Positions 1 through 64,000 of a stretch of DNA of 64,000 nucleotides are shown here, piece by piece (position 1 is the first letter of the stretch; every line of letters starts with the position of its first letter). The notes under the pieces were generated by a model. The model was not told the origin of the DNA. It saw only the letters and a program-made list of their open reading frames with translations, and did no database searches. A program made the translations under genes and the position numbers. Origin of the DNA: Streptomyces virginiae (GTDB lineage Bacteria; Actinomycetota; Actinomycetes; Streptomycetales; Streptomycetaceae); NCBI RefSeq assembly GCF_000720455.1, contig NZ_JOAK01000022.1, positions 52,780-116,779 on the forward strand, given 5' to 3'.

Positions 1-1495
1 CCGGCGATTGAACCTTCCTTCTGCTCTCAGGATCAAGGTTCGGCCGGGGCAGCGCCCGTGGTCACCCGGGGCATACCGGTTCCAGGTTCCCCCGGCCTCG
101 GTGACCAGGCGGGTGGCTGTCTTGTCGTGGTAGCCGAGCGCCTTCGCGATGACGGGGGCTGGGGCTTGGAGGACGAGTTGGCGGATCGCGGAGGTCCTGC
201 CGCGCTGTGGCGGGACGCCGATCATTCGCAGGTGCGCTTGGAGGCTGACCGGATTCATGGGCTGTCCGGGCTGGCGGCCGGGGAAGAGCCACTGCGAGCT
301 TCTACTGCTGGCGTAGGGCAGGTGCTGGCGGGACTGGACGTATGCCCGCAGGAGGTCAGCGACCGGTTCCGGAAGCGGGGACGGCGGGTCTCCCAGCCGG
401 ACGGTGAGGGTGGCCCCGTCGTCGATGACGTCGTCGACGGTGAGGCGGACGATGCGGGTGACCGGTTGTGCGTAGAGGAGAACGAGCGCGGCCGCGACCC
501 GGGCCCGCAGGGGCAGGGAGTCGTCACTGAGGGTCCGCCGGAGAATGGCGAGTCGGCGGTGCTGGTGCAGTGGCGCTTGGTCCTGGTTGATGACTTGGGG
601 TGGCAGGGTGAGGCGGGGCATCCGGCAGGAACGTCTGAGCCGGGCGCCGGGTGGCCAGCTTCTCCGTGTGCCAGGCGTCGACGTCCGCCTGCTGGCAGTG
701 TTCGAGGGGGCGGCCTCGGTCGGCGAGCCAGGAGAGGAAGGTGCCAGCCTGAGTGATCTCCTGTTTCGCCTGGCCGGTCTGGGAACGTCCCAGAGGCCCC
801 TTCTCGGCCTTGCTCCGCAGGCGCCGCATCTGGTGCCAGGTGGCGAAGTGCTGAAGAAGCCGACAGTGTTCAGGATCCTCGATGACGCCGAGCCGTTCGG
901 TCAGCCAGCGCTGGTAGAGCATGAGCTGTCGGTCGACGCGTGGCAGGACGCCGCTGTCCATCAGTAGGTCACGCAGGTGGGCGACGGTTCGCCAGGGTGT
1001 TTCCTGGTGCAGCCCATCGTGGGTGAGCGGGATGCCGCCGGCGGCCAAGCCGTGGAGGAGACGGACGACGTTGGGGTTGCGGAGCCAGATCAGGCGGCTC
1101 TTGGGCTGGTCCATTTCCAGCAGGATGGTGACCAGCGGTTGCAGCGGAGGGGCGACGTGGCCAGTGCCGTTGTCGAGGAGACGGCTGAGCGTGTCGGAGA
1201 GGGTGCAGCGTTCGCAGAGACGTCCGCCGAGCAGGAGCCCCTCGAAGCCGCAGCGGTCGCAGAAGAAGTCCCGGGCGATGCTGGCGCAGTCGCGGCAGAT
1301 CGGTGTGCCGTCGGTGTCCCGGCCGGGCAGCAGCCGGTCGGTGCCGCAACGGGGGCAGCTGCCGCGGACGCGCATCGCGCGTTCGTAGCAGGTCCGGCAG
1401 ATCGGACCGTCCGACCACTCGGCGGACTTCGAGGCCCGGCGGCCGCAGCGTGCGCAGTCTCGGATCATCCACCGCTCGTACTCTTCCGGCGTCAC
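1..1495 (-). pseudogene. Zinc-ribbon tyrosine-recombinase-like protein, frameshifted, runs off window
   Basis: The N-terminal part (GTG start at 1495) carries three pairs of CxxC motifs (CARC...CRTC, CPRC...CRDC, CDRC...CERC) typical of tandem zinc ribbons, followed by an alpha-helical region. The reading frame is lost near 617-627. After that point a second frame continues the protein as PQVINQDQAPLHQHRRLAIL, then LLYAQPVTRIVRLTVDD, LFPGRQPGQPMNPVSL and ALGYHDKTATRL, up to TWNRYAPGDHG. The second half resembles the catalytic fold of tyrosine recombinases, with a final Tyr in NRY. No stop is seen before the window edge. A short deletion is the likely lesion. It is the third gene of a tightly packed cassette: its start lies 3 nt after the stop of the HTH gene. 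The role as recombinase partner is inferred from fold and context. Confidence 0.7.
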
Positions 1496-1498
1496 CGC

Positions 1499-1825
1499 TC
1501 ACCCCTCGGGCGTCAGCCGGACCCGGGTGGGCCGTCGGGCAGCGAGATTGATCGGCGCCTCTTCGCCAGCCGCGCGGCGGGACGGAAGGTTCTGGGCTGA
1601 GGTGGTGATCAGGTCGGTGGGCGTGCAGTCGAGGATGTCGCAGAGGGTGGCCAGCACGGGCAGGGAGAGCCGCTCCGGGGTGCCAGAGACCAGGCGGTGG
1701 ACCTGGGAGGAGGACAGTGTGATGCCGCGTTCAGTCAGGTGTGGCAGGAGTTCGGCGACGGTGAACATGCCGCGGGCGGCCATCAGCTCGCGCAGGCGCC
1801 ATCGGTAGGTGATCTGGCGTGGCAT
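1499..1825 (-). CDS. HTH (XRE-like) regulator of the recombinase cassette
   Basis: A 108-residue protein. Residues about 8-75 form a helix-turn-helix domain of the Cro/XRE kind: LRELMAARGM, then TLSSSQVHRLVSG as recognition region and LPVLATLCDILDCTPTDLI. A short charged tail follows. Its ATG overlaps the integrase stop (TGATG), and the next gene begins 3 nt after its own stop, so the three genes are very probably cotranscribed and translationally coupled. This is the only gene of the trio that appears intact. It probably regulates the operon; the palindromes at 2965-2997 are candidate targets (inference). Confidence 0.85.
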   Translation of the reverse strand: MPRQITYRWRLRELMAARGMFTVAELLPHLTERGITLSSSQVHRLVSGTPERLSLPVLATLCDILDCTPTDLITTSAQNLPSRRAAGEEAPINLAARRPTRVRLTPEG

Positions 1826-2943
1826 CAGGAGGTCCTTCCCGGCCGCAGAGCGGCCTCGATGGTGGCGTCCAGGACACGTCGCAGGGAGCGGGTGCGGAAG
1901 TCTGAGGAGACGCAGGTGTAGATCGCGGTGGTGGAGGCGTGGTCGTGACCGACCTGCTACTGGACGAACAGCGGGTCGTGGCCGTCCTCGATCAGGTGGG
2001 TGATGTAGGAACTGCGCAGCGAGTGGAACTCCAGCGCAGGGTCCAGGCCGACGGCGTCCCGGTAGCTGGCGAAGCGGGAGTCCAGGCGTTGAAGACCGAC
2101 CCGCGGGCCTCGCTCGGATGGCCACAGGGCCCGGCCGGTCGAATGCCGCATCCCAGGCCGCACCTCGCTGATCCATTCCTCGATCGTGCCGGGCGTCCAG
2201 TGCCAGACGGTGAGCACGCTGCGGCGCTTGGGCGGCGACCCCTTCTTGGCCTTGCCGTAGCGGACCAGCAGGGTGCCGTAGTCGCCGAACTCCCGGCCCT
2301 CCGGGTTGCGTCCGAAGTCGGTGAGATCCAGCATTCGGGTCTCGTTGCGTCGCAGGCCGTAGGCGTACGCAACCTTGAACAAGGCGGCATCTCGGAAGGC
2401 CGGCAGCCAGCCCTTGCGGCCCTTGCCTCGACCGCGCAAGACCTCCTCGTCGGCATGATCGAAGAATGCCTCCAGCTCGGGCTTGGTGAATGCCCGTCGT
2501 TCTGGCTCGCCCTCGGCTTCGTCGGCGTGCGTCGCGGCGTTCCAGTCGTAGGCCACCTGGACTGGGTGAGTACCGAAGTGCCGCAGGCACTCGTCGCTCC
2601 AGCCATAGGCTGGATTGGTCAGGAAGTCGCAGAACTGCCGTACCGAGGCCTGATAGTTGCGCAGGGTGGAGCGGACGCAGCCGTGCACGGCCCGCAGATC
2701 GGCTGACCATTCGTCGACGTGCTGCGGCGTCCACTGCCACGGCATCGCATCGGCATGCCGGGTGAACGCCCGGACCGTACGTTCCTGGTCACCGACGTAC
2801 CCCAGTGAGAGATTCCGGGTGAGCTGCTGGTTGCGCCAGCCCTTGATCTTCGCCTCGAAGACCTGCTCGTCCGGCCGCAGCAACGGCAGACCGTCGATCA
2901 GGTGCAGCCGAGCAGACCCTGGAATGAGATCGTCCCCACCCAT
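1825..2943 (-). pseudogene. Tyrosine integrase with in-frame amber stop
   Basis: Site-specific recombinase of the phage-integrase family. A SAM-like core-binding region (TVRAFTRHADAMPWQWTP to NYQASVRQFCDFLT) is followed by a catalytic domain with the first Arg (AYGLRRNETRML) and the HxLR box (EFHSLRSSYITHLIEDGHD). A TAG codon at 1957-1959 stops translation after LFVQ. The same frame resumes at once with QVGHDHASTTAIYTCVSSD, which holds the second His and the nucleophile Tyr, and ends at a TGA overlapping the ATG of the HTH gene (372 codons in all). The truncated product lacks the catalytic tyrosine and should be inactive unless the amber codon is read through. A single base change from CAG or TAC would explain the stop. 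Confidence 0.9.
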
Positions 2944-2964
2944 CCGCCATCACTCTCCGTCTAT

Positions 2965-2997
2965 CGCATCTGACGCGAGAATTTCGCATCAGATGCG
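2965..2997. promoter_or_regulatory. Paired CGCATC-N-GATGCG palindromes upstream of recombinase operon
   Basis: A perfect 6-1-6 palindrome (CGCATC A GATGCG) lies at 2985-2997. A degenerate copy (CGCATC T GACGCG) lies 20 bp upstream at 2965-2977, and a third near-copy (CGCATC C GATGCA) at 3151-3163. Two sites about two helical turns apart, just 5' of the integrase start at 2943, suggest an operator. Control by the HTH protein of the cassette is inferred only. Confidence 0.5.
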
Positions 2998-3204
2998 ACT
3001 CGGGGGCGTCTTCGCAGTTCAATCGCTCGATGGAGTGAGACCTGCAGATGTCCGCCGAGGAGGCCGCTACCGTGGTTCCGAGCTCAGCGTCCCTGGTGAG
3101 ACCGGTTCCAGACGGCCCCAGACCAACATCCGGGATGGGTGTCGCCTATTCGCATCCGATGCAATTGGCGTCGGTAGGAACATCGGGACAGCAGTTGGTG
3201 CTGA

Positions 3205-3612
3205 GAACGTGTCCTGGCCGAGCAGGACGCGCCCCCGGCCCTGGTCGCCGATGTGTTGACGGTGGTGAGCGAGCTCGTCTCCAATGCCCGGCGGCATGCA
3301 GGAGGGATCACGGGATTCCAGGTCACTGTCCGCGCTGACCAGGTCATCGTTAAGGTGTCCGACCGCTCAGCTCTCCTGCCGCACCTCAGACCACCCTCCG
3401 CGCACACGCCCGGCGGCTTCGGATGGCGCGTGGTGAAGACCCTCGCCCCGAACACCTTCGTCCGCTCCCACCCCAGTGGCAAGACCATCATCGCGACCCT
3501 GCCCACTCGCAAGCCGACGGCCGCTGCGTACCTTGACCCCGGAGTCGTTGTCGGTGCCGCTGCCCGGGCCGCGCCTGGCGGGCTTTCCGCAGGTCGGAAC
3601 ACTGGCCGGTGA
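3205..3612 (+). pseudogene. 5'-truncated anti-sigma-factor-like ATPase (RsbW/HATPase_c)
   Basis: Reads VLAEQDAPPALVADVLTVVS, then ELVSNARRHAGG (N box) and HTPGGFGWRVVKTLAP (glycine-rich ATP lid). It closely matches the intact copy at 23835-24299. A TGA at 3202-3204 stops the frame upstream, and the first part of the copy (MNCAQARETARH) is absent. The homology therefore starts abruptly near 3205, immediately beyond the recombinase cassette. It looks like a gene cut at a rearrangement junction. Internal GTG starts could still give a shorter product, but it would lack the first part of the fold. Confidence 0.7.
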
Positions 3613-4054
3613 TCGTTACGGCGGCAACCAGTAGAGCGAGGGCGCCGCAGGCATCGAAGACTCCGCACCATTCGGACCACTGCCGGGGCGCGACCTGGTC
3701 CCTCTGGTAGTGGACGGCGTCCCACCCGGCGTGGCCCAGCCAGCCGGCCGCGAGGACGAGCAGGGCCAGGGCGCCGTCCAGGAGAACGGCTGCCAGGGCG
3801 ACAGCGGCGAAGGCGATGAAACCGGCGAGCTGTCCGGCGAGGGCCCCTGGGCGGTGCAGTTCGTGTCGGACCGCGCCGAAGAGGAGGTAGAACAGCGGCA
3901 TGACGGCGAGGACTCCCGCGAGGAACGCCGGTGAGGGTCCGGCCCCACCCGGGCCGACGTCCGGTACGCACCGGCCGTCGCCCCCTCGAGGATCTACATA
4001 AACTCCGTTTGGCGCCTGCCTTGCATCTGGTGGGTCGGCGTAAATGAGCCGCAT
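3488..4054 (-). CDS. Hypothetical integral membrane protein
   Basis: The centre holds three likely membrane helices: about residues 43-62 (FLAGVLAVMPLFYLLFGAV), 76-105 (GFIAFAAVALAAVLL and LALLVLAAGWLGHAGW) and 136-150 (ACGALALLVAAVTI). A conserved-looking loop contains WDAVHYQRDQVAPRQWSEW. I do not know its function. The first about 40 residues and the last about 40 (antisense to the truncated ATPase) look unlike coding sequence, so the true ends are uncertain and the 3' end may have been altered by the neighbouring rearrangement. Confidence 0.5.
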   Translation of the reverse strand: MRLIYADPPDARQAPNGVYVDPRGGDGRCVPDVGPGGAGPSPAFLAGVLAVMPLFYLLFGAVRHELHRPGALAGQLAGFIAFAAVALAAVLLDGALALLVLAAGWLGHAGWDAVHYQRDQVAPRQWSEWCGVFDACGALALLVAAVTITGQCSDLRKARQARPGQRHRQRLRGQGTQRPSACEWAGSR

Positions 4055-4090
4055 CCGCCGGTAGCCCGCAAATTTCCGACGGTCTTCGTA

Positions 4091-4582
4091 TTACCCCCCT
4101 GATGTGGCCGGGGCCGCTGGAGCGTGCCCGTGGGGACAAGAGGCAACGGCCGAGGACGATGGGAGTCGCATGTGCCGCAGCAGATTGTGTGTGGTGCGCA
4201 GAGTCAGGGTGCTGCGCCAGGACATGCCCGGGTGGCGGGCCCGAAGGTGCGACAGGGCTCGGTCGCCGAGGCCGCTGGAGAGGAAGCGGTCATCGATGTC
4301 GATGCCATTGATCACACCCTCACCGCATCCGGTGCAGACCCGATAGTGGACTTGGCCGACTACCTTGCGGACGTGGACCAAAAGCAGGCACTCCTGGCCA
4401 GGCCTGGGGTCGCCAGGGAGGTGAGTGGAGAGGAAATCGATGCCACGGTAGGTGAAGATCCTGAGGCGCCACCTTCTGCCGAGCCGTTCGCGGCGGCCAT
4501 GCTTCGCCGCCCGCGGAGGCGCTTGACCGTCGGGGGCAGAACGGAAGAGGGCGCTCGTGAAACGTGCGGAGTCTCCGGACAT
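4091..4582 (-). CDS. Hypothetical protein, conserved in Streptomyces
   Basis: A soluble protein of 163 residues. The core begins RIFTYRGIDFLSTHLPGD and includes YRVCTGCGEGVINGIDID (a CxxC-type element) and SGLGDRALSHLRARHPG. I recall similar small Streptomyces proteins, possibly related to N-acetyltransferase-like folds, but no catalytic motif is evident. The Met chosen gives a basic N-terminal stretch of about 40 residues that may not be translated; an internal start near LRIFTY is possible. Confidence 0.5.
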   Translation of the reverse strand: MSGDSARFTSALFRSAPDGQAPPRAAKHGRRERLGRRWRLRIFTYRGIDFLSTHLPGDPRPGQECLLLVHVRKVVGQVHYRVCTGCGEGVINGIDIDDRFLSSGLGDRALSHLRARHPGMSWRSTLTLRTTHNLLRHMRLPSSSAVASCPHGHAPAAPATSGG

Positions 4583-4650
4583 AGACTTCGTGTGCCCAGT
4601 CGGCTGCTCCTGATGCTAAGTGGTCGGCTCTCGAAGTCCTTCGGGGGTGA

Positions 4651-5800
4651 TCAGGCTGCAGGGGCGACGGAGGATTCCTCTTGTCGATCGGCTGATGTGT
4701 GTCGGTCGAGTCGGGCCAGCAGATCGTCCAGGTCGGAGGTGATGAACTTCCACTGGAACGGCTGTGCTGTGGCGTTGTAGCGTCTTCGAATGCTCGGACC
4801 TGGTCCCGGACCTGGGTCAGGTCCGTGAAGTCATTGGGTTGGACGACCTTGCGCTGGACGATTGAGAAGAAGATTTCGATCTGGTTTGTCCAGGAAGCGT
4901 GCACGGAGGTGTGGACCATGACCGCGTTCGGAAACGCCTTGGTCAGACGATCCATGGCCTTCTTCCCCCGGTGGGAGGATCCGTTGTCGACGATCCAGAA
5001 GACGCCTCTGGCGCTCGCGTAGGGCTCGGCGGTCATGACCTGGGTGACCAGAGCCATGAAGGGGACGATGCCGGTCTTCGGTTCACAGCGGCCCAAGACC
5101 TTCGCGCGGTGGACGTCGTAGGCGGCCAGGTAGGCCACCGCACCGCCACAGCCGTACTCGTGGTTGACGCGCATCGCCCGGGCCCGGCCCGGGGCCAGGG
5201 TCGGATGGCAGCGGCAGCGGGCCTGGACAGAGGTATTCTCGTCGCTGCAGAGGACGTACTCGTCCTCGCCCAGCGGGGCGCCCTCGAACGTGCGGGCGTA
5301 AAGGTCCAGGATGTTGGACCTTGCGGCGGAAGTCCGCGTCGCGGATGAAGATCCAGGACCGATACTGCCAGGGCTTGAGCGCGTCCTCGCGCACCCAGCG
5401 GCGCACGGTGGATGCGGAGATGCTGTCGGTTATCCCGCGCGCGGTCAGCTCGGCGGCCAGCTCCGGGCAGGACCAGCGCGACAGCGGCACGCCGGTCTCG
5501 GCGGGCAGCTGGCAGGCCAACCTTGGCCTCGCGACCTGCACGGGGGTGAATCGGGCGAGGCGCCCGGAGCGCCTGCGGTCGGACAGGGCCGGCAGCCCGC
5601 CGTCGGCGAACCGGCCGCGCCAGGTCCGGACCGTGTCCACGTGCAGGCGGGTCTCGGCGGCGATCCTGCCAGCACCCCGGCCGAGTGCGGCAAGGAGGAC
5701 GACTGCGGCACGCTGCCGGGCCTGGTGCGCTCCCCGCCAGCTGGCGCCAGTTCGTGGACCGCGCAAGGCGCGAGGCGTACGCGAACGACCAGGGCCAGCC
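4651..5800 (-). pseudogene. IS630-family transposase, multiply frameshifted
   Basis: The N-terminal HTH (RIAAETRLHVDTVRTWRGRF, LPALSDRRRSGR, then PELAAELTARGITDSIS and STVRRWVREDALKPWQYRSW) is in one frame to about 5310. The DDE part (VNHEYGCGGAVAYLAAYDVH, VFWIVDNGSSHRGKKAMDRL, VHASWTNQIEIFFSIVQRKV) is in another. The tail (YNATAQPFQWKFITSD to SSVAPAA, stop at 4651-4653) needs a third shift near 4785. With three segments in different frames the element is dead. The 5' end is not well defined. Confidence 0.85.
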
Positions 5801-5963
5801 GGCCTCGCTGGTCGCGGTGACCGCCCGCTCGAACCGGTCGAAGGCGGACCAGGATCCGGCGGAGTGGCTGCGACGAGGCGGAGCGAGACCTTCTGTTCGA
5901 CATCGAGGCCGGCTGCGGCGGTACGGACGTGGAGTTCACCCCCGCCCCCGTAGGCGCTCTCAG

Positions 5964-6002
5964 CCCGCCGGCCCCGCCATCTCCGGGTGCGGGGCCGGCG
6001 GG
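5964..6002. terminator. GC-rich hairpin, 14-bp stem
   Basis: CCCGCCGGCCCCGC at 5964-5977 pairs perfectly with 5989-6002 across an 11-nt loop. It lies at the 3' end of the broken gene at 5964-6245 on the minus strand. No U tract follows, as is common for Streptomyces terminators. Confidence 0.45.
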
Positions 6003-6245
6003 GTGGTCGAAGAAGACCAGGAGCCACTCATTGCCCCGGGTCTCCACGGTCAGGCCTGCTGCGCGGAGCGCTGCGGCCATGGCGCGGGCGTGTCGGACCG
6101 GGCAGATCGTCGGGAGAGGGCTGGCGGCTGCGGCGGGTGCCGCGCCGCCGGGGAGGTGGGCTGATGTCTTCGGCCAGCCAACCGACCTCGACTCCGCGGG
6201 CGTGCCGGATCAGGTGCACGCCCTCAGAGCCGGGGGTTCGTCGAG
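5964..6245 (-). pseudogene. Remnant of small hypothetical protein (relative of 23370-23693)
   Basis: One frame reads VHLIRHARGVEVGWLAEDIS and another reads MAAALRAAGLTVETRGNEWL followed by LVFFDHP. Together they match, in order, the intact small protein at 23370-23693 (VHLIRQARGV and AAALRAAGSAVETRADDGLL). A frameshift between 6080 and 6170 separates the halves. Function unknown. Confidence 0.6.
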
Positions 6246-6609
6246 TTCCCCGTCCGCGCTGATCAGGACCGAGATGCCGCACCGCATGCCCACGTTGATC
6301 AAGTTCCTTCTCCCCTCACCCGCAGGCACCGTCCTGCGGGCCTCCATCGTGGCCCGGCCTCTGCCGGAGACGGATGAGGCGCGCTCTCGCCGCCGCCGCG
6401 TGAACGAGGGGAGGGGCCCCTGGCCGGGCGTGGGACAGGGCCCCCTCCTACGCGCCTCCGTGGGGGACGGTCAGGCACGCGTCGCCGCGGACAACGACCG
6501 CCGGTGCCGGCGGGAACGACGCCAGCAGAGGTGCCTGCGACAGTGGATGGTCCGTCCGCTGCGCACGCTCCGTCGGCCTTAGAACTCCTAACGCAATGAC
6601 CTGGACACC

Positions 6610-7269
6610 TCAGGCGCTCCCGGCTCGCGGACCTGTCGCATAGGCCAGCGGCGGCGCGATCGCCCGTACGTCTGCCTGCTCCACCACCCACAGTCCGATG
6701 AACAGCGCGGCGGTCGCCTCCAGCAGCCCGGCGCGGTCCAGTCCGCCCCCGGCCACTGGCTCACAGCCCGTGTCGCGCACCAGCTTGCGTGTCAGTGCGA
6801 GTGCCGCCTCGTCGTCCCCGCAGATCGGAACGGTCAGGGGCTGGCCGTCGAAGACCGGCGGGTTCATCCGCCACACGTCCTCATGGCAGAGGTTGAACGC
6901 CTTGACGACGTGCACGCCTGGTGCCGCCGCAGCCAGTCGGAGCGCCGCCGAGGGGCCGCCTTCCGTCAGCAGCCGGAAGCCGGACCCGACAGGATTGGCG
7001 CAGTCGAGCAGGACCTTCCCCTTCAGCGCCGATTCATGCTCCCGAGCGACGTCCGCTCCCGCGCCGTACGGCAGCGCGGCCAGCACCACCTCGCCGAAAC
7101 TCACCGCCGCCTGCAGGCTCCCGTGCCCCGCAGCGCCCCCGATGCGCGTCGCGAGCCGCTGGGCCTTCTGCTCGTCCCGGCCTCCGACGAACACCTCGTG
7201 CCCGGCCCGCACCCAGTGCGTGGCCAGTGCGTCCGCCATGTTCCCCGTTCCCAGCACACCGATCTTCAT
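6610..7269 (-). CDS. NADPH-dependent F420 reductase-family protein
   Basis: A 219-residue protein with an N-terminal Rossmann motif (MKIGVLGTGNMADALATHW, with GxGxM) and VFVGGRDEQKAQ after the second strand, typical of the F420-dependent NADP oxidoreductase family (COG2085). Further landmarks are VVLAALPYGA, KVLLDCANPVGSGF and VHVVKAFNLCHEDVW. The ATG at 7269 has a good ribosome site (GGAAAGGGG). The gene is divergent from an HxlR regulator with a 76-bp intergenic region, which suggests control by that regulator. The true electron carrier (F420 or NAD(P)H) cannot be told from sequence. Confidence 0.85.
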   Translation of the reverse strand: MKIGVLGTGNMADALATHWVRAGHEVFVGGRDEQKAQRLATRIGGAAGHGSLQAAVSFGEVVLAALPYGAGADVAREHESALKGKVLLDCANPVGSGFRLLTEGGPSAALRLAAAAPGVHVVKAFNLCHEDVWRMNPPVFDGQPLTVPICGDDEAALALTRKLVRDTGCEPVAGGGLDRAGLLEATAALFIGLWVVEQADVRAIAPPLAYATGPRAGSA

Positions 7270-7345
7270 CGATACGCCCCTTTCCACATCCGTTCCAACC
7301 GCTTTCGGGACGACGTTAGGAAACCCGTCAGGCACCATTTGGTAC

Positions 7346-7696
7346 GTGACGACCGACGCCTTCCTCGCTGACTGCCGCGCCCGCCTCGCCTTCGACCTCC
7401 TCTCCAACACCTGGAACGCCGTGCTGATCTGGGTCCTGCGGGAGGGGCCCAAGCGCCCCGGCGAACTACGCGATCTCATCGGCGGCATCAGCCCCAAGGT
7501 CCTGACCGAGACGTTGCGGCGGTTGGAGTTCAATGGGCTGGTGACACGGAACGCCTATCGCGAAGTGCCACCTCGTGTCGAGTACGAACTCACTGCTGTG
7601 GGGCAGACGTTGCTCGGCCCCATCGACGCACTTGGCGCGTGGGCCTTCGAGCACGGCGATGAGGTCATGGCCGCCCGGGAACGAATGAGCGGGTGA
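7346..7696 (+). CDS. HxlR-family transcriptional regulator
   Basis: 116 residues from GTG at 7346 (VTTDAFLADCRARLAFDLLS). The winged-helix core has the usual HxlR landmarks: NTWNAVLIWVLREGPKRPGE, LRDLIGGISPKVLTETLRRL, GLVTRNAYREVPPRVEYEL and GQTLLGPIDALGAW. Such proteins usually act as dimeric sensors controlling a divergent redox or detoxification gene, here the reductase at 6610-7269. No conserved N-terminal Cys motif of the redox-sensing type is obvious beyond FLADC. Confidence 0.85.
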   Translation: MTTDAFLADCRARLAFDLLSNTWNAVLIWVLREGPKRPGELRDLIGGISPKVLTETLRRLEFNGLVTRNAYREVPPRVEYELTAVGQTLLGPIDALGAWAFEHGDEVMAARERMSG

Positions 7697-7805
7697 GCTC
7701 CCAGCCCGTGACCTTCCCTGCACGCGTTGACGTACTTTCATCGGGATGAATGCAAACGCCGCCAGCAGATCAGCGCGCATCCCAGAGTGAGGACCGCTCC
7801 GCGGA

Positions 7806-7995
7806 TGTCGTCACAGACCGCCCTGGAGGCATACCAACGAAAGGTGATCACGGAGAAGCTCACCGAGTTCCGCCTGTTCATCACCGGCACCGTCGCACCC
7901 CACGCCGCCACCCACCCGGTGACAACTGAGTCCGGCACATCACCGCCCAGCTCAGATCCGTCGAATCCACTCTCGACCTCGTCAACAGCTACTGA
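7806..7995 (+). pseudogene. 3' remnant of an unrecognised gene
   Basis: Two frames together give coding-like sequence: ALEAYQRKVITEKLTEFRLF in one, then ITAQLRSVESTLDLVNSY ending in TGA at 7993-7995. A strong hairpin follows at once. This looks like the C-terminal helical end of a lost gene, frameshifted near 7930. The family is not recognised; a regulator tail is possible. Confidence 0.4.
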
Positions 7996-8001
7996 CTCAC
8001 G

Positions 8002-8040
8002 GCTGCCCGGGGCCCGGCCTTCGGCGGGGCCCCGGGCAGC
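8002..8040. terminator. Strong hairpin with TTCG-type loop
   Basis: GCTGCCCGGGGCC and its complement GGCCCCGGGCAGC form a long, nearly perfect stem around a CTTCG-containing loop, directly after the stop codon at 7993-7995 and before the IS5 remnant. Confidence 0.7.
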
Positions 8041-8061
8041 ACCGCTCGAAGGCCCGCCACC

Positions 8062-8951
8062 ATGCGCCGACGCCGCTACCCCTCCGACACCACCGACGCC
8101 GAATAGGCCCTGCTCGAACCCCTTCTCCCAGTCCCGGCCTGCGAGACACCCACCGGCGGCCAGCCCGCGAAGCACCACCGCCGCGAGATCGTCGACGCCA
8201 TCCGCTACGTCGTCGACACCGGCTGCAAATGGCGGGCCCTGCCGGTGGACTACCCGCCCTGGCGGACCGTCTGGGGGTTCATGGCCCGCTGGGCAGCTGC
8301 GGTGTCATCGGCCAGATCCGCGACGCACTCTCGCAACGGATCTGCTGCGACCTGGGCAAAGGACCCCGCGCGGTCGCCACCGTCATCGACTCCCAGTCCG
8401 TTACAGCTGCGGAGACCGTCGGCCGTGACTCGCGCGGCTACGACGTGGGCAAGAAAATCAACGGCCGCAAGTGCCACATGGTGGTCGACACCCGCGGCCT
8501 CCCACTGCTCGTCATGGTGACCCCCGCCGATCTCCACGACAGCCACGTAGCCAAGGAAGTCCCCTTCCGCCTCCGCCTCATGCACCCCGCGATTACGATC
8601 GTCTGGGCTGACTCCGCCTATGCGGGCAAGCTCGTGACCTGGGCAAAGAGGCACCTAAACCTGTCTATCAAGACCGCCAGCCGGCCCAACGACTCCTCGG
8701 GATTCGTCGTCCTGCCCCGGCGCTAGGTCGTCGAGCGGACCTGGGCCTGGATGATGCATGCCCGCCGCCATGCACGTGACTACGAACGGCTCGTCCCACA
8801 CTCCGAGACGCTGATCACCTGGGCCGCCATCACGCTCATGACCAGGCGACTGACCCGCAAAGGCCCCGGCACCGGCAGCTGGACAAGGAAGCCCGAGACA
8901 TCCTCAGCAGAGCCCGCAGCTCAGTCCGCCGCGGGGACCGGTCCCAACTGA
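8062..8951 (+). pseudogene. IS5-family transposase with two amber codons and a frameshift
   Basis: Starts MRRRRYPSDTTDAE, then TAG at 8104-8106, then ALLEPLLPVPACETPTGGQP. RYVVDTGCKWRALPVDYPPW and the DDE region (ATVIDSQSVTAAETVGRDSR, RKCHMVVDTRGLPLLV, ADSAYAGKLVTW) follow. A one-base frameshift lies near 8300 (MARWAAA to GVIGQIRD). A second TAG at 8724-8726 interrupts LPRR-VVERTWAWM. In this family both stop positions are normally Trp (DAEWALLEP and [11 protein letters not shown]), so each is a TGG to TAG change. The 3' end overlaps the converging SMI1 gene. Confidence 0.9.
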
Positions 8952-9610
8952 CGTTCCGCCCCCTCAAGCCACGTCAGATACCAGCGGGTGAAAGTCATCG
9001 GAGCATCGTGCTCATCGAGGAGCGGCTTCAGGTCCTCGTCATCCGCCCTGTTGTCGGACCAGATTCGCCCACGCTCCGGGCCGCTGATGATCAGCCACTC
9101 GCGGGCGGCACACCCCAGCGTTGAGATCACGATCGCGCCGACAGTGCGGTCCGCCGACCACATCACGGGTTCCCAGCGCTCTTCCCATGCCTCAGTGGCG
9201 TCATCGAAGTCCTCGATGTCCTCGAAGTCCTCTTCCTCGGGGTGCTCGGCCAGCAGCGACTGGACAACTTCAGGATCGGCACCTTCACGCGGAAAGGGCT
9301 CGGCCAGACGGGACAGGTCAGCCAGATCGGCTCCATCCCCCTCCCACCGCCAGCGACCCTGAATGAGTCGTACCGTATACACCCCATACGAGGGCCCGGC
9401 ACCTCCGGCGCCCACCCAGAGGAGGAAGTCGCGGTACTCCCCGGGCAGCGACACACCCATCTGACCTTCCAGGTCGGCCAGCTCTGCCGGGGTCAGGGGG
9501 TCCTCGAGGAAGAACTTGTGCCCGATCGCGCCAAAAACACGGTCACCGGCCGGCGCGGCAATGAGGGACTGCACCCGTTCCCGCACCCCCACCCATATCG
9601 AGTCATCCAT
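8921..9610 (-). CDS. SMI1/KNR4-family protein
   Basis: 229 residues. The fold signature FFLEDPLTPAELADLEGQMG, VSLPGEYRDFLLWVGAGGAG and YGVYTVR is the SMI1/KNR4 (SUKH) domain. A strongly acidic segment (residues about 120-140, HPEEEDFEDIEDFDDATEAW) and WLIISGPERGRIWSDNRADD follow. In bacteria SUKH proteins are often immunity proteins of polymorphic toxins (family knowledge). No toxin gene is adjacent here, so it could be an orphan immunity gene. Complete, and codon use matches neighbours. Confidence 0.85.
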   Translation of the reverse strand: MDDSIWVGVRERVQSLIAAPAGDRVFGAIGHKFFLEDPLTPAELADLEGQMGVSLPGEYRDFLLWVGAGGAGPSYGVYTVRLIQGRWRWEGDGADLADLSRLAEPFPREGADPEVVQSLLAEHPEEEDFEDIEDFDDATEAWEERWEPVMWSADRTVGAIVISTLGCAAREWLIISGPERGRIWSDNRADDEDLKPLLDEHDAPMTFTRWYLTWLEGAERQLGPVPAAD

Positions 9611-9760
9611 GGGCCGAGCCTATGCCGCACGGCGAGGCGGGGCCGAGCAGGGTGGGCTCCGGCAGGCTAGCCTTCAAAAATACGCACTGAAAGAGCGTTT
9701 TGTCCCGGCGGGGGTGTTTGAGAAGTAGCCGAGTTGGCGACTTGGGGCTCGTCGCGTGAC

Positions 9761-10231
9761 CTAGCGCTTGCGGCTGGGGCTCCACTCGTAGGCCATGGGA
9801 GCCGTCTCCACGACCTCGCTGGGCCAGGTTGCTCGAACCTGGTCGAGGTGTTGGTTGTGGTCCTGAATCCAGGTCGCCGGAGGTTCGATTCCGAGCATGA
9901 CGCTCAGTCGGTCGGGGTCCTGGACCGTCAACGCCAGCTTCCGGTCCTCGTACATGAAGAAGTCGAGGCTCAGCCCGCGGTCGCCACCGATCGTCGCGCC
10001 TTCGCCCCGCACAAGCCGGGTCAGGTCGTGCTGCCAGGTGTCGAGGTCCTGCTGGAACAGGTAGATCTCAAGCCTGGCATCGACGAAGCTCGCAGAGACC
10101 AGGACATCGGCTCGGAGGGTGTCGTGGCCGGTCAAAATCCCGGGCTGATAGCGGCCGGTTACGCGGACGACGCAGCGGTTGCCCTCCGCGTCTCCCAGAT
10201 CTATGAGGTTCACCGGGGTCGGTTCAGTCAC
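9761..10231 (-). CDS. DUF5959-family protein
   Basis: 156 residues from GTG at 10231 ([18 protein letters not shown]). Body: [40 protein letters not shown] and [17 protein letters not shown] C-terminal strands. It is mainly beta-structured with no signal peptide. A second member of the family lies at 40110-40532. Function unknown; members are common in Streptomyces, often beside SUKH and other small cytosolic proteins. Confidence 0.75.
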
Positions 10232-10296
10232 CGTGGACTCGCTCTCTCGTGTAGGGCTGAGCTGCATCTTCGCCTATCGCCGGGTGGGCTTGTCGG

Positions 10297-10645
10297 ACAA
10301 GTCTCGTGGTTCGGCCATGACCCATTCCAGTTCGGGGTGGATTGCTGGGTGAGCCTGCGGCTCATCAGGTCGATCATTGCGACGCGGATCATGGCCTCGG
10401 AGCGATGCGGATGAGTTTCGTAGTCACGGGTCAGGCGCCGGTGGTTCATGAGCCAGCCGAAGGTCCGCTCGACGACCCAGCGCCTGGGGATGACCTCGAA
10501 GCCCTTCTGGCCCGGGGCGTCGCGTGATCTCAACGTCGATGCCGAGGCTGGTGCCATGCTCGAGGGCCTTGGTCCGGTATCCGGTGTCGGCCCAGGCCTT
10601 GGTGATTCGGGGGGTCTCCCCGTGGCTGCGGCCGGACGCCGACAC
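10297..10645 (-). pseudogene. IS5-family transposase 3' fragment
   Basis: Reads [20 protein letters not shown] then, after a frameshift near 10530, [20 protein letters not shown] and [20 protein letters not shown]. These are the third acidic-residue region and C-terminal end of an IS5-type transposase. The N-terminal two-thirds are missing. It is a different lineage from the IS5 remnant at 8062. Confidence 0.8.
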
Positions 10646-10699
10646 GTCCTCGGACCGCTCGTTCTGTCACACCTTCGGCCGCGGCCTGGGCAAGCACCA

Positions 10700-11774
10700 G
10701 ATGGGTGCCCGGCTGGGTACTCGATCGTCGCGGCGCTGGAGACGGGCCGCACCTCGTGGACTGCGCTGCTGGACGCGATCTGGCTGGAGCCCGGCGCGGA
10801 CCTGGCATCACCGCCGGCCAGGTCCGCGAGGTCATCGAATGCCTCATCGGGGCCGGCCAGTGGCAGGACGGTGTCCTGGACGTCCAGGTCGTGCCGGAGG
10901 ACGGATACGACGCACCCCGCATCGCCCACCTCCTGGCTGACCTGCCGATTGAGGTTCTGGGCCGGCTCCGTTCGAACCGAGTGATGCGCAAGCCGGCCCC
11001 GGTGCCGTGGGTCTGCCCGCCGCAGGGCGCCCGCCCAAGCACGGCGGTGAGTTCGGCTGCGGCCGCCCCGAGACCTGGGGCGAGGTGGCGGTGGTGACCG
11101 TGACCGACACCGAGCGGTACGGGACAGCGACCGCGCAGGCAGGGGGCCGGCTCCACCCTCGACTGACCCGCCGGGCGGCATGGGGTGATCACGAAGGCCC
11201 TTTGCCCATCATCGAGGGCACGGTGATCAGGTTGACGGTTGCGGAACTGCCCAGCGGCGGGGTGAACAAGCCCGTCTGGCTGTGGTGTTTCCGCACCGGA
11301 GCCCGCCCCGAGGACGTCGACCGATATTGGCATGCCTTCCTGCGAAGGTTCGACGTGGAGCACACCTTCCGCCTGCTCAAGCAGACGCTCGGTTGGACCC
11401 GCCCCAGGCTCCGGGACTCCGCCGCGGCCGACCGCTGGACCGGGATCATCCTGGCCGCACGCGCTCAGCTGCGCCTCGCTCGCCCGCTCGCGCGGGACCT
11501 TCGCCGGCCGTGGGAGAGGCCGATGGAACCGAACAGACTTACTCCCGCCCGAGTGCGCCGGGGGTTCAGGAACCTGCGCGTGAAGGCTGGCACACCAGCT
11601 CGTGCACCCAAACCCACCCGGCCCGGCCCCGGCCGCCCACCGGGCTCGAAAAACCGGCGAACCGCCACCCGCTACGAGGTCGGACGAGTCCTCGCCACCG
11701 GCGAGTCCTACACCAGACCAGCACACCACAAGCTCGGCACCACACCCCGGAGAACTGGTCAACTGGCAAGCTGA
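10700..11774 (+). pseudogene. Transposase of the Streptomyces NF041680 type, degenerate
   Basis: [20 protein letters not shown] (one frame), then [20 protein letters not shown] (second frame), then [20 protein letters not shown] to GTVIRLTVAELPSGGVNKPV and RFDVEHTFRLLKQTLGWTRP (third frame, 11007-11774). The order and motifs match a full transposase. The start is missing and at least two frameshifts occur before 11010. The C-terminal 250 codons are open and could be mistaken for a gene. Confidence 0.8.
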
Positions 11775-11823
11775 GCTGCCACCCAATCTCACTGCCGTGG
11801 CCCCGACGATGTTGGATAGCCGC

Positions 11824-12150
11824 ATGGTGAGACGTAAGAAGGAGAAGAAGAAGCGGCCCGACTGGGGCATTCCGAAGGGGATCGTTCTGTTGGTGACGCC
11901 AGAGGGCTGGCGCCACAGCATCCTCACCATGGAAGGCGGCATGCTCTGTGGGCGCCTGGACATTCCAATCAACACTGACCCACAAGACGCGCGGGCCGCC
12001 GCAGCCCGGATGGTGACGGAACTCGCGCACGACTTTCACGACGCCAATGTCGAGGTGAGCTGGGATCCGCCCCAGGACCCCTGGTCATGGACCGCTCAAG
12101 TCGCCCTTGTCGCCGGGGACGCACCTGCTTCGTCGGACACCGAAGGTTAA
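11824..12150 (+). CDS. Hypothetical protein, 108 residues
   Basis: Starts MVRRKKEKKKRPDWGIPKG with a very basic N-terminus, then IVLLVTPEGWRHSILTMEGG and LCGRLDIPINTDPQDARAAA, and ends WTAQVALVAGDAPASSDTEG. It is probably a small cytosolic alpha/beta protein. I do not recognise a function. It stands alone downstream of a transposase remnant. Confidence 0.6.
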   Translation: MVRRKKEKKKRPDWGIPKGIVLLVTPEGWRHSILTMEGGMLCGRLDIPINTDPQDARAAAARMVTELAHDFHDANVEVSWDPPQDPWSWTAQVALVAGDAPASSDTEG

Positions 12151-12455
12151 ACGGCAAGTTCACTGCCTGTTTCTGAACCCCAGAGCAGCAGGTCAATCAG
12201 CCATTGCCCGGAATGCGAAGTTTGGGGAAATGTTCGTCGAACGGTCACCGTGACCGTTCGACGAACGGAACTGCTGGGGTGTGTGGGACGCGCGGGGCGG
12301 TCTTCGGGGAGACCTTCATCCGGAGGTCGGCGAACGCGGTCGGTGGACCGACTCAGCCTTGATCGTTCTCAAGTTGCCCAGCAGCAACTTGGCTCTTGAC
12401 TCGCCTGGTGCCAGGCTATCGACCCCGCAGAGTGCGAGGGCTCAGAAATAGGCAC
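12151..12455. other. Intergenic stretch with a long palindrome
   Basis: No coding sequence recognised between the hypothetical gene ending at 12150 and the lipoprotein ending at 12456. Its only clear structure is the palindrome at 12232-12266. Confidence 0.5.
12232..12266. repeat. Perfect 35-bp palindrome (17-1-17)
   Basis: GTTCGTCGAACGGTCAC, one C, then the exact reverse complement GTGACCGTTCGACGAAC. The outer parts themselves contain the short palindromes TTCGTCGAA/TTCGACGAA and GGTCACCGTGACC. It is not followed by a T tract and does not abut a stop codon. It may be a dimeric regulator site, a recombination or resolution site, or a bidirectional terminator. Confidence 0.8.
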
Positions 12456-12803
12456 TCAGCAGTACGTCCGGGCCTTCTTGACTGCGGGTTCAGCCTGCTG
12501 GGGGTCGGAGGTCACGTTGAGCAGCTGCTGCGCCTCCCTCAGGGCGTCGGCGAGGGGCTGGAACTTGGCGTCCGCCAGGGCAGCCGCCCTGGCCAGTTCC
12601 TCGGCGCCGACGAGGCGCGCCACCACGATGTCGAAGGCCTGCCCGCCGTCGGTGCCCGGCATCCGTTCCGGCAGTCGGCTCACGGCCGCACAGGCCAACT
12701 CGGCGTCGGTGCCCTGGACCTTGCCGGACGCCGCCCCGGACTGGCAGGCCGTCAGAGCCATCAACAGACCGACCGCGGCCACAGCACTCGTCGGACGCCT
12801 CAT
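12456..12803 (-). CDS. Small lipoprotein, unknown function
   Basis: 115 residues from ATG at 12803, preceded by a GGGGGAA ribosome site. Signal: MRRPTSAVAAVGLLMALTAC, with a lipobox LTAC at residues 17-20. The mature part is helical (RLPERMPGTDGGQAFDIVVA, EELARAAALADAKFQPLADA) and ends in Cys. Predicted to be attached to the outer face of the membrane. No family recognised. Confidence 0.75.
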   Translation of the reverse strand: MRRPTSAVAAVGLLMALTACQSGAASGKVQGTDAELACAAVSRLPERMPGTDGGQAFDIVVARLVGAEELARAAALADAKFQPLADALREAQQLLNVTSDPQQAEPAVKKARTYC

Positions 12804-12969
12804 CAGTTCCCCCGCTCGAAGACTTTCGGCCATCCTCGGGGGCTTCGCTTAGGGGGCATAGTCCAATCCCGGCCAGCTTGCACGGCTACCGACCCCGCAG
12901 AATCCGAGAGTTCAGCAACAGGCACCGTAAGCCCGTGTGGGGGCGCTGGGCGCGGCGAGGGAATTGCCG

Positions 12970-13866
12970 TCAGGTGCTGGCGTTGCCGTGGTTGTCGATC
13001 AGGGGAACGAGGACCCGGACCCGTTCGTGAAAGTCGCCGACCCCCGTGGCCGGTACGCCGGCCAGGACCTGGTCGAGGCGGGCGAGGCGGGCGCGTGATG
13101 TTGAGCGGAGCCGGGCAGCGGGGACGCGGGCGAGGACATCCAGGGCCCGCTGAGCGGCGTCCGCGGGCTGGGTGGGCGCCTCGGCCTGCGCGAGGACCAG
13201 GGTGGCCGCGGCCCAGCCGGGGGTGGCCACGGCAGTGGCCGCGATGGACGTTTCGGCGGCAGAGCGTGCGCGGTTGTGGTGGCCGAGGGCGATGGCGGAC
13301 TCGGCCTGGTGGAGGGTGTACTCGGCGGCGTCGAATCCGAACCGGCCCGGGGCGAACCCTGCGGGGTCGGCTTCGAGTTCGCGGGCGGCCGCGGCGAGCG
13401 CCGTGTCGGCTTCCTGCTCCCGGCCGAGACCGGCGAGGGAGGTCAGCTGCGCCCATGCGTGTGCCTGGGCTTTCGGCAGGCCGGCGGGGGAGTGGGCGAC
13501 GGCCCGCTCGGCGTATGCCAGGGCGTTTTCGTAGCGGTTCTCGGCGCGGGCGACCATGCTCTGCGCGCCCAGGGCCCAGGCGGTCAGGCGTGCGTCGTCG
13601 GTGCGGGTGCGGGTGCGGGTGCGGGTGCCGTAGGCGGTGGCGGTGGCGAGGTGGGCGCGGGCGCCGGTGTGGTCGTCGAGGTGGAAGGCCAGGTTGCCCA
13701 TCAGGGCCGAGAGCCAGCCGACGTTGCGGTGAAGTCCGCCCGCGACCTGCTCGTGGACGTGGCCGGTGACCAGGCAGTCGGTGAGCAGGCCGCGGGCGGC
13801 CCGATGAACGACCCCGACAAGGGCCGCTGCACGCGCCTGACCATCAGCAAGGCGTACGCCACCCAC
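12970..13866 (-). pseudogene. TPR-type regulator, N-terminally truncated
   Basis: Helical repeat protein of 298 codons: FHLDDHTGARAHLATATAYG, NRYENALAYAERAVAHSPAG, AQAHAWAQLTSLAGLGREQE, AEYTLHQAESAIALGHHNRA, ending HERVRVLVPLIDNHGNAST. This is the C-terminal repeat region of Streptomyces XRE-TPR regulators (NsdA-like), which normally start with an HTH of about 80 residues. No HTH is present, and upstream sequence in frame does not look coding. A (GTGCGG)n tract encodes an Arg-Thr run. Probably a non-functional remnant. Confidence 0.65.
13601..13628. repeat. Hexanucleotide microsatellite (GTGCGG)4
   Basis: Four and two-thirds tandem copies of GTGCGG inside the TPR gene, encoding an alternating Arg-Thr run on the minus strand. 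Copy changes would add or remove two residues without a frameshift. Confidence 0.8.
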
Positions 13867-13960
13867 CCCCCGTGAGGCCCCGGCACGCCGTCACCCGGAA
13901 CCCTGCCAAGGGGGAGGGTCCGGGTACGGCGCTCAGCCACACGGTGGGGCTGTCCCTGCG

Positions 13961-14100
13961 TCATGGCCCCGGTCGGTCGTGGGTGCGGTGGGTGTCGAGG
14001 ACGAGGAGCCATTGGTCGTCGTGGGTTTCGACGGTGAGGCCGGCGGCGAGGGCGAGGATGAATGCGTGCCGCAGGCCGGGGAGGTTCGCCTGGACGGGCC
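13961..14100 (-). pseudogene. 3' remnant of the small protein family seen at 23370
   Basis: Reads PVQANLPGLRHAFILALAAG, LTVETHDDQWLLVLDTHRTH and DRPGP, stop at 13961-13963. This matches the C-terminal half of the intact protein at 23370-23693 (PALRHAFRLAVAAALRAAGS, AVETRADDGLLVID). The N-terminal VHLIRQARGV part is absent. Confidence 0.55.
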
Positions 14101-14272
14101 GGGTCCGCCGTGCTCCCCGTTGACGATGGGCCGGAGCTCCCCCTTGACGACGCGCTCACTGGCTACGCACGGCCCGGCGCCCGGGCCTGTGGGGAGTGCG
14201 CCGCCGCCGAGGTCCTCGACCGCCTCTAGCCGGCGCCGGTCCGGATACCGTGCGGCCGGTCTGTGGGAGGGC

Positions 14273-14548
14273 TCAAGTGTGGATGCGGCTGTTGGTGCCG
14301 TCGTGGTGGTCGGCGGTCTCGTCGTCGAACCAGTAGTCGCCGGCGGCGAGGTAGCGGAAGGAGTGGCTGCTGTGTGCGGGCAGGGCCACGTTCGCGGCGC
14401 GGGTGCCGTCGCCTCGGGGTTCGAGGGGGTGGGCGGCGGGGTTCCAGTGGTTGAAGTCCCCGACCACGCTGACCGGCCCCTCGGGGGTGTTCTCGGGCAG
14501 GACGAAGGTGACCTGGGTCTTGCCCTTGAGCTGCTTGCGTTCCAGCAC
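14273..14548 (-). CDS. Stand-alone glycogen-binding (CBM48/AMPK-like) domain protein
   Basis: 91 residues from GTG at 14548: VLERKQLKGKTQVTFVLPEN, PVSVVGDFNHWNPAAHPLEP, SFRYLAAGDYWFDDETADH. The VVGDFNHWNP element and YLAAGDYWFDDE are hallmarks of the isoamylase N-terminal/AMPK beta glycogen-binding fold, here with no enzyme attached. It may bind alpha-glucan or trehalose-type sugars in the cytosol (inference). A paralog lies at 20981-21256. Confidence 0.85.
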   Translation of the reverse strand: MLERKQLKGKTQVTFVLPENTPEGPVSVVGDFNHWNPAAHPLEPRGDGTRAANVALPAHSSHSFRYLAAGDYWFDDETADHHDGTNSRIHT

Positions 14549-14690
14549 AGGTGATCTCCAGCTGTAGTAGGTCACGGGGCCTGTGCATCCTCGCCCCCCG
14601 CCTGTGTCAGGCGGCGGGCCTACCGGGCGGCGCGCCGTGTACAGGTCACCCAGGGGAGGGACCGACGGGCCGAGGTCGCCTCGGGTCCGT

Positions 14691-14733
14691 GGCGGGGCCC
14701 GGCCGGGGTGGCTTCCACCGGCCGGGCCCCGCC
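14691..14733. terminator. 16-bp perfect hairpin
   Basis: GGCGGGGCCCGGCCGG at 14691-14706 pairs with 14718-14733 around an 11-nt loop. It lies downstream of the STAS gene (minus strand, stop at 14834). Confidence 0.7.
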
Positions 14734-14833
14734 GTGTATGGACCTCTCGTCGCTCTGTCACCGTGCCACGGCCGACCCCGGGCCGCCCGGTATGGGGTCC
14801 GTGTGGGGGACCGCGGTCGGGTGCCGCCCCAGG

Positions 14834-15136
14834 TCAGCTGTCGGCGATTGGGAAGAGCGCGTCGGCGCCACTCATCTCCAGCAGGCGCCGGAACTGGGGC
14901 TGCGGGTTGCGCAGGCTGATCCGCCGGCCGTGCTCTGCCGCGGTCGGCCGTGCGTTGACAAGGACGCTCAGGCCCGAGGAGTCGCAGAACGACAGGTCGG
15001 ACAGGTCGACGACGATCTCGGCCGGGCCGCCCGGCTCAGTGATCGCCGCGTGCAGCGCGTGGCGCAACATCGGCGCCCGGTCGACGTCCATCTCGCCACC
15101 CACGTGTACGACACGGCGCTGAACATCATCGGTCAC
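14834..15136 (-). CDS. STAS-domain anti-sigma factor antagonist
   Basis: 100 residues from GTG at 15136, with a GGGAGAG ribosome site. Core: GEMDVDRAPMLRHALHAAIT, EIVVDLSDLSFCDSSGLSVL and SLRNPQPQFRRLLEMSGADA. The Ser of DSSGL (about residue 53) is the position phosphorylated in SpoIIAA/RsbV-type antagonists. Such proteins release a sigma factor by binding its anti-sigma kinase. No kinase gene is adjacent; the RsbW-like copy at 23835 is the nearest intact one. Confidence 0.85.
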   Translation of the reverse strand: MTDDVQRRVVHVGGEMDVDRAPMLRHALHAAITEPGGPAEIVVDLSDLSFCDSSGLSVLVNARPTAAEHGRRISLRNPQPQFRRLLEMSGADALFPIADS

Positions 15137-15285
15137 GCCCTGCTCTCCCTTCTCAAGATCTTCTACGCAGCCCATGATGAGGCAGCCGGGGTGGGGACGG
15201 GCACCAGCCCGGAAGCGGGGATGCGATCACCGGGGGGAGGCCGTGAGGTGGAAGTACGCGTTGTCGGCTGGAGGCGGTGGTGTTC

Positions 15286-16275
15286 ATGGCGCGTCCTGTG
15301 TGGGCTGGAAATCTGTCGTTCGGGCTGGTCAGCCTGCCGGTCGGGCTCTACACGGCCACCGACAGCCACACGATCCATTTCCATCAGCTGCAGCGTGGAA
15401 CCGCGGACCGGATCCGCAACCGGCGGGTGAACGAGCGGACCGGCGACGAGGTGGCCCTCTCCGACATCGTGAAGGGTTACGACGCGGGCGGCGAGTACGT
15501 GCTGGTGGAGCCGAAGGAGCTGGACGAGATCGCGCCGGGCCGCTCCCGTTCGCTGGAGATCGAAGGCTTCGTCGACCTGGCGGAGGTCGATCCGATCTTC
15601 TTCGACAAGACCTACTACCTCGGGCCGCGGGGCGCCGAGTACCGCAACGTCTACGGCCTCCTCGAACAGGCCCTCGCCAAGACCGGCAAGGCCGGTATCG
15701 CCACGTTCGTGATGCGCCAGCACGAGTACTTGGTCGCCCTCAAGGCCGAGAACGGCCTGCTTACCCTTCACACCCTGCACTGGGCCGACGAGATCAGAGA
15801 CCCCGCCAAGGAGATCGACAACCTCCCCGGTAAGACGCAGGCCTCCGCCAAAGAGCTGACCATGGCCGAGCAGCTCATCGAAGCCCTGACCATGAAGTGG
15901 GACCCGGAGCAGTTCCACGACACCTTCCAGGAGAAGGTCGCCGCCATGATCGAGGCCAAGAAGGCCGGCGAGACCGTCGAGAGGGCCGAGGCCCCTGCGG
16001 AGCCGACCGGCGTGGTCGACCTCATGGAGGCGCTGCGCGCCAGCGTCGAGCGGGCCGGGAGCCCCAAAGCCATCGGCGGCAAGGCAACCGCCTCCGGAAA
16101 GGGCGTCGAGAAGAAGCAGGGCGCGAAGAAGCGGATCCGCTCCGCGCCCAAGGAAGACCTGAGCGGTCTGTCGAAGGCCGACCTGTACAGGAAGGCCGCC
16201 GCCGTCGACATCCCCGGCCGCTCGCACATGACCCGCGACGACCTCGTGAAGGCACTGTCCGCATCCCGCAAGTAA
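15286..16275 (+). CDS. ku: Non-homologous end joining protein Ku
   Basis: 329 residues from ATG at 15286 (MARPVWAGNLSFGLVSLPVG). The bacterial Ku core follows: IHFHQLQRGTADRIRNRRVN, FVDLAEVDPIFFDKTYYLGP, GIATFVMRQHEYLVALKAEN. The Lys-rich C-terminal extension ends in a SAP-like element (LSKADLYRKAAAVDIPGRSH, MTRDDLVKALSASRK) found in some actinobacterial Ku proteins. Ku binds broken DNA ends as a homodimer and recruits the ligase encoded 22 bp downstream. An alternative GTG 9 nt upstream would add only three residues. Confidence 0.95.
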   Translation: MARPVWAGNLSFGLVSLPVGLYTATDSHTIHFHQLQRGTADRIRNRRVNERTGDEVALSDIVKGYDAGGEYVLVEPKELDEIAPGRSRSLEIEGFVDLAEVDPIFFDKTYYLGPRGAEYRNVYGLLEQALAKTGKAGIATFVMRQHEYLVALKAENGLLTLHTLHWADEIRDPAKEIDNLPGKTQASAKELTMAEQLIEALTMKWDPEQFHDTFQEKVAAMIEAKKAGETVERAEAPAEPTGVVDLMEALRASVERAGSPKAIGGKATASGKGVEKKQGAKKRIRSAPKEDLSGLSKADLYRKAAAVDIPGRSHMTRDDLVKALSASRK

Positions 16276-16297
16276 GCGACCCAGGGAGGCATCCAGG

Positions 16298-17320
16298 GTG
16301 GTGTTGCGACCGCCGGTGGAGCCGATGCTGGCGCAGGCCGTGGAGTCGGTGCCGGGTCCCGGCGTCCTGGGCGAACTGGCCTTCGAGCAGAAGTTCGACG
16401 GCTACCGGGCCCTGCTGTTCACTCCCACCGGATCGGGGGATGGGTTGCTGCTGCAGACCCGGCGCGGGTCGCTGATCCAGGACCATTTCCCCGACCTTGG
16501 CGCCGCCGCGGAGAGCCTGCCCGACGGCCTGGTCCTGGACGGGGAGCTCGTCGTCTGGAACCCGAAGGTGGGCGAGCTGTCCTTCGAGGGGCTGCAGCGC
16601 CGCACCGCTGCGGGCGGCCGCAGCGCGCGCCGGCTCGCCGGATCGCTGCCCGCGTTCTTCATCGCCTTCGACGTCCTGCAGCAGGACGGAAGCGAGCTGA
16701 TCAACTACCCCTACCGGCAACGCCGCCTCCGGCTGGAAGCCCTCTTCGCCGAACACCACCTCTCGGCGCCCTGGACGCTCTGCCCCATGACAACCGACCT
16801 GCTCAAGGCGCAGCAGTGGCTGGAGTCCTGGACCGAGATCTCCGGAGTCGAGGGCATCGTGGTCAAAGCGATGAACCAGCCCTACCGGCCAGGACGCAGA
16901 GGCTGGTACAAACTGCGCAAGCGGAACACCGCCGAGGCGATCATCGGCGGGATCACCGGCACCCTGATCCGCCCCCAGCTCCTCCTCCTGGGCCGCCGCG
17001 ACGTCTGCGGCGACCTCCGCTCGATCGGCCGCACGGCCCCCCTGCGCGCCGAGCTGGCGCGCCTGGTCGGGGGGAACCTGATCGCGGCCGATGCGGGGCA
17101 TCCCTGGGAGGGCTGGCGGTTCGCGTCGGCGTGGGGCAGCCGGGACGTCCTGGATGTGACCCTCGTCCGCCCGGAACTGGTCGCGGAGATCAGCGCCGAC
17201 ACCGCCGTCGACCAAGGAGGCGTCTTCCGCCACCCGGCCCGCTTCAAGCGGCTGCGCCTGGACGTGACCGTGGAGGAGGTGCCGCTGTTCGGCGGCGGCC
17301 CGAGCACGGCCACCAGCTGA
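16298..17320 (+). CDS. ATP-dependent DNA ligase (LigC/LigD ligase-domain type)
   Basis: 340 residues. Motif I EQKFDGYR with the catalytic Lys at residue 32, LVLDGELVVW (motif III region), FFIAFDVLQQDG, GVEGIVVKAMNQPYRPGRRG (motif IV) and WYKLRKRN (motif V) mark the nucleotidyltransferase domain. The C-terminal part (FASAWGSRDVLDVTLVRPEL, GVFRHPARFKRLRLD) is the OB fold. There is no polymerase or phosphoesterase domain, so it is a stand-alone ligase as in LigC. It forms a two-gene NHEJ operon with ku. A small second ligase fragment lies at 60186-60330. Confidence 0.93.
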   Translation: MVLRPPVEPMLAQAVESVPGPGVLGELAFEQKFDGYRALLFTPTGSGDGLLLQTRRGSLIQDHFPDLGAAAESLPDGLVLDGELVVWNPKVGELSFEGLQRRTAAGGRSARRLAGSLPAFFIAFDVLQQDGSELINYPYRQRRLRLEALFAEHHLSAPWTLCPMTTDLLKAQQWLESWTEISGVEGIVVKAMNQPYRPGRRGWYKLRKRNTAEAIIGGITGTLIRPQLLLLGRRDVCGDLRSIGRTAPLRAELARLVGGNLIAADAGHPWEGWRFASAWGSRDVLDVTLVRPELVAEISADTAVDQGGVFRHPARFKRLRLDVTVEEVPLFGGGPSTATS

Positions 17321-17577
17321 AAGCTCTGGGTGAGCACCTGCAGGAGGGGGGAGGTGAGGCAGGTGCCCACGCGCGACGGCCGGAGCCGCTCACCGAGCCG
17401 GCCGCCATCTCCAGCGTAAATACACCGCCCCTGCGGAGTCACACCTGATCGCGGCGGGGGCAGATCCGGAGTCCGACAGCGCGGTCCGTATGGCGTCCGG
17501 GACCCTGTTGACGCGCATGGGCCGAATGCCGACGATGCTGGTAGACGTGAAGCAGCCCCAGGTCAGGGGAGGCAGCC

Positions 17578-17931
17578 ATGCCCGCGACCATGTACGAAGA
17601 ACGCGCCTACAGCCCTGACGCGGCGGCCCTGGAAGTCGACGTGGCCCCTGGACCGCAGCCCGGGACCGTCAGTGTCTGTGTGCGCGGCGAGGTGACTTCG
17701 ACAACGCCGCCACCCTGCGCACAGCCCTCCTGGCTGCCCTCGTCTCCCACCGCGGCAGCCTCCTGGTCGACCTGAGCCAGGTTCACCTTCTGTGACTGCG
17801 CCGGGCTCCACACCCTCCTGACCGCCCGAACAGCCTCCCGGCGAGCCGGCCGAAGCTTGCACATCACCGCTTCCGGCCGGCCCGTCGAGCGGCTCCTCCA
17901 GCTCACCGACACCCGGGATCTCCTCACCTGA
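17578..17931 (+). pseudogene. STAS-domain protein with two compensating frameshifts
   Basis: Starts MPATMYEERAYSPDAAALEV. One G is missing near 17693 (VRGEV then FDNAATLRTALLAALVSHRG in the next frame). One C is extra near 17785, after which FCDCAGLHTLLTARTASRRA and LHITASGRPVERLLQLTDTR, stop at 17929-17931, return to the first frame. Corrected, it is a normal STAS antagonist, but with CDCAG in place of the usual phosphorylatable DSSG. The indels may be genuine or assembly errors. Confidence 0.75.
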
Positions 17932-18265
17932 TGCCGTGCTTCGTCCCGAAAGCGAGTGATCTCCATGACCGGCCCCGCACCTCTCGCCGGAAGCCCCCAA
18001 GCCGCACCCCCCACCCCCGGCAGGCCGGTGAAAGAGGCGGTCGCGTGGGCGGTGGGCACCCTAAATCAACGGCGAAGTCGGAGGACATCAGGTACTCGCC
18101 CAGCGTCAGCTGCTGCATTCCGTCGACGGCCAGGTCCTCATTGAATCCGGCGTGGCCGGCGACTGCCTGGCCGGCCAGGACCAGGAGGAACGCACCCCCG
18201 AAAGCGAGGGTGAGGCTGTTGTCCCGCCAGAAACCCCGCCGAGGGTCCTTCTCCCGCTGTTTCAC
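17924..18265 (-). pseudogene. DUF6766-type membrane protein, C-terminally broken
   Basis: GTG start at 18265 overlaps the stop of the upstream 27-codon gene. MKQREKDPRRGFWRDNSLTL, AFGGAFLLVLAGQAVAGHAG (one membrane helix) and LGEYLMSSDFAVD match DUF6766. After about residue 67 (near 18064) the sequence turns into Pro/Arg-rich non-coding-like text, and the expected second half with further membrane helices is missing. Most likely a 3' deletion next to the STAS remnant. Confidence 0.7.
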
Positions 18266-18345
18266 CGGTGCATCGCCCCGATTGCCATGAAGTAGCCCAG
18301 CCCGCCCACGATGACCACCAGACAGGCGACGAAGAGGCCCCGCAT
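18262..18345 (-). CDS. 27-residue single-span membrane protein
   Basis: MRGLFVACLVVIVGGLGYF then MAIGAMHR, almost entirely one hydrophobic helix. The ATG at 18345 lies 1 nt after the stop of the lipoprotein gene, and its TGA overlaps the GTG of the DUF6766 gene, so it is embedded in a translationally coupled operon. That packing is the main evidence that it is a real gene. Function unknown. Confidence 0.7.
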   Translation of the reverse strand: MRGLFVACLVVIVGGLGYFMAIGAMHR

Positions 18346-18346
18346 C

Positions 18347-18796
18347 TCAGCCGCCCTTCACAGCACACTGGTAGGGCTTGCCCGAAGCCGGTTCGCAGCC
18401 CGCCGCCACGATCTTCCAGCCGTCGTCGAACTGCGAAAGGAACAACGTGTCCCCCTCAAGACGCAGCAGCGCCTGCCGGCCGTACACCTGCGTGGTGCGC
18501 ACCGGGTCCGCCACCGGAAGTTCTTCGTCGGCCAGGGCCGACCCGCACGGCTTGTCACTGTCCTGTTCGAGCTGCCGGCGGGTCTGCGGGGCCAGAAGCG
18601 CGCACGCCGCCACGTAGTCGGCCCGGGCGAGCGTCTCCTCGAAGCTGGTGGCTGCCCGGCGCGCGCCGTCCAGCCGCGGTTCGGGCGCCCCACACCCGCC
18701 CAGCACGACAACCGTCGTCGCCACGGTCAGGGCTACCAGGGCCGGTCGCCGACGCCTCGTTGGCCGAGTGGGCGGGGCCGGATCGGTAGGTGTCAT
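18347..18796 (-). CDS. Lipoprotein, unknown function
   Basis: 149 residues. Start MTPTDPAPPTRPTRRRRPAL, hydrophobic VALTVATTVVVLGGC with lipobox LGGC, then ARRAATSFEETLARADYVAA, CALLAPQTRRQLEQD and ALLRLEGDTLFLSQFDDGWK, ending ASGKPYQCAVKGG. The FDDGWKIVAAGC region resembles small secreted NTF2/DUF4878-like proteins. ATG at 18796 overlaps the hemerythrin stop (ATGA), so the two are cotranscribed. Confidence 0.85.
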   Translation of the reverse strand: MTPTDPAPPTRPTRRRRPALVALTVATTVVVLGGCGAPEPRLDGARRAATSFEETLARADYVAACALLAPQTRRQLEQDSDKPCGSALADEELPVADPVRTTQVYGRQALLRLEGDTLFLSQFDDGWKIVAAGCEPASGKPYQCAVKGG

Positions 18797-19164
18797 TTGC
18801 TCGCCGCGCTCGGCACTGCGAGGGGGTCGCGCGGCGCTCTGCCCTTCTCCGCCTCCAGCTGGTCGCCGATCTCGGTGAGGCGGTTGCGGCCCATGGCCTT
18901 GCGGACGTCGGGGAACCACTCCTTCACTTCTTCTTCGACGTGGTGGCGGACATTCTCCGTGAGGACGCTCATCTTGGCCTTGAAGCGTTCATCGGCCGGG
19001 TAGAAGACCTGTTCCTCGATCCAGGCATGGACCGTGAGCTCCTCGATCACTGCGTCCGCGATGCTCCGCCGCTCGGCGAGATCGCCGTCCTCAGCCTTCT
19101 CGAACCTCTTGAACAGCTTCTCCACGGTCTTGTGGTCATCACGCAGCAGCACGATCGCGTCCAT
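18793..19164 (-). CDS. Hemerythrin-domain protein
   Basis: 123 residues, four-helix hemerythrin fold. Candidate diiron ligands: His11 (LLRDDHKTVEKLF), His46 and Glu50 (TVHAWIEEQVFYP), His74/75 (NVRHHVEEEVKEWFP) and Glu78-79. Such proteins bind O2 or NO and respond to oxidative stress. First gene of the operon with the lipoprotein, the 27-residue membrane protein and the DUF6766 remnant. Confidence 0.9.
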   Translation of the reverse strand: MDAIVLLRDDHKTVEKLFKRFEKAEDGDLAERRSIADAVIEELTVHAWIEEQVFYPADERFKAKMSVLTENVRHHVEEEVKEWFPDVRKAMGRNRLTEIGDQLEAEKGRAPRDPLAVPSAASK

Positions 19165-19767
19165 GCCGTCCCCTTCTGGCAGCGGTCCCGGACCTGGCGG
19201 CGGGCCAGGCGCAGTGATCTACGATCCCCGTGCAGGGCAGCGGGTTTAGCGACTTGGTCCACGACGCCACGGCAGACCGCCCGCCCGGTCTAAGCCGCCT
19301 ACTGAGATGCGCAGGGATTCCGTGACGGGAGGTGTTCCTCGCCGGCCAAGTCCCGATACGGCGCCAGCGCCGACGTGCCAGCCAGGACCGCCCGGCGCGC
19401 ACCGACGTTCTCCCCGACCGCGGTGCGCTCGATGACGGCCTCGACCCGCTCCCCGCAGCGCAGAACGCCGCCGCAGCCGGCTCAGGAGCGCCGTGGTGAG
19501 GGCGCCAGCCCCCGCCGACGTCGACCGGGAAGCCGTGACTCTGCCCGAGCACCGACATCAGCCAGCCGCGTCCACCGCTGCCCGCCGCCTCGGGGCATCG
19601 GTACAGAAGGCGAAGACGTCTGGATTGCGTCGGTCGGCCAGCTGTCCGTCATCTACTTCGCCAACCGCGTGCTGCGGCGCCTGTCCGTCCTGGACCTCGT
19701 CTGGCTCAGCCGGCCAGACGAGCAGCGGTTGCATGACGGGGCGCCCGCGCGTCGGCCCTGAGGCCTG
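19165..19767. other. No supported gene
   Basis: About 600 bp. Open frames on both strands are Arg/Pro/Ser-rich and lack family signatures. The stretch on the plus strand near 19620-19720 (VWIASVGQLSVIYFANRVLR) looks more protein-like and may be a remnant, but I cannot place it. Confidence 0.4.
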
Positions 19768-20073
19768 TCATGTGGAGCAGGAAGCGGTGCTGCGGCGGGT
19801 ACGAAGCCGGCGGGCACTCTTGACGGCGTAGACGCAGACCATGATCGCGACCCCGGTGGCCGCGATCCAGAACCAGGCCTCGGCCACCGTGAGACTCAGC
19901 ACGAGCCCGCCCATGAGCACTAGCGTCCCGACAGTCTCCAGTACTTCGAGGCGGGCCCTGGAGCGCAGCGCGGGGTTGGGACCGCGCAGCCGGCGGACCA
20001 TGGGGAGGAGACCACGGGCTTGCAGGACGGCGAGACCGACAGCGATCCAGATGTACCGGTCAGGTATGTCCAC
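19768..20073 (-). CDS. Small membrane protein, two helices
   Basis: 101 residues from GTG at 20073 (VDIPDRYIWIAVGLAVLQAR). A basic loop (RLRGPNPALRSRARLEVLE) and a long hydrophobic stretch (TVGTLVLMGGLVLSLTVA, WFWIAATGVAIMVCVYAV) follow, with a basic C-terminus. Function unknown. The ribosome site is weak. Confidence 0.6.
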   Translation of the reverse strand: MDIPDRYIWIAVGLAVLQARGLLPMVRRLRGPNPALRSRARLEVLETVGTLVLMGGLVLSLTVAEAWFWIAATGVAIMVCVYAVKSARRLRTRRSTASCST

Positions 20074-20682
20074 GGCGCGCACTGTACCGTCCGGCGGTGA
20101 CCAGGATCTGAATGAGGGTGCCTGGGGCCGGTGTGTGCTTGGTCGTTGAAGGCCTGGCACGCACTCCGGCACCTGGAGAGCGGCCATGCCAGGCCAGCGG
20201 CACCGCAGGACCTCGCGGATGTGCCGCCGGGTGGCGTTCCTCGCACTTCATGGGGCGGGCTGCTGCCGTCGGGTCCGCTGCCCGGGGGCCGGTGGTCTGA
20301 GCGCCGGTGCCGGGGGCTTTGTCGGGCGGTCCCCGCGGTTCCCCGGCCGGGGAGGAGGCCGGGGTGCGGGGTGTCCGAGTGCCGTACGGATCCGGGCGGC
20401 AGCCTGTCGTGCGGGCGGGCCTGCCCCGTGACGCCGGGGGGAAGGGGCGTCACGGGGGCGGGGGCCCGCTCCGGAAGCCCACCCCCACGGCAAGGCCTCC
20501 GACATCAACGCGTCTGACCCGGCGCCTCCTCCCCAAACATCTTTCTTTGCAGCAGTTCTGATTGGGCGTCATGTTCTGCTGCTTCCCGGGCCGCCCGCTT
20601 GTCCGCTTCGTTGCTGGTCAGCGTGCGGAAGTGACTTTTGTTCCGGATGCCTTGGCGTCTGGGGCATCGCACGCTGGAGGGC
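20074..20682. other. Intergenic region, no gene seen
   Basis: GC-rich, with no family signature on either strand. It contains the hairpin at 20424-20457. Confidence 0.4.
20424..20457. terminator. 12-bp hairpin
   Basis: CCCCGTGACGCC at 20424-20435 pairs exactly with 20446-20457 around a G-rich 10-nt loop. Isolated between genes. Confidence 0.4.
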
Positions 20683-20907
20683 ATGGCGGACCGGACGGAA
20701 ATCCTGATCCATCCCGTGTCGCCGCGGGGCGGGCGCAAGGTCACCGTGCACGCGCTCGGGGTGGACGTGGACCTCGGCAGGGCGTTCACACCCGGGGACG
20801 TGTCGGAGTTCCTGCGCCGGGCCGGCCTGGAAGACGTGGACCTGTCCGAGGACGGCCCGATCCGGTGGGAGGGCGGAGGCCCCGGGGTGTGGACTGGTGA
20901 CATCTGA
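20683..20907 (+). CDS. Small hypothetical protein, 74 residues
   Basis: ATG at 20683 follows a GGAGG ribosome site by 2 nt plus GC. MADRTEILIHPVSPRGGRKV, TVHALGVDVDLGRAFTPGDV, SEFLRRAGLEDVDL and WEGGGPGVWTGDI. Probably a compact alpha/beta protein. No family recognised. Confidence 0.65.
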   Translation: MADRTEILIHPVSPRGGRKVTVHALGVDVDLGRAFTPGDVSEFLRRAGLEDVDLSEDGPIRWEGGGPGVWTGDI

Positions 20908-20980
20908 CCCTCCGGCATCGGGCACGTGATGTTCCAGGGAGCTCTCCTGCCGGCGGGCGCTGCCGGGCTGTACCCGTCTC

Positions 20981-21256
20981 TCAGGTGTGCAGGCGGCTGT
21001 TGGGGCCTTCCCCGTCCTCGGCGCTGTCGTCGTTGAACCAGTAGTCCCCGGCCGCCAGGTAGCGGAAGGAGTGGGTGTTCTCGGAGGGCAGCTCGACGGT
21101 GACGGCCCGCTTCCCGTCCTCGCGCGGGGTGAGCGTGTGGACGCCGGGCTGCCAGTGGTTGAAGTCGCCGACCACGCTGACCGGCCCGTGCGGGTTGTCG
21201 GCGGGAAGGACGAAGGAGACCGCAGTTCGGTCCTTGCGCAGGGTGCGCTCCAGCAT
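20981..21256 (-). CDS. Stand-alone glycogen-binding (CBM48/AMPK-like) domain protein
   Basis: 91 residues from ATG at 21256: MLERTLRKDRTAVSFVLPAD, GPVSVVGDFNHWQPGVHTLT, SFRYLAAGDYWFNDDSAEDG. Same length and layout as the protein at 14273-14548, with about two-thirds identity by eye. Both carry the sugar-contacting Trp (FNHW and DYWF). No enzyme domain. The pair flanks the NHEJ and hemerythrin region. Confidence 0.85.
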   Translation of the reverse strand: MLERTLRKDRTAVSFVLPADNPHGPVSVVGDFNHWQPGVHTLTPREDGKRAVTVELPSENTHSFRYLAAGDYWFNDDSAEDGEGPNSRLHT

Positions 21257-21446
21257 GGTGATCCGGCTCCTGACGGCGCGGGGACGGTTTGAGTGCATTC
21301 ATCCTCGGCAGCCAGGCATCCTGACGCATCCGCACCGGCCACGGCTCACCTGTCCGCCACGGTATGTAGCCGAGATGGTGCGAGATGTGACTCTGCGTGG
21401 CAGCGTGGCCAAGGAAGTACCACCTCACGCACAAGGAGTCGCCGTC

Positions 21447-21650
21447 ATGGGCGGTATGCAGGACAAGCGCCGGGAACCGGGCAAGGGCCGCGAAGAACAG
21501 CAGCGCCCCCAGCACCAGCAGCGGCCCGGTCAGGACCCGGTCCACCCCGAGCCCGGCACCCCCTCCCGCGGCCGGCGCCCGGAGGAGATGGAGCGGCGCC
21601 GCGAAGAGGACCTCCTCCGCGACGAGCACGACCAACGCGAGGACTTCTGA
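21447..21650 (+). CDS. Small hydrophilic protein, 67 residues
   Basis: ATG at 21447 behind an AAGGAG site. MGGMQDKRREPGKGREEQQR, then PQHQQRPGQDPVHPEPGTPS and RRREEDLLRDEHDQREDF. Highly charged, low-complexity and probably disordered. A hairpin terminator follows. Function unknown. Confidence 0.6.
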   Translation: MGGMQDKRREPGKGREEQQRPQHQQRPGQDPVHPEPGTPSRGRRPEEMERRREEDLLRDEHDQREDF

Positions 21651-21675
21651 CCCCAAGGCGGTACCCCACGCGCGC

Positions 21676-21715
21676 AGAGCCCGGCCAGGCGCCCGTAGTC
21701 ACCCGGCCGGGCTCT
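21676..21715. terminator. 11-bp hairpin downstream of 21650
   Basis: AGAGCCCGGCC at 21676-21686 pairs exactly with 21705-21715, 25 nt after the stop codon of the small hydrophilic protein. Confidence 0.7.
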
Positions 21716-22545
21716 GTCACGCCGCCGCCGGCCCCCGGTCAGGCGCTCCCGTCCCCGCGGTGCCGGCGGCAGGGCATGGGCGCGGCGGGGCAGGTACTCG
21801 GGGCCGCGCGTCCCGTCCCCGGCGCAGCACACAGGACGGATGAACGCGCCCGCCCCAGCGGGGTCTGCGCTGTCGGCAAGACGCAGTAGACCAGGGGGAT
21901 GGTCAAGTCCGGCACGGGGATCAACGACGTCGCGTACGCCAGCACCGCAGCCCTCCACGGGGACCACGCCACGGCCCGCCGGTCTCTGCCCGCGCCATGT
22001 CCGACCCCTCAGGTCGGCGACCTCCGCCAAGCTCTCCGGCGGCTGAGACGCCGTGGCCGCGCCCCGGCCGGCCCGGTGGGGCGGGATGTCCCGGCGATGG
22101 GTGTCCGGGCAGGGCCGCATCGCCGGGAAGGCGCCACACGGGATGCGGGGGGAGGCGACCGGTGCGGCAGACAGGTAACGCCGCATCGCGACGGCGGTCA
22201 CGCACAGGGTTGTTCGATGTTGACGCGGCCCACGCCCTCGGCTCGGGGGGCCGGGGGCGAGGGGGCTGGCGCACCTGGAGCAGTTCGGCTGCACCGGGCC
22301 GGCGGGCGTGGTGGGATCGGCGGGTGAAGGATCCCTTTGGATGTGACGCGCCGGCTGTTCTCGCCTGTTCGGGGAGGGCGGATCGTGCGGCGGCGCGCCG
22401 GGCTGTGGCTTCCCGCGCCGTAGACGCGGAAGATCTGGTGCTGCTGCTTGACATGCTCGGCCTGCTGCCCGGCGCCGGCCCCGAGCGACCACGCCCACCG
22501 GAGGGGGAGGCGGACCCCTGTCGGTGAGGCCGAGGACACGTTTCC
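21716..22545. other. No supported gene
   Basis: About 830 bp without a recognisable family. A plus-strand segment ending at 22527 (AEDLVLLLDMLGLLPGAG) looks like the end of a small helical protein, but its 5' part is not coding-like. Confidence 0.4.
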
Positions 22546-22576
22546 CCCGCTCGGCCGGCAGAGCCGGCCGAGCGGG
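22546..22576. terminator. 14-bp perfect hairpin
   Basis: CCCGCTCGGCCGGC, loop AGA, then the exact complement. Lies 28 nt after the stop of the SRPBCC gene on the minus strand. Confidence 0.8.
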
Positions 22577-22603
22577 CGCGGTGCCCGGTGTCCGGGGCTC
22601 GTG

Positions 22604-23053
22604 TCAGACTTCGCCGCGCCAGGCGCCGGTCTCGCTGCCGCGGTCTTCGACGTATTCCTTGAACCGCTTCAGGTCGCCGGTGATGCGCCGCTTGACCAGG
22701 CCGAGCTTGTCGCCGATGTTCTCTGCGAAGCCGTCCGGGTCGTAGTCGAGCTGCAGCATCACCTTGGTCTTGTTGTCGGCGAGGTGGTGGAAGGTGACGA
22801 CGCCCGCCTGCTTCACCTCGCCGCCCAGGGTGGTCCAGGCGACGCGTTCGTCGGGGATCTGCTCGGTGATCTCCGCCTCGAATTCCTTGGTCACCCCGCC
22901 GATCTTCGTCACCCAGTGCGTCATGGTGTCGGTGCGCTGTTCGATGCGCTCCACGCCTTCCATGAAGTGGGGGAACGACTCGAACTGCGTCCACTGGTTG
23001 TACGCGGTGCGTACGGGGACGTCGACCTCGACGGACTCTTCGACCTGAGACAT
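22604..23053 (-). CDS. SRPBCC (START-like) family protein
   Basis: 149 residues from ATG at 23053: MSQVEESVEVDVPVRTAYNQ, WTQFESFPHFMEGVERIEQR, WVTKIGGVTKEFEAEITEQI, GVVTFHHLADNKTKVMLQLD. The pattern of VDVPVxxAYxxWxxFExFPxFM is the cyclase/dehydrase subgroup of SRPBCC proteins common in actinomycetes. It has a hydrophobic ligand pocket and its ligand is unknown. Followed by a strong terminator. Confidence 0.88.
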   Translation of the reverse strand: MSQVEESVEVDVPVRTAYNQWTQFESFPHFMEGVERIEQRTDTMTHWVTKIGGVTKEFEAEITEQIPDERVAWTTLGGEVKQAGVVTFHHLADNKTKVMLQLDYDPDGFAENIGDKLGLVKRRITGDLKRFKEYVEDRGSETGAWRGEV

Positions 23054-23369
23054 CAGAGCGACCTTTCGTCTTCGCCGGCCGGCGGCGGGCCGACCGTATG
23101 CGGGGAGCCTTTCCCTGGACGCGCTCGTGCCCGCGCTCGGCCTTTTCATCACCCCCGAACAGGCGCACTCATCCCGAAGTCGGTGCGTACAGCGCCGGGC
23201 CATGCCGACACTTGCCCGTAGCCGCCCGTCTGCGGACCAGCCCCGGTACGCAGCTCGGGGGTCGGGGTCCGGTGCTGGGAAGGGCATCCCTGCGTCCACC
23301 GCATCACCTTCACCGCCGGGACACAGCGGGTTCGTTCGCACCGGCCCCGTCGGCTTTACTGTCCGTCGC
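23054..23369. other. Divergent intergenic region
   Basis: No gene seen; probably holds the promoters of the divergent genes at 23053 and 23370. Confidence 0.4.
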
Positions 23370-23693
23370 ATGGATGATCACAGCGACGAGTTCCTGCTGC
23401 GCGTGCGTGCTGCGCTGGCCGAGGCCGGTTTCGAGCCCTCCGGCCCCGGCGGGGACGGCGTGCACCTGATCCGGCAAGCTCGTGGAGTGATGATCGGATG
23501 GTGGCCGGTGGAGATCACCCCCGCACCCGCCGTCCTCCCCCCGGACATCGACGATGCTGCAGAGCAACCTGCCCTGCGACACGCTTTCCGCCTCGCGGTA
23601 GCGGCCGCCCTGCGCGCGGCCGGGTCCGCGGTCGAGACGCGCGCGGACGACGGGCTCCTCGTCATTGACCCCGAGTACACCGGCAGGATGTAA
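23370..23693 (+). CDS. Small hypothetical protein, 107 residues
   Basis: MDDHSDEFLLRVRAALAEAG, FEPSGPGGDGVHLIRQARGV, PALRHAFRLAVAAALRAAGS, AVETRADDGLLVIDPEYTG. This is the only intact copy of a family with two broken relatives in the window (5964-6245, 13961-14100). Cytosolic, alpha/beta, unknown function. Confidence 0.7.
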   Translation: MDDHSDEFLLRVRAALAEAGFEPSGPGGDGVHLIRQARGVMIGWWPVEITPAPAVLPPDIDDAAEQPALRHAFRLAVAAALRAAGSAVETRADDGLLVIDPEYTGRM

Positions 23694-23755
23694 AACGTCC
23701 GCAGCCACCACTTTTGGTGTGGGCCCGGAACGCGTTGCAGCCGCGATAGTGCCGC

Positions 23756-23866
23756 TGGGGTGTGCCCGCTGGTGCCTGGAAGTGTCGGTGCGGGTTGTGC
23801 CCGGCCCGCGTGCTGCTCGGGCTGGCGGCGTTCGTCAGGGTGCCGGGGGAGGGCTGCCGTGGGTGG
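23756..23866. repeat. About 110-bp dispersed repeat, copy 1
   Basis: The stretch beginning GGGGTGTGCCCGCTGGT and running through CGCGTGCTGCTCGGG to GAGGG-CCGTGGG is repeated with about 85 percent identity (by eye) at 40778-40888. Copy 1 sits at the 3' end of the RsbW-like gene. Confidence 0.7.
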
Positions 23867-24299
23867 GGACGATGGCGGTGATGGTTTTGCCGGTGCGGTG
23901 GAAGCGGATGAAGGTGCCGGGTGCGAGGGTTTTCACCACGCGCCATCCGAAGCCGCCGGGGGTGTGCGGTGAGGGCGGCCGCAGGTGCGGTGGGAGAGTC
24001 GAGCCGTCGGAGACCTTGATGGTGACCTGGCCGGCCCGGACGGTGATGTGGAAGCCGGTGACGCCGCCTGCGTGGCGGATGGCGTTGGAGACGAGTTCGC
24101 TGACCACCGTCAGCACGTCGGTGACCAGGGCTTCGGGCGCGTTGTGTTCGGCGAGGACATGGCGGGCGGTCTCCCGGGCCTGCGCGCAGTTCATCTTCGC
24201 CGGGAGACCTGTGCGGACTGACCGTGGCCTCACACGCAGCGCCTGCCCCAGGCGCTGCCAGAGATTCCGTCTGCCCGCTGCGAGCGGTTCAGCCGGCAC
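23835..24299 (-). CDS. Anti-sigma-factor-type serine kinase/ATPase (RsbW-like)
   Basis: 154 residues from GTG at 24299; a later ATG at 24194 (MNCAQARETARHVLAEHNAP) is an alternative start. HATPase_c fold: DVLTVVSELVSNAIRHAGGV (N box with Glu and Asn), TIKVSDGSTLPP, HTPGGFGWRVVKTLAPGTFI (Gly-rich lid). Such proteins bind a sigma factor and phosphorylate a STAS antagonist. The 5' end overlaps the STAS gene by 11 nt, giving a coupled antagonist-kinase pair. A truncated paralog is at 3205 and a scrap at about 40930. Confidence 0.88.
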   Translation of the reverse strand: MPAEPLAAGRRNLWQRLGQALRVRPRSVRTGLPAKMNCAQARETARHVLAEHNAPEALVTDVLTVVSELVSNAIRHAGGVTGFHITVRAGQVTIKVSDGSTLPPHLRPPSPHTPGGFGWRVVKTLAPGTFIRFHRTGKTITAIVPTHGSPPPAP

Positions 24300-24609
24300 G
24301 GTGGGGGGTGTCGCGGATGTCGAACAGGGTCAGGGCGCCGGTCATCTCCATCATGCGCCGCAGTTGCGACGGGAGCGGGCCCTGGAGGGCGACGGGGCGG
24401 GTGTTACGGAGGCGTATGAGGGCGTTGAGGAAGCTGGAGTCGCCGAAGTCAACCTGCCGGACGTCCACGACAAGGAGGCTGGCCGGCACTGGCTGGACGT
24501 CGCAGGCGTCGATCAGCAGGCCGGTGGTGTCGAGGTCGAATTCGCCGGAGCAGACGACCACGCGCACACCGTCGGCCTCGGCCCTGACCGTCACCTGGGG
24601 TGTCTTCAC
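24289..24609 (-). CDS. STAS-domain anti-sigma factor antagonist (RsbV-like)
   Basis: 106 residues: MKTPQVTVRAEADGVRVVVC, SGEFDLDTTGLLIDACDVQP, LLVVDVRQVDFGDSSFLNAL, LPSQLRRMMEMTGALTLFDI. The Ser in GDSSF (residues 58-59) is the expected phosphorylation site of the kinase encoded next. Its TGA lies inside the start region of the kinase gene, so the two are coupled. Confidence 0.9.
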   Translation of the reverse strand: MKTPQVTVRAEADGVRVVVCSGEFDLDTTGLLIDACDVQPVPASLLVVDVRQVDFGDSSFLNALIRLRNTRPVALQGPLPSQLRRMMEMTGALTLFDIRDTPHRAG

Positions 24610-24699
24610 GCGTCCTCCCGAAGATGCGAGCGGATGGGCACGCAGTGACGGTAATGGATGTCCCTCGCGCCCCGGTACCCGGCTTGAGGGGGCGGTTCA

Positions 24700-24944
24700 G
24701 GGTCCGGTGCGGAGGGTGGAGAGGTCGCGAGGTGCCGACGGCCGGTCCGTCCGCTTGCGCAAGGGCTCCTGCGGCGGACGGCCACTGGGCTTCGACGAGG
24801 AGCGGTACAAGTAGCGCAACACCGTCGAACAAGTCATCAAAGGCTCAAGCACGCCCGAGTGGTGGCTACGCGCAACGACATACGCGGCCACGTCTACCTC
24901 GGCAGGTCACCGCAGCCGCCCTCGTCATCCGGCTCCGCGCGTGA
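24700..24944 (+). pseudogene. IS5-family transposase 3' fragment
   Basis: GRSVRLRKGSCGGRPLGFDE then ERYK, TAG at 24812-24814, then RNTVEQVIK. After a frameshift, HARVVATRNDIRGHVYLG and, in a third frame, QVTAAALVIRLRA to a stop. Intact relatives read YKQRNTVERVINRLK and ATRYDKRGHVYLGTVTAAAL. So this is a CAG to TAG change plus small indels in a transposase tail. Confidence 0.75.
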
Positions 24945-24966
24945 TCGACCGGACAGGTCCTTAGGT

Positions 24967-25029
24967 CGTGTCCGCAAAGTCCCGCCTGCGCGGCGGCCCT
25001 CCGGGCGGCCGACGCTACTTTGCGGACAC
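24967..25029. terminator. Inverted repeat GTGTCCGCAAAGT
   Basis: GTGTCCGCAAAGT at 24967-24979 and its exact complement at 25017-25029 flank 37 nt. It sits just after the stop of the minus-strand TetR gene (25033) and after the IS5 scrap. It could be the TetR terminator or an end of the former insertion element. Confidence 0.5.
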
Positions 25030-25032
25030 ACC

Positions 25033-25650
25033 CTAGCCGTGCTCGGGGGCGTCATGGACGGTCAGCGCTCCGGCGAGGTCCAGGTCGGCGGCGGTGCCGT
25101 TCGCCCCGGCGCGGACGAGGAGCACCGCGCCGAGTGCGGTGCTCCAGAACGTCCTGGTCTCCACGCTGAGCGGTCGGCGGGTTGTCCAGCCGCGACTGTC
25201 GAGGAGCCGGCCCATGAAACGTTCGGACTGCCGGAACAGTAGCTGGAGGTGCCGGTCGACCACGAGCGCGAGTTCGGGTTTGGAGACTCCGGCGGCGAGT
25301 GCCTGCGCGACCGATGGAAGCGAAGGCATGGCCAGGACGGCACGGGCGATGTTGCGCCGGAACGCCGCCGGATCGGGGGCCTGGCGACCGATGCGCTCGA
25401 TCCGTCGGGCGTCGTGCAGCAGGCCGAGGAAGGCGGCGTGCACCAGCAGCGAGTCCTTGGAGCCGAAGTAGTAGGTGACCTGGTTGGGGAAGGCCCCTGC
25501 CGCGTTCGCGATCTCCGCGACGCTCACCTCGGCCCCGGACCGCTCCTCGCAGAGCCGCGCAGTCGCCTCGATCAGCCGGCGTCTGGTCGCGCGACCGCGG
25601 TCTCGTGACCGGGCCGATTTTGATCCTGCTTCGGTTCGCTTGTTCTCCAC
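25033..25650 (-). CDS. TetR-family regulator, divergent from fabF-like gene
   Basis: 205 residues from GTG at 25650. HTH: ATRRRLIEATARLCEERSGA, EVSVAEIANAAGAFPNQVTY, YFGSKDSLLVHAAFL. The ligand domain continues ARRIERIGRQAPDPAAFRRN to RHLQLLFRQSERFMGRLLDS. Two copies of the palindrome TTGTAT-N3-ATACAA lie in the 69-bp divergent region and are the obvious operators, implying autoregulation and control of the ketosynthase gene. Confidence 0.92.
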   Translation of the reverse strand: MENKRTEAGSKSARSRDRGRATRRRLIEATARLCEERSGAEVSVAEIANAAGAFPNQVTYYFGSKDSLLVHAAFLGLLHDARRIERIGRQAPDPAAFRRNIARAVLAMPSLPSVAQALAAGVSKPELALVVDRHLQLLFRQSERFMGRLLDSRGWTTRRPLSVETRTFWSTALGAVLLVRAGANGTAADLDLAGALTVHDAPEHG

Positions 25651-25657
25651 CTCTTAA

Positions 25658-25703
25658 TTGTATGTGATACAACAAGGCGTCGTTCGCTTGTATCGCATAC
25701 AAG
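25658..25703. promoter_or_regulatory. Two TetR-type operators TTGTAT-N3-ATACAA
   Basis: Site 1 at 25658-25672 (TTGTATGTGATACAA) and site 2 at 25687-25703 (CTTGTATCGCATACAAG). Centres are 30 bp apart, about three helical turns, so dimers would bind on one face of the DNA. They lie between the divergent tetR and fabF-like starts. Confidence 0.85.
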
Positions 25704-25719
25704 AAAGGTCCAAGGGAAG

Positions 25720-27012
25720 ATGTACCGCACTGAAGTCGTCGTGACCGGACTCGGGGCGATCACCCCGCTCGGTGGAGACGTGAAGTCCACCTGGGACGCC
25801 CTGCTCGCGGGCCAGTCCGGCATCCGCGGCAGCGTTCTGCCAAGGCACGAGGGCACTGAACTTCCCGTCACCGTTGCGGGCACCATGGCGGCCGACCCCG
25901 CCGAGCGGCTGCTACCGGTGCAGGCCAGACGGCTCGACCGCTCGCAACAAGCAGCCCTCACCGCGGCGGCCGAAGCCTGGGCCGACGCCGGTGCCCCGGA
26001 GGTGGACGCGGACCGGCTCGCATCGGCCGTCGGCACGGGCATCGGTGGCGTCGGGACGCTGCTCAAACAGGACGACGCACTGGAGGCGTCCGGGATACGG
26101 CGCGTGTCACCGCGCACGGTTCCGATGCTCATGCCCAATGCGGCGGCAGCACTGATCAGCATCGAATACGGCGCGCGGGCCGGGGTCTACACGCCTGTCT
26201 CGGCGTGCTCCTCCGGCGCCGAGGCGATCGCCCTGGGCGCCAGGCTCATCCGCGCCGGCGAGGCGGACGTGGTCATCGCCGGCGGGACCGAAGCCGCCAT
26301 CACCCCTGTCACCGTCGCCGGCTTCACCCAGGCACAGGCACTGTCGCGGCACACCGGCGACCCCGCCTCGGCATCACGGCCGTTCGCTGCGGACCGCAGC
26401 GGATTCGTCATCAGCGAAGGCGCGGCAGTCGTGGTGCTCGAAAGCGCCGAGCACGCCAGCGCCCGCGGCGCCCACGTCCACGCAGTGCTCGCCGGCGCCG
26501 GAATCGCCGCAGACGCCCACCACATCACCGCGCCCGCTCCCGACGGCTCCGGCCAGATCGCGGCCATGCACAAAGCCCTCGCGCAGGCCGGCTTGGCCCC
26601 CGAGCAGATCAGCCACATCAACGCCCATGCCACCGGAACCGAGGTCGGTGACGTCGCCGAGGCACGCGCGATCGGCAAGGTCTTCGGCCGCGCCACCGTG
26701 ACAGCCCCCAAGGCGGCTCTCGGCCACCTCTTCGGCGCCGCCGGCGCCATCGAAGCCCTCATCGCCGTCCTCAGCGTGGAGCACGACGTCATCCCGCCGA
26801 CCCGTAACCTCACCGTGGTCGGCGTCGGCGACGACATCGACCTTGATGTCGTCGCGGAGCGACGAGACGTCCCCCAAGAGGCCGTACTCAGCAACTCCTT
26901 CGGCTTCGGCGGCCAGAACGTCTCACTCATCGTCACCCACGCACGGCACCACCCGTCCCGAACCGCCTCGACCACACCCATGACCTGCCCCGTCCGGCCA
27001 TCCGCCCTCTGA
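25720..27012 (+). CDS. fabF: Beta-ketoacyl-ACP synthase II-like (KAS II/FabF)
   Basis: 430 residues, start MYRTEVVVTGLGAITPLGGD behind AAGGGAAG. Catalytic triad visible: Cys163 (PVSACSSGAEAIALG), His303 (INAHATGTEVGD) and His336 (ALGHLFGAAGAIEAL). C-terminal NSFGFGGQNVSLIV is typical. Condenses malonyl-ACP with acyl-ACP in fatty-acid chain extension. It stands alone with its own TetR regulator rather than in a fab operon, so it probably serves a conditional supply or lipid-change role, or resistance to a KAS inhibitor (inference). Confidence 0.93.
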   Translation: MYRTEVVVTGLGAITPLGGDVKSTWDALLAGQSGIRGSVLPRHEGTELPVTVAGTMAADPAERLLPVQARRLDRSQQAALTAAAEAWADAGAPEVDADRLASAVGTGIGGVGTLLKQDDALEASGIRRVSPRTVPMLMPNAAAALISIEYGARAGVYTPVSACSSGAEAIALGARLIRAGEADVVIAGGTEAAITPVTVAGFTQAQALSRHTGDPASASRPFAADRSGFVISEGAAVVVLESAEHASARGAHVHAVLAGAGIAADAHHITAPAPDGSGQIAAMHKALAQAGLAPEQISHINAHATGTEVGDVAEARAIGKVFGRATVTAPKAALGHLFGAAGAIEALIAVLSVEHDVIPPTRNLTVVGVGDDIDLDVVAERRDVPQEAVLSNSFGFGGQNVSLIVTHARHHPSRTASTTPMTCPVRPSAL

Positions 27013-27045
27013 CCCCCTCGGTAACCGGCACCGGGCCCCAAGGGA

Positions 27046-27078
27046 GCCCGCGTAGGGTTCCCCCTACGCGGGCTTTCT
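27046..27078. terminator. 12-bp hairpin with T tract
   Basis: GCCCGCGTAGGG, loop TTCC, then CCCTACGCGGGC and TTTCT. Located 34 nt after the fabF-like stop. A classic intrinsic terminator. Confidence 0.9.
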
Positions 27079-27487
27079 GGAGGCACGGGCCGCGGCCTCG
27101 CCCGTACCGGGCGCGGTCGCCACCACTTTGAGCGGCATACTGCGGGCACCGGGTTCGTTGCCGCGCCGCTGTGATGCAGATGCCGAGGCGTGAGACGTGC
27201 CGACCGGTGGTCGGGGTGTGGAGGTCATAGGCCATGTTCTGCTCTTTGGAGTGTGTTTCCGGCGGGAAGAAGCCGCCGGAACGAGCTGGCCTCGTCGCGT
27301 TCGGGTAGGCCACGCCTCCAGTAGGCCCGGTGCGCAATCCACTGCCTGCCACGAAAAGAAGTGACTTGACGAACTTCCGGCCCAACCGGCCCTTGGTCCT
27401 ACCCGGGCCACCGCCGGATGTGATCAGTCGCTGGCTGAGGGCTTCTCGTTCTGACCGTGGGCGAAGATCGGTAAGAGCCTGGTCCCT
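27079..27487. other. No supported gene
   Basis: About 400 bp between the terminator and the BrkB remnant. Short open frames lack ribosome sites or family signatures. Confidence 0.4.
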
Positions 27488-28120
27488 TCACCGGCCGGCG
27501 GCCGGTGGTTGAGCCCGGCGCGCAAGCTCATCGTGGACGATCCGGCCGACAAGAGCGCCGCCCAAGACCACAACTCCGACGCCGACGAGCCAGGTCTGTA
27601 TGACGAGGACCGTTCCGAACGGGCCATATGTGACGACGCTGGACGCGATCAGCGGCGAGAAGACGAGCCGGGAGAAGATCCGAAGTCCGAGCAGCCCGAT
27701 CATGGTGGCCACGGCCCCGGGCAGGAGAGCCAGCCACCCGACCCGGCCACCCAGCAGCAGCCGCTGGGACCAGCAGAAGACCATGGTGCCGATCACGACC
27801 GTGACGAACCCCCGCGGAGGGGAGTCGCGCCACGGTGGCGTGATGGCCGACATGTAGAGGACGACGACCAGCATGCTCAGCCACAGGACGTGCCGCCATC
27901 GGGCCCACCAGCCTGCCGGAGGCAGGTCCCAGATCCTTTCGTAGCCGCTTTGCAGCACGGTGCCGAAGGACAGGCCGAACACGGCGAGCAGTGCCAAGCC
28001 GAACGCCGTTGTCGTCCGCCACGCCTCGCCGGGCAGGGCGAAGAGCCGGTCGATCTCGGCCCTGGCGGCCGGTGACGCAGGGGCAAGGCCCCGTAGCCAG
28101 CTCAGTAGCTTCTTCTCCGG
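27488..28120 (-). pseudogene. YihY/BrkB-family membrane protein, 5'-truncated
   Basis: Remaining sequence has several membrane helices and family landmarks: TTTAFGLALLAVFGLSFGTV, LQSGYERIWDLPPAGWWARW, LWLSMLVVVLYMSAI, LALLPGAVATMIGLLGLRIF, SRLVFSPLIASSVVTYGPFG, VLVIQTWLVGVGVVVLGGAL. The N-terminal third of a normal BrkB protein is absent. Upstream of 28121 the DNA encodes the tail of another gene on the opposite strand, so the break is a junction, not a frameshift. Confidence 0.8.
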
Positions 28121-28342
28121 GCGTACGACCGCTACGACCGGCAGTACGCGGACACATGCCTCGCTGCCAGCCCTTACCGGCACGACGCCGTCCGGGCAAT
28201 GGTCGAAGACGGCGTGTTGACCGTTACCCCGGTGAGCGGCGGGTCGACGCTGCGCCTGGGCCCTGCCAAGGACGGCAGCATGCACCCGCTACGCCCGCTC
28301 GACCAGGCGACCCGGGCGGTGCTCGACGAACACGGGTGTTGA
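28109..28342 (+). pseudogene. 3' end of an unrecognised gene
   Basis: Open from about 28109 (stop in frame at 28106) to TGA at 28340: AYDRYDRQYADTCLAASPYR, HDAVRAMVEDGVLTVTPVSG, TLRLGPAKDGSMHPLRPLDQ, ATRAVLDEHGC. The sequence is protein-like with no start codon. It abuts the truncated BrkB gene head to head, so both appear cut at the same joint. Confidence 0.5.
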
Positions 28343-28366
28343 CGCGGCTCGCACGACAGTCGGATG

Positions 28367-29385
28367 TCAGGACGGTGTGACGCTCTTGAAGGCGGAGGCC
28401 GCGCCAGCGATGCCGCTGCCGTAGGGGGCGCGGACCCGGTCAAGGGCGGATTCCAGGCGGTGGAGCTTGTCGTCGCGGTCGTCGAGGGTGAGTTGGTGGG
28501 TGGCCTGCGCGGCGGGGCGAAGTCGTTCGGCTCGCAGGCCGATTCCTCGGACGCGAGCGCGCTGGAGACCCAGGTCGGCCAAGAGCTGGCGGGCGGTGCT
28601 TGCCAGGGCGGGGGTGTGTGCGGTGGCCTCGGGAAGGGTTCGCGTGCGCGTCGTCTGGGTGCGGTCGGCGTACGTCACGGTGAGCGTGAGCGCCTGCGCG
28701 ATTTCGGCAGCTTCGCGCAGGCGCGCGCCGAGGTCCTCGGCGAGGGCAAGTACGGTGCGCTGGTGCCGGTCGGTGTGGAGTTCGTCCTGGTCGAAGCGGT
28801 GGCTTGCGCTCAGGGACCGTGGAGCGGCGGCGGGAATGACGGGGCGCTCGTCCACGCCGCGGGCCAGGTCCTGGATCTGGCGGGCGGGGCACCGAGGATT
28901 CGTTGCAGGGTCTCGGGCTGGGTGTCAGCCAGGTCTCCGACAGTGGTGATGCCTTATCGGGCGAGCGTCCGGGCTGTCTTCGGTCCGACCCCTGGGAGAG
29001 CAGCGGCCTGCCGGGGGCGGAGGAAGGCGGCAATCTGGTCGGGGGTGTCGCCGACGATGGTGGCGGAGCCGGGTGGAGCAACGGCGGCGGCCATGGCAGC
29101 GATCGATCGCGTGGGACCTGCTCCCGCCGAGCTCTGCACGCCGTGGAGCGCTGGGAGTCGCAGGCGTACCACGGCGACCAGCCCGTCGACGTCGCGGTCC
29201 CAGTATTTCAACGAGCCGCTGACGTCCATGTAGGCGGACCAGTCAGCGGGGAGAGGTTCGATGGTCGGGCTGATGTCGCCGAGCACATCCAGCAGATGCG
29301 CGAACAGCTCTTCGCTGCGCTGCTCCACATGGAAGTGGATCCGGACGATGGCCCGCGTGCGGCGGACCGGCCGCGTGGTGCTCAA
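28367..29385 (-). pseudogene. Y-family DNA polymerase (DinB/ImuB type), nonsense and frameshift
   Basis: First part MSTTRPVRRTRAIVRIHFHV, LPADWSAYMDVSGSLKYWDR, TRSIAAMAAAVAPPGSATIV, AALPGVGPKTARTLAR; then TAA at 28954-28956, where relatives have Tyr; then GITTVGDLADTQPETLQRIL. A frameshift near 28870 precedes the rest (QDLARGVDERPVIPAAAPRS, LSASHRFDQDELHTDRHQRT to the end). Start overlaps the stop of the DnaE2 fragment, as in a coupled mutasome operon. Two independent lesions make it non-functional. Confidence 0.88.
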
Positions 29386-30116
29386 CCTGCGCTCCCTTGA
29401 CTGCGGTGGCCGAGACGTGTGAGGTCGGCGGCACGACTGCCGGCAGGCTCAAGATCCGCGTAGGGGTGGAGCCGGGCGCCGGCAGTGCCGTCCGGGATGG
29501 TCCGTGAAGGCGTTGAGTGGGCGGGTGTGGGGGCGGGGGTCTGGCCGAGGAGGTCGAGGACGGCCTGAGGGCCGTGGGTGGCGCGGGTGGTCGCGAGGAA
29601 GTCGAGGTCCCAGAGCATTTCGCCCACCATGGTGCGGCGGGGACCGCGGGCTTCGACGGTGCCGCGGACCGGGAGCAGTCCGCTGTGGAAAACGGTGTGG
29701 GCACACTGCTCGTGGGTGTCCTCGAAGAAGGCCAGATCGACGAGGCCCGATCCGTCTTCGAGGGTGGCGAAAATGATCCGTTTCCCGGACGGGATGGGAG
29801 GGGTCTGGGTGGAGGCCCGAACGCCGGCGACGAGGACTTTCGGTCCGGGGTGCATGGCTTTGAGGTGGGCAGCGTCCGTGGCCCCGATCTCGCGCAGGAG
29901 CCGGTGATGGTCCTCCATCAGGTGGCGGGAGACGTCGATCTTGAGGACCCCGAGCTCGGCCTCCAGACGTTCGCGGGTGGTCATCTCCTTCAGCCCTGCG
30001 GGGCCGGCGGTCACCAGGGTGGTGTCGATAGGGAGCTGGCCGGCGCCGGGTTTGGGGCGGGCGTGGCGGTGCAGCTCGGTTGCCTGCAGCAGCAAGTCCC
30101 GTCGTGACGCCTCACC
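29382..30116 (-). pseudogene. Error-prone DNA polymerase DnaE2, C-terminal fragment
   Basis: RRDLLLQATELHRHARPKPG, LKEMTTRERLEAELGVLKID, VSRHLMEDHHRLLREIGATD, then the OB-fold part (ATLEDGSGLVDLAFFEDTHE, VFHSGLLPVRGTVEARGPRR), ending ADLTRLGHRSQGSAG. Only the last about 245 of roughly 1100 residues remain. The 5' break at about 30116 coincides with the beginning of IS110-type sequence on the opposite strand. A mid-gene DnaE2 piece lies 22 kb away at 52253. Confidence 0.88.
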
Positions 30117-30176
30117 CTTGAGAGGGTCCAGTGCGCCGACTGGGATCGGCCGCTCGACGGTCGCACTTACCGGCAT

Positions 30177-30914
30177 GTTTCCCGCCCTCGAACGCGCTCT
30201 CGTCCTCACCAGCACCGGCCCGCTCGTGCTCCTCGACGGCTACCAGACCCCGGCCGCGATCCGCCGTATGGGCACCACCCGGCTGACTCGCTGGCTCCGC
30301 GCTCGGGGTGTCCGCAGTCCGGAGGAGCTCGCGGCGACGGCAGTCGGGGCCGCCGAACAGCAGCACACCGCAGTCCTCGGCGAGACGGTCATCGCCCAGC
30401 TGGTGCGGAGCCTTGCTGGAGACGTGCGGGTGCTGAACGACAAGGTCGCGGAGGTCGACCGGGTCATCGAGGACCGCTTCCGCGCCCACGACCTTGCGGA
30501 GATCATCACGAGTATGCCCGGCATCGGACCGCTCCTCGGCGCCGAGTTCCTCGCCGGAGTTGGCAGCGACCTCACCTTCTTCGGGACCCCGGACCGGCTG
30601 GCCGCGTTCGCCGGGCTTGCGCCGGCGCCGCACGACTCGGGGAAGAAGAGTGGCAACCTCCACCGGCCCCGCCACTATCACCGCGGCCTCCAGCGCGTCT
30701 TCTACATGTCCGCGCTAACCAGCGTCCGCTACGGCCCCAACTCCCGGGCCTTCTACGACCGCAAGCGAGCCGAGGGGAAGCGCCATACCCAGGCCGTGAT
30801 CGCCCTCGCTCGCTGCTGCGTCAACGTCCTGTGGGCCCTGATCCGTGACCGGCGCCTTTACGACGTGGTAGCACCCGAGCCATCCAGCCAGCCGTTGTCA
30901 CAGCGATGGGATTT
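30177..30914 (+). pseudogene. IS110-family transposase, C-terminal part
   Basis: LVLLDGYQTPAAIRRMGTTR, LTRWLRARGVRSPEELAATA, then the transposase_20 domain: EIITSMPGIGPLLGAEFLAG, TFFGTPDRLAAFAGLAPAPH, GKKSGNLHRPRHYHRGLQRV, ARCCVNVLWALIRDRRLYD. The N-terminal DEDD catalytic domain is missing, cut at the DnaE2 junction. No start codon with a ribosome site. Confidence 0.85.
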
Positions 30915-30958
30915 GTCATTGCGGTCCCAGAAACTTGCTGGTCAGCACCGGATCCATA

Positions 30959-31534
30959 GTGGATGCTGCACGCGTGATCGAGCGAGAGACCGCGGTTCGT
31001 ATCGTCGAGGACGAGCTGGACCGCGAGACCCAGAAGTGGGCGGATCGGGGCGTGGCCCCGATCCGCACGACAGTGCTGCAGGTCGAGGAACACGAGCTGG
31101 TCTGGAAGGTGTACTGGCAGTCCGAGGAATACGCGCGTACCCGGGATCCTGCCACGATGTTGATCGGCCACGGCCCCTACCTGGTCGACCGCATCGATGG
31201 CGGGCTGCACCAAATTGGAGTGGTCTCCGAGATTGAGGGAGCCTGGGAGGCTGACTACCGCGCTCGCATCCGCGGGCAGGCCGTCCGCACCCCTGTGGAC
31301 GATCTACACGATGAGGTACGCGAAGCCGCCGCTCAGCGTGGGCGCATGCAAGCGGTACGCATCCTGCGCCAGAGACTGCCCATACTGTCCCCATCGCAGG
31401 CCCTTGAGTACGTGAGCGCGTTGCTGCACGCCGATGCCCCAGCCCACCTTGTGGCTGTCGCCGTTGAACAACTCATCGAGCCCATGAACACAGTGCTCGC
31501 CGTGAAGACCATCCGTCGGGGAAGGCTCGGCTAG
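30959..31534 (+). CDS. YrhB-domain protein (Imm35-like)
   Basis: 191 residues from GTG at 30959. N-terminal half: ETAVRIVEDELDRETQKWAD, VLQVEEHELVWKVYWQSEEY, RDPATMLIGHGPYLVDRIDG. The YWQSEEY and GHGPYLVDR elements are typical of the YrhB/Imm35 fold. The C-terminal half is helical (HDEVREAAAQRGRMQAVRIL, LSPSQALEYVSALLHADAPA). YrhB-type proteins include chaperones and toxin-immunity proteins. No toxin is adjacent. Confidence 0.75.
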   Translation: MDAARVIERETAVRIVEDELDRETQKWADRGVAPIRTTVLQVEEHELVWKVYWQSEEYARTRDPATMLIGHGPYLVDRIDGGLHQIGVVSEIEGAWEADYRARIRGQAVRTPVDDLHDEVREAAAQRGRMQAVRILRQRLPILSPSQALEYVSALLHADAPAHLVAVAVEQLIEPMNTVLAVKTIRRGRLG

Positions 31535-31694
31535 TGGAAACGACTCAGGGCGATTGACTTCTCCATTGGGTAGCCAGTTAGGGGTCTAGGTGGCCGGTGT
31601 TGGTGTCGAAGTTGGCCCGCAGGGTAGTGGTTGCAGCACTTTCCGTGATGGCTTAGTACGGCGGGACCGCCCGCCAGAGGTGTGAGCTGGCGGC

Positions 31695-32535
31695 ATGGCT
31701 TCCGCCTTCGCCCAGACCCGCTGTGGGACCGGTGTGGTCCCACAACTGCTCAGGAGGTCGAGAGCCGGGCGGCCGACCTCACCCGCACACTTCTTCAACG
31801 ATGTCCGCCCCACCGTCCTCGCCATCTGTGCCGCATGGCCCGCCGCCGCCGAGGCCTTCCCCGGTTTTGAGCATGTGGACCTGATCGCCGCCCTCGCCGA
31901 GGCCGCCCTGCACCGCACCCCCGCCGAACGCCTCGGACCTCAGGGCAGCGGCTGGCTGGCCCGCTCCATAGATCACCCTCCCGCCGCCGCACGGCAAGGC
32001 GCTGCCCTGATGAGCCTCGTCGTGCAAGTGCTCGATGACACGGACGGCAAGACGGCGCTCGCTCGAATGCTGTCCCGGCTCCCGTCACGCAGGGCCTACC
32101 GCCTGAGGACGCTCACACCGCACTGCTCACCCGCCATGAACGCCGCGATCGGCGAGAGCCTCCGCCTTGGGCGTGAAGCCGCCGGACCGCCCGCTCTCTT
32201 CCCCCAGCCGCCCACCCATCAGGGTCGCCTCGATCCGCGTAGCATCCCAGCCCCTGCCGGACGCCTGGGCAGCGCCGCTGGACGAACTGGGTGGGCCCGC
32301 GCGACTCCTGCGGCGCGATGCCGTGATCCGCCTGGTCCAGATGGTCCGAGGCGGATCACGAACCGGAGCGGTCCGCTACCTCGGCATCCCGCCCGGGACC
32401 CTGGAGTCCACCGCTCTCCGGATCCGCACCTGGCAGAAGGAACCGGGCAACGCCGACGCGTACCAGACAGCACTCCGACAGATCGCCGAGATCGCCATCT
32501 ACGGAGGTCGGAGCGGCGCGGCATCGGCTGATTAG
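31695..32535 (+). pseudogene. Unrecognised protein split by one frameshift
   Basis: First frame: FFNDVRPTVLAICAAWPAAA, EHVDLIAALAEAALHRTPAE, ALMSLVVQVLDDTDGKTALA, YRLRTLTPHCSPAMNAAIGE. Near 32253 it shifts to LPDAWAAPLDELGGPARLLR, RDAVIRLVQMVRGGSRTGAV, RYLGIPPGTLESTALRIRTW. The joined product of about 280 residues is helical; the second part looks like a TniQ/HTH-type DNA-binding region, but I am not sure. The start is not well defined. Confidence 0.55.
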
Positions 32536-32645
32536 AGGGGGCAAACCGAGGCTGCGGCGTCCAGCAGCTGGCTCGCGAGCTACGCCGCGAGGTCGCGGGT
32601 GAGTCGGTCCAGGAGCTACGGTTGATTTACAGGAGAACTCGGAAT

Positions 32646-32666
32646 TCTGCCCCTCAATCGGGCAGA
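32646..32666. other. Hairpin with 7-bp stem and 7-nt loop
   Basis: TCTGCCC, loop CTCAATC, GGGCAGA, 20 nt upstream of the tRNA-like gene. It may be part of its precursor transcript or an upstream terminator. Confidence 0.5.
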
Positions 32667-32686
32667 GTTACGCTCTCCGGCCGAAA

Positions 32687-32781
32687 GCGTTCTTAGCTCA
32701 GGAAGAGCTGTAAAGCTCAAGGAGGGTCAGAGCACCGTGCTCTTAACACGGAGGTCATCGGTTCGAATCCGATAGGACGCC
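32687..32781 (+). tRNA. tRNA-Lys(CTT)-like gene with expanded D region
   Basis: Acceptor GCGTTCT (32687-32693) pairs with AGGACGC (32774-32780), all seven pairs counting one G-T. TA linker; anticodon arm CCGTG CTCTTAA CACGG is perfect with anticodon CTT; T arm ATCGG TTCGAAT CCGAT is perfect. Between linker and anticodon arm there are two D-arm candidates, GCTC-AGGAA-GAGC and GCTC-AAGGAGGGTCA-GAGC, giving 95 nt instead of about 76. The extra 19-25 nt look like a duplicated D arm. No CCA is encoded. It may be a true tRNA with an odd D region, a tRNA-like RNA, or a decaying tRNA. I cannot tell from sequence whether it is charged. Confidence 0.6.
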
Positions 32782-32787
32782 GTCGGC

Positions 32788-32822
32788 GGGCTTCCTTCCG
32801 CGTTCGGCAACGAGGGAAGCCC
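32788..32822. terminator. Hairpin after the tRNA-like gene
   Basis: GGGCTTCC and GGAAGCCC form an 8-bp stem separated by 19 nt, beginning 6 nt after the tRNA-like 3' end. Confidence 0.6.
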
Positions 32823-32849
32823 AGCGACCTTCACACGAGGTGATCGCGG

Positions 32850-34340
32850 GTGTTCCTGGTGACACAATTCCCGATCGCCGACCTGCGCCCTCTGCTCGCC
32901 CGGGAGACCCGCCGACTCGATGTTCCGTGCTGGCCGCTGGTGCAGTCAGGCGAGTTCGTCAGGTCCACCGGGCCCGTACGCGCCCGGAAGGAGGGCGGAC
33001 TGGTCCCGTGGCGCGGGGAGGGCGTCTTCTGTGACGCCGCCAGCGTATTCCGCTTTCCGCCGTGTTTCTCGGGGGTCACCCTTGTGCCCGGGGACGAGCG
33101 CACATCCGGTTTCGCGTGCGCCTACCGGCGTCTGATCGCGGACGGGTTCGTCAGCACCCGGTTCGAGCTGGCCGTCGTCGGCGGAAGGTCAGGAAGACGG
33201 GGGCGGGCGAGGCTGCCCAGCCAGGACTTCGTCGCACTCCTGATCAACTGGCTCGATCTTCCCGTCGCCATCACGTCCTGCGGTGAGGGAGATCGCCGCA
33301 GCAGTTGTCATCTCGGACAAGCCGGAAGGCCGCTCACGGCGCACATGCTCCGGGCGACCACCAGATTTCCCCCCGCCGTCGACCGTTCCTGGCTCCAGCC
33401 CGGCAGACCACTGCTGCTGGCCGAGTACTCGCAGAAGGAAGCCGAGCTACCGCCCGACGCCATGACCGTGGACCTGGGGCAGGACATCGGGGTGCGCCTG
33501 GCGCACTGTCGGATCAGCTGCCGCGGAACGCTGGTGGGCGTCTGGCTGCTCGAACGGACGAGCCCGAGTCCGGATAAGGACGCCTTGCGCCGCCTGCGGG
33601 TGCACCTGCTCCGTCTCCACACGGAGTACGAGTGCGTGCGACTCGTACTCCGCTTCCTCACGAGACAGGCACAGGACGGCAGGAATACCGAGGCGGTAGC
33701 GCGTTTCCTGAATCGAGGACTCGATCTGCTGTCTAGCCCGCAGAGGTATGGGTTCGACCAGAATCCGATCCTGGCTGCCGCATACGAGGCAGAGCAACTC
33801 GTGACCGCGGACGAATGGCAGACCGTATTGCACATGCTGAGCGAGAAACGGGCGCACGAGCTGGCCCGGATCGACAACGCCACGTACGGATGGGCCCGCT
33901 TGGAAAGCGACGCCGCCGCAGGTGGCGGTTCGCAGCCGGTCTACATCGCGGACCGGATCGTGGTGGCAGGGAAAGGCGGAACCGTGAACGAGTTCCATAC
34001 ACGCGCAGGCGGGGACATCCACGGCGTCATAGGCAGCGGAAACATCGTGACGAGCAGCTTCAATCGGATAGACAGCTCGAACCTGCCCGACGAAGCCAAG
34101 GTCTTGCTGAAGCAGCTCACGGAAGCCGTCGCACTGACGGCGAGCAGGCTGCCCGCCGAAGAGGCCGAGCAAGTGAGCAGGGACCTCACCGCCTTCCAGG
34201 ACGAAGCGCTGTCCGGAACACCGCGCAGGAATGTGCTCCAGGTCTTCGGGCAGTCGCTCCAGAAGGCGGCCGACTTCGTCGGCGACGTCGGCGCCCCGAT
34301 CGCGAACCTCGTCACCGCCGTGATCGGCTTGATCGCGTAA
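32850..34340 (+). CDS. 496-residue protein of unknown function with Gly-Asn turn motif and C-terminal helix
   Basis: GTG at 32850 follows a GAGGTG site; GTG at 32859 (VTQFPIADLRPLLARE) is an alternative. Residues 1-370 match no family I know. They include WLDLPVAITSCGEGD, RLAHCRISCRGTLVGVWLLE and a helical stretch (DALRRLRVHLLRLHTEYECV). The C-terminal module is distinctive: DIHGVIGSGNIVTSSFN (short beta turns with GSGN), then SSNLPDEAKVLLKQLTEAVA, LPAEEAEQVSRDLTAFQDEA and a hydrophobic end (DVGAPIANLVTAVIGLIA). I recall such modules on predicted bacterial conflict-system proteins in actinomycetes (memory, not searched). It directly follows the odd tRNA-like gene. Intact, with no frameshift. 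Confidence 0.7.
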   Translation: MFLVTQFPIADLRPLLARETRRLDVPCWPLVQSGEFVRSTGPVRARKEGGLVPWRGEGVFCDAASVFRFPPCFSGVTLVPGDERTSGFACAYRRLIADGFVSTRFELAVVGGRSGRRGRARLPSQDFVALLINWLDLPVAITSCGEGDRRSSCHLGQAGRPLTAHMLRATTRFPPAVDRSWLQPGRPLLLAEYSQKEAELPPDAMTVDLGQDIGVRLAHCRISCRGTLVGVWLLERTSPSPDKDALRRLRVHLLRLHTEYECVRLVLRFLTRQAQDGRNTEAVARFLNRGLDLLSSPQRYGFDQNPILAAAYEAEQLVTADEWQTVLHMLSEKRAHELARIDNATYGWARLESDAAAGGGSQPVYIADRIVVAGKGGTVNEFHTRAGGDIHGVIGSGNIVTSSFNRIDSSNLPDEAKVLLKQLTEAVALTASRLPAEEAEQVSRDLTAFQDEALSGTPRRNVLQVFGQSLQKAADFVGDVGAPIANLVTAVIGLIA

Positions 34341-34809
34341 GTCCCGTCCCTGGGGCGGTGTCCGCCGCGGCGGGACGCGTTAGGTCTATTCGTCCAGTAA
34401 GTACCCAGGCGCGGCCGCCGTCCGCAGAGAACTCCTGCTTCCAGCGTGCCCGCCCTGGCGGCCGAGGGTCGAGAAGGTGATGGCAAGCTGATCTCGTCGA
34501 TGTTGCCGGCACCGCGAGCAGTGGCTGGGGCTACCGCGACGTCGAGGCCCCACCGGACCCGGTCACCGGGCTGCCCGCGGCGAGGCGCGGGCAGCATTCC
34601 TTGCCGCGCACTCCGGTACGGCCCGCCGAACTCGGCCTGGGCGAGGCGCTCGCGACCGTCCAGCTCAAGTCTCGGGTCGCCCGCCCTTTGGCGGGGCTGC
34701 GCGAGCACTGAGCATTCCAGTTGTCCGTTGGGGCCAAGTAGCGTGCTCCTTACCTTGTTGGCGGGTTGATTCCGGTCCTTCGTACGATCGGGAGACCCGG
34801 GGGCCTGGC
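34341..34809. other. No supported gene
   Basis: About 470 bp; open frames here are shadows with no family signature. Confidence 0.4.
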
Positions 34810-35110
34810 GTGCGCATCGCAGCCCTGGACGACCATGGACGGATCGCTCTGGTGGAGGAGAACGTCTACGTGTGTGGTCAGCGGCTGCTGATGTGCCCTG
34901 GTGGCGGATGCGAGCCCGGCGAGGATCCACGGGAGGCCGCGCGCCGAGAGCTGGCCGAGGAGGCTGGCATCCGCGCCGCAGAGATCGAGCTGCTGACGAT
35001 GATGTGGCGGATGTCCGCTGGCGCGCGTACCCGTGAGCATCTGTACTGCGACAGCGGGCCGCCGCCGGGGACGGCGTCCGTCCACCAGCCGACGGCCGCG
35101 GCGACGGCTT
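34810..35110 (+). pseudogene. NUDIX hydrolase, 3'-truncated
   Basis: VRIAALDDHGRIALVEENVY leads to a complete Nudix box in PGGGCEPGEDPREAARRELA then EEAGI (GX5EX7REUXEEXGU). After RTREHLYCDSGPPPGTAS the sequence becomes Arg/Pro/Ser-rich, the usual final strands and helix are missing, and the open frame runs on antisense to the P450 gene. The 3' third was probably lost at a joint near 35050-35110. Confidence 0.7.
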
Positions 35111-35171
35111 CCGGACTACACCGGCCCCGGGCCCGGAGCAAGCCGGACGAGGAGGCGGGGACGCCGGTCCG

Positions 35172-36575
35172 TCACGGTGCGGCGGGGGTGTTGGCGGTGA
35201 ACGGACACCGGGCTGCCCGGTGGTCTTCGGGCGGTGGGTCCGCAGCGGGCCGGTGGTCGCCGGGCCGGTCGCCGGGTGGGTGGGGACGGACCGAGACGTC
35301 GAGGGTGAGGTCGTGGGGCTGGAGGATGGTACGCGTGTGGAAGACGGGTGTCGTGCCGGGTGATCGGGTGACCTCGTAGTGGGGGGTGAGGGTTGCGGTG
35401 ACGATGGTCATGGCGGTGGTGGCGAAGTGGGTTCCGAGGCAGTTGCGCGGCCCTCCGCCGAACGGCATGAACGCGTACTTGGGCAGCGGGTTGGCGGCGC
35501 GGTCGGTCCAGCGGTCCGGGTCGAACGTGGTGGGCCGGTGGTAGTGGCGGGGGTCGCGGTGGAGGACGAAGGGGCTGACGGCGACCTTCTGGCCGGGGCG
35601 CAGGGGGTAGCCGGCGAGTTCGGTGGGTTCCTCGATGGTCCGCTGGAGGAACCAGAGCGGGGGGTAGAGGCGCAGGGTCTCCTTCACGACGGCTTCGGTG
35701 ACGGCCAGCCGGGGCACGTCGGCCGCGGTGGGGAGCGCGCCGGCGAGTTCCCGGTCGGCCTCGTCCCGTACCCGCCGACGGACTTCCGGGTGCCGGTCGA
35801 GGAGGAGGAGCAGCCAGGCGAGCGCGGCGGCGGTGGTCTCGTGGGCGGCGAAGAGGTTGGCGACGATGACGCTGGTCGCGCCCTCGTGGGTGAGGGCGCC
35901 TTCGTCGCACGCGGTGTTCAGGAGGTCCGCGACCACGGAGGGCGAGTCGTCCCGCCTCGTCGTACGCCGCCGGCGTATCAGGGAGGAGACTTCGTCGGCT
36001 AGGTCGCGCCCGGCGCGCTGGAGGCGGCGTCGGCGCAGCGCGTGCCAGCGGGCCGGCAGGGGCAGTGTGGGGGGCAGCAGCGCGTCCTGCAGGCGGGCCA
36101 AGAGGTCGGGGACGTCGCCGGTCTCGGGCCCGAGGCAGAACTCGGCGATCAGGTGGGCGGTGAGGTCTTCCAGTGCGGGGATCGCTACGATCCTGCCGCG
36201 TGCGTGCCAGGTGTCCGCGTGGCGGACGACGGTCGACGCGAGGCTGTCCCGGGCGGCGCGCATGCTGGTCCGGTTCAGGCCGCGTCCCGCCAGGCTGCGG
36301 GCCCGCATCCACAGGGCCAGGTCTTCGGAGCCGCGGCTTCCGTCGGTCGCCTCGCCCAGCAGGTCGCTGGAGATGCCGTAGGTGGTGTTGGTGTGCTTGA
36401 GGACCTCCTCAGCCAGGGCGGGCGAGTTCACGATGTACAGGTCGTCGTCGAAGCGGACCAGGTCGCCGTACTGCTGCTGGTCGAGGAGGAAACCGAGGTG
36501 GTCCCGCTCGAACGCGCGCCGGTTGCCGTACCGCCCGGCCCCCGAGGGGCCGGGCGGCACACGGGAAGACAGCAT
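35172..36575 (-). CDS. Cytochrome P450, coupled to poly-Tyr peptide gene
   Basis: 467 residues. I-helix AAHETT (244-248), ExxR as ETLR (Glu299, Arg302), PERF-type region DPDRW (353-357) and heme loop FGGGPRNCLG with Cys379. Residues 1-50 resemble other soluble actinobacterial P450s (DHLGFLLDQQQYGDLVRFDD). A Pro-rich tail of about 45 residues follows the conserved end. The ATG starts one codon after the stop of the 68-residue peptide gene, so the peptide is the prime substrate candidate. P450-only RiPP pathways (biarylitides, cittilins, atropopeptides) use such two-gene operons to cross-link Tyr, Trp or His side chains (family knowledge). No ferredoxin gene is adjacent. Confidence 0.93.
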   Translation of the reverse strand: MLSSRVPPGPSGAGRYGNRRAFERDHLGFLLDQQQYGDLVRFDDDLYIVNSPALAEEVLKHTNTTYGISSDLLGEATDGSRGSEDLALWMRARSLAGRGLNRTSMRAARDSLASTVVRHADTWHARGRIVAIPALEDLTAHLIAEFCLGPETGDVPDLLARLQDALLPPTLPLPARWHALRRRRLQRAGRDLADEVSSLIRRRRTTRRDDSPSVVADLLNTACDEGALTHEGATSVIVANLFAAHETTAAALAWLLLLLDRHPEVRRRVRDEADRELAGALPTAADVPRLAVTEAVVKETLRLYPPLWFLQRTIEEPTELAGYPLRPGQKVAVSPFVLHRDPRHYHRPTTFDPDRWTDRAANPLPKYAFMPFGGGPRNCLGTHFATTAMTIVTATLTPHYEVTRSPGTTPVFHTRTILQPHDLTLDVSVRPHPPGDRPGDHRPAADPPPEDHRAARCPFTANTPAAP

Positions 36576-36578
36576 CTG

Positions 36579-36785
36579 CTACCGCGCCTGTACGTAGTAG
36601 TAGTAATACGCACTGGAGTGGTCCGACCCTCCGAGCGTGCTGCTGCGTTGCACCTTCGCCCCGGAGGGATCGTTGGCCAGGTGGGCGGAGCTCGACGCGG
36701 CCTGTGCCGATCCGGCGCTGAGGAGCGCGGCGACGGCGGAGGCGGCGATGAGGAGCGACTTGCGGAGGGGGATCAGGGCAGCCAT
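36579..36785 (-). CDS. Candidate RiPP precursor with five-Tyr core
   Basis: 68 residues, ATG at 36785 behind a strong AAGGAGGACAG site. N-terminus MAALIPLRKSLLIAASAVAA, LLSAGSAQA looks like a Sec signal with an AQA cleavage site. A hydrophilic middle (SSSAHLANDPSGAKVQRSST) and the C-terminal tail SDHSSAYYYYYVQAR follow. Five adjacent tyrosines near the end are an unusual core. The TAG stop at 36579-36581 is followed by one codon and then the ATG of the P450, in the same frame, so the two are certainly cotranscribed. Cross-linking of the tyrosines by the P450 is inferred, not shown. A plain secreted peptide is the alternative. Confidence 0.8.
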   Translation of the reverse strand: MAALIPLRKSLLIAASAVAALLSAGSAQAASSSAHLANDPSGAKVQRSSTLGGSDHSSAYYYYYVQAR

Positions 36786-37464
36786 GGCTGTCCTCCTTCG
36801 GGGTGGGATGGGCGGCGGTTCCGCCCGGTTCGTTGCCCTTATTAGTCCACCCGCGGCATCCGGGGGTCATGCCCCGGGAACGCGTGGCATGACCCCCGCG
36901 CCCGCGTCTGCCACAATGCGGGCTTTCGCGCGCCCCCGGCTCCGCCCGGCCGAGGCCGCCCCCACGCCCAGCGGAGCGGTTCAGCCCGAGGACGTGGTCG
37001 GGCGGCCCCGCCCGGCGGAGGACGTCCCGAAGGCGGGAGCGGCCGCGGCGCCGCCCGTCGTGGCGGGGCGCGCCGGGACTCCACCGGAGACCGGGATCCC
37101 GTTGCCCGCCGGGGTCGGTCCGGCGGTGGTGGCCGGCCGGGCCGCGCTGCGCCCGGTGCGGGGCGAGGTCCTCGCCCACGGTCACGCCGGGGACCAGGCT
37201 GCCGGCCCCCAGCAACCCACCGACTCCAGCCTGAAATTCTCAGTAATGGTGGAGTCGGATGTTGCAACTCTCGGAATAGATCCTGACGGCCAGATCGGTC
37301 TGGCCACTCATGACTGAGGACCGCTTCACCGCGGCACGTGCAAAGGCGGGCATCGCCCATTTCCCTCCCGCAGGGGCCGCCGCGGGTGCCGTGCGCAGGG
37401 CTTCGGCGATCAGCAGCTCGTTGTAGTAGTGATACCGGCATGAAAGGTGTGGAAGGGGCGAAGG
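36786..37464. other. Divergent intergenic region between peptide/P450 and cyclophilin genes
   Basis: About 680 bp without a convincing gene. Long open frames exist because of the base bias, but none has a ribosome site or family signature. Probably holds the promoters of both flanking genes. Confidence 0.45.
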
Positions 37465-37953
37465 GTGAGCGAGAACGTCTACTTCGACATCACCATCGCC
37501 GACAAGCCCGCAGGGCGGATCGTCTTCAAGCTGTTTGACGATGTCGTTCCCAGGACCGCCCGGAACTTCCGCGGGCTGGCCACCGGCCAGAACGGGTACG
37601 GCTACGCGGGTTCCGGCTTCCACCGGGTCATCCCCAACTTCATGCTCCAGGGCGGTGACTTCACCCACCACAACGGCACCGGCGGCAAGAGCATCTACGG
37701 GGTCCAGTTCAAGGACGAGTTCACGCTCAAGCACACCAAGCCTGGCCTCCTATCCATGGCGAACTCGGGCAAGAACGCCAACGGCTCGCAGTTCTTCATC
37801 ACCACCGTCGTCACGAGCTGGCTGGACGACGCGCACGTCGCCTTCGGCGAGGTCGTCGAGGACATGACCGTTGTAAAGGCAATCGAGGCGTTGGGCTCAC
37901 AGAGCGGCACGGTCAAGAAGCCAGTGAAGATCGCCGCGTCGGGCACGGCCTGA
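37465..37953 (+). CDS. Cyclophilin-type peptidyl-prolyl isomerase
   Basis: 162 residues from GTG at 37465 ([20 protein letters not shown]). Catalytic Arg in [20 protein letters not shown], then [20 protein letters not shown] and [20 protein letters not shown]. The ungapped eukaryote-like form ([16 protein letters not shown]) is cytosolic cyclophilin A-like, as known in Streptomyces. Catalyses Xaa-Pro cis/trans isomerisation. It faces away from the P450 operon; a link to it is not implied by sequence. Confidence 0.95.
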
Positions 37954-38133
37954 TCAGATCGGCTGTTGGGGGAACCTCTCCATCGGCGCCCGCGCCCCCG
38001 CTCACCGTGCTACCTGGGCACAGTCAGTTCCCTACCTGCGATCTGGATTCGGAACAGGCAGTAGTTGGAGGGCGTCGCGCTGGCCTCAGGGCAGACGTTC
38101 GATTTCGATCTCTCCATGGCGCCTCCCGAAGTG

Positions 38134-38275
38134 GGGCTCTGGCACGACTTCCGTGAAACCACGCCGACCGGGCTCGTGCCCACCTCTGGATGAGCCGTGA
38201 CCTGCCGGTTCACCAGGACTGCCGACCGCAGCCCCTGAGGCTCGCTTCGACTTCACGGAAGTTGTGCCAGAACCC
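38134..38275. mobile_element. MITE-like element with 24-bp inverted ends
   Basis: GGGCTCTGGCACGACTTCC then GTGAA (38134-38157) is repeated in inverse orientation at 38252-38275 (GGGTTCTGGCACAACTTCC then GTGAA on the other strand) with two mismatches. The enclosed element is 142 bp and has no gene. GAAGTG occurs immediately left and 2 nt beyond the right end, a possible target duplication. A related half-end occurs near 47480-47501. Confidence 0.7.
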
Positions 38276-38415
38276 GAGAAGTGGCAGCACTCCGCCGGAT
38301 CGCGCAGGCGAACCTGTGGCGCACACAAGGGGATGGCTCCGCCGTCGGGGTGCGACGGCGGAGCAGGTCAGCCGGTCCTGCTGCTCGTGCGGGCGCCCGT
38401 CGGGAAGCGGGTGAA

Positions 38416-38967
38416 TCAGGCGTTGCCGAAGAACAGGTTGCCCGGAGCGTCGGGGTTGTCCGAGAGGTAGTACTCGCGGACCGCGCGGATGAACTCCATG
38501 CGCGAGATGGAGCCGTCTCCGTCGGTGTCGAGCTGGTGGAACACGTTCATCGCGTCGGGCGAGTCGGTCCGCCACACGTCCTTCAGGAAGCGCGCGAACT
38601 CGTCCTTGCTGATCTGGTTGTCCTGGTCCACGTCGATGACGTCGAAGATGACGTGCCCGGCACCGTCGGCGAGGTTGAGCCGGCTGGTGTCGATGGACGC
38701 GAGACGGCTGGCCGTGACGAACTCAGCCTTGGTCAGCCTGTCCTGCTGCGTGCCCGCGTGCCGCAGCAGCTCCAGCCAGTGCGTCTGGAAGAACGCCTGG
38801 AGCGCCCGGGCCCGGCGGTCGTCCTTCTGAAGCTTGTAGGCCGTGATGTACCGCTCGGCCAGCTTCTGGTAGTCCGTCCAGTCCAGGTAGCCGTCCTGGT
38901 TGGCGTCCAGGGTGTCGAACGTGCGGTCATGCTTGCCGGTGATGACGTCCTGCGCCGTCGTGGTCAT
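38416..38967 (-). CDS. EF-hand calcium-binding protein (calerythrin-like)
   Basis: 183 residues from ATG at 38967 (MTTTAQDVITGKHDRTFDTL). Three canonical EF loops: DANQDGYLDWTD (21-32), DVDQDNQISKDE (112-123) and DTDGDGSISRME (147-158). A degenerate one lies around 75-85 (QQDRLTKAEF). This four-hand layout with an inactive second hand is that of actinomycete calerythrin-type proteins. Cytosolic Ca2+ buffer or sensor. Confidence 0.93.
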   Translation of the reverse strand: MTTTAQDVITGKHDRTFDTLDANQDGYLDWTDYQKLAERYITAYKLQKDDRRARALQAFFQTHWLELLRHAGTQQDRLTKAEFVTASRLASIDTSRLNLADGAGHVIFDVIDVDQDNQISKDEFARFLKDVWRTDSPDAMNVFHQLDTDGDGSISRMEFIRAVREYYLSDNPDAPGNLFFGNA

Positions 38968-39105
38968 GGTGGCGAGTCCTTCCGTGATCTTGCTTCGGGA
39001 ACGCCAGCATGGGGCAAACCATCCGGAATTTGCACTGCACACCGCATACAGCACCCGATTTAGTGATCGTTTTCGAGCCACTGCACAGTGCGTGCCACAA
39101 GCGGA

Positions 39106-39463
39106 TGAGGTGAGTCGGCCCAACACCCGCTCGCCGACGCCCGGCCATGGAGCGCCGTCCTCCCCGAGGTGCTGGCCGCGGTCGGGGAGCGGGTCGTGCT
39201 CGCCTACAACAGCGACTTCGACAGGCGGATGACCGTCGGCCACGCCCAGTCCAGGCCGTCTTCGCTTGGCGCAGGCGTGGCAGTGCCTGATGAAACGCCG
39301 CTCTGTGTGGCTGAGCACCACCAGCCGCCTCTGGCTCGGCGGCGGGCACCGCGCCCTGGGTGACGCGGTGGCGGCGCGCGACCTGCTGCTGTCCCTGCGG
39401 GAACGGCCGCCGCACACCCTGCCTGCGCCGCTGCGCGATCAGGAACAGGCTCCGCCAGCGTGA
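39106..39463 (+). pseudogene. DnaQ-like 3'-5' exonuclease remnant
   Basis: VLPEVLAAVGERVVLAYNSD and FDRRMT (the second exonuclease motif region) in one frame, and GGGHRALGDAVAARDLLLSL (third motif, HRALGDA) in another, separated by frameshifted text at 39235-39320. The first motif with DxE is absent. Confidence 0.6.
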
Positions 39464-39572
39464 GCCGACGGCGCTCTGGGGCCGCCGGGACGACCTCGGG
39501 GCCCAGTCGCGGTGACCGGACTGCCAGAATTTCGCCGACGTTGCCAACACCACCTTCGGCTGGGGGAAGCCT

Positions 39573-39775
39573 GTGAGCGACAACATCGACGGGGAGGCGA
39601 CCAGGCTCCCGGACGGCACCCTCGTCCTCCCTCTGCCCACGGTCACCGCGATCTTCCGGCAGATCGCGGACGGGGCCGAATCCCGGCAGTCGGGGCGAGC
39701 CGCGGATCCCATCTCTGAGATCCGCGCGATCGCCGACCAGATCGATGCCGCTGGTCTCATCGATCTGGTCGGGCC
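39573..39775 (+). pseudogene. Hypothetical protein, truncated at IS21 remnant
   Basis: Starts VSDNIDGEATRLPDGTLVLP, LPTVTAIFRQIADGAESRQS, PISEIRAIADQIDAAGLIDL. Its frame runs into IstB-like DNA read in a different frame at about 39776, so the original 3' end is lost. Family not recognised. Confidence 0.5.
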
Positions 39776-40078
39776 ATCCGCACAGCCGCCCGCTACGGCC
39801 GCGTCGACCTGCTCTGCATCGACGAACTCGGCTACATGGAACTCGACCGCCGCGGAGCCGAACTCCTCTTCCAGGTCCTGACCGAACGCGAGGAGAAGAA
39901 CAGCGTCGCCATCGCCTCCAACGAGTCCTTCTCCGGCTGGACCAAGACGTTCGACCCCCGCCTTTGCGCGGCCATCGTCGACCGACTCACCTTCGGCGGC
40001 AACATCATCGAAACCGGCACCGACTCCTACCGCCTCGCCACCACCCGAGCACGCGCCGAACAGCAAGCAGCCGACTGA
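39776..40078 (+). pseudogene. IS21-family IstB-like ATPase, C-terminal fragment
   Basis: ARYGRVDLLCIDELGYMELD (Walker B), RRGAELLFQVLTEREEKNSV, AIASNESFSGWTKTFDPRLC, AAIVDRLTFGGNIIETGTDS. The Walker A half is missing. The partner istA gene is not present. Confidence 0.85.
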
Positions 40079-40109
40079 CAAACACGCCGAGCAGCACCAC
40101 ACAGGACGG

Positions 40110-40532
40110 TCAGCCAGAGAACAACCGCCGTACCTCTTCGAGACGCGCACGCTGATCATCGATCCAGCCAGTCGCCGGAAAGAGGGGCACGCTGACCGTC
40201 ACCTGTGACGACGGCCCGTCATGGACTGATACCGCGATCACGCCAGGACTCACCGGCTTGATCTTGAACTGCACGGTCCGTCCCGAGTTCAGCCACGACA
40301 CGAACCGATTCCCCGCAAGCGCCCCCAGAGCTTCCTCCCAGTCATCGAGGTCATCGGACGTCACATAGACAGGGAAGCTGCCCTTGACTGTCTCGGTCTC
40401 CACAACGAACTCACAGTCCAAGACATCCCCGCCTGGGGCAGGCCGCTCCAGCACCCGCAGCGAGACAACGTGACCGCTCGTCCCCGGCGGATCGGCCAGA
40501 TAAATCAGCTCGCCCAGATCGTCTTCCACCAC
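40110..40532 (-). CDS. DUF5959-family protein
   Basis: 140 residues from GTG at 40532, preceded by GGGAGGGGC. VVEDDLGELIYLADPPGTSG, HVVSLRVLERPAPGGDVLDC, FPVYVTSDDLDDWEEALGAL, ending TGWIDDQRARLEEVRRLFSG. Same layout as the protein at 9761-10231. Unknown function. Confidence 0.75.
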   Translation of the reverse strand: MVEDDLGELIYLADPPGTSGHVVSLRVLERPAPGGDVLDCEFVVETETVKGSFPVYVTSDDLDDWEEALGALAGNRFVSWLNSGRTVQFKIKPVSPGVIAVSVHDGPSSQVTVSVPLFPATGWIDDQRARLEEVRRLFSG

Positions 40533-40777
40533 AGCCCCTCCCACCGGCCTCGAACAGAAGCATCTTTCCTGAGCCCGCCGACACACACGGCGCCGAGGTG
40601 GGTGTTACTGATTCTCGCCAACATTCCGCAGCCAGTTGATCACCTTCTGCTGCCGAAACTCCACGACAAACGTTCTCCGTTGCCACCTAGGTCCCGCCCA
40701 CGGACTGCTCGGACGTGGCCGAGTGGGCGGCGGCGCAGTACAAGGCCGGAATGCGCGGCGGCCGCGATGTCGCCGCC

Positions 40778-41010
40778 GGGGTGTGCCCGCTGGTCCTGGA
40801 GGTCCCGGTGCGGCTGTGGCCAGCCCGCGTGCTGCTCGGGTTGGCGGCGGTCGTCAGGCAGCCGGGGGAGGGTTTCCGTGGGCGGCGAGGTGGCGACATG
40901 CCGTCGTGGCGCAGCGACAAAGCGATGCTGCCGACCCTCGCACCCGGCGCCTTCATCCGTTCCACCGCGGCGGCAAAACCATCAAGGTCCGAGTCCTGGC
41001 TCCAGCTCCG
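40778..41010 (+). pseudogene. Repeat copy 2 with scrap of RsbW-like gene
   Basis: 40778-40888 repeats the 23756-23866 DNA. Just beyond it, TLAPGAFIR and, one frame over, FHRGGKTIKVRVLAPA match the C-terminal end of the RsbW-like kinase (TLAPGTFIRFHRTGKTITAI). Orientation relative to the repeat is opposite to that at 23.8 kb, so the piece has been rearranged. Confidence 0.6.
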
Positions 41011-41539
41011 CGACGCCGGCGATCGCAGCTGCGGCCAAGAGTCCTGAGCGCCGCATCGGCCGAATGCCGCCGCCCTGGGGTGCCGTACGCGGGTCCGGGG
41101 GAGGGCGCGCGGGCAGGAGACACGTCTGCGGCGGGGTGGTGTTGCCGGTCTCCTGCAGCGCCTGCCGCGCGTTGTCCAGGTCGCTGTGGAGGACAAGGAG
41201 CCGGTCCTTCGCCTCCACGAGTTCCCCGCACATCGGCACTCCGGCTCGGACCGGGGTCGGCGCCGTCTCGGCCCTCTCAAAGAGTGCGTCGACTGCCTGG
41301 GGCCGTACCTCGTCGAGTCGGGGATCCCCTTCGAGGCCCGAGCAGACGTCGATCACCGCGTGCGCGATCGCGCGTGTGAGGTCCCTGCCGTCCATGACGT
41401 CGTGCATCCGCCGCCGGTCCGGCGCCGGAGTTCCGGCCGGGAGCATCTCGGGTGTGACCGCCTCGTGCACGGCCTTGATCGACAGCCCCGCTGTACCGGC
41501 GTACTCGTGTAGGAGCTCGGCCAACGCGTTGATCTCCAC
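40982..41539 (-). CDS. HTH-like protein with coiled-coil tail, probably truncated
   Basis: GTG at 41539: VEINALAELLHEYAGTAGLS, IKAVHEAVTPEMLPAGTPAP, DRRRMHDVMDGRDLTRAIAH, AVIDVCSG. This is the N-terminal helical domain found on many Streptomyces regulators and TPR proteins. A helical stretch follows (GELVEAKDRLLVLHSDLDNA, RQALQETGN), then Pro/Arg-rich sequence overlapping the rearranged repeat. The original C-terminus has probably been lost near 41070. Confidence 0.6.
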   Translation of the reverse strand: MEINALAELLHEYAGTAGLSIKAVHEAVTPEMLPAGTPAPDRRRMHDVMDGRDLTRAIAHAVIDVCSGLEGDPRLDEVRPQAVDALFERAETAPTPVRAGVPMCGELVEAKDRLLVLHSDLDNARQALQETGNTTPPQTCLLPARPPPDPRTAPQGGGIRPMRRSGLLAAAAIAGVAELEPGLGP

Positions 41540-41589
41540 GACCGGACCCTTCGGACTGGTTCAGCTCCGCCCCGCCCGTCTGCCGTTCT

Positions 41590-41607
41590 CCACGACTGAA
41601 GCCGTGG
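41590..41607. mobile_element. IS200/IS605-like end hairpin
   Basis: CCACGACTGAAGCCGTGG forms a short stem-loop resembling the subterminal hairpins with the ACTGAAG/CTTCAGT loop of IS200/IS605 elements. No tnpA or tnpB remains nearby, so this would be a solo end. Weak evidence. Confidence 0.3.
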
Positions 41608-41919
41608 GACCGCCTAAGTGGGCCATCAGGGCCTCCGAGAGGTCCCAGGAGCTCGCCGGCGTATGCAACCGAAGGCGGGCCGGGACGCCAACTCGCCTGT
41701 GCGAGCTGGCGATTAGGCCATCCCTGCGGGGGCTGAAGGACTGCGTCCACCGGGTGGTCCGGGACGACGAGGCCCCGTCCCGTAGTGGAGCAGAAGATTC
41801 CGAGTTATGGCCCTCGGCGCCGGGATCTCCGGTGCCGCCGCTCGGTCATGCCCTGTTGTTGCTGGGTGGCTGGAACCGCTAGCATCCATCCGAATTGAAC
41901 GCGCTCAAATTTCGGGGGG

Positions 41920-42697
41920 ATGGTGCAGAAAGAGAGGTTGTGCCGCCGGCCCGACGGTGTGTCGTGGTCGGCGTGCGCGGTGGTGGTCGCGGGTCTGGTG
42001 GGGACGCGCGCCTGGACCGACACCTCTGTGCCAGTGCCGGAGTTCGGTGAGATGTTCACGCCGGTGTGCGTGGCGCTCCTCGGTACTGTTCTGGCATGCA
42101 TGCCGCTCGTGGTTGCCGTGCAGCTGCGGCGGCGGCCGCGTAACACTGCGGCTGTGTGGTGGGCCGGGGTCGGCGGCCCTCGTGCCGGCGTTCCTGATGG
42201 TGCTGGCCGCGGCGGGGGCGGGCATGTGGCTCGTCTGCTGCGTCGTCGTAGTGCTCGCCTCCTGCGCGGCCACGCTCGCAGCTGTCCGGGGCGAAGGGCG
42301 GGGTTCGCCCCGCGCCGCCCGAGCAGCGGGGGCCGTTGCCCTCGTCGTTCTCCTGGCGGCAGCCGGCTCCCTCTCCGGACCGTACACGGACTATCCAGGA
42401 GTCTGGGCCGCCCCGCAGGGCGACGCGTCCCTTTCCCTGACCGAGCCGCAGGGGCCGGAACAGGGCGGGCAGTACACCCTGCGGATCGGAACCTGCACCG
42501 AGCAGGGCGGGTGGGCCTTCGACTACCCGCTGACCTCGGAGTCGGTCCTGATCTGGCTCAGCCGTGATGAAGCGACCGCGTGCCTCCCCGGGGGCTCGTC
42601 GATTCTTGCGTACATCGCCGGCGGAACCCAGATGGCCCCGATCATCCAACTCCCCGGGCTGCGCCTGACCAAGCAGTCGGGCGCCCAGAGGGCATGA
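41920..42697 (+). pseudogene. Membrane protein, single frameshift
   Basis: First part MVQKERLCRRPDGVSWSACA, VVVAGLVGTRAW, FTPVCVALLGTVLACMPLVV (two helices). A shift near 42165 leads to ALVPAFLMVLAAAGAGMWLV, AGAVALVVLLAAAGSLSG (two to three helices), then a soluble part (GGQYTLRIGTCTEQGGWAFD) of about 100 residues. The joined protein is plausible and complete, so a one-base assembly error is possible. Unknown family. Confidence 0.6.
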
Positions 42698-42859
42698 CGG
42701 CTCCTCCTGCACGGCCGGTTTCCGGTCCGGGGCGGGTGGCCTGTGCCTGACGCTGGCCTGGCCCGCCGACCTGCGCGGCACTGCCGCCCCGGGGGCCGGC
42801 GGGTGGGGTGGTCCGCCACGGGATCGCGTACGCGGGTCCGGCTGATCGCGCTGCGGCGC

Positions 42860-43465
42860 GCTCCCCATCACCAGCTCGGCTTTGTGGTGCAGATGTGCAC
42901 CGTCCGGTACGTCGGCCGGTTCCTGGTGGACGACCCGCTGGACGTGCCGTGGTCTGTGGTCGATCACCTGGCCGGGCAGCTGGGGATCGAGGACCCGTCG
43001 GTGGTGAAGCGGGATGCCGAGCGGCCGAAGACGGCGTACGAGCACGCCTGGGAGATCCGGGACGCCTACGGCTACCACCAGTTCGAGGACCCCGCGTGGG
43101 GCCGGAGGTTCCGTACCTTCCTGCACGGCCGGGCGTGGACGCACGCCGAGGGGCCGGTGGCGCTGGTCAACCAGGCGGTGGGGTGGCTGCGGCGCAACCG
43201 GGTGCTGCTGCCCAGGGTGTCGGTGCCGGCCAAGCAGGTCGCCATGGTGCGTTCGGTGGCGGAGAAGCGGCTCTACGCCACGGTGGCCCGGGCCGCCGGG
43301 CGGGCGGACGGTGCGCTGCCCGGCGACCTGGTGGCGCTCCTGGCCGTGCCGGAGGGCGCGCGGGTCTCGGAGCTGGAGCGGCTGCGTCGGCCGCCGACGC
43401 GGACGACCGGCACCAGCATGGCCGAGGCGCTGGAGCGGGTGGCTCTCGGAAACGACCGTTTTTGA
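42860..43465 (+). pseudogene. Tn3-family transposase, N-terminal DUF4158 fragment
   Basis: HHQLGFVVQMCTVRYVGRFL, VDDPLDVPWSVVDHLAGQLG, AYEHAWEIRDAYGYHQFEDP, HAEGPVALVNQAVGWLRRNR, VLLPRVSVPAKQVAMVRSVA. This is DUF4158, the DNA-binding front of Tn3 transposases. The first about 60 residues and the whole DDE domain are missing. Points toward the cassette at 43.5-46.9 kb. Confidence 0.88.
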
Positions 43466-43520
43466 GACCGGCGCAGACTCGGTAGAGCTTGAGATCGCAG
43501 GTCCGCGAGCGGCCGGTCGA

Positions 43521-44150
43521 TCAGCGGGGCAGGATGCGCAGTACTGCCTCGCGTTCGCCGCTGAGCCGCAGGCCTTGCTGTACTGCGGCGCTCAGATCGA
43601 GGTCGCCGAGCAGGGTCGCAGCCAGCAGGTGCGGCGGTCCGGTCAGTGACGCGGTGGGGTGGTCGACCCGGCCGACGTGTGTGTGCACGGAGCCGTCCTT
43701 GACTTCGATGACCAGGTCCTCGTTGCCGTCGGCGTGCAGTTGCAGGGCGATTGCCGGCTGGTCGGGGCGGTGGTCGGTCAGTGCCCGGGCGGGCATGTCC
43801 AGCCAGTGGGTGCGGAAGGTGTTGTTGCCGTCCGGCTCACGCAACAGCGGAATTCCCCATCGGCTCAGCTCCCGCAGCACCGGCTCCAGCTCGCGGCCGC
43901 GCTCGGTGAGGGAGAACAGGGTGGTGGCCACCGGCGGCGGGGCGGCCTCGCGGTGGATCAGGCCGGCTTCCTCGAGTTCGCGGAGCCGGTCGACCAGCAG
44001 GTTGCTGGCGATCCCGGGCAGTCCGTTGCGCAGGTCGGTGTGCCGGCAAGGACCCAGGGCGAGCAGTTCACGGACGATCAGCAGGGTCCATCGGTCGCCG
44101 ACGGTGTCCAGTGTTTTCGCGATGCCGCAGTACTGCCCGTAGGTGCGCAT
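43521..44150 (-). CDS. HxlR-family regulator with C-terminal SCP2-like domain
   Basis: 209 residues. Winged helix: YGQYCGIAKTLDTVGDRWTL, LIVRELLALGPCRHTDLRNG, LPGIASNLLVDRLRELEEAG, TTLFSLTERGRELEPVLREL. The C-terminal half (DQPAIALQLHADGNEDLVIE, VKDGSVHTHVGRVDHPTASL) resembles a sterol-carrier-type lipid pocket seen in larger HxlR proteins. The CGIAKTLD Cys near the N-terminus may sense redox. Divergent from the metallo-hydrolase operon, which it probably represses. Confidence 0.9.
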   Translation of the reverse strand: MRTYGQYCGIAKTLDTVGDRWTLLIVRELLALGPCRHTDLRNGLPGIASNLLVDRLRELEEAGLIHREAAPPPVATTLFSLTERGRELEPVLRELSRWGIPLLREPDGNNTFRTHWLDMPARALTDHRPDQPAIALQLHADGNEDLVIEVKDGSVHTHVGRVDHPTASLTGPPHLLAATLLGDLDLSAAVQQGLRLSGEREAVLRILPR

Positions 44151-44190
44151 GCCACCACCCTACATCGTGGTGTTGAGATTCAAAACTCTC

Positions 44191-44223
44191 TTGTTGACTT
44201 TCTCAACAACGTCGGTCTAGCGT
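44191..44223 (+). promoter_or_regulatory. Promoter and palindromic operator of the 44232-46939 operon
   Basis: TTGTTGA-CTTTC-TCAACAA (44191-44209) is a perfect 7-bp inverted repeat that contains the -35 TTGACT (44194-44199). TAGCGT at 44218-44223 is a suitable -10 at 18 bp. The ATG at 44232 is only 8 nt further and has no ribosome site, which suggests a leaderless transcript. A dimeric HxlR at the palindrome would block the -35. Confidence 0.65.
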
Positions 44224-44231
44224 CGCTGCCC

Positions 44232-44984
44232 ATGACCCCCACACTTTCCGTGCGTCGGCTGGCCTGGGCCGGCGTCGAGATCCGTCTCGGCGACACCCGC
44301 CTGCTGATCGACCCGCTCGAGAACGTCGCTGCGCTGGCGCCGGTGATGGGGCCGCCGCACCGGCCGGTCGACCCGGTCGATACCCCGCCCGGCACCCACG
44401 CCCTCATCACCCACCTGCACCCCGACCACTACGACCACGACCTGATCGCCCGGATCGCGGCCACCGGCACGATCGGCTGCCACACCCCGAGCGCGGCGGC
44501 GCTGCACGAGGCGGGCATCACCCCCGTCGCCCAGGACCTGGGCCAGTCACGCCGCATCGGAAAGCTGACCGTCACCCCGGTGACCTCGCTGGACTGGCGC
44601 GGCAACGACTGTGACCAGGTCGCCTGGGTCGTCGAAGGCGCCGGCCGGCGGATCATCCACTGCGGCGACACCCAGTGGCACGGCAGCTGGTGGCAGATCG
44701 CCCGCGACCACGGCCCGTTCGACGTCGCGTTCGTCCCGGTCAACGGCGTCATCGCCCACTTCGAGGGCTACGCGGCCAACGTCCCGGCGACCATGACCCC
44801 CGAGCAGGGCGTCGAGGCCGCCGTCGCACTAGGCGCCGGCACCGTCTGCGCCATGCACTACGGCCTGTTCCACAACCCGCCGTTCTACACCGAACAACCC
44901 GACATCGAGCAGCGCTTCCAGCACGCCGCCGACGAGCGCGGCATCACCGCGGCCATCGTCGCCGACGGCCAGCCCGTCCTGTGA
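44232..44984 (+). CDS. MBL-fold metal-dependent hydrolase (UlaG-like)
   Basis: 250 residues: RRLAWAGVEIRLGDTRLLID, then the metal motif THLHPDHYDHD (HxHxDH), CGDTQWHGSWW, VNGVIAHFEGYAANVPATMT and CAMHYGLFHNPPFY. The WAGVEIRLGDTRLLIDP start is that of UlaG/RomA-type hydrolases. First gene of a three-gene operon with a NAD(P)-binding protein and an efflux pump. Substrate unknown. Confidence 0.9.
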   Translation: MTPTLSVRRLAWAGVEIRLGDTRLLIDPLENVAALAPVMGPPHRPVDPVDTPPGTHALITHLHPDHYDHDLIARIAATGTIGCHTPSAAALHEAGITPVAQDLGQSRRIGKLTVTPVTSLDWRGNDCDQVAWVVEGAGRRIIHCGDTQWHGSWWQIARDHGPFDVAFVPVNGVIAHFEGYAANVPATMTPEQGVEAAVALGAGTVCAMHYGLFHNPPFYTEQPDIEQRFQHAADERGITAAIVADGQPVL

Positions 44985-45007
44985 CCATCAGAAACAAGGA
45001 GCAACAC

Positions 45008-45652
45008 ATGAAGATCGTCCTGTTCGGTGCCAGCGGCAACATCGGCCGGCCCACCACCGAGGAACTACTGCGTCGCGGCCACACCGTCACCGCGGTCACC
45101 CGAGCCGGCCACGTCGACGGCCTCGAGCACAAGGCCCTGACCGTGACCACCGGTGACGTCACCGACCCCGCCGCGGTCGCCGGCCTCGCCGCCTCCCACG
45201 ACGCCGTACTGTCGGCCGTCGGCCCCCGGATCGGCCAGGAGAACGACCGCGCCACGATCGTCGGTGCCGCCCGTGCGCTGATCGACGGACTCCGCCGAGC
45301 CGGCGTCACCCGCCTGGTCACCATCGGCGGCGCCGGGAGCCTACGCACGCCGACCGGCGCCCGCGTCATGGACGACCCGGACTTCCCCGCGCTGTGGAAA
45401 GCCAACGCCGAGGCCCAGTCCGAAGCGCTCGACCTCTACCGCGGCGTGCACGACCTCGACTGGACGTACGTGTCTCCCGCCGCGGTCATCGGAGCGGGCG
45501 AGCGGACCGGGGCCTACCGCAGCGCCGGGGACACCCTGCTCACCGACAACGACGGCAACAGCCGCATCTCGTACGCCGACTACGCGATCGCCCTGGCCGA
45601 CACGATCGAGAGCGGCACCGCGATCCGCCGCCGCATCACCGTGGCGTACTGA
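45008..45652 (+). CDS. NAD(P)-binding Rossmann protein (NmrA/atypical SDR)
   Basis: 214 residues behind an AAGGAGC site. MKIVLFGASGNIGRPTTEEL (GxxGxxG), VTTGDVTDPAAVAGLAASHD, VLSAVGPRIGQ, ARALIDGLRRAGVTRLVTIG, GGAGSL, LDWTYVSPAAVIGAGERTGA, NSRISYADYAIALADTIESG. Atypical short-chain dehydrogenase without the YxxxK pair, like YwnB or flavin-reductase-like sensors. Follows the MBL gene by 23 nt. Confidence 0.9.
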   Translation: MKIVLFGASGNIGRPTTEELLRRGHTVTAVTRAGHVDGLEHKALTVTTGDVTDPAAVAGLAASHDAVLSAVGPRIGQENDRATIVGAARALIDGLRRAGVTRLVTIGGAGSLRTPTGARVMDDPDFPALWKANAEAQSEALDLYRGVHDLDWTYVSPAAVIGAGERTGAYRSAGDTLLTDNDGNSRISYADYAIALADTIESGTAIRRRITVAY

Positions 45653-45655
45653 GCC

Positions 45656-46939
45656 ATGAGCAACGACGCCGCCGGCCGGCACACCCGATTCATCGTCCTG
45701 CTCGCAGCGCTCGTGGCCCTGGGACCACTGTCCATCGACGGCTACCTGCCCGGACTGCCGGACCTCGCCGGCGACCTGCGCGCCAGCGCCGCGGCCACCC
45801 AGCTCACCATCACCGCCTGCCTGGCCGGGCTGGCCATCGGGCAGCTGATCGCCGGGCCGCTGAGCGACACCTACGGCCGGCGGCGTCCGTTGCTGGCGGG
45901 CCTCGCCCTCTACACGATCGCCAGCGCGCTCTGCGCGGTGGCGCCCGACATCCGGACCTTCGTCGGCCTACGCCTGGTCCAGGGCATCGGCGGGGCGTTC
46001 GGCATCGTCATCGCCAACGCCATGGTCCGCGACCGCACCTCCGGAACCCGCACCGCACGTCTCTTCTCCGCACTGACCTTGATCACCGGCCTGGCGCCGG
46101 TGTTCGCGCCGGTCCTCGGCGGCCAGCTACTGCGCGTCACGGCCTGGCCGGGGATCTTCGTGAGCCTGGCCGTACTCGGCGCCGTGATGCTGGCGGCCTC
46201 CGCCGCAGGACTGCCAGAGACCCGGTCCTCCGCGTCACGCCAGCCGCTGCTGGCTGTCGTCGGGCAGCTGCTCAGCGACCGGGTCTTCACCGGGTACGTC
46301 CTGGCCAACGGCCTGGTCTTCGCGGCGATGTTCGCCTACATCTCCGGCTCGCCGTTCGTCCTGCAGGAAATCCACGGCCTGTCACCGCAGCAGTACAGCG
46401 CCGTGTTCGCCGTCAACGCCGCCGGACTCATTGCGGCCGCCCAGATCAGCGGCCGGCTGGTGGCCCGGGCCGGCGCCCGCGTGCTGCTGCTCGCCGGTCT
46501 GCTGGGCGCGACAGCCGGTGGCACCACGGTCCTGGGCACGGTGCTGACACAGGCACCCCTGCCCGCGCTCCTGATCGGCCTGTTCGTCCTGGTCTCCAGC
46601 GTGGGCCTCGTCATGCCGAACGCCGCGGCCCAGGCCCTGGCCGACCACGGCGGACACGCCGGGTCGGCAGCCGCTCTGCTCGGCTTCAGCCAGTTCATGA
46701 TCGGCGGGGCACTTGCTCCACTGGCCGGCGCGGGTGGCGCCACCGACGCCTTGCCGATGGGAATCATCGTCGCCGTGCTGCCGGCGCTCGCTCTGCTCAC
46801 ACTCGGCGTCCTCACCCGGTCGATGCCCGGAGAGCGCACTCGCAGGCCGGCTCGCCAAGGACTTGCCGGGCACCGGCGACCGCGCACGGCCTCCCACGGC
46901 ACCGCGAGCGGGTCCTCACCCAGGAACCAGCCGATGTAG
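45656..46939 (+). CDS. MFS drug efflux transporter (Bcr/CflA type), 3' end altered
   Basis: 427 codons, 12 membrane helices expected. LGPLSIDGYLPGLPDLAGDL and GPLSDTYGRRRPLLAGLALY (motif A, GPLSDxYGRRR) are characteristic of Bcr/CflA drug-proton antiporters. PLPALLIGLFVLVSSVGLVM and GGALAPLAGAGGATDALPMG are late helices. Start lies 3 nt after the previous stop. The last about 35 residues (after LTRSMPGE) are encoded antisense to a Tn3-type fragment, so the native tail was replaced; the transmembrane part appears whole. Confidence 0.9.
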   Translation: MSNDAAGRHTRFIVLLAALVALGPLSIDGYLPGLPDLAGDLRASAAATQLTITACLAGLAIGQLIAGPLSDTYGRRRPLLAGLALYTIASALCAVAPDIRTFVGLRLVQGIGGAFGIVIANAMVRDRTSGTRTARLFSALTLITGLAPVFAPVLGGQLLRVTAWPGIFVSLAVLGAVMLAASAAGLPETRSSASRQPLLAVVGQLLSDRVFTGYVLANGLVFAAMFAYISGSPFVLQEIHGLSPQQYSAVFAVNAAGLIAAAQISGRLVARAGARVLLLAGLLGATAGGTTVLGTVLTQAPLPALLIGLFVLVSSVGLVMPNAAAQALADHGGHAGSAAALLGFSQFMIGGALAPLAGAGGATDALPMGIIVAVLPALALLTLGVLTRSMPGERTRRPARQGLAGHRRPRTASHGTASGSSPRNQPM

Positions 46940-46950
46940 CGGACCGTAAC
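46882..46950 (-). pseudogene. Tn3-family transposase DUF4158 scrap
   Basis: VTVRYIGWFLGEDPLAVPWE then AVR matches TVRYVGRFLVDDPLDVPWSV of the 42860 fragment in family position but not in exact sequence, so it derives from a related, different element. It is in the opposite orientation and marks the right edge of the efflux cassette. Confidence 0.7.
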
Positions 46951-47276
46951 AGACGCATCCACGACGACCCTGGATACGACGGTTCGCCCCGTCCCAACGT
47001 CCGGGGCGTCTGCGCCGGAGGCCTCCGTGCTCTGTTTGCTTTCTCGCAGCCGAACCTTGCCCACGAGCCCGCGGTCGCCGCGTCCTGGGACCTGTGGCAC
47101 AACTTGTCCGCCCTCCGCTCTCCTGCCGTACCCCTCGCGGTCTTCGTCGATCACTGGTGAAACGACCCGGGGTTCGTAGGCCCTGACGGTCCCCAGGAGC
47201 ACCCGGTGATCGGTTACGACGGAACCCGTGCCGAGTACATCCTGGGCTCACTCGATCACATCCACCGGACACGGAC
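46951..47276. other. No supported gene
   Basis: Junction-like region between the Tn3 scrap and the next remnant. GTGGCACAACTT near 47093 recalls the MITE end sequence. Confidence 0.35.
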
Positions 47277-47470
47277 GTGCTCACGTTGGACGGTTGGTGG
47301 TTTGAGGGCGGCAGCAACGCCGTGCACGCCTCCTGTGATCCGGGTTCCTGCCCTCACGACCCTCCGAAGCCCACCGTATGGCGTGGCAGCGAGGCGTACT
47401 TCGCGGACCTTCCCGGCGACACCATCCTTGTCCGGCTCCGCTGCCACGCCGGATACCCACTCCCGGCGCA
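47277..47470 (+). pseudogene. DUF7710-like small protein, truncated
   Basis: LDGWWFEGGSNAVHASCDPG, SCPHDPPKPTVWRGSEAYFA, DLPGDTILVRLRCHA resembles DUF7710 proteins (DGWW near the start, DxxILVRxxCH at the end). After LRCHA the DNA runs into a half-copy of the MITE-like end (GGGTTCTGGC on the minus strand, near 47492-47501). No clear start. Confidence 0.45.
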
Positions 47471-47920
47471 CGCTCCACGGAATGTGAGCCAGAACCCGAA
47501 ACTCGTGAACACAACCCAGCGCCCGGTTGGCCGCCCGGATGACACCCCTGTCGCTGGCCCATGGCCTGGGCAGCTGCCGCCATCGGCATCAGGAAAGATC
47601 TCGTGCATAGCGGGACGCCTTCTTCCCAGGCGGGAAGACAGCGATAGGTGCGGTGCCTGCACCCCCCGGCCGACAGCCAGGCCCGGCAAGACGCGGCGAT
47701 GCACCGAGACGGTCACTGTGCCGTGTGAAACCTCAGGCCGCTCCACGCTGTGCACGACGGCGCTACCTCCCGCCGATGCCCGCGGATAGATTCCACGAGT
47801 CCTCTCTGCAGGAGGGGTAATTCGTGCCGTCGGCCGGGCCGTTAGATGGACAGTTCATTCGCAGTTCTGGCCGCACCGATCCGTTCGGATCATTCACGCT
47901 TTTCTCACGAGGGGGGACTC
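47471..47920. other. No supported gene; MITE-like half end
   Basis: Contains CACGGAATGTGAGCCAGAA then CCC at about 47480-47501, similar to the inverted ends of the element at 38134. The rest is not coding-like. Confidence 0.4.
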
Positions 47921-49472
47921 GTGCGCAGAAGAAGTGCACTTCCTATGTGTGCCATGGCGTCTTTGTCTCTGCTGCTACCGCAGCAGATGGCCGGGCGACA
48001 CATGCGGCAGCATCGCCCGCGGCGGGGTCCGCAGTCGTCGATCCGCCCCTGGCGGACGGCCAAGTCCAGCAGGTCGGTCCCGGCGTGTACTCGACGGCGG
48101 ACAAGTTGTTCGAGATCTACGAAACCGATGTGGCAGTGGGCCGGATGAGCCGCAGTCACACCGTCACCGTTCAGCGGGACGGCGTGTCCAAGCCGGAGTC
48201 CGCACCGGTGGCCCGTGCGGACATGGGGATCTTGGGCCCGGGCTGGGAAGCCGAGTTCGTGGGTGGCCAGCTCAACCGCAAGCTGGAGCAGAGCGGCAAC
48301 ACGGCCGTCGTCACCGACCTCACCATGAACGCCGCGGTCACCTACGCTCTGAAGAGCAGTCTCGACTTCCCGGATGGGGGGCGGGGTCAGGAAGTACGCG
48401 ACCCCCGAGGGCGACACCCTCACCGAGACCACCCGGTTCAACGAGGCGACGGGCACGATGGTGTCCACCGCCGTCGAGAGCGCCAACGCGGCCACCTCGG
48501 TACCGGACGCGGACCTGTCCGCTGACGCCGATGCCACCGCGCCCAGCAATTTCGCTCAGCTGGCACCGACCTACACCTGGAAGCAGGTGGGTACGGGAGC
48601 CAACAGCTGGCGCGTCACCGGGGTCGGTACTGCCGCCAACAGCGCCCTGTCCACGGTCACGTACGACACCGCGGGCCGGGTCGCCCCCGTCAAGGACGCC
48701 GAGATCGGGGAAACCACCTCCCGGCTCCTGACGGTCAAGTACTCGACCGCCACCACGGCCACCGGCACGACCCCCGGGGAGTTCACGGGCCGAGTCCGGG
48801 AGATCACCCTCACCGAGGGCGCCGCGGTGCAGACCCTCGCCCGGTACCCCTACGACGCCACCGGTCGGCTCCGTTCGGTGGCCAACCCGGCCGAGGGAAT
48901 CGACGCGGCTTCCTCGTATTCCTACGACACCACCGGGCGGGTCTCCGCGGTGGCTACGCCGGCCAACGGCAACTGGGAGCTGACGTTCCCGGTCGGCTCG
49001 GCCTCGCCGAACGTCGAGCCCGTCGGTCCCGCGCGTCCGGCTGCGGACGCACCGGCCACGCGGCGGCGGGATCACCGACCCCGCCGCCGCCAACCCGCTG
49101 TCGACGGACTTCAGCAACGGAGAGATCACCGACCCGCAGGCCTACCCGCGCCACTGCTCCGCCGCGACGGACTGGCTGTGGTACCTCAAGAGGAACTGTG
49201 CAGCCGGCTTCAACTTCCGCACCGCGTGCGACATGCACGACTACGGCTACGGCCTCATCGGCAACACGTACAAGGGCTACTCGTACTACCTCGACCGGAG
49301 CAAGAAGTCGAACGTCGAGAACGCTTTCCACACCACGATGAGGACCTACAGCTGCAAGGTGTACTTCATCCTGAGGCGGCCAGGCTGCAACAACTGGGCG
49401 TACGCCTACTACAAGGCCGTGAGCAACCAGAGGTGGGGCGGCAACCCGAAGAACGGCGCTGACGCCACGTAA
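47921..49472 (+). pseudogene. Secreted RHS-type protein with phospholipase A2 tip, frameshifted
   Basis: GTG at 47921 behind GAGGGGGG. Signal VRRRSALPMCAMASLSLLLP; a shift after it gives AADGRATHAAASPAAGSAVV and SRSHTVTVQRDGVSKPESAP. A second shift in a G run near 48375 leads to KYATPEGDTLTETTRFNEAT, YPYDATGRLRSVANPAEGID and YSYDTTGRVSAVATPANGNW (RHS/YD repeats). A third near 49060 leads to the tip: AYPRHCSAATDWLWYLKRNC, FRTACDMHDYGYGLIGNTYK. The CDMHDYGYGLI element with the His-Asp pair is the active site of prokaryotic phospholipase A2. The C-terminal 80 codons are open. Probably a membrane-damaging toxin before decay. Confidence 0.8.
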
Positions 49473-49889
49473 GGGCGCCGGCTCTTCATAACAGCGTGCC
49501 GCACATCAGCCGGACCGGGTGCGGCCGGGCATGACGGGGCCGGGGCGGAACCTCTCCGCCCCGGCCCACCCCTCCGACCAGCCCGTGCACCATCTCGGCT
49601 ACCTCGCTTCGCCAACTCGGCATCGCTGCGATCCGAATCGGGTCCCGCTAGACGAGTCAGGACGTGCCCCGGCCTCCGCGGCAGTTCCCTTGCACACGAC
49701 GGCCGGATGAACTGCCACAGCCGTGATGACGACGAGGTCCCTCGGCGCTTCGGATCGATCCGTGCAGTCGCGCCGCTCATTCCCGCGGCAGCTGCAGAGC
49801 CACCCTCGGCGGCCATGACCCGATGCCGCCGACCACATTCTTCCTTCCTGGTGCGAGCCCGCACCCGCTATATGTTCATGGAGCAGCAA
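49473..49889. other. Intergenic region with terminator
   Basis: No gene seen. Holds the hairpin at 49537-49567 and the promoter region of the protease gene. Confidence 0.45.
49537..49567. terminator. 13-bp perfect hairpin
   Basis: GGGCCGGGGCGGA, loop ACCTC, TCCGCCCCGGCCC, 65 nt after the stop of the RHS/PLA2 gene. Confidence 0.8.
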
Positions 49890-51995
49890 GTGAAAATTCG
49901 CATGGGCGGATTGGTCGCCGCCGCAGCAGCGGCCATGGTGATCACCGCGATACCGGTGGGCATCAACCCCCTGTCCGGAACCGCCACCGCCTCCGCCGAG
50001 GAGGGCGGACCGGTCGACCCTCCGCTGTTCGACGACACCCAGGACGGGGGTACGGTCCGCGTCAACGTCGTCACCGCCCAGCGGGCCGACCTGGCTTCCG
50101 CCGCCGGTGCGGGCGAGACCCTCGTCTCGTACGACACCCTGCCGATGGTCACCCTCCGCGTGGACAGGGCGGGCCTTCAGGAGCTGAACACCAGGCCGGG
50201 CGTCATCAGCGTCACCGAGGACGTCCCGGTCCCGCCCACACTGAACGAATCCACCGTCAAGATCGGCGCCGACCAGGCCGTCGCCGCAGGCAAGACTGGC
50301 GCCGGCACCACTGTCGCGATCCTCGACACCGGCGTTGCCGTCAACCACCCGTTCCTCTCGGGCCGCGTGAGGACCGAAGCGTGCTTCTCCGTCAATGACG
50401 CGGAGTCGGGCGTCTCGAGTCTGTGCCCCAACGGCTCCGACCAGCAGGACGGCGCCGGCAGCGCCGACGCCGACAGCGGCCCGTGCGTCACCACGGGCAT
50501 CGACTGCTCTCACGGAACCCACGTCGCCGGTATCGCCGCCGGCAACGGAGCCGGCATGAGCGGGGCACCGCGGCACGGTGTCGCGCCCGGTGCGGACATC
50601 ATCGCCGTCCAGGTGTTCTCCAAGTTCGACTCCGACGACTTCTGCGGAGCGGGGATGAGCCCCTGCGTGCTCAGCTACACCAGCTCCCAGATCAAGGGTC
50701 TGGAGAAGGTCCTCGCGCTGAAGAAGGCAGGGACCAACGTCGTCGCGGCCAACCTGAGCCTGGGCGGCGGGCACTACACAACCCCCTGCGACCAGGACTT
50801 GCGTACGGTCGTCGTGGACACCCTGCGTGCCGCCGGCGTTGCCACGGTCGTGGCCGCCGGCAACAGCGGTCACACCGATGCCGTCAACGCTCCCGGCTGC
50901 GTTCCCTCCGCGATCACGGTCGGCTCGACCACCGACGACGATCAGCTCTCCGCCTTCTCCAACCGCGGACCGCTGCTGGACCTCCTAGCCCCCGGCACGA
51001 GCATCATCTCCTCGCTTCCCGGCGGCGGCTACGGTTCGAGGAACGGCACCTCCATGGCCGCCCCCCACGTCGCCGGGGCCCTCGCAGTGCTGAAGCAGAC
51101 CTACCCCGCGAAGAGCATCGACCAGCTCGAAACGATGCTCGAGAACGACGGCAAGGCCATCGCGTACGAAGGCGCCACCACTCCGCGGATCCAGCTCGGC
51201 CAGAGCGTGACGCCCGCCGCTCCCGGCGACATGACCGGCGACAAGAAGCCCGACCTCGTCGCGATCGACGACACCGGCAAGCTGCGCCTCTACCCCGGCA
51301 CGGGTACCGGCGCCCTCGGTACGCACAGCATCATCGGCACCGGCGGCTGGTCGGGATCTTCCGTGACGCACCGCGGCGACTGGACCGGCGACGCCAAGGA
51401 GGACATCGTCGCCCGCGTCGGCGGGGAACTGCGGGTCTACCCCAACCGGGGCGACGGCACGATCGGCGCGCCGATCAAGATCGGTAGCGGCCTTCCCACC
51501 ACCGCCCAGGTCGTCGGCGCCGGCGATGTCACGAAGGACGGCCACCCCGACCTCCTCGTCCAGCACTCCAACAAGCTGTACCTCTACGCTGGTGCCGCGG
51601 GCCCCGCGCCGTCCGTCGCCGCCCCCGTCGTCATCGGCACGTCCGGGTGGGACGTCATGGACCTGACCGCCCCCGGTGACGCCGACAACGACGGCCGCAT
51701 CGACCTGCTCGCCCGCGACACCCGGGACGGCATCCTCTACCACTACCTCGGCCAGCCCGACGGAAAGACCTTCAGCGACCGCACCGAGTACGGCCGCGGG
51801 TACACCACCGCTTTCCGGCCGCTGATCGCCGGCGCCGCCGACGCCAACCGGGACGGCATCGCCGACATGTGGGCCACCGCCCCCGACGGCACCCTGAAGT
51901 TCTACAAGGGCGACACCTCCATCCACGGCCCGGTCGACGGCCCGAGCATCCAGGTCGGCAGCGGCGGCTGGGGCGCCATCAAGTCCATCAGCTGA
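49890..51995 (+). CDS. Secreted subtilisin-family (S8) serine protease with FG-GAP repeats
   Basis: 701 residues from GTG at 49890 (GGAG 6 nt upstream; ATG at 49878 is an alternative). Signal sequence VKIRMGGLVAAAAAAMVITA. Propeptide to about residue 120 (I9-like). Catalytic Asp146 (VAILDTGV), His208 (DCSHGTHVAGIAAG), Ser388 (NGTSMAAPHVAGAL), oxyanion Asn in VVAAGNSGHTD. After about residue 430 come four or five VCBS/FG-GAP repeats (GDMTGDKKPDLVAIDDTGKL, GDVTKDGHPDLLVQHSNKLY, GDADNDGRIDLLARDTRDGI, ADANRDGIADMWATAPDGTL) forming a propeller. Exported and self-processed. Intact. Confidence 0.93.
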   Translation: MKIRMGGLVAAAAAAMVITAIPVGINPLSGTATASAEEGGPVDPPLFDDTQDGGTVRVNVVTAQRADLASAAGAGETLVSYDTLPMVTLRVDRAGLQELNTRPGVISVTEDVPVPPTLNESTVKIGADQAVAAGKTGAGTTVAILDTGVAVNHPFLSGRVRTEACFSVNDAESGVSSLCPNGSDQQDGAGSADADSGPCVTTGIDCSHGTHVAGIAAGNGAGMSGAPRHGVAPGADIIAVQVFSKFDSDDFCGAGMSPCVLSYTSSQIKGLEKVLALKKAGTNVVAANLSLGGGHYTTPCDQDLRTVVVDTLRAAGVATVVAAGNSGHTDAVNAPGCVPSAITVGSTTDDDQLSAFSNRGPLLDLLAPGTSIISSLPGGGYGSRNGTSMAAPHVAGALAVLKQTYPAKSIDQLETMLENDGKAIAYEGATTPRIQLGQSVTPAAPGDMTGDKKPDLVAIDDTGKLRLYPGTGTGALGTHSIIGTGGWSGSSVTHRGDWTGDAKEDIVARVGGELRVYPNRGDGTIGAPIKIGSGLPTTAQVVGAGDVTKDGHPDLLVQHSNKLYLYAGAAGPAPSVAAPVVIGTSGWDVMDLTAPGDADNDGRIDLLARDTRDGILYHYLGQPDGKTFSDRTEYGRGYTTAFRPLIAGAADANRDGIADMWATAPDGTLKFYKGDTSIHGPVDGPSIQVGSGGWGAIKSIS

Positions 51996-52083
51996 CCCGG
52001 CCCCTCGCGGCTGCACGACGTTCCCAGGCGGCCAGGAGAGCCACCCACGCTTCCGGCCGGGAGCGCGGACAGGATGCATGTCG

Positions 52084-52117
52084 GCGCGGGCCGCCGCCAC
52101 CCGGTGGCGGCCCGCGC
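52084..52117. terminator. 12-bp hairpin after protease gene
   Basis: GCGCGGGCCGCC at 52084-52095 pairs with 52106-52117 around a 10-nt loop. Confidence 0.75.
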
Positions 52118-52153
52118 GCCGGCGGCCGTCGAAGACGACCTGGAGGACTGCAC

Positions 52154-52260
52154 GTGCAGCAGGACCCACCCATCCAGGGTTCGCTGATCCCCTTCACCGA
52201 GGACAGCGACTTCCAGCCCGCCGGCAGCCGGGCCGCCGACCTCACGTCCCTCGGCTATGC
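52154..52260 (+). pseudogene. Remnant of an unrecognised short gene
   Basis: GTG at 52154: VQQDPPIQGSLIPFTEDSDF, QPAGSRAADLTSLGY. The PAGSRAADLTxLG segment also ends the DnaE2 fragment at 29.4 kb, so this may be a related tail joined to other DNA. It runs without a boundary into sequence antisense to the DnaE2 fragment. Function unknown. Confidence 0.35.
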
Positions 52261-52570
52261 CGCACCCCCCATACCCCGGCCCGGGTCTGTTCGATCCGGT
52301 GGTCGGCGGCGGATCGGTTCACGTCGACCTGGAGAACGGGTACGCCGTGCCGGCGGGCGTCGGAGACGAGGTCGTGCGCGCGGCAGAACCCGTACGCGCC
52401 GAACCCTTTGATGATCTCCCACACCTCCTCCAGCACGGCGGGTGCGTAGCCGCGGGCGCCGGCCTCCCGCTCGAACCAGCCCTCCAACAGCGCCAGCCGC
52501 TCGTTGCCAGCGAGCGCGCGGCGGGCAACCTCGGCGAGCGCACGGTCGCAGCCGGTCAGGACGAAAAGCC
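52253..52570 (-). pseudogene. DnaE2 error-prone polymerase, internal fragment
   Basis: DRALAEVARRALAGNERLAL, LEGWFEREAGARGYAPAVLE, EVWEIIKGFGAYGFCRAH, then SDARRHGVPVLQVDVNRSAA. The family normally has about 45 residues between GFCRAH and ADARRHGVPVLPVDVN, so an internal deletion has occurred. It is upstream in gene order of the C-terminal piece at 29382, but 22 kb away. Confidence 0.8.
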
Positions 52571-52721
52571 GCCTCCCGGTCCCGGGTCTCCCCGGCCGCC
52601 TCCCGCTCCTGCTCCATCCCCCCGCGGCCGCGGATCTCGGTACGCCGGTCCCGGCCGCACCCTGCTCTGCACACGACACCCCCGCGCTGCGCCGGCGCGA
52701 GGACGCTATAGCCTCCCGCCT

Positions 52722-53528
52722 GTGACACATCGCCGCAGTCGGACCGGGAGCCCTCGTCGCCACGAGCTGCCGCACTACCAAGTGATCCTGGACAACACAG
52801 ACTGGGCGTCGCTCGCCACCGTGTGTGGGACGGGTGAAGCCCTGCCGACGGAGCTGGCAGGCATCCTCAACCCCGACCCGGCCGTGAGGGCGGCCGCTAC
52901 CGACAACGCCCTGAGGGAAGTGACTCACCAGAACACCATCTACGAAGCCACCGGGCCCGTGGCGCTCTTCACAGCAGCCATCCTCAACCATCCGATCATC
53001 GCGGCAGACGACTTCAGGCACGATGCCGACACAGCACCGTACCGCCCGACTCTCATGAGACTGCTTGAGTGGCTCGGCGACACCGCCTACGACGCCAACG
53101 ACGAGTGCTTCGCCCTCAGTGAGGGCCACTGCGACAAGGGTTTCCTCTACGAGGACAGGGATATGCGCGCGTTCAGAGACCTGCGCCCGGCCATCTTCTC
53201 CGCTGTCCATCCCCTTCTCGGTCACGAGAACGCAGAGGTACACGGCGCGGCCCTCCTCGCTGCAATCCCCCTCACAGAGCACCCCTTCCTCAGCACACAC
53301 CGGGCCCTGCTGGTCGACCACGCTCGGCGACTGCTGGCAACCAGCACCGACCGCCACCACAGAGACCGTGTATTGGACGCCATGAGAGCCTGGGGTCACG
53401 ACACCACCGCTCTGGAGAACGCGGACGACATCGCAGCCCACGAGCGCTACGTTCGTCTCAAGGCGGAACGTGATTCCTGGTCGGCGGCCGACGGCGCAGA
53501 CGGCTACTCCGAAGACCCACCGTTCTGA
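52722..53528 (+). CDS. Hypothetical HEAT-like helical protein
   Basis: 268 residues from GTG at 52722. LPHYQVILDNTDWASLATVC, LAGILNPDPAVRAAATDNAL, REVTHQNTIYEATGPVALFT, AAILNHPIIAADD, then LRPAIFSAVHPLLGHENAEV, HGAALLAAIPLTEHPFLSTH, with helical pairs like HEAT repeats. No start-proximal ribosome site; TATAGC 10 nt before the GTG suggests a leaderless message. Similar helical proteins often accompany SUKH-type genes in Streptomyces. Function unknown. Confidence 0.75.
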   Translation: MTHRRSRTGSPRRHELPHYQVILDNTDWASLATVCGTGEALPTELAGILNPDPAVRAAATDNALREVTHQNTIYEATGPVALFTAAILNHPIIAADDFRHDADTAPYRPTLMRLLEWLGDTAYDANDECFALSEGHCDKGFLYEDRDMRAFRDLRPAIFSAVHPLLGHENAEVHGAALLAAIPLTEHPFLSTHRALLVDHARRLLATSTDRHHRDRVLDAMRAWGHDTTALENADDIAAHERYVRLKAERDSWSAADGADGYSEDPPF

Positions 53529-54487
53529 CTCAAGGGCACGCATCGCCCCCAGAATTCCTGAACTCGTTCATCGGGTGGGGGCTGGAGGCAGCGGATGCTC
53601 CGTAAGGACGAGGTCCACGACCTGGGTCGCCCCGCGCCGAGGGTTGGAGCGCCGGGAGTCCTGGACGGCAGCGGCTGGCGACGGCACTCGCCCGAGGGGA
53701 CACGAACCGCCTCGGCTGCGATGCCGGGCGCAATCGCCGACTCTGCCGGCGTCACCGGTTTCTTTCAGGGTTTGATTCTGGTGCTGTGCTGATGGTCGAG
53801 CCGATTGACGCGTGCGACGTTCTCCCGGTCCTTGGCGTTAACGGTTCGAATTGCCCCACGTTTCCGGTCGCAGCTGGCCCAGCCCTGGCGCTCGGTAGGG
53901 GCGGCCTGATGTCGCGGGGTGGTCATAGGAGGGAATGCTGCGCATGACGACTTGAAGAGCACCGACTGGGCGGCAGCACTGGGTCAAGGTCGCGTCCTGG
54001 GACACTGTCAAGGACGGCGATCGCCGAATCTGCGCCACTTGCGAAACCGAGGTCTGCTCCTACCAGTTCCGTTTCCATCCGCGACGACGGGCAAGGCATC
54101 CTTCAGGTTCAGCCATGATCGTGCTCTCGTCCGACAGTCAGCCGGCGTAACCTTCGACGGGCCATCGTCCGAGCTCACGAGCATCTGACACCTCTCCCTC
54201 CGCGTTTGTGGCACCACCGATTGACCCCGGTAGGAAGTGGAGCACTACCGATCCGGCTCGTACGAACGGCCCCTCGGGAATCAGTGGACGACAAACCGCC
54301 CACATGGGGAGTTCCGGCTCCGATGGCACGAAGAGCATCGAACATGCCTTATGGCGAACGAAGTTCAACGAACTGGCTGATTCATCCGTAGCCGCTCAAT
54401 CGGTGTACCCACCAGACTTCTCGGTGGCAGCCCGAGCCTTGAGGGTGCAGGCCGCCCCGCAATCTCGCCTCAGTCGAAGGAGGGGTA
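53529..54487. other. No supported gene
   Basis: About 960 bp of lower coding bias. Short open frames on both strands show no family signature. It may contain decayed genes; the last 100 bp hold the promoter and AAGGAGGG site of the I36 gene. Confidence 0.45.
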
Positions 54488-54877
54488 ATGAACCGTCGGA
54501 CAAAGTTCAGCCTGGCAGTAACGACGGCACTCGTCGGTGCAGCGCTTGCACTCGCGCCCGCGGCCCATGCCGACGACGTCTCGATCAGCGGCTACGACAA
54601 CTGCGGGCCCGGCTGGATCTGCTTCTACTCGGAGAGGGATGGGGGCGGACAGAAATGCCAGTGGTCCCAGAGCTCCACCGACACCCGTTCCCAGTGTTCA
54701 TGGATGCGAGCCGGCACGAACACCCGGTCCGTCTACAACCGCACCAACAGCAGGTTCCACTACTACCACAGCGTCAACTACACGAATCGGATCGGCAGCA
54801 CCACCGCCGGCACCAGGGGAAATCTCGCGGGGACCTACACCATCGGCTCCCTCTGCGCCGGCTCCTGCCCGGGCTGA
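54488..54877 (+). CDS. Secreted peptidase inhibitor, I36 family
   Basis: 129 residues, ATG behind GAAGGAGGGG. Signal MNRRTKFSLAVTTALVGAAL, ALAPAAHA. Mature part DDVSISGYDNCGPGWICFYS, ERDGGGQKCQWSQSSTDTRS, NTRSVYNRTNSRFHYYHSVN matches the beta/gamma-crystallin-like I36 fold (SMPI), with the CFYS strand and paired Cys residues. Inhibits metalloproteases in the founding member (family knowledge). Confidence 0.88.
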   Translation: MNRRTKFSLAVTTALVGAALALAPAAHADDVSISGYDNCGPGWICFYSERDGGGQKCQWSQSSTDTRSQCSWMRAGTNTRSVYNRTNSRFHYYHSVNYTNRIGSTTAGTRGNLAGTYTIGSLCAGSCPG

Positions 54878-55034
54878 CATCGGCCTACGGTGCGTGTGCC
54901 GGGACGAGATCCACGACAGCCGGGCCGCGAGCTGCGCGAGGCTCCAGGGTGTCGGGGTGGGGTGGCTTCGGGGGCGTGTGGGCCCTCGCCTCCTGACCCG
55001 TCATGGCCTCCAGGACCGGCGGGGCTGCGCCCCG

Positions 55035-55063
55035 GCGCCGGCCGGGGTTTGCCCGGCCGGCGC
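55035..55063. terminator. 12-bp perfect hairpin
   Basis: GCGCCGGCCGGG, loop GTTTG, CCCGGCCGGCGC, 28 nt beyond the stop of the minus-strand repeat protein at 55091. Confidence 0.8.
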
Positions 55064-55090
55064 TGGTGGGGGTGCGTGGTTGGCTGTCCG

Positions 55091-57082
55091 TCAGGGGCAG
55101 CTGATGCGGGTGTCGCCGGTGTCGGTGGTGCAGGTGTCGACGCCGGAGCCGCCGTTGGCGGTGTCGTTGGCGCCCACGCCGTCGGTGGTGGTCAGGCGGT
55201 CGTTGCCGTAGTAGCCGGTGAGGACGTCGTTGCCGCGGTCGCCGTTCATGGTGTCGTCACCGAACCCGCCGTCGAGGTTGTCGTTGCCCGGGCCGCCGTA
55301 GACGGTGTCGTTGCCGAAGCCCGCACGCACGGTGTCGTTGCCGGAGAGCGCGCAGATGACGTCGTTGCCGTAGCCACCGGTGAGGGTGTCGGTGCCGGAC
55401 GTGCCGACGATCGTGCAGCCCCGGGCGTTGTTGGCCGAGGTGGTGGCGGTGGCGCTGTTGTCGCCGGTGTTCGGGTCCTGCGGCGAGCCGGTCACGGACG
55501 CGGTGTCCCGGAGGGTGCCGGTCGTGCGCGGTTCGGCGGTCACGGTGACCGTGGCGCTCGCGCCGGGGGCCAGGCTGCCCAGGGCGCAGGTCGCGCCCGT
55601 CGCGGTGGTGGTGCAGGTGCCCTGGGAGGGCACGGCCGAGATCAGGGTGCCGCCGGCTCCGGAGAGAGAGTCGGTCAGGGAGACGCCCGTCGCGGTCGCC
55701 GTGGAGGAGACCGCGTTGGTCACCCGGACCGTGTACGTCGCCTGGTCGCCGATGCTCACCGTCGTCGTACCGGACTTGGTGACGGACAGGTCCGCCGACT
55801 GCGGCGGGGGCGTGGTGCCGCCACCGCCGAGGTAGCGGGCCACGCCGCGGTCGGCGGCGAGGCTGTTGGCCTGGCCGACGACCCCGCCGGCGACGATCTT
55901 GCCGTCAGGCTGCAGGGCCACTTGGGAGGCCTGCTCGGAGGGGCCGCCGAAGTCGGTCGTCAGCCGGCCGTCGCCGTCGAAGGAGGCGTCCGCGGCGCCG
56001 TTGGTGTTGTACCGGGCCAGCGCCCAGTCGCCCGCGTACCGGCCCGCGACGACGATCCGGCCGTCGGACTGCAGGGCGACGTCCGCGGCGTCGGCGATGT
56101 CCGGCCCGAAGGTGGTGGTGACCCGGCCGGCGCTGCCGAACGTCGGGTCCACGGCGCCTCCGGCGGTGAATCGGGCCAGCCCGAAGACGTTGTCATCGCC
56201 GGTCGCGACGACGATCCGGCCGTCGGACTGCAGGGCCACGCCCCGGGCCCTGGCCCCGAAGCCGGGGGCCGCCCGGCCGTCGCCGTCGAAGGTGGGGTCG
56301 AGGCTGCCGTCGGTGTTGTAACGGGCGAGCGTGACGCCGCCGGGGCCGGCCCCGGCGACGACGACCCGGCCGTCGGGCTGGAGGGCCAGGTCGGCGGCCG
56401 AGGCGAAGGTTCCGCCCGGGAAGGTGGTGACGGCCTTGCCGTCGCCGTCGAAGGTCGGGTCCAGGGAGCCGTTGGCGTTCCAGCGGACCACGACCCAGCT
56501 CGCGAAGCTCTGGCCCGCCGCCACGATGCGGCCGTCGGGCTGCACGGCCACGGTCATGGCGGTCTCGATCGCGTCCGGGTCGATATCGGTGACCGCCTTG
56601 CCGCCGGTGCCGAAGGTCGGGTCGAGGCTGCCGTCGGGGTTGTAGCGGGCGGCCACCCAGTCGCCGTTGCCGGCGATCGAGGTGGACCCGCCGACCGCGA
56701 TGATCTTGCCGTCGGGTTGCAGGGCCAGGGCCCTGGCCTCGTCGTTGTTGAAGTCGAAGTCGGTGTTGACGATGCCGTCGCCGCCGAAGGTCGTGTCGAG
56801 GCTGCCGTCGGCGTTGTAGCGCACCAGCACGAAGTCGCCGCCGGTCTCGTCGAAGTAGCCGTCGCCCACCGTGATGATCTTGCCATCGGGCTGGACGGCC
56901 ATGCCCGAGACGTTCTCGTAGCCGGTCACGTCCGTGACGACCTTGCCGTCGCCGCTGAAGGCGGGGTCCAGATCGCCGGGAGCCGCCGTGGCCGCCGTGG
57001 GCAGTCCGAGTACGAGCGCCAAGGCGGCGACGCCGGCGGCGCCGGCGCGCCCGGCCCGGCGCCGTGGGGAGTGCTGGGGCAT
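55091..57082 (-). CDS. Secreted delta-60 propeller, DUF11 and RTX-repeat protein
   Basis: 663 residues from ATG at 57082; a GTG 54 nt upstream is possible. Signal MPQHSPRRRAGRAGAAGVAA, LALVLGLPTAATA. Residues about 30-440: seven to eight delta-60 repeats, each LALQPDGKIIAVGG, WVAARYNPDGSLDPTFG, forming a propeller. About 450-560: DUF11-type Ig-like domain (SADLSVTKSGTTTVSIGDQA, TYTVRVTNAVSSTATATGVS). About 575-650: RTX Ca-binding nonapeptides (GGYGNDVICALSGNDTVRAG, GGPGNDNLDGGFGDDTMNGD). Exported, probably extracellular and Ca-stabilised; function unknown. Confidence 0.92.
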   Translation of the reverse strand: MPQHSPRRRAGRAGAAGVAALALVLGLPTAATAAPGDLDPAFSGDGKVVTDVTGYENVSGMAVQPDGKIITVGDGYFDETGGDFVLVRYNADGSLDTTFGGDGIVNTDFDFNNDEARALALQPDGKIIAVGGSTSIAGNGDWVAARYNPDGSLDPTFGTGGKAVTDIDPDAIETAMTVAVQPDGRIVAAGQSFASWVVVRWNANGSLDPTFDGDGKAVTTFPGGTFASAADLALQPDGRVVVAGAGPGGVTLARYNTDGSLDPTFDGDGRAAPGFGARARGVALQSDGRIVVATGDDNVFGLARFTAGGAVDPTFGSAGRVTTTFGPDIADAADVALQSDGRIVVAGRYAGDWALARYNTNGAADASFDGDGRLTTDFGGPSEQASQVALQPDGKIVAGGVVGQANSLAADRGVARYLGGGGTTPPPQSADLSVTKSGTTTVSIGDQATYTVRVTNAVSSTATATGVSLTDSLSGAGGTLISAVPSQGTCTTTATGATCALGSLAPGASATVTVTAEPRTTGTLRDTASVTGSPQDPNTGDNSATATTSANNARGCTIVGTSGTDTLTGGYGNDVICALSGNDTVRAGFGNDTVYGGPGNDNLDGGFGDDTMNGDRGNDVLTGYYGNDRLTTTDGVGANDTANGGSGVDTCTTDTGDTRISCP

Positions 57083-57387
57083 GCGCGAACCACTTCCGTC
57101 CGTCGGTTCCTCGGGTGCCCCAGCTTTCTGGGACACCGGGTCGGGACGGGGCCGCGGCGGGCCGGGGCTGCGCCCACTGGACCGCTGTGTTCCACCCTCA
57201 GGAGTGACGGACCGGTCATCCGAACGGCCCGGTACGGGCCGCCGTCAGTGCCCCGCCGGAGGACTCGCCCCTGCCGGTGGGGCAGCGGTGTCAGGACGCC
57301 ACCGGCGACGCGTAGCCCGGCTCAGCGTCCTTCGGAGCCGCCGCGCCCGTCACACTGCCGTACTGAAACGTCAAAGCGCCAGCGGAC

Positions 57388-57546
57388 TTACTTGGCAGGT
57401 TCTGCAAGAGCTTCGGCCAGGGTTTGCAGCATGCCGAGATTCGGTGCGGCCTCGTGGAGGGTTTGACAGCTTCTGTCGGTGGCTCCCGAAAGCTGTCCCA
57501 GACGTTTGTCCAGCTCTTTCTCCGCGTGGGGCTGCGTCATGGGCAT
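57388..57546 (-). CDS. Small helical protein, 52 residues
   Basis: ATG at 57546 behind GGGAGGC. MPMTQPHAEKELDKRLGQLS, GATDRSCQTLHEAAPNLGML, QTLAEALAEPAK. Amphipathic helices, no signal. The start overlaps the end of the preceding gene by 10 nt, so the two are coupled. Confidence 0.55.
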   Translation of the reverse strand: MPMTQPHAEKELDKRLGQLSGATDRSCQTLHEAAPNLGMLQTLAEALAEPAK

Positions 57547-58604
57547 CGAAGCCTCCCAAGAGCAGCGCACCTGCACCGACGGCGAACGGCGAACGGCGCC
57601 ACGGGAAGCGAGATCGGGGTCCCACGCAACTGCCCCACAGGCACGTACTTTCCTGTCGTCTGTCTAACGACGGCAGACGTAGCGGCCGTGATCGCCGATG
57701 TTGCCGAAGACAGCAAGCTCATACGCTTTGGGGACCGGAAGCGGGACCGGACGTGCTCCTCAAGCCGACCGATCCGGCCGTGGACGTCCTCGATGCTCGC
57801 GCGGAGCCCTGAGACGGACTTGGTGACCTGCTCAGACCGTGTCCTGGCTACGTCAGGTTTTCCCTCGTGGTAGTCGAAGGCGATCCGCGCGAGACCGAAC
57901 TGGACCGTGCCCACGTAACACTGCGCCGTCAGATCGAGGTGCAGCAGCACCTCATCCACAGACGCCTCGTGCAGACCCTTCTGGGCCTGGCGCACAGACC
58001 CTTGTTCTTGATCACCGAGAAGTCGCTCGCCTCAACGCCCCGCTCCCCATGAGCACGCAGCCGCGCCACCGGATCCTCGACCTGCTCGACGACATTCTCG
58101 ACAGCACCGAGCTGGTCGGACTGCAGGCGCTGGGACAGTTCATCCACCCGCTGGCGGATGGCCTTGATATCCCGGGCCATCTCGGCCATCTCGGCCATCT
58201 CGGCCGCCTGGGCCTGAGCCGCGATGGCACCCAGAACAGCTGTTCCGCCCGACAGGGCGGAGATGGCCGTGACGCCACGGACCCGCAGCAGACGCGACAC
58301 CTGGCCCCGGTCGTTCCTGATGCTGCCCGGTCCGCGAGAGCATCCGCAGCAGCAACGACGTACTCGGTAATTGCCCCGCAGCCGCCCCCTTCACTACCGC
58401 CGCGTGGTCCGTGCGGAAGATCCGCGCAGTCCGTAGCGCACGTCGCAACCCGAACTCCGCTGAGCAGGCGGACCCGGCTGCTGCCATCTGGTCGATTCCG
58501 GTGGGGCCGACCAGCAAGGGTCCGGTGCCATCAGCTGCGGGTTGCGCCACGCCCAGGACGAGCTCACCACCTAGCCTCACCGCCCGGTGTGCCAGCGCCT
58601 CCAC
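57537..58604 (-). pseudogene. Unknown coiled-coil protein, two frameshifts
   Basis: Segment 1 (GTG 58604): VEALAHRAVRLGGELVLGVA, QMAAAGSACSAEFGLRRALR. Segment 2: RVRGVTAISALSGGTAVLGA (hydrophobic), MAEMARDIKAIRQRVDELSQ, RLQSDQLGAVENVVEQVEDP (coiled coil), SDFSVIKNKG. Segment 3 after a shift near 57995: RQAQKGLHEASVDEVLLHLD, FGLARIAFDYHEGKPDVART, VSGLRASIEDVHGRIGRLEE. Joined, it is a protein of about 350 residues with one membrane-like stretch. No family recognised. The lesions could be assembly errors. Confidence 0.55.
58176..58204. repeat. 9-bp tandem repeat (GGCCATCTC)x3
   Basis: Three copies in the coiled-coil segment, encoding an Ala-Glu-Met triplet repeat on the minus strand. Confidence 0.8.
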
Positions 58605-58705
58605 CTGGGCAGTGGTCGTAGCAGGCCCGGCTCCCGCCTCGGATACCGTGTTCCTCTACGGGGTGCCATAACGGATGTGACGCCCTTACCGGAGGTAGTC
58701 AGCGT

Positions 58706-59095
58706 ATGAGTTCAAAGCGCAGCAAGAATCCAGCCCTACCCGTACTTGACGACGCATTCCGTCTCGCGTCGGTCAAGGACGCCGAAGAATCCACCCGTGA
58801 CTTGGTCGCGCGGCTGGCCACCACCGAGCTGCGCCGTGTTTCCCATCCGGGCCGGGTCACCTGGGAGCCCACCGATCAGGCCGAGCCCGTACCGGTCCCG
58901 CCGACTGTGGTCGACGGTGACGGGGACCTGTGGCTGCGGGACCGGGGCACTGGCACCTGGACCATGCCCGAGTTCAACCCGAAGGAGTTCCCGGCCCGCT
59001 GTGGCGAGGTTCTGACGTGGGACCAGCTTGCCCGCGAGTTCGGCCCTCTTACCGCACTGGCCGACGACCGCCGCATCGGCCGCGGCCGGCGCTGA
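58706..59095 (+). CDS. Hypothetical protein, 129 residues
   Basis: MSSKRSKNPALPVLDDAFRL, ASVKDAEESTRDLVARLATT, TVVDGDGDLWLRDRGTGTWT, MPEFNPKEFPARCGEVLTWD, QLAREFGPLTALADDRRIGR. An N-terminal helix is followed by a beta-rich part. Cytosolic, unknown function. An upstream GGAGG site lies about 13 nt from the ATG. Confidence 0.65.
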   Translation: MSSKRSKNPALPVLDDAFRLASVKDAEESTRDLVARLATTELRRVSHPGRVTWEPTDQAEPVPVPPTVVDGDGDLWLRDRGTGTWTMPEFNPKEFPARCGEVLTWDQLAREFGPLTALADDRRIGRGRR

Positions 59096-59547
59096 CCGCG
59101 CAGCCTTCTGGGCTGACCGCGCCCCTCAAGCGCCCGTGACGGGTACTACGGATCCGGGCGTGCGCATCCTCTGTGTTGGGGGGCGAGGCCGAGCAATCCT
59201 GAGCGCCTGGGTAAGCCTTAGACGTCATCTCGTTTTCGATCACCTGGCTCATCGGGATCTGCACCGGGCGCCCTGGAGGAGCGGCTGGGCAACCCCGGTC
59301 ATCGGCTCGTCATGACGGCTCGGACGGTGTCCTCGTCCCTGCCGGTGATGTCGAGCACGACCAGGTCGGGCTCCGCGACGTGCTGCTCGTCGACCGGCTT
59401 CATGACCCCTGCGACAGCACGACGGAGCCCGGCGGTTCGCCGGCGTCCTCGGCTTCACCCGCATGAGCCGGCTGCCCCGGCCCTGGTACGGCGAGTGGTG
59501 CCGGGTAAGCCGCTGTGACAGGGGCTTGCCCAGGGCCGGCAGCCCGG
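59096..59547. other. Intergenic region with receiver-domain scrap
   Basis: On the minus strand near 59304-59403 the frame reads VDEQHVAEPDLVVLDITGRD, EDTVRAVMTSR. This resembles the phospho-acceptor strand of response-regulator receivers (PDLVVLD). No complete domain or start codon. Nothing else recognised. Confidence 0.35.
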
Positions 59548-60027
59548 TCACGCCATCGCGGCGGCCACGACCTCGAGGACGGTCCGCTGCTCCGGGTCGA
59601 CAGGGGTGTCGGCCTGGCGTAGCGCGCGGAGGGTGCTGCCGTCGGCGCACAGCCTGCACAGCCCGACGACGGGGAACGGGGTGGCGCCGATGAGGGTGTT
59701 CGAGGAAGAGCTCTCGTAGACGGGCCGGTAGCAGTCGGGGTACGGCAGGCAGTCATCGACTCCGTCCGCCGGCGGCGCGTCCGGACCGAGCAGCGGCACG
59801 ATTCGCAGGAGGTTCTCCCCGGCCTCGGCCCACAGCCCCGTCGGCCGCTCCGCGGACCGCTCGAAGACGATGTCGTCACCGTTCGGGCCTTCACTGGTAC
59901 GGGCCCGCGCCAGGGTGCCGACGCCTTCGTCGGGATGGTTCGGGAGGAACGCCAGAACGGTCTGGGCGGCGGGCTCCTCGCGCACGCTGTAGACGTGCCC
60001 GCGCCCGCCCTTCAGGGCCGTGCCCAT
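59548..60027 (-). CDS. Hypothetical protein, 159 residues
   Basis: MGTALKGGRGHVYSVREEPA, AQTVLAFLPNHPDEGVGTLA, LLGPDAPPADGVDDCLPYPD, CYRPVYESSSSNTLIGATPF, GLCRLCADGSTLRALRQADT. Two Cys pairs (DCLPYPDC and LCRLC) could bind a metal. No family recognised. Confidence 0.55.
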   Translation of the reverse strand: MGTALKGGRGHVYSVREEPAAQTVLAFLPNHPDEGVGTLARARTSEGPNGDDIVFERSAERPTGLWAEAGENLLRIVPLLGPDAPPADGVDDCLPYPDCYRPVYESSSSNTLIGATPFPVVGLCRLCADGSTLRALRQADTPVDPEQRTVLEVVAAAMA

Positions 60028-60185
60028 CTCGTTCAGGCTTTGGCGTCGTCGTTACGCAGGCGCAGCTGCCACGAGGCCGGGGCGCCGTCGATCTCGGCGG
60101 GGAGGAGGTGATCAGGATGCCGTTGCCGGACCGGCGGACTTCCAGGTGCAGCGCGCTGCACGGCCACCGCGCGATCGAGGTTCCC

Positions 60186-60330
60186 CGTCCTGGTCGCCGT
60201 TGCCGAGCAACTGCCCGAGGATCTGGTCCACGACGGCGAGCTCGTCGCCTGGGACACCGCTGCCGGCCGGCTGTCCTTCGAAGCCCTCCAGCGCCGGGCC
60301 ACGCCAGCGGCAGAGGCACCGATGGAGGCC
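60186..60330 (+). pseudogene. ATP-dependent DNA ligase fragment
   Basis: LVAVAEQLPEDLVHDGELVA, WDTAAGRLSFEALQRRAT corresponds to the LPDGLVLDGELVVWNPKVGE, LSFEGLQRRT segment (motif III) of the ligase at 16298. Only about 45 codons remain and the catalytic Lys motif is absent. Confidence 0.75.
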
Positions 60331-60461
60331 GGCCGGCGATGGCACGGGACAAGACAGTCCCGTGCTTGGCCTGCAGCCTCCCGAACCTCCCGCGAAGCCC
60401 GGGCTCTCTGTTAGAGGCCGGTGACCCCATTGCCGAGCCTCCAAGAAGCTAACGGGGGGCG

Positions 60462-62156
60462 TCAGCTTCCGTCCGTCAGACTGCGATCGAGGACGCCGAC
60501 AAGCCGCGCTCCCGCGCGGTCGGTCCCGCGGCGCCCCCGCTCGGCACCCGCCGAGGCCTTCTCCAGCCGCAGCCGCGCCGTACGTCCGCGCAGTGTCAGC
60601 GTCATCAACTGGTTGCCGAACCAAGGTCCGCCGGTGCGCCCCCACCGGATCGCCGGTCTCGCGACCCGTCCGTGGCGGGCGAGGAGATGTCCGATCCCCT
60701 TGGCGAACCGGCTCCAGCCGAAACGGAATCCGACCCGTATGGCTGCGGGCACAGAGTTGTGCAGGGGTGAGCAGGTGAACTGGAAGACACGGGAGCGCGG
60801 CTGCCGCCCGGTGGTCCAGACGGGCTCCGCCACGTACGCGTGGTGCACGTCCCCGGAGAGCACGCACACCGTCGCCGGGGCCGCCTCGGCCATCCCCACC
60901 TCGGCGACCGTCTCCGTCAGCCTTTCGAACGACGAGGTGAACGCCGCCCAGTGCTCCAGGTCCGCCCGCCGGCGCAGCCACTCACCGAAGCGCGCCCAGC
61001 GCGGCCCGCGTTCGCCCCGGCAGAGCGCCGCGTGCCAGCCCTCCGCGAAGTGGACCATCGGGGGCAGCAGCCACGGGAGCGATGTCCCGACCAGCAGGTG
61101 GTCGACGCCGCCGGGGTCGTCGAACGCCTGCGTCCGCAGCCAGGCCGCCTCTTCGGCGTCCAGCATCGCCCGGTGCTGCTCCTCCAGCACCCGCGCGGCC
61201 CGGGTGTCGACCATCAGCAGCCGGGTGCGGCCGAAGTCCCTGCGGTAGCTCCAGCGCGCCGTCGCCGGGTCGGCGTCGGCGCGTTCGGCGAACGCACGCA
61301 GCACCTCCGTGCCGTCGTCGGCCGCCAGTACCGCCGCGTACAGCTCGTCCTCGGCGAGCTCGGCGGGGGAGAGGTTCCCGAGGTGCTGGTAGACCCAGTA
61401 CGACATCAGGCCGCTGGTGATCCGCTCGCGCCACCAGGGCGTTGCCCGCATGTCGGCTACCCAGGCGGCACTGGTGTTCCAGTCGTCGATGACGTCGTGG
61501 TCGTCGAAGATCATGCAGCTGGGTACGGTCGAGAGCAGCCAGCGCAGTTCGGGGTCGCCCCAGGACTCGTCGTAGAGGTGGGTGTACTCCTCGTAGTCGG
61601 CGACCTGGTCCGGCGGGGCGGCGGAGCCGGTGCCGGCGGCCCGCCGATGCCGGGCGATCCAGGCGCGGGTGTCGGCGGACGTCTCGTCCGCGTACACCTG
61701 GTCGCCGAGGAGGAGGAGAACGTCCGGACGCTCGGCCTCCGGGTCGGCGGCGAGCCGGGCGGAGAGGGTGTCGAGGACATCGGGGCCCACCGGATCGGGC
61801 TCGCCCACAGCAGGCGCCGCCCACCGGCACGAGCCGAAGGCGACCACCGCGCCCGTCGCCGGGACCGGCGGCGTGTGGATGGTGCTGGGCGGCTGGGGCG
61901 AGTCCGCGAGGGGCCACACCCGCTCGCCGTCGAGCAGCACCTCGTACGTTGTGGCGGACCCAGGGGCGAGCCCGGTCACGACCACCAGTGCGTAGTGGTG
62001 GCCGACGACGCGGAACGTGGGAGCCGAACCACCGCCGCCGCCCGGGCACCGGACCTCCGCCGTGCACGCCCGGTCGGTCTCGACCCACACCGTCGCGCTC
62101 GTGCCCGACTCCCAGTCCACGTGTCGCAGGAGCGGGCCCAGCCTCAGACCGGCCAT
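60462..62156 (-). CDS. Alkaline phosphatase D (PhoD-like) family protein
   Basis: 564 residues, ATG at 62156 behind GGAAGGGG. N-terminal fibronectin-like part (LRHVDWESGTSATVWVETDR) to about residue 95, then the metallophosphoesterase core: VAFGSCRW, DVLLLLGDQVYADE (GDQxY), CMIFDDHDVIDDWN (DDHDxxDDWN), LLMVDTRAARVLEEQ, TVCVLSGDVHHAYVAE (GDVHHxY). No signal peptide, unlike secreted PhoD, so it may act in the cytosol on a phosphodiester or nucleotide. Two palindromes lie 20-60 bp upstream. Confidence 0.92.
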   Translation of the reverse strand: MAGLRLGPLLRHVDWESGTSATVWVETDRACTAEVRCPGGGGGSAPTFRVVGHHYALVVVTGLAPGSATTYEVLLDGERVWPLADSPQPPSTIHTPPVPATGAVVAFGSCRWAAPAVGEPDPVGPDVLDTLSARLAADPEAERPDVLLLLGDQVYADETSADTRAWIARHRRAAGTGSAAPPDQVADYEEYTHLYDESWGDPELRWLLSTVPSCMIFDDHDVIDDWNTSAAWVADMRATPWWRERITSGLMSYWVYQHLGNLSPAELAEDELYAAVLAADDGTEVLRAFAERADADPATARWSYRRDFGRTRLLMVDTRAARVLEEQHRAMLDAEEAAWLRTQAFDDPGGVDHLLVGTSLPWLLPPMVHFAEGWHAALCRGERGPRWARFGEWLRRRADLEHWAAFTSSFERLTETVAEVGMAEAAPATVCVLSGDVHHAYVAEPVWTTGRQPRSRVFQFTCSPLHNSVPAAIRVGFRFGWSRFAKGIGHLLARHGRVARPAIRWGRTGGPWFGNQLMTLTLRGRTARLRLEKASAGAERGRRGTDRAGARLVGVLDRSLTDGS

Positions 62157-62174
62157 CGCGAGTCCCCTTCCGGT

Positions 62175-62216
62175 GTTCCGTACGGTACGGAACGGCCGCT
62201 CCGTACAGTACTGAAC
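62175..62216. promoter_or_regulatory. Tandem palindromes upstream of phoD-like gene
   Basis: GTTCCGTAC-G-GTACGGAAC (62175-62193) is a perfect 9-1-9 palindrome. A copy with 16 of 19 matches (GCTCCGTACAGTACTGAAC) lies at 62198-62216, centres 23 bp apart. Likely a TetR- or MarR-type operator overlapping the promoter of the phosphatase gene; the cognate regulator is not in the window. Confidence 0.7.
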
Positions 62217-62419
62217 GGCGGCGGAAGCGGCGCCGTTGCGCTGCCTGGCCGCCCCGCGTCGGACGTGGCGGACACGGGGAGCAGCGAGTCAGTCGAAGTA
62301 GCTGGTCGAAGACCCGGCCTCTGCCACTGATCCAGGCGATGTCAGGTCCCGGAGGCCGCTCGGGCCAGGGCGGCAGCAATCAGTGCCCCTATGCCTCTTG
62401 CTCGCCTTCACCGCGGACA

Positions 62420-62545
62420 CAGCCTCTTCCACTCCTCGCCGAACTGAACGCGGCCGGCCGCCTCGACTGCAGGGCCTGCGTGGACGGCTCTCACATCCAG
62501 GCGAAGGGGGGGGCGACACCGGTCGACCAGCGGAAGACGGGGCCG
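62420..62545 (+). pseudogene. IS5-family transposase fragment
   Basis: PLLAELNAAGRLDCRACVDG, SHIQAKGG, ATPVDQRKTG: the first catalytic Asp region (VDGSHIxAKGG) of IS5-type transposases. Flanks are unrelated. Confidence 0.75.
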
Positions 62546-63216
62546 CCTGAACTCCCGGACCCGGCCGCGCACCGTCGCCGTGCCGGCCGCCCCGAGCCCG
62601 CGCCCGGGGCGGATGGCTGGCCGGGACCCGGAGCCAACAACGGACGCGGCCGCCGAGATGGCTGCCCGGCTCCAGGCCGGCATCCGGGAACGAGCCGCCG
62701 CCCGCCGCCCCTCAGCCGATCTGGAAGCGATCCCGGAAGCCGAAGGCCATCAAGGAGGAACGCGGAGCTGGCCAAGCAGCGTACGCGGCTCAAGGCGGCC
62801 GGGACACGCCGGTTTTACGGCGCCCAGGCGCCCAGGCGCGCCGGCCGCGGCCCCGGCGCAACCGCATCGGCAGCGTCGCAGCCCGCCGCGATGCGCGCGC
62901 CCTGTCCCGGATGCGGCACTCGAACGCCTGGCTGTGGTGACGACGCCGGACACCGTCAACTGGGTGGACAGCACGATGTCCGACACTGGGTGGAGTCCAT
63001 CGAGTGGGCAACACCTGGCTGGAGACACGTAGCCGTTGACGCCTTCGGGAGTGGCTTCGGGTGTCGCCATCATGATCAATGTCGATGGGTTCGGAGTCAC
63101 TGATGGCGGTCGGACGCGTCCCGCGGTTTGTCTCAGGGCTGCCGCGCCGCCGAAGTGGAGCGGCGGTTGGCCGCGATCCGCGGCACTTGCCGCACCTCGT
63201 GATCGTTGCGAAGGTT
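62546..63216. other. No supported gene
   Basis: About 670 bp of mixed, rearranged-looking DNA after the IS5 scrap. Open frames are Arg/Pro/Ala-rich without family signatures. Confidence 0.4.
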
Positions 63217-63786
63217 GTGATCGAACTCAAGCGCGTCATCGCGACCCTCGCAGTTGCCCTTGTCGGTGCCGCGACCCTCACCTCGCCCAGTGCAGCTGCC
63301 GGTATTGCCCCGTATGAGCCCACCTACGCGGGGCCGCGCGCGGTGAGCAGCCTGGCGGCACCCGCCAGCGCGACGGTCACGGAAGGGCAGGTCAAAGAGG
63401 TCGTACCTGGGGGCGTGATTACCTATCCGAGCGTCACCAGCTGCCTCACCGTGACTGTGCGGGTCAGGGGCGGCGGCCTCGTCGGTGCTCACGCCAGCCT
63501 GTTTCAGGTGCCGGGTGAACTGCGATCCGATGAGATTCTGGGTGCGCTGAAGCAACTCGTAGGCGGTCGCCCTGTGGCCGCGATCGAGGTCAGGGGGGCC
63601 GTTGGCGCCTGGCATCCGAGCTACTTCGTGAAAGCGTTGGAGAGCTACGGCGAGGGGGAGCAGGTGCCGATCCCTGAAGACCCGGATTTCAACGGGATTG
63701 CCCAGGCGGTGTCGCGGGGACTGGGGCTGCCCCGGGGCCTTGTCACGGTTGAGGACGTGCCTGACGGGGACCAGATCATCAGGTGA
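63217..63786 (+). CDS. Secreted protein of unknown function
   Basis: 189 residues from GTG at 63217 (63199 is an alternative). Signal VIELKRVIATLAVALVGAAT, LTSPSAAAG. Mature part: VTEGQVKEVVPGGVITYPSV, TSCLTVTVRVRGGGLVGAHA, SLFQVPGELRSDEILGALKQ, YFVKALESYGEGEQ. The GGLVGAHASLF stretch resembles secreted Streptomyces proteins with a CheD-like or glutaminase-like fold, but I am not certain. The start is poorly supported. Confidence 0.6.
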   Translation: MIELKRVIATLAVALVGAATLTSPSAAAGIAPYEPTYAGPRAVSSLAAPASATVTEGQVKEVVPGGVITYPSVTSCLTVTVRVRGGGLVGAHASLFQVPGELRSDEILGALKQLVGGRPVAAIEVRGAVGAWHPSYFVKALESYGEGEQVPIPEDPDFNGIAQAVSRGLGLPRGLVTVEDVPDGDQIIR

Positions 63787-64000
63787 CGAAGCCGATCATC
63801 ACGCTAAGGGCCTGTGCACCCCGCGGCTAGAACCGGCGGGTGGGTGGGTTGCGCTCATCTTCGTCATCAGGCCCGCGGCCCTCATGCCGACACAGACCGG
63901 TCGCCGCCCATTTGGAGCCCCTGGCCGAGGTCTGCCCGCTGGAAAACGTCTAGTGATGTTCGACCACGGGTGGGGGACAGCGCCGGGGCGGAGCGGGGGG
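63787..64000. other. Right edge, no gene seen
   Basis: No convincing coding sequence or structure. Confidence 0.4.

Follow-up and report, generated by a model that had tools for sequence, protein, structure and literature searches.

A conserved peptide-cytochrome P450 gene pair of Streptomyces and its probable role as a two-gene RiPP pathway with a tyrosine-rich tail

Two adjacent genes lie on the minus strand of the window, by which we mean the whole 64,000-nucleotide stretch of the Streptomyces virginiae contig NZ_JOAK01000022.1 that was analyzed (Table 1). The first encodes a peptide of 68 residues that contains no Cys and ends in SSAYYYYYVQAR (AYYYYYVQAR), with Tyr60 to Tyr64 encoded by TAT TAC TAC TAC TAC, and the second encodes a full-length cytochrome P450. 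The TAG stop of the peptide gene is followed by the single codon CAG and then, in the same frame, by the P450 ATG at 36575, which leaves three bases between stop and start. An earlier sequence-only reading of this DNA had reported such a peptide with a signal-like leader directly before a full-length P450, a separation of one codon, a strong ribosome-binding site, and intact P450 motifs. Each of these statements holds, and the strand, on which that reading was silent, can be added. Of the 10 upstream regions compared, 8 carry AGGAGG. Long plus-strand frames over the operon were taken as antisense frames of GC-rich DNA, and a plain promoter and terminator scan found no feature.

Table 1. Positions of the features of the peptide-P450 unit in the window
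Feature	Position	Strand	Remark
Upstream dyad CGGGGGTCATGCCACG-N6-CGGGGCATGACCCCCG	36861..36898	-	-113 to -76 from ATG; likely operator
Ribosome-binding site AGGAGG	36792..36797	-	6 nt 5' of peptide ATG
Peptide gene (putative precursor)	36785-36579 (36579..36785)	-	68 aa; product MAALIPLRKSLLIAASAVAALLSAGSAQAASSSAHLANDPSGAKVQRSSTLGGSDHSSAYYYYYVQAR
Leader, export-signal-like: R8-K9, hydrophobic stretch, A27-x-A29	36699..36785	-	residues 1-29
DPSG motif in variable linker	36660..36671	-	residues 39-42
Tail Tyr60-Tyr64; conserved Y-x-Y pair at Tyr60 and Tyr62	36594..36608	-	
Cytochrome P450 gene (probable tail-modifying enzyme)	36575-35172 (35172..36575)	-	467 aa
Haem-binding motif FGGGPRNCLG, Cys379	35433..35462	-	in the P450

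The genes around the unit look unrelated to it. A NUDIX protein frame (34810-35379, plus strand) is convergent with the end of the P450 gene, a cyclophilin gene stands at 37447-37953 (plus strand), and further off lie genes for an EF-hand protein and an Imm35 protein; the Imm35 protein, which carries an immunity-type domain, is encoded at 30935-31534 on the plus strand. None of the eight neighboring open reading frames scanned encodes a transporter, a protease, or a further modifying enzyme. Among the entries listed for 11 loci, some of them short, flanking genes are common only to H27, TBY4, and G073, and in genome G053 an operon 99% identical to that of the window nevertheless has other flanking genes.

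The P450 matches the Pfam p450 model at E=5e-58 and carries the oxygen-activation, ExxR, and haem motifs; in an alignment of 52 sequences that includes the window's own, the residues of AHETT, ExxR, and FGGGPRxCxG are either invariant or kept in at least 90% of the rows. Together with 32 other proteins that are 57-86% identical to it, it makes up a clade of 33 (a fragment and a copy at 99% are not counted); outside the clade, identity falls to 38% or less among the 120 matches listed. Two deep members, P0050 and P0051, show 57-60% identity. A P450 tree with 41 rows recovers the clade with 100/100 support on a stem 1.18 changes per site long, and judged from these sequences it is isolated. Every clade member that bears a name is a Streptomyces protein; the mycobacterial P450 loci L008 and L009 (32-34% identity) fall outside the clade, and plasmid records gave no match to the window P450 at E<=1e-60. 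Among solved structures, 3dbg is the best match to the sequence of the window P450 (144.8 bits).

Several lines of evidence indicate that the two genes belong together. The peptide has no match in Pfam, NCBIfam, or PHROGs. Of 16 matches in a database search with it, 14 are full-length homologs (E<=5.8e-16), and a profile search returned 27 full-length proteins among 30 matches, the other three being truncated or frame-broken records of 50-51 aa. An intact peptide gene stands 2-5 bases 5' of a clade P450 in all 11 loci read, that is, the window, L001 to L007, G073, G053, and G242, whose P450s are 64-100% identical. One of these loci, that of Streptomyces sp. NRRL F-2580 (L001), is near-identical to the window's (P450 99%, peptide 100%). 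Nine of the 11 P450 genes stay in frame as far as the haem motif and through it. The two exceptions, G053 and S. katrae (L007), lose the frame in different ways at about residue 300, ahead of that motif, with the peptide gene intact in both; unless these are assembly errors, the unit would be dispensable there. Among 392 Streptomyces genomes the P450 is present in 8, G053 included (E<=1e-120), and the peptide in the same 8 and in G308 (E<=1e-17), which makes 9. This count excludes weak peptide-profile matches (E 5e-5 to 0.009) in 32 further genomes; these, in open frames between 137 and 1267 codons long, were taken for unrelated signal sequences. The peptide gene of G308 (L031/L048) is a decayed copy with a frameshift that falls after the leader and ahead of the tail, and the surrounding 19.9 kb yielded no P450. 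Thus, in this one case, the peptide is decayed where the enzyme is missing. Sixteen of the 33 clade P450s could be paired with a peptide, 12 through matched protein hits, one of which is a broken peptide record, and 4 through DNA. The two-gene precursor-P450 unit posited by the sequence-only reading is therefore well founded as a gene pair, conserved in 11 of 11 loci and in 8 of 8 genomes with the P450. To look beyond Streptomyces, the peptide profile was run against 295 genomes from 72 genera; it matched three, all in its own genus. A search that started from P0050, deep in the clade, found at E<=1e-75 only the window's own genome, both among 343 genomes of the order (10 genera) and among 345 of the class (126 genera). 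Absence outside Streptomyces is only indicated by these searches, because the order and class samples missed known Streptomyces carriers.

To compare tails, 34 distinct peptides were anchored at the first Tyr of the tail; the rows are related and their counts are not independent. Of the 285 residues in the tails 136 are Tyr, compared with 6 of the 1129 in the linkers, and the linker is variable apart from DPSG, which 33 of the 34 peptides hold. Position 1 of the tail is Tyr in all 34 peptides and position 3 in 33, whereas position 2 is another residue in 5 (Gly twice, Cys, His, and Arg), position 4 in 13, and position 5 in 16. The resulting Y-x-Y pattern is obeyed by the tails YGYYYVQGR, YHYHYVQG, YYYNVGG, YCYDRYCPRR, and YRYRR, and the sole exception is YYITTFGSGR of P0151. 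The five-Tyr run, which the sequence-only reading had taken for the core, is complete in only 13 of the 34 peptides; what is kept is Y-x-Y. Tails that lack the run, such as YYYNVGG, YCYDRYCPRR, YRYRR, and YYITTFGSGR, do exist, and since that reading had itself named such homologs as evidence against it, it is in part contradicted. In the P450 tree, where 16 of the 41 rows are labeled with a tail (P0047 is labeled by species name only), both YYYNVGG rows share one clade with YCYDRYCPRR, a thin indication, consistent with joint change of tail and enzyme.

As the Tyr tract is built mostly of TAC repeats, one might suspect that the peptide frame is spurious, or that its Tyr run is an accident of a trinucleotide repeat. 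We give this practically no chance, and conservation has already refuted it: there are 34 distinct homologs with substitution at the codon level, the ribosome site and the upstream region are conserved, and codon-level changes and indels across species mean that the tract is not a frozen repeat. The tail pattern also bears on the chemistry of the enzyme. The default chemistry of P450s is monooxygenation, and the window protein keeps all the monooxygenase motifs, which would suit a P450 that hydroxylates or otherwise oxidizes single tyrosines (e.g., in a DOPA-type modification) and makes no cross-link. However, hydroxylation of a single residue would not demand a spacing, and conservation of the spaced pair at positions 1 and 3, with neighbors free to change, speaks against it. 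We consider such single-tyrosine oxidation rather improbable.

The upstream dyad of the window, with 16-base arms and one mismatch, is likely to be an operator. Its score was reached in 0 of 200 base shuffles; the best dyads of ISL43 and G308 gave p 0.030 and 0.045, that of S. olivochromogenes a borderline 0.10, and six of the ten regions are not significant, the alignment of these six showing the stretch conserved but less symmetric. The palindromic form GTCAAGTCACG-N6-CGTGACTTGAC, with up to three mismatches, occurs at 13 places in the genome of the window, the search giving 22 strand matches against 6 for the reversed control. At 7 of the 13 places, the peptide's included, a small exported-looking protein starts 64-110 bases away; these proteins, of 68-158 aa, were judged by eye, and the figure of 7 is a raw count. 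The other six places are L064, L066, L069, L070, L078, and L082. Such a position before small exported-looking proteins fits export of the peptide, and the dyad gives a handle on the regulator of the peptide gene. A literature search with the 10-mers of the dyad brought up no Streptomyces paper, by title, among the matches listed. At L064 (1593-2015, plus strand) the same upstream element precedes a gene whose 140-aa product looks secreted and has repeats around WQCxxAPCGPPD. The dyad places L081 (window 27343-27370) and L082 have an identical 28-base sequence; the L082 gene begins MAHDLHTPTTGRHLSRLGICITA and looks exported, and the L081 gene, in the window, begins like it and then diverges, like a decayed copy.

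The same dyad raises the question of whether the peptide is a substrate at all. It could be a co-regulated small exported protein, with the P450 serving the oxidation of some other small molecule. In agreement with this, the dyad lies ahead of six more small proteins of this genome that look exported, and an unsystematic look through 3-kb open reading frame listings of three dyad places noticed no P450; in addition, the model class of the P450 includes terpene oxidases. Nevertheless, pairing and order are strict in 11 of 11 loci, the peptide is decayed in G308, where the P450 was not found, and no other gene is conserved beside the pair in most loci. Given this coupling, a peptide that is not the substrate seems distinctly improbable to us.

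The leader has the look of an export signal, from which Sec-type export may be inferred. In 30 aligned peptide rows A27 and A29 are invariant and R8 is at least 90% conserved, and the hydropathy of the leader peaks at residues 11-25. Some divergent leaders have RR in place of the usual RK, and from these Tat export of the peptide is conceivable. The leader is unusually conserved at synonymous sites: the proportion of synonymous differences (pS) is 0.14 in the leader, 0.39 in the linker, and 0.33 in the tail for six sequences, and 0.31, 0.49, and 0.44, respectively, for nine. Recent shared ancestry within one genus would also lead one to expect a conserved leader. Leaders of the export-signal type are rare among bacterial RiPPs, and export signals are usually less conserved than this leader. 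It could accordingly be a RiPP leader that merely resembles a signal, with the core freed inside the cell and no Sec export. The strong conservation, down to synonymous sites, would be in keeping with this, and so would the release by a ubiquitous protease that is believed to free the cores of atropopeptides, as reported in PMC11450843. Against it, the residues that are kept are those of an export signal (the basic residue 8, the hydrophobic stretch, and AxA at 27-29), and the six other dyad places precede small proteins that look exported. We regard intracellular release as unlikely, though with a chance that we would not call small; it concerns the export step only, and its odds overlap those of the main explanation.

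At the level of genes the unit has the features of P450-modified RiPPs ("cyptides"), that is, a conserved precursor-P450 pair and a C-terminal core with conserved aromatic residues. Among the known systems, the aminopyruvatides (ApyA/ApyO) resemble it in the broad class of the P450 and in two i,i+2 tyrosines near the C-terminus (as described in PMC13192836). ApyO is reported to join the two Tyr of YLY and, with YYY, to give C-C and C-O isomers, which by mass alone could not be told apart (PMC13192836), and i,i+2 joining in YLY is also reported in PMC11117315. In contrast to the two genes and signal-like leader found here, the apy cluster, as presented in PMC11117315, comprises an MNIO, an RRE protein, a B12-rSAM enzyme, and a methyltransferase, with a C-terminal Asp; none of these four partners occurs in the eight neighboring open reading frames. 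On the ApyO equivalog model the window P450 scores 164.5 bits, below the cut-off of 525. For six further P450s from the class this model gives 131-217 bits, so the likeness is one of class only, and a specifically ApyO-like P450, considered at one stage, was dropped because other P450s of the class score about the same or better.

The biarylitides (BytA/BytO, P450Blt) share with the unit a minimal peptide-P450 pair and a Y-x-Y/H core, but their precursors have five residues, of the form MxYxY/H according to PMC13417212, as against 68 here, and no such pentapeptide feature is seen. Kinship of the P450 with the BytO type, which the sequence-only reading had left to a tree, finds no support in the single biarylitide-related P450 compared. 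A search for MRYxH-type patterns found places in 3 of 199 genomes; their first stretches held no P450 by the motif filters, the wider stretches of two genomes did, and only the P450 of G138 (L084) was compared. That protein gives 292.6 bits to 8U2M, which is named P450Blt (PMC12352619), and an MRYLH gene lies about 3.7 kb from it on the other strand; it may be a side branch of the biarylitide P450s. It aligns with the window P450 at 27% identity over 111 aa (43.5 bits) and matches none of the three models best matched by the window P450. In G013 (L083) an MRYLH pentapeptide gene stands beside what by eye is a nitric-oxide-synthase-like gene, with two P450 genes nearby, an arrangement that resembles the nitrotyrosine variant of biarylitide pathways reported in PMC13417212.

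The atropopeptides (tryptorubin) likewise have a two-gene cluster, a leader with a short aromatic core, and a P450 as sole maturase; unlike them, the unit has a leader that resembles an export signal. They are defined, according to PMC11450843, by a KSLK-type motif at leader residues 17-20 and Trp at core position 2. KSLK was not found at residues 17-20 in the 30 aligned peptide rows, some members having a KSLL stretch at residues 9-12, and none of the 34 tails contains Trp. The cittilin core is YIYY. The likeness to cittilins lies in the biaryl and aryl-ether links between tyrosines, reported for them in PMC11450843 and only presumed here. Bufferins, in turn, offer a precedent for RiPP precursors with a Sec signal instead of a typical leader, as the peptide here may have (PMC12452194 describes them so); they differ from the unit in having an MNIO enzyme, a cysteine core, and no P450, and neither an MNIO, in the eight neighboring open reading frames, nor a Cys-rich core was found here. 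The best reading of these comparisons is a P450-modified RiPP with a minimal cluster that lacks the biarylitide, atropopeptide, and aminopyruvatide features looked for.

A pair that is conserved, with a leader that is kept and an aromatic tail that has diversified, follows the logic of P450-modified RiPPs, and we favor, with a probability of about 0.7, a two-gene RiPP pathway consisting of a peptide precursor and a P450 maturase, with a Tyr(i)-Tyr(i+2) link and Sec-type export. The P450-RiPP reading made from the sequence alone thus stands in its two-gene unit and its division into leader and tail, and gives way in its five-Tyr core. In the pathway that we propose, the 68-aa peptide would be the precursor and the translationally coupled P450 its maturase. 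The joining of i,i+2 tyrosines by ApyO and the biarylitide pattern MxYxY/H lead us to expect a ring between Tyr60 and Tyr62, a biaryl or aryl-ether ring formed oxidatively with a loss of 2.016 Da, and in members with YYYYY a second, overlapping link could follow, e.g., Tyr62-Tyr64. The leader would be bound first by the P450 and would then serve as export signal, the general secretory machinery exporting the modified peptide and signal peptidase cutting after AxA (A29). The peptide would then need no dedicated transporter or protease, and such a route would explain why neither was found nearby.

It is possible, and we put it forward tentatively, that the unit has a separate origin, in which an isolated P450 lineage other than that of the biarylitides was recruited to oligo-Tyr tails and builds a ladder of Tyr(i)-Tyr(i+2) links, the mature peptide of 30-40 residues, whatever function it may have, being secreted within a regulon of small exported proteins. 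If so, its export through the general secretory pathway would have no known precedent among P450-RiPPs; our search of the open-access literature did not find a P450-modified RiPP and a secretory signal together. In the same literature no paper on the peptide-P450 family was found by title or abstract start, and the family is apparently not described yet. The two main mining studies (Angew 2023 e202311533; Angew 2024 e202314046) are said in PMC12299652 to report six families and eleven categories of P450-RiPPs, and the family may therefore be listed in them uncharacterized. As its enzyme comes from another branch of P450s, searches that start from BytO, CitB, or TrpB may overlook this family, which would be an addition to the known P450-RiPPs.

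The two-gene unit should be easy to move into a laboratory host, and the natural tails YYYYY, YGYYY, YHYHY, YYYN, YCYDRY, and YRYRR form a ready series for testing how cross-linking depends on position and on neighboring residues. For the window's own peptide, the calculated mass of the 39 residues that a cut after Ala29 would leave is 4150.937 Da, less 2.016 per link, and the tail fragment SSTLGGSDHSSAYYYYYVQAR has a calculated mass of 2374.050 Da, which one link would lower to 2372.035 and two to 2370.019.
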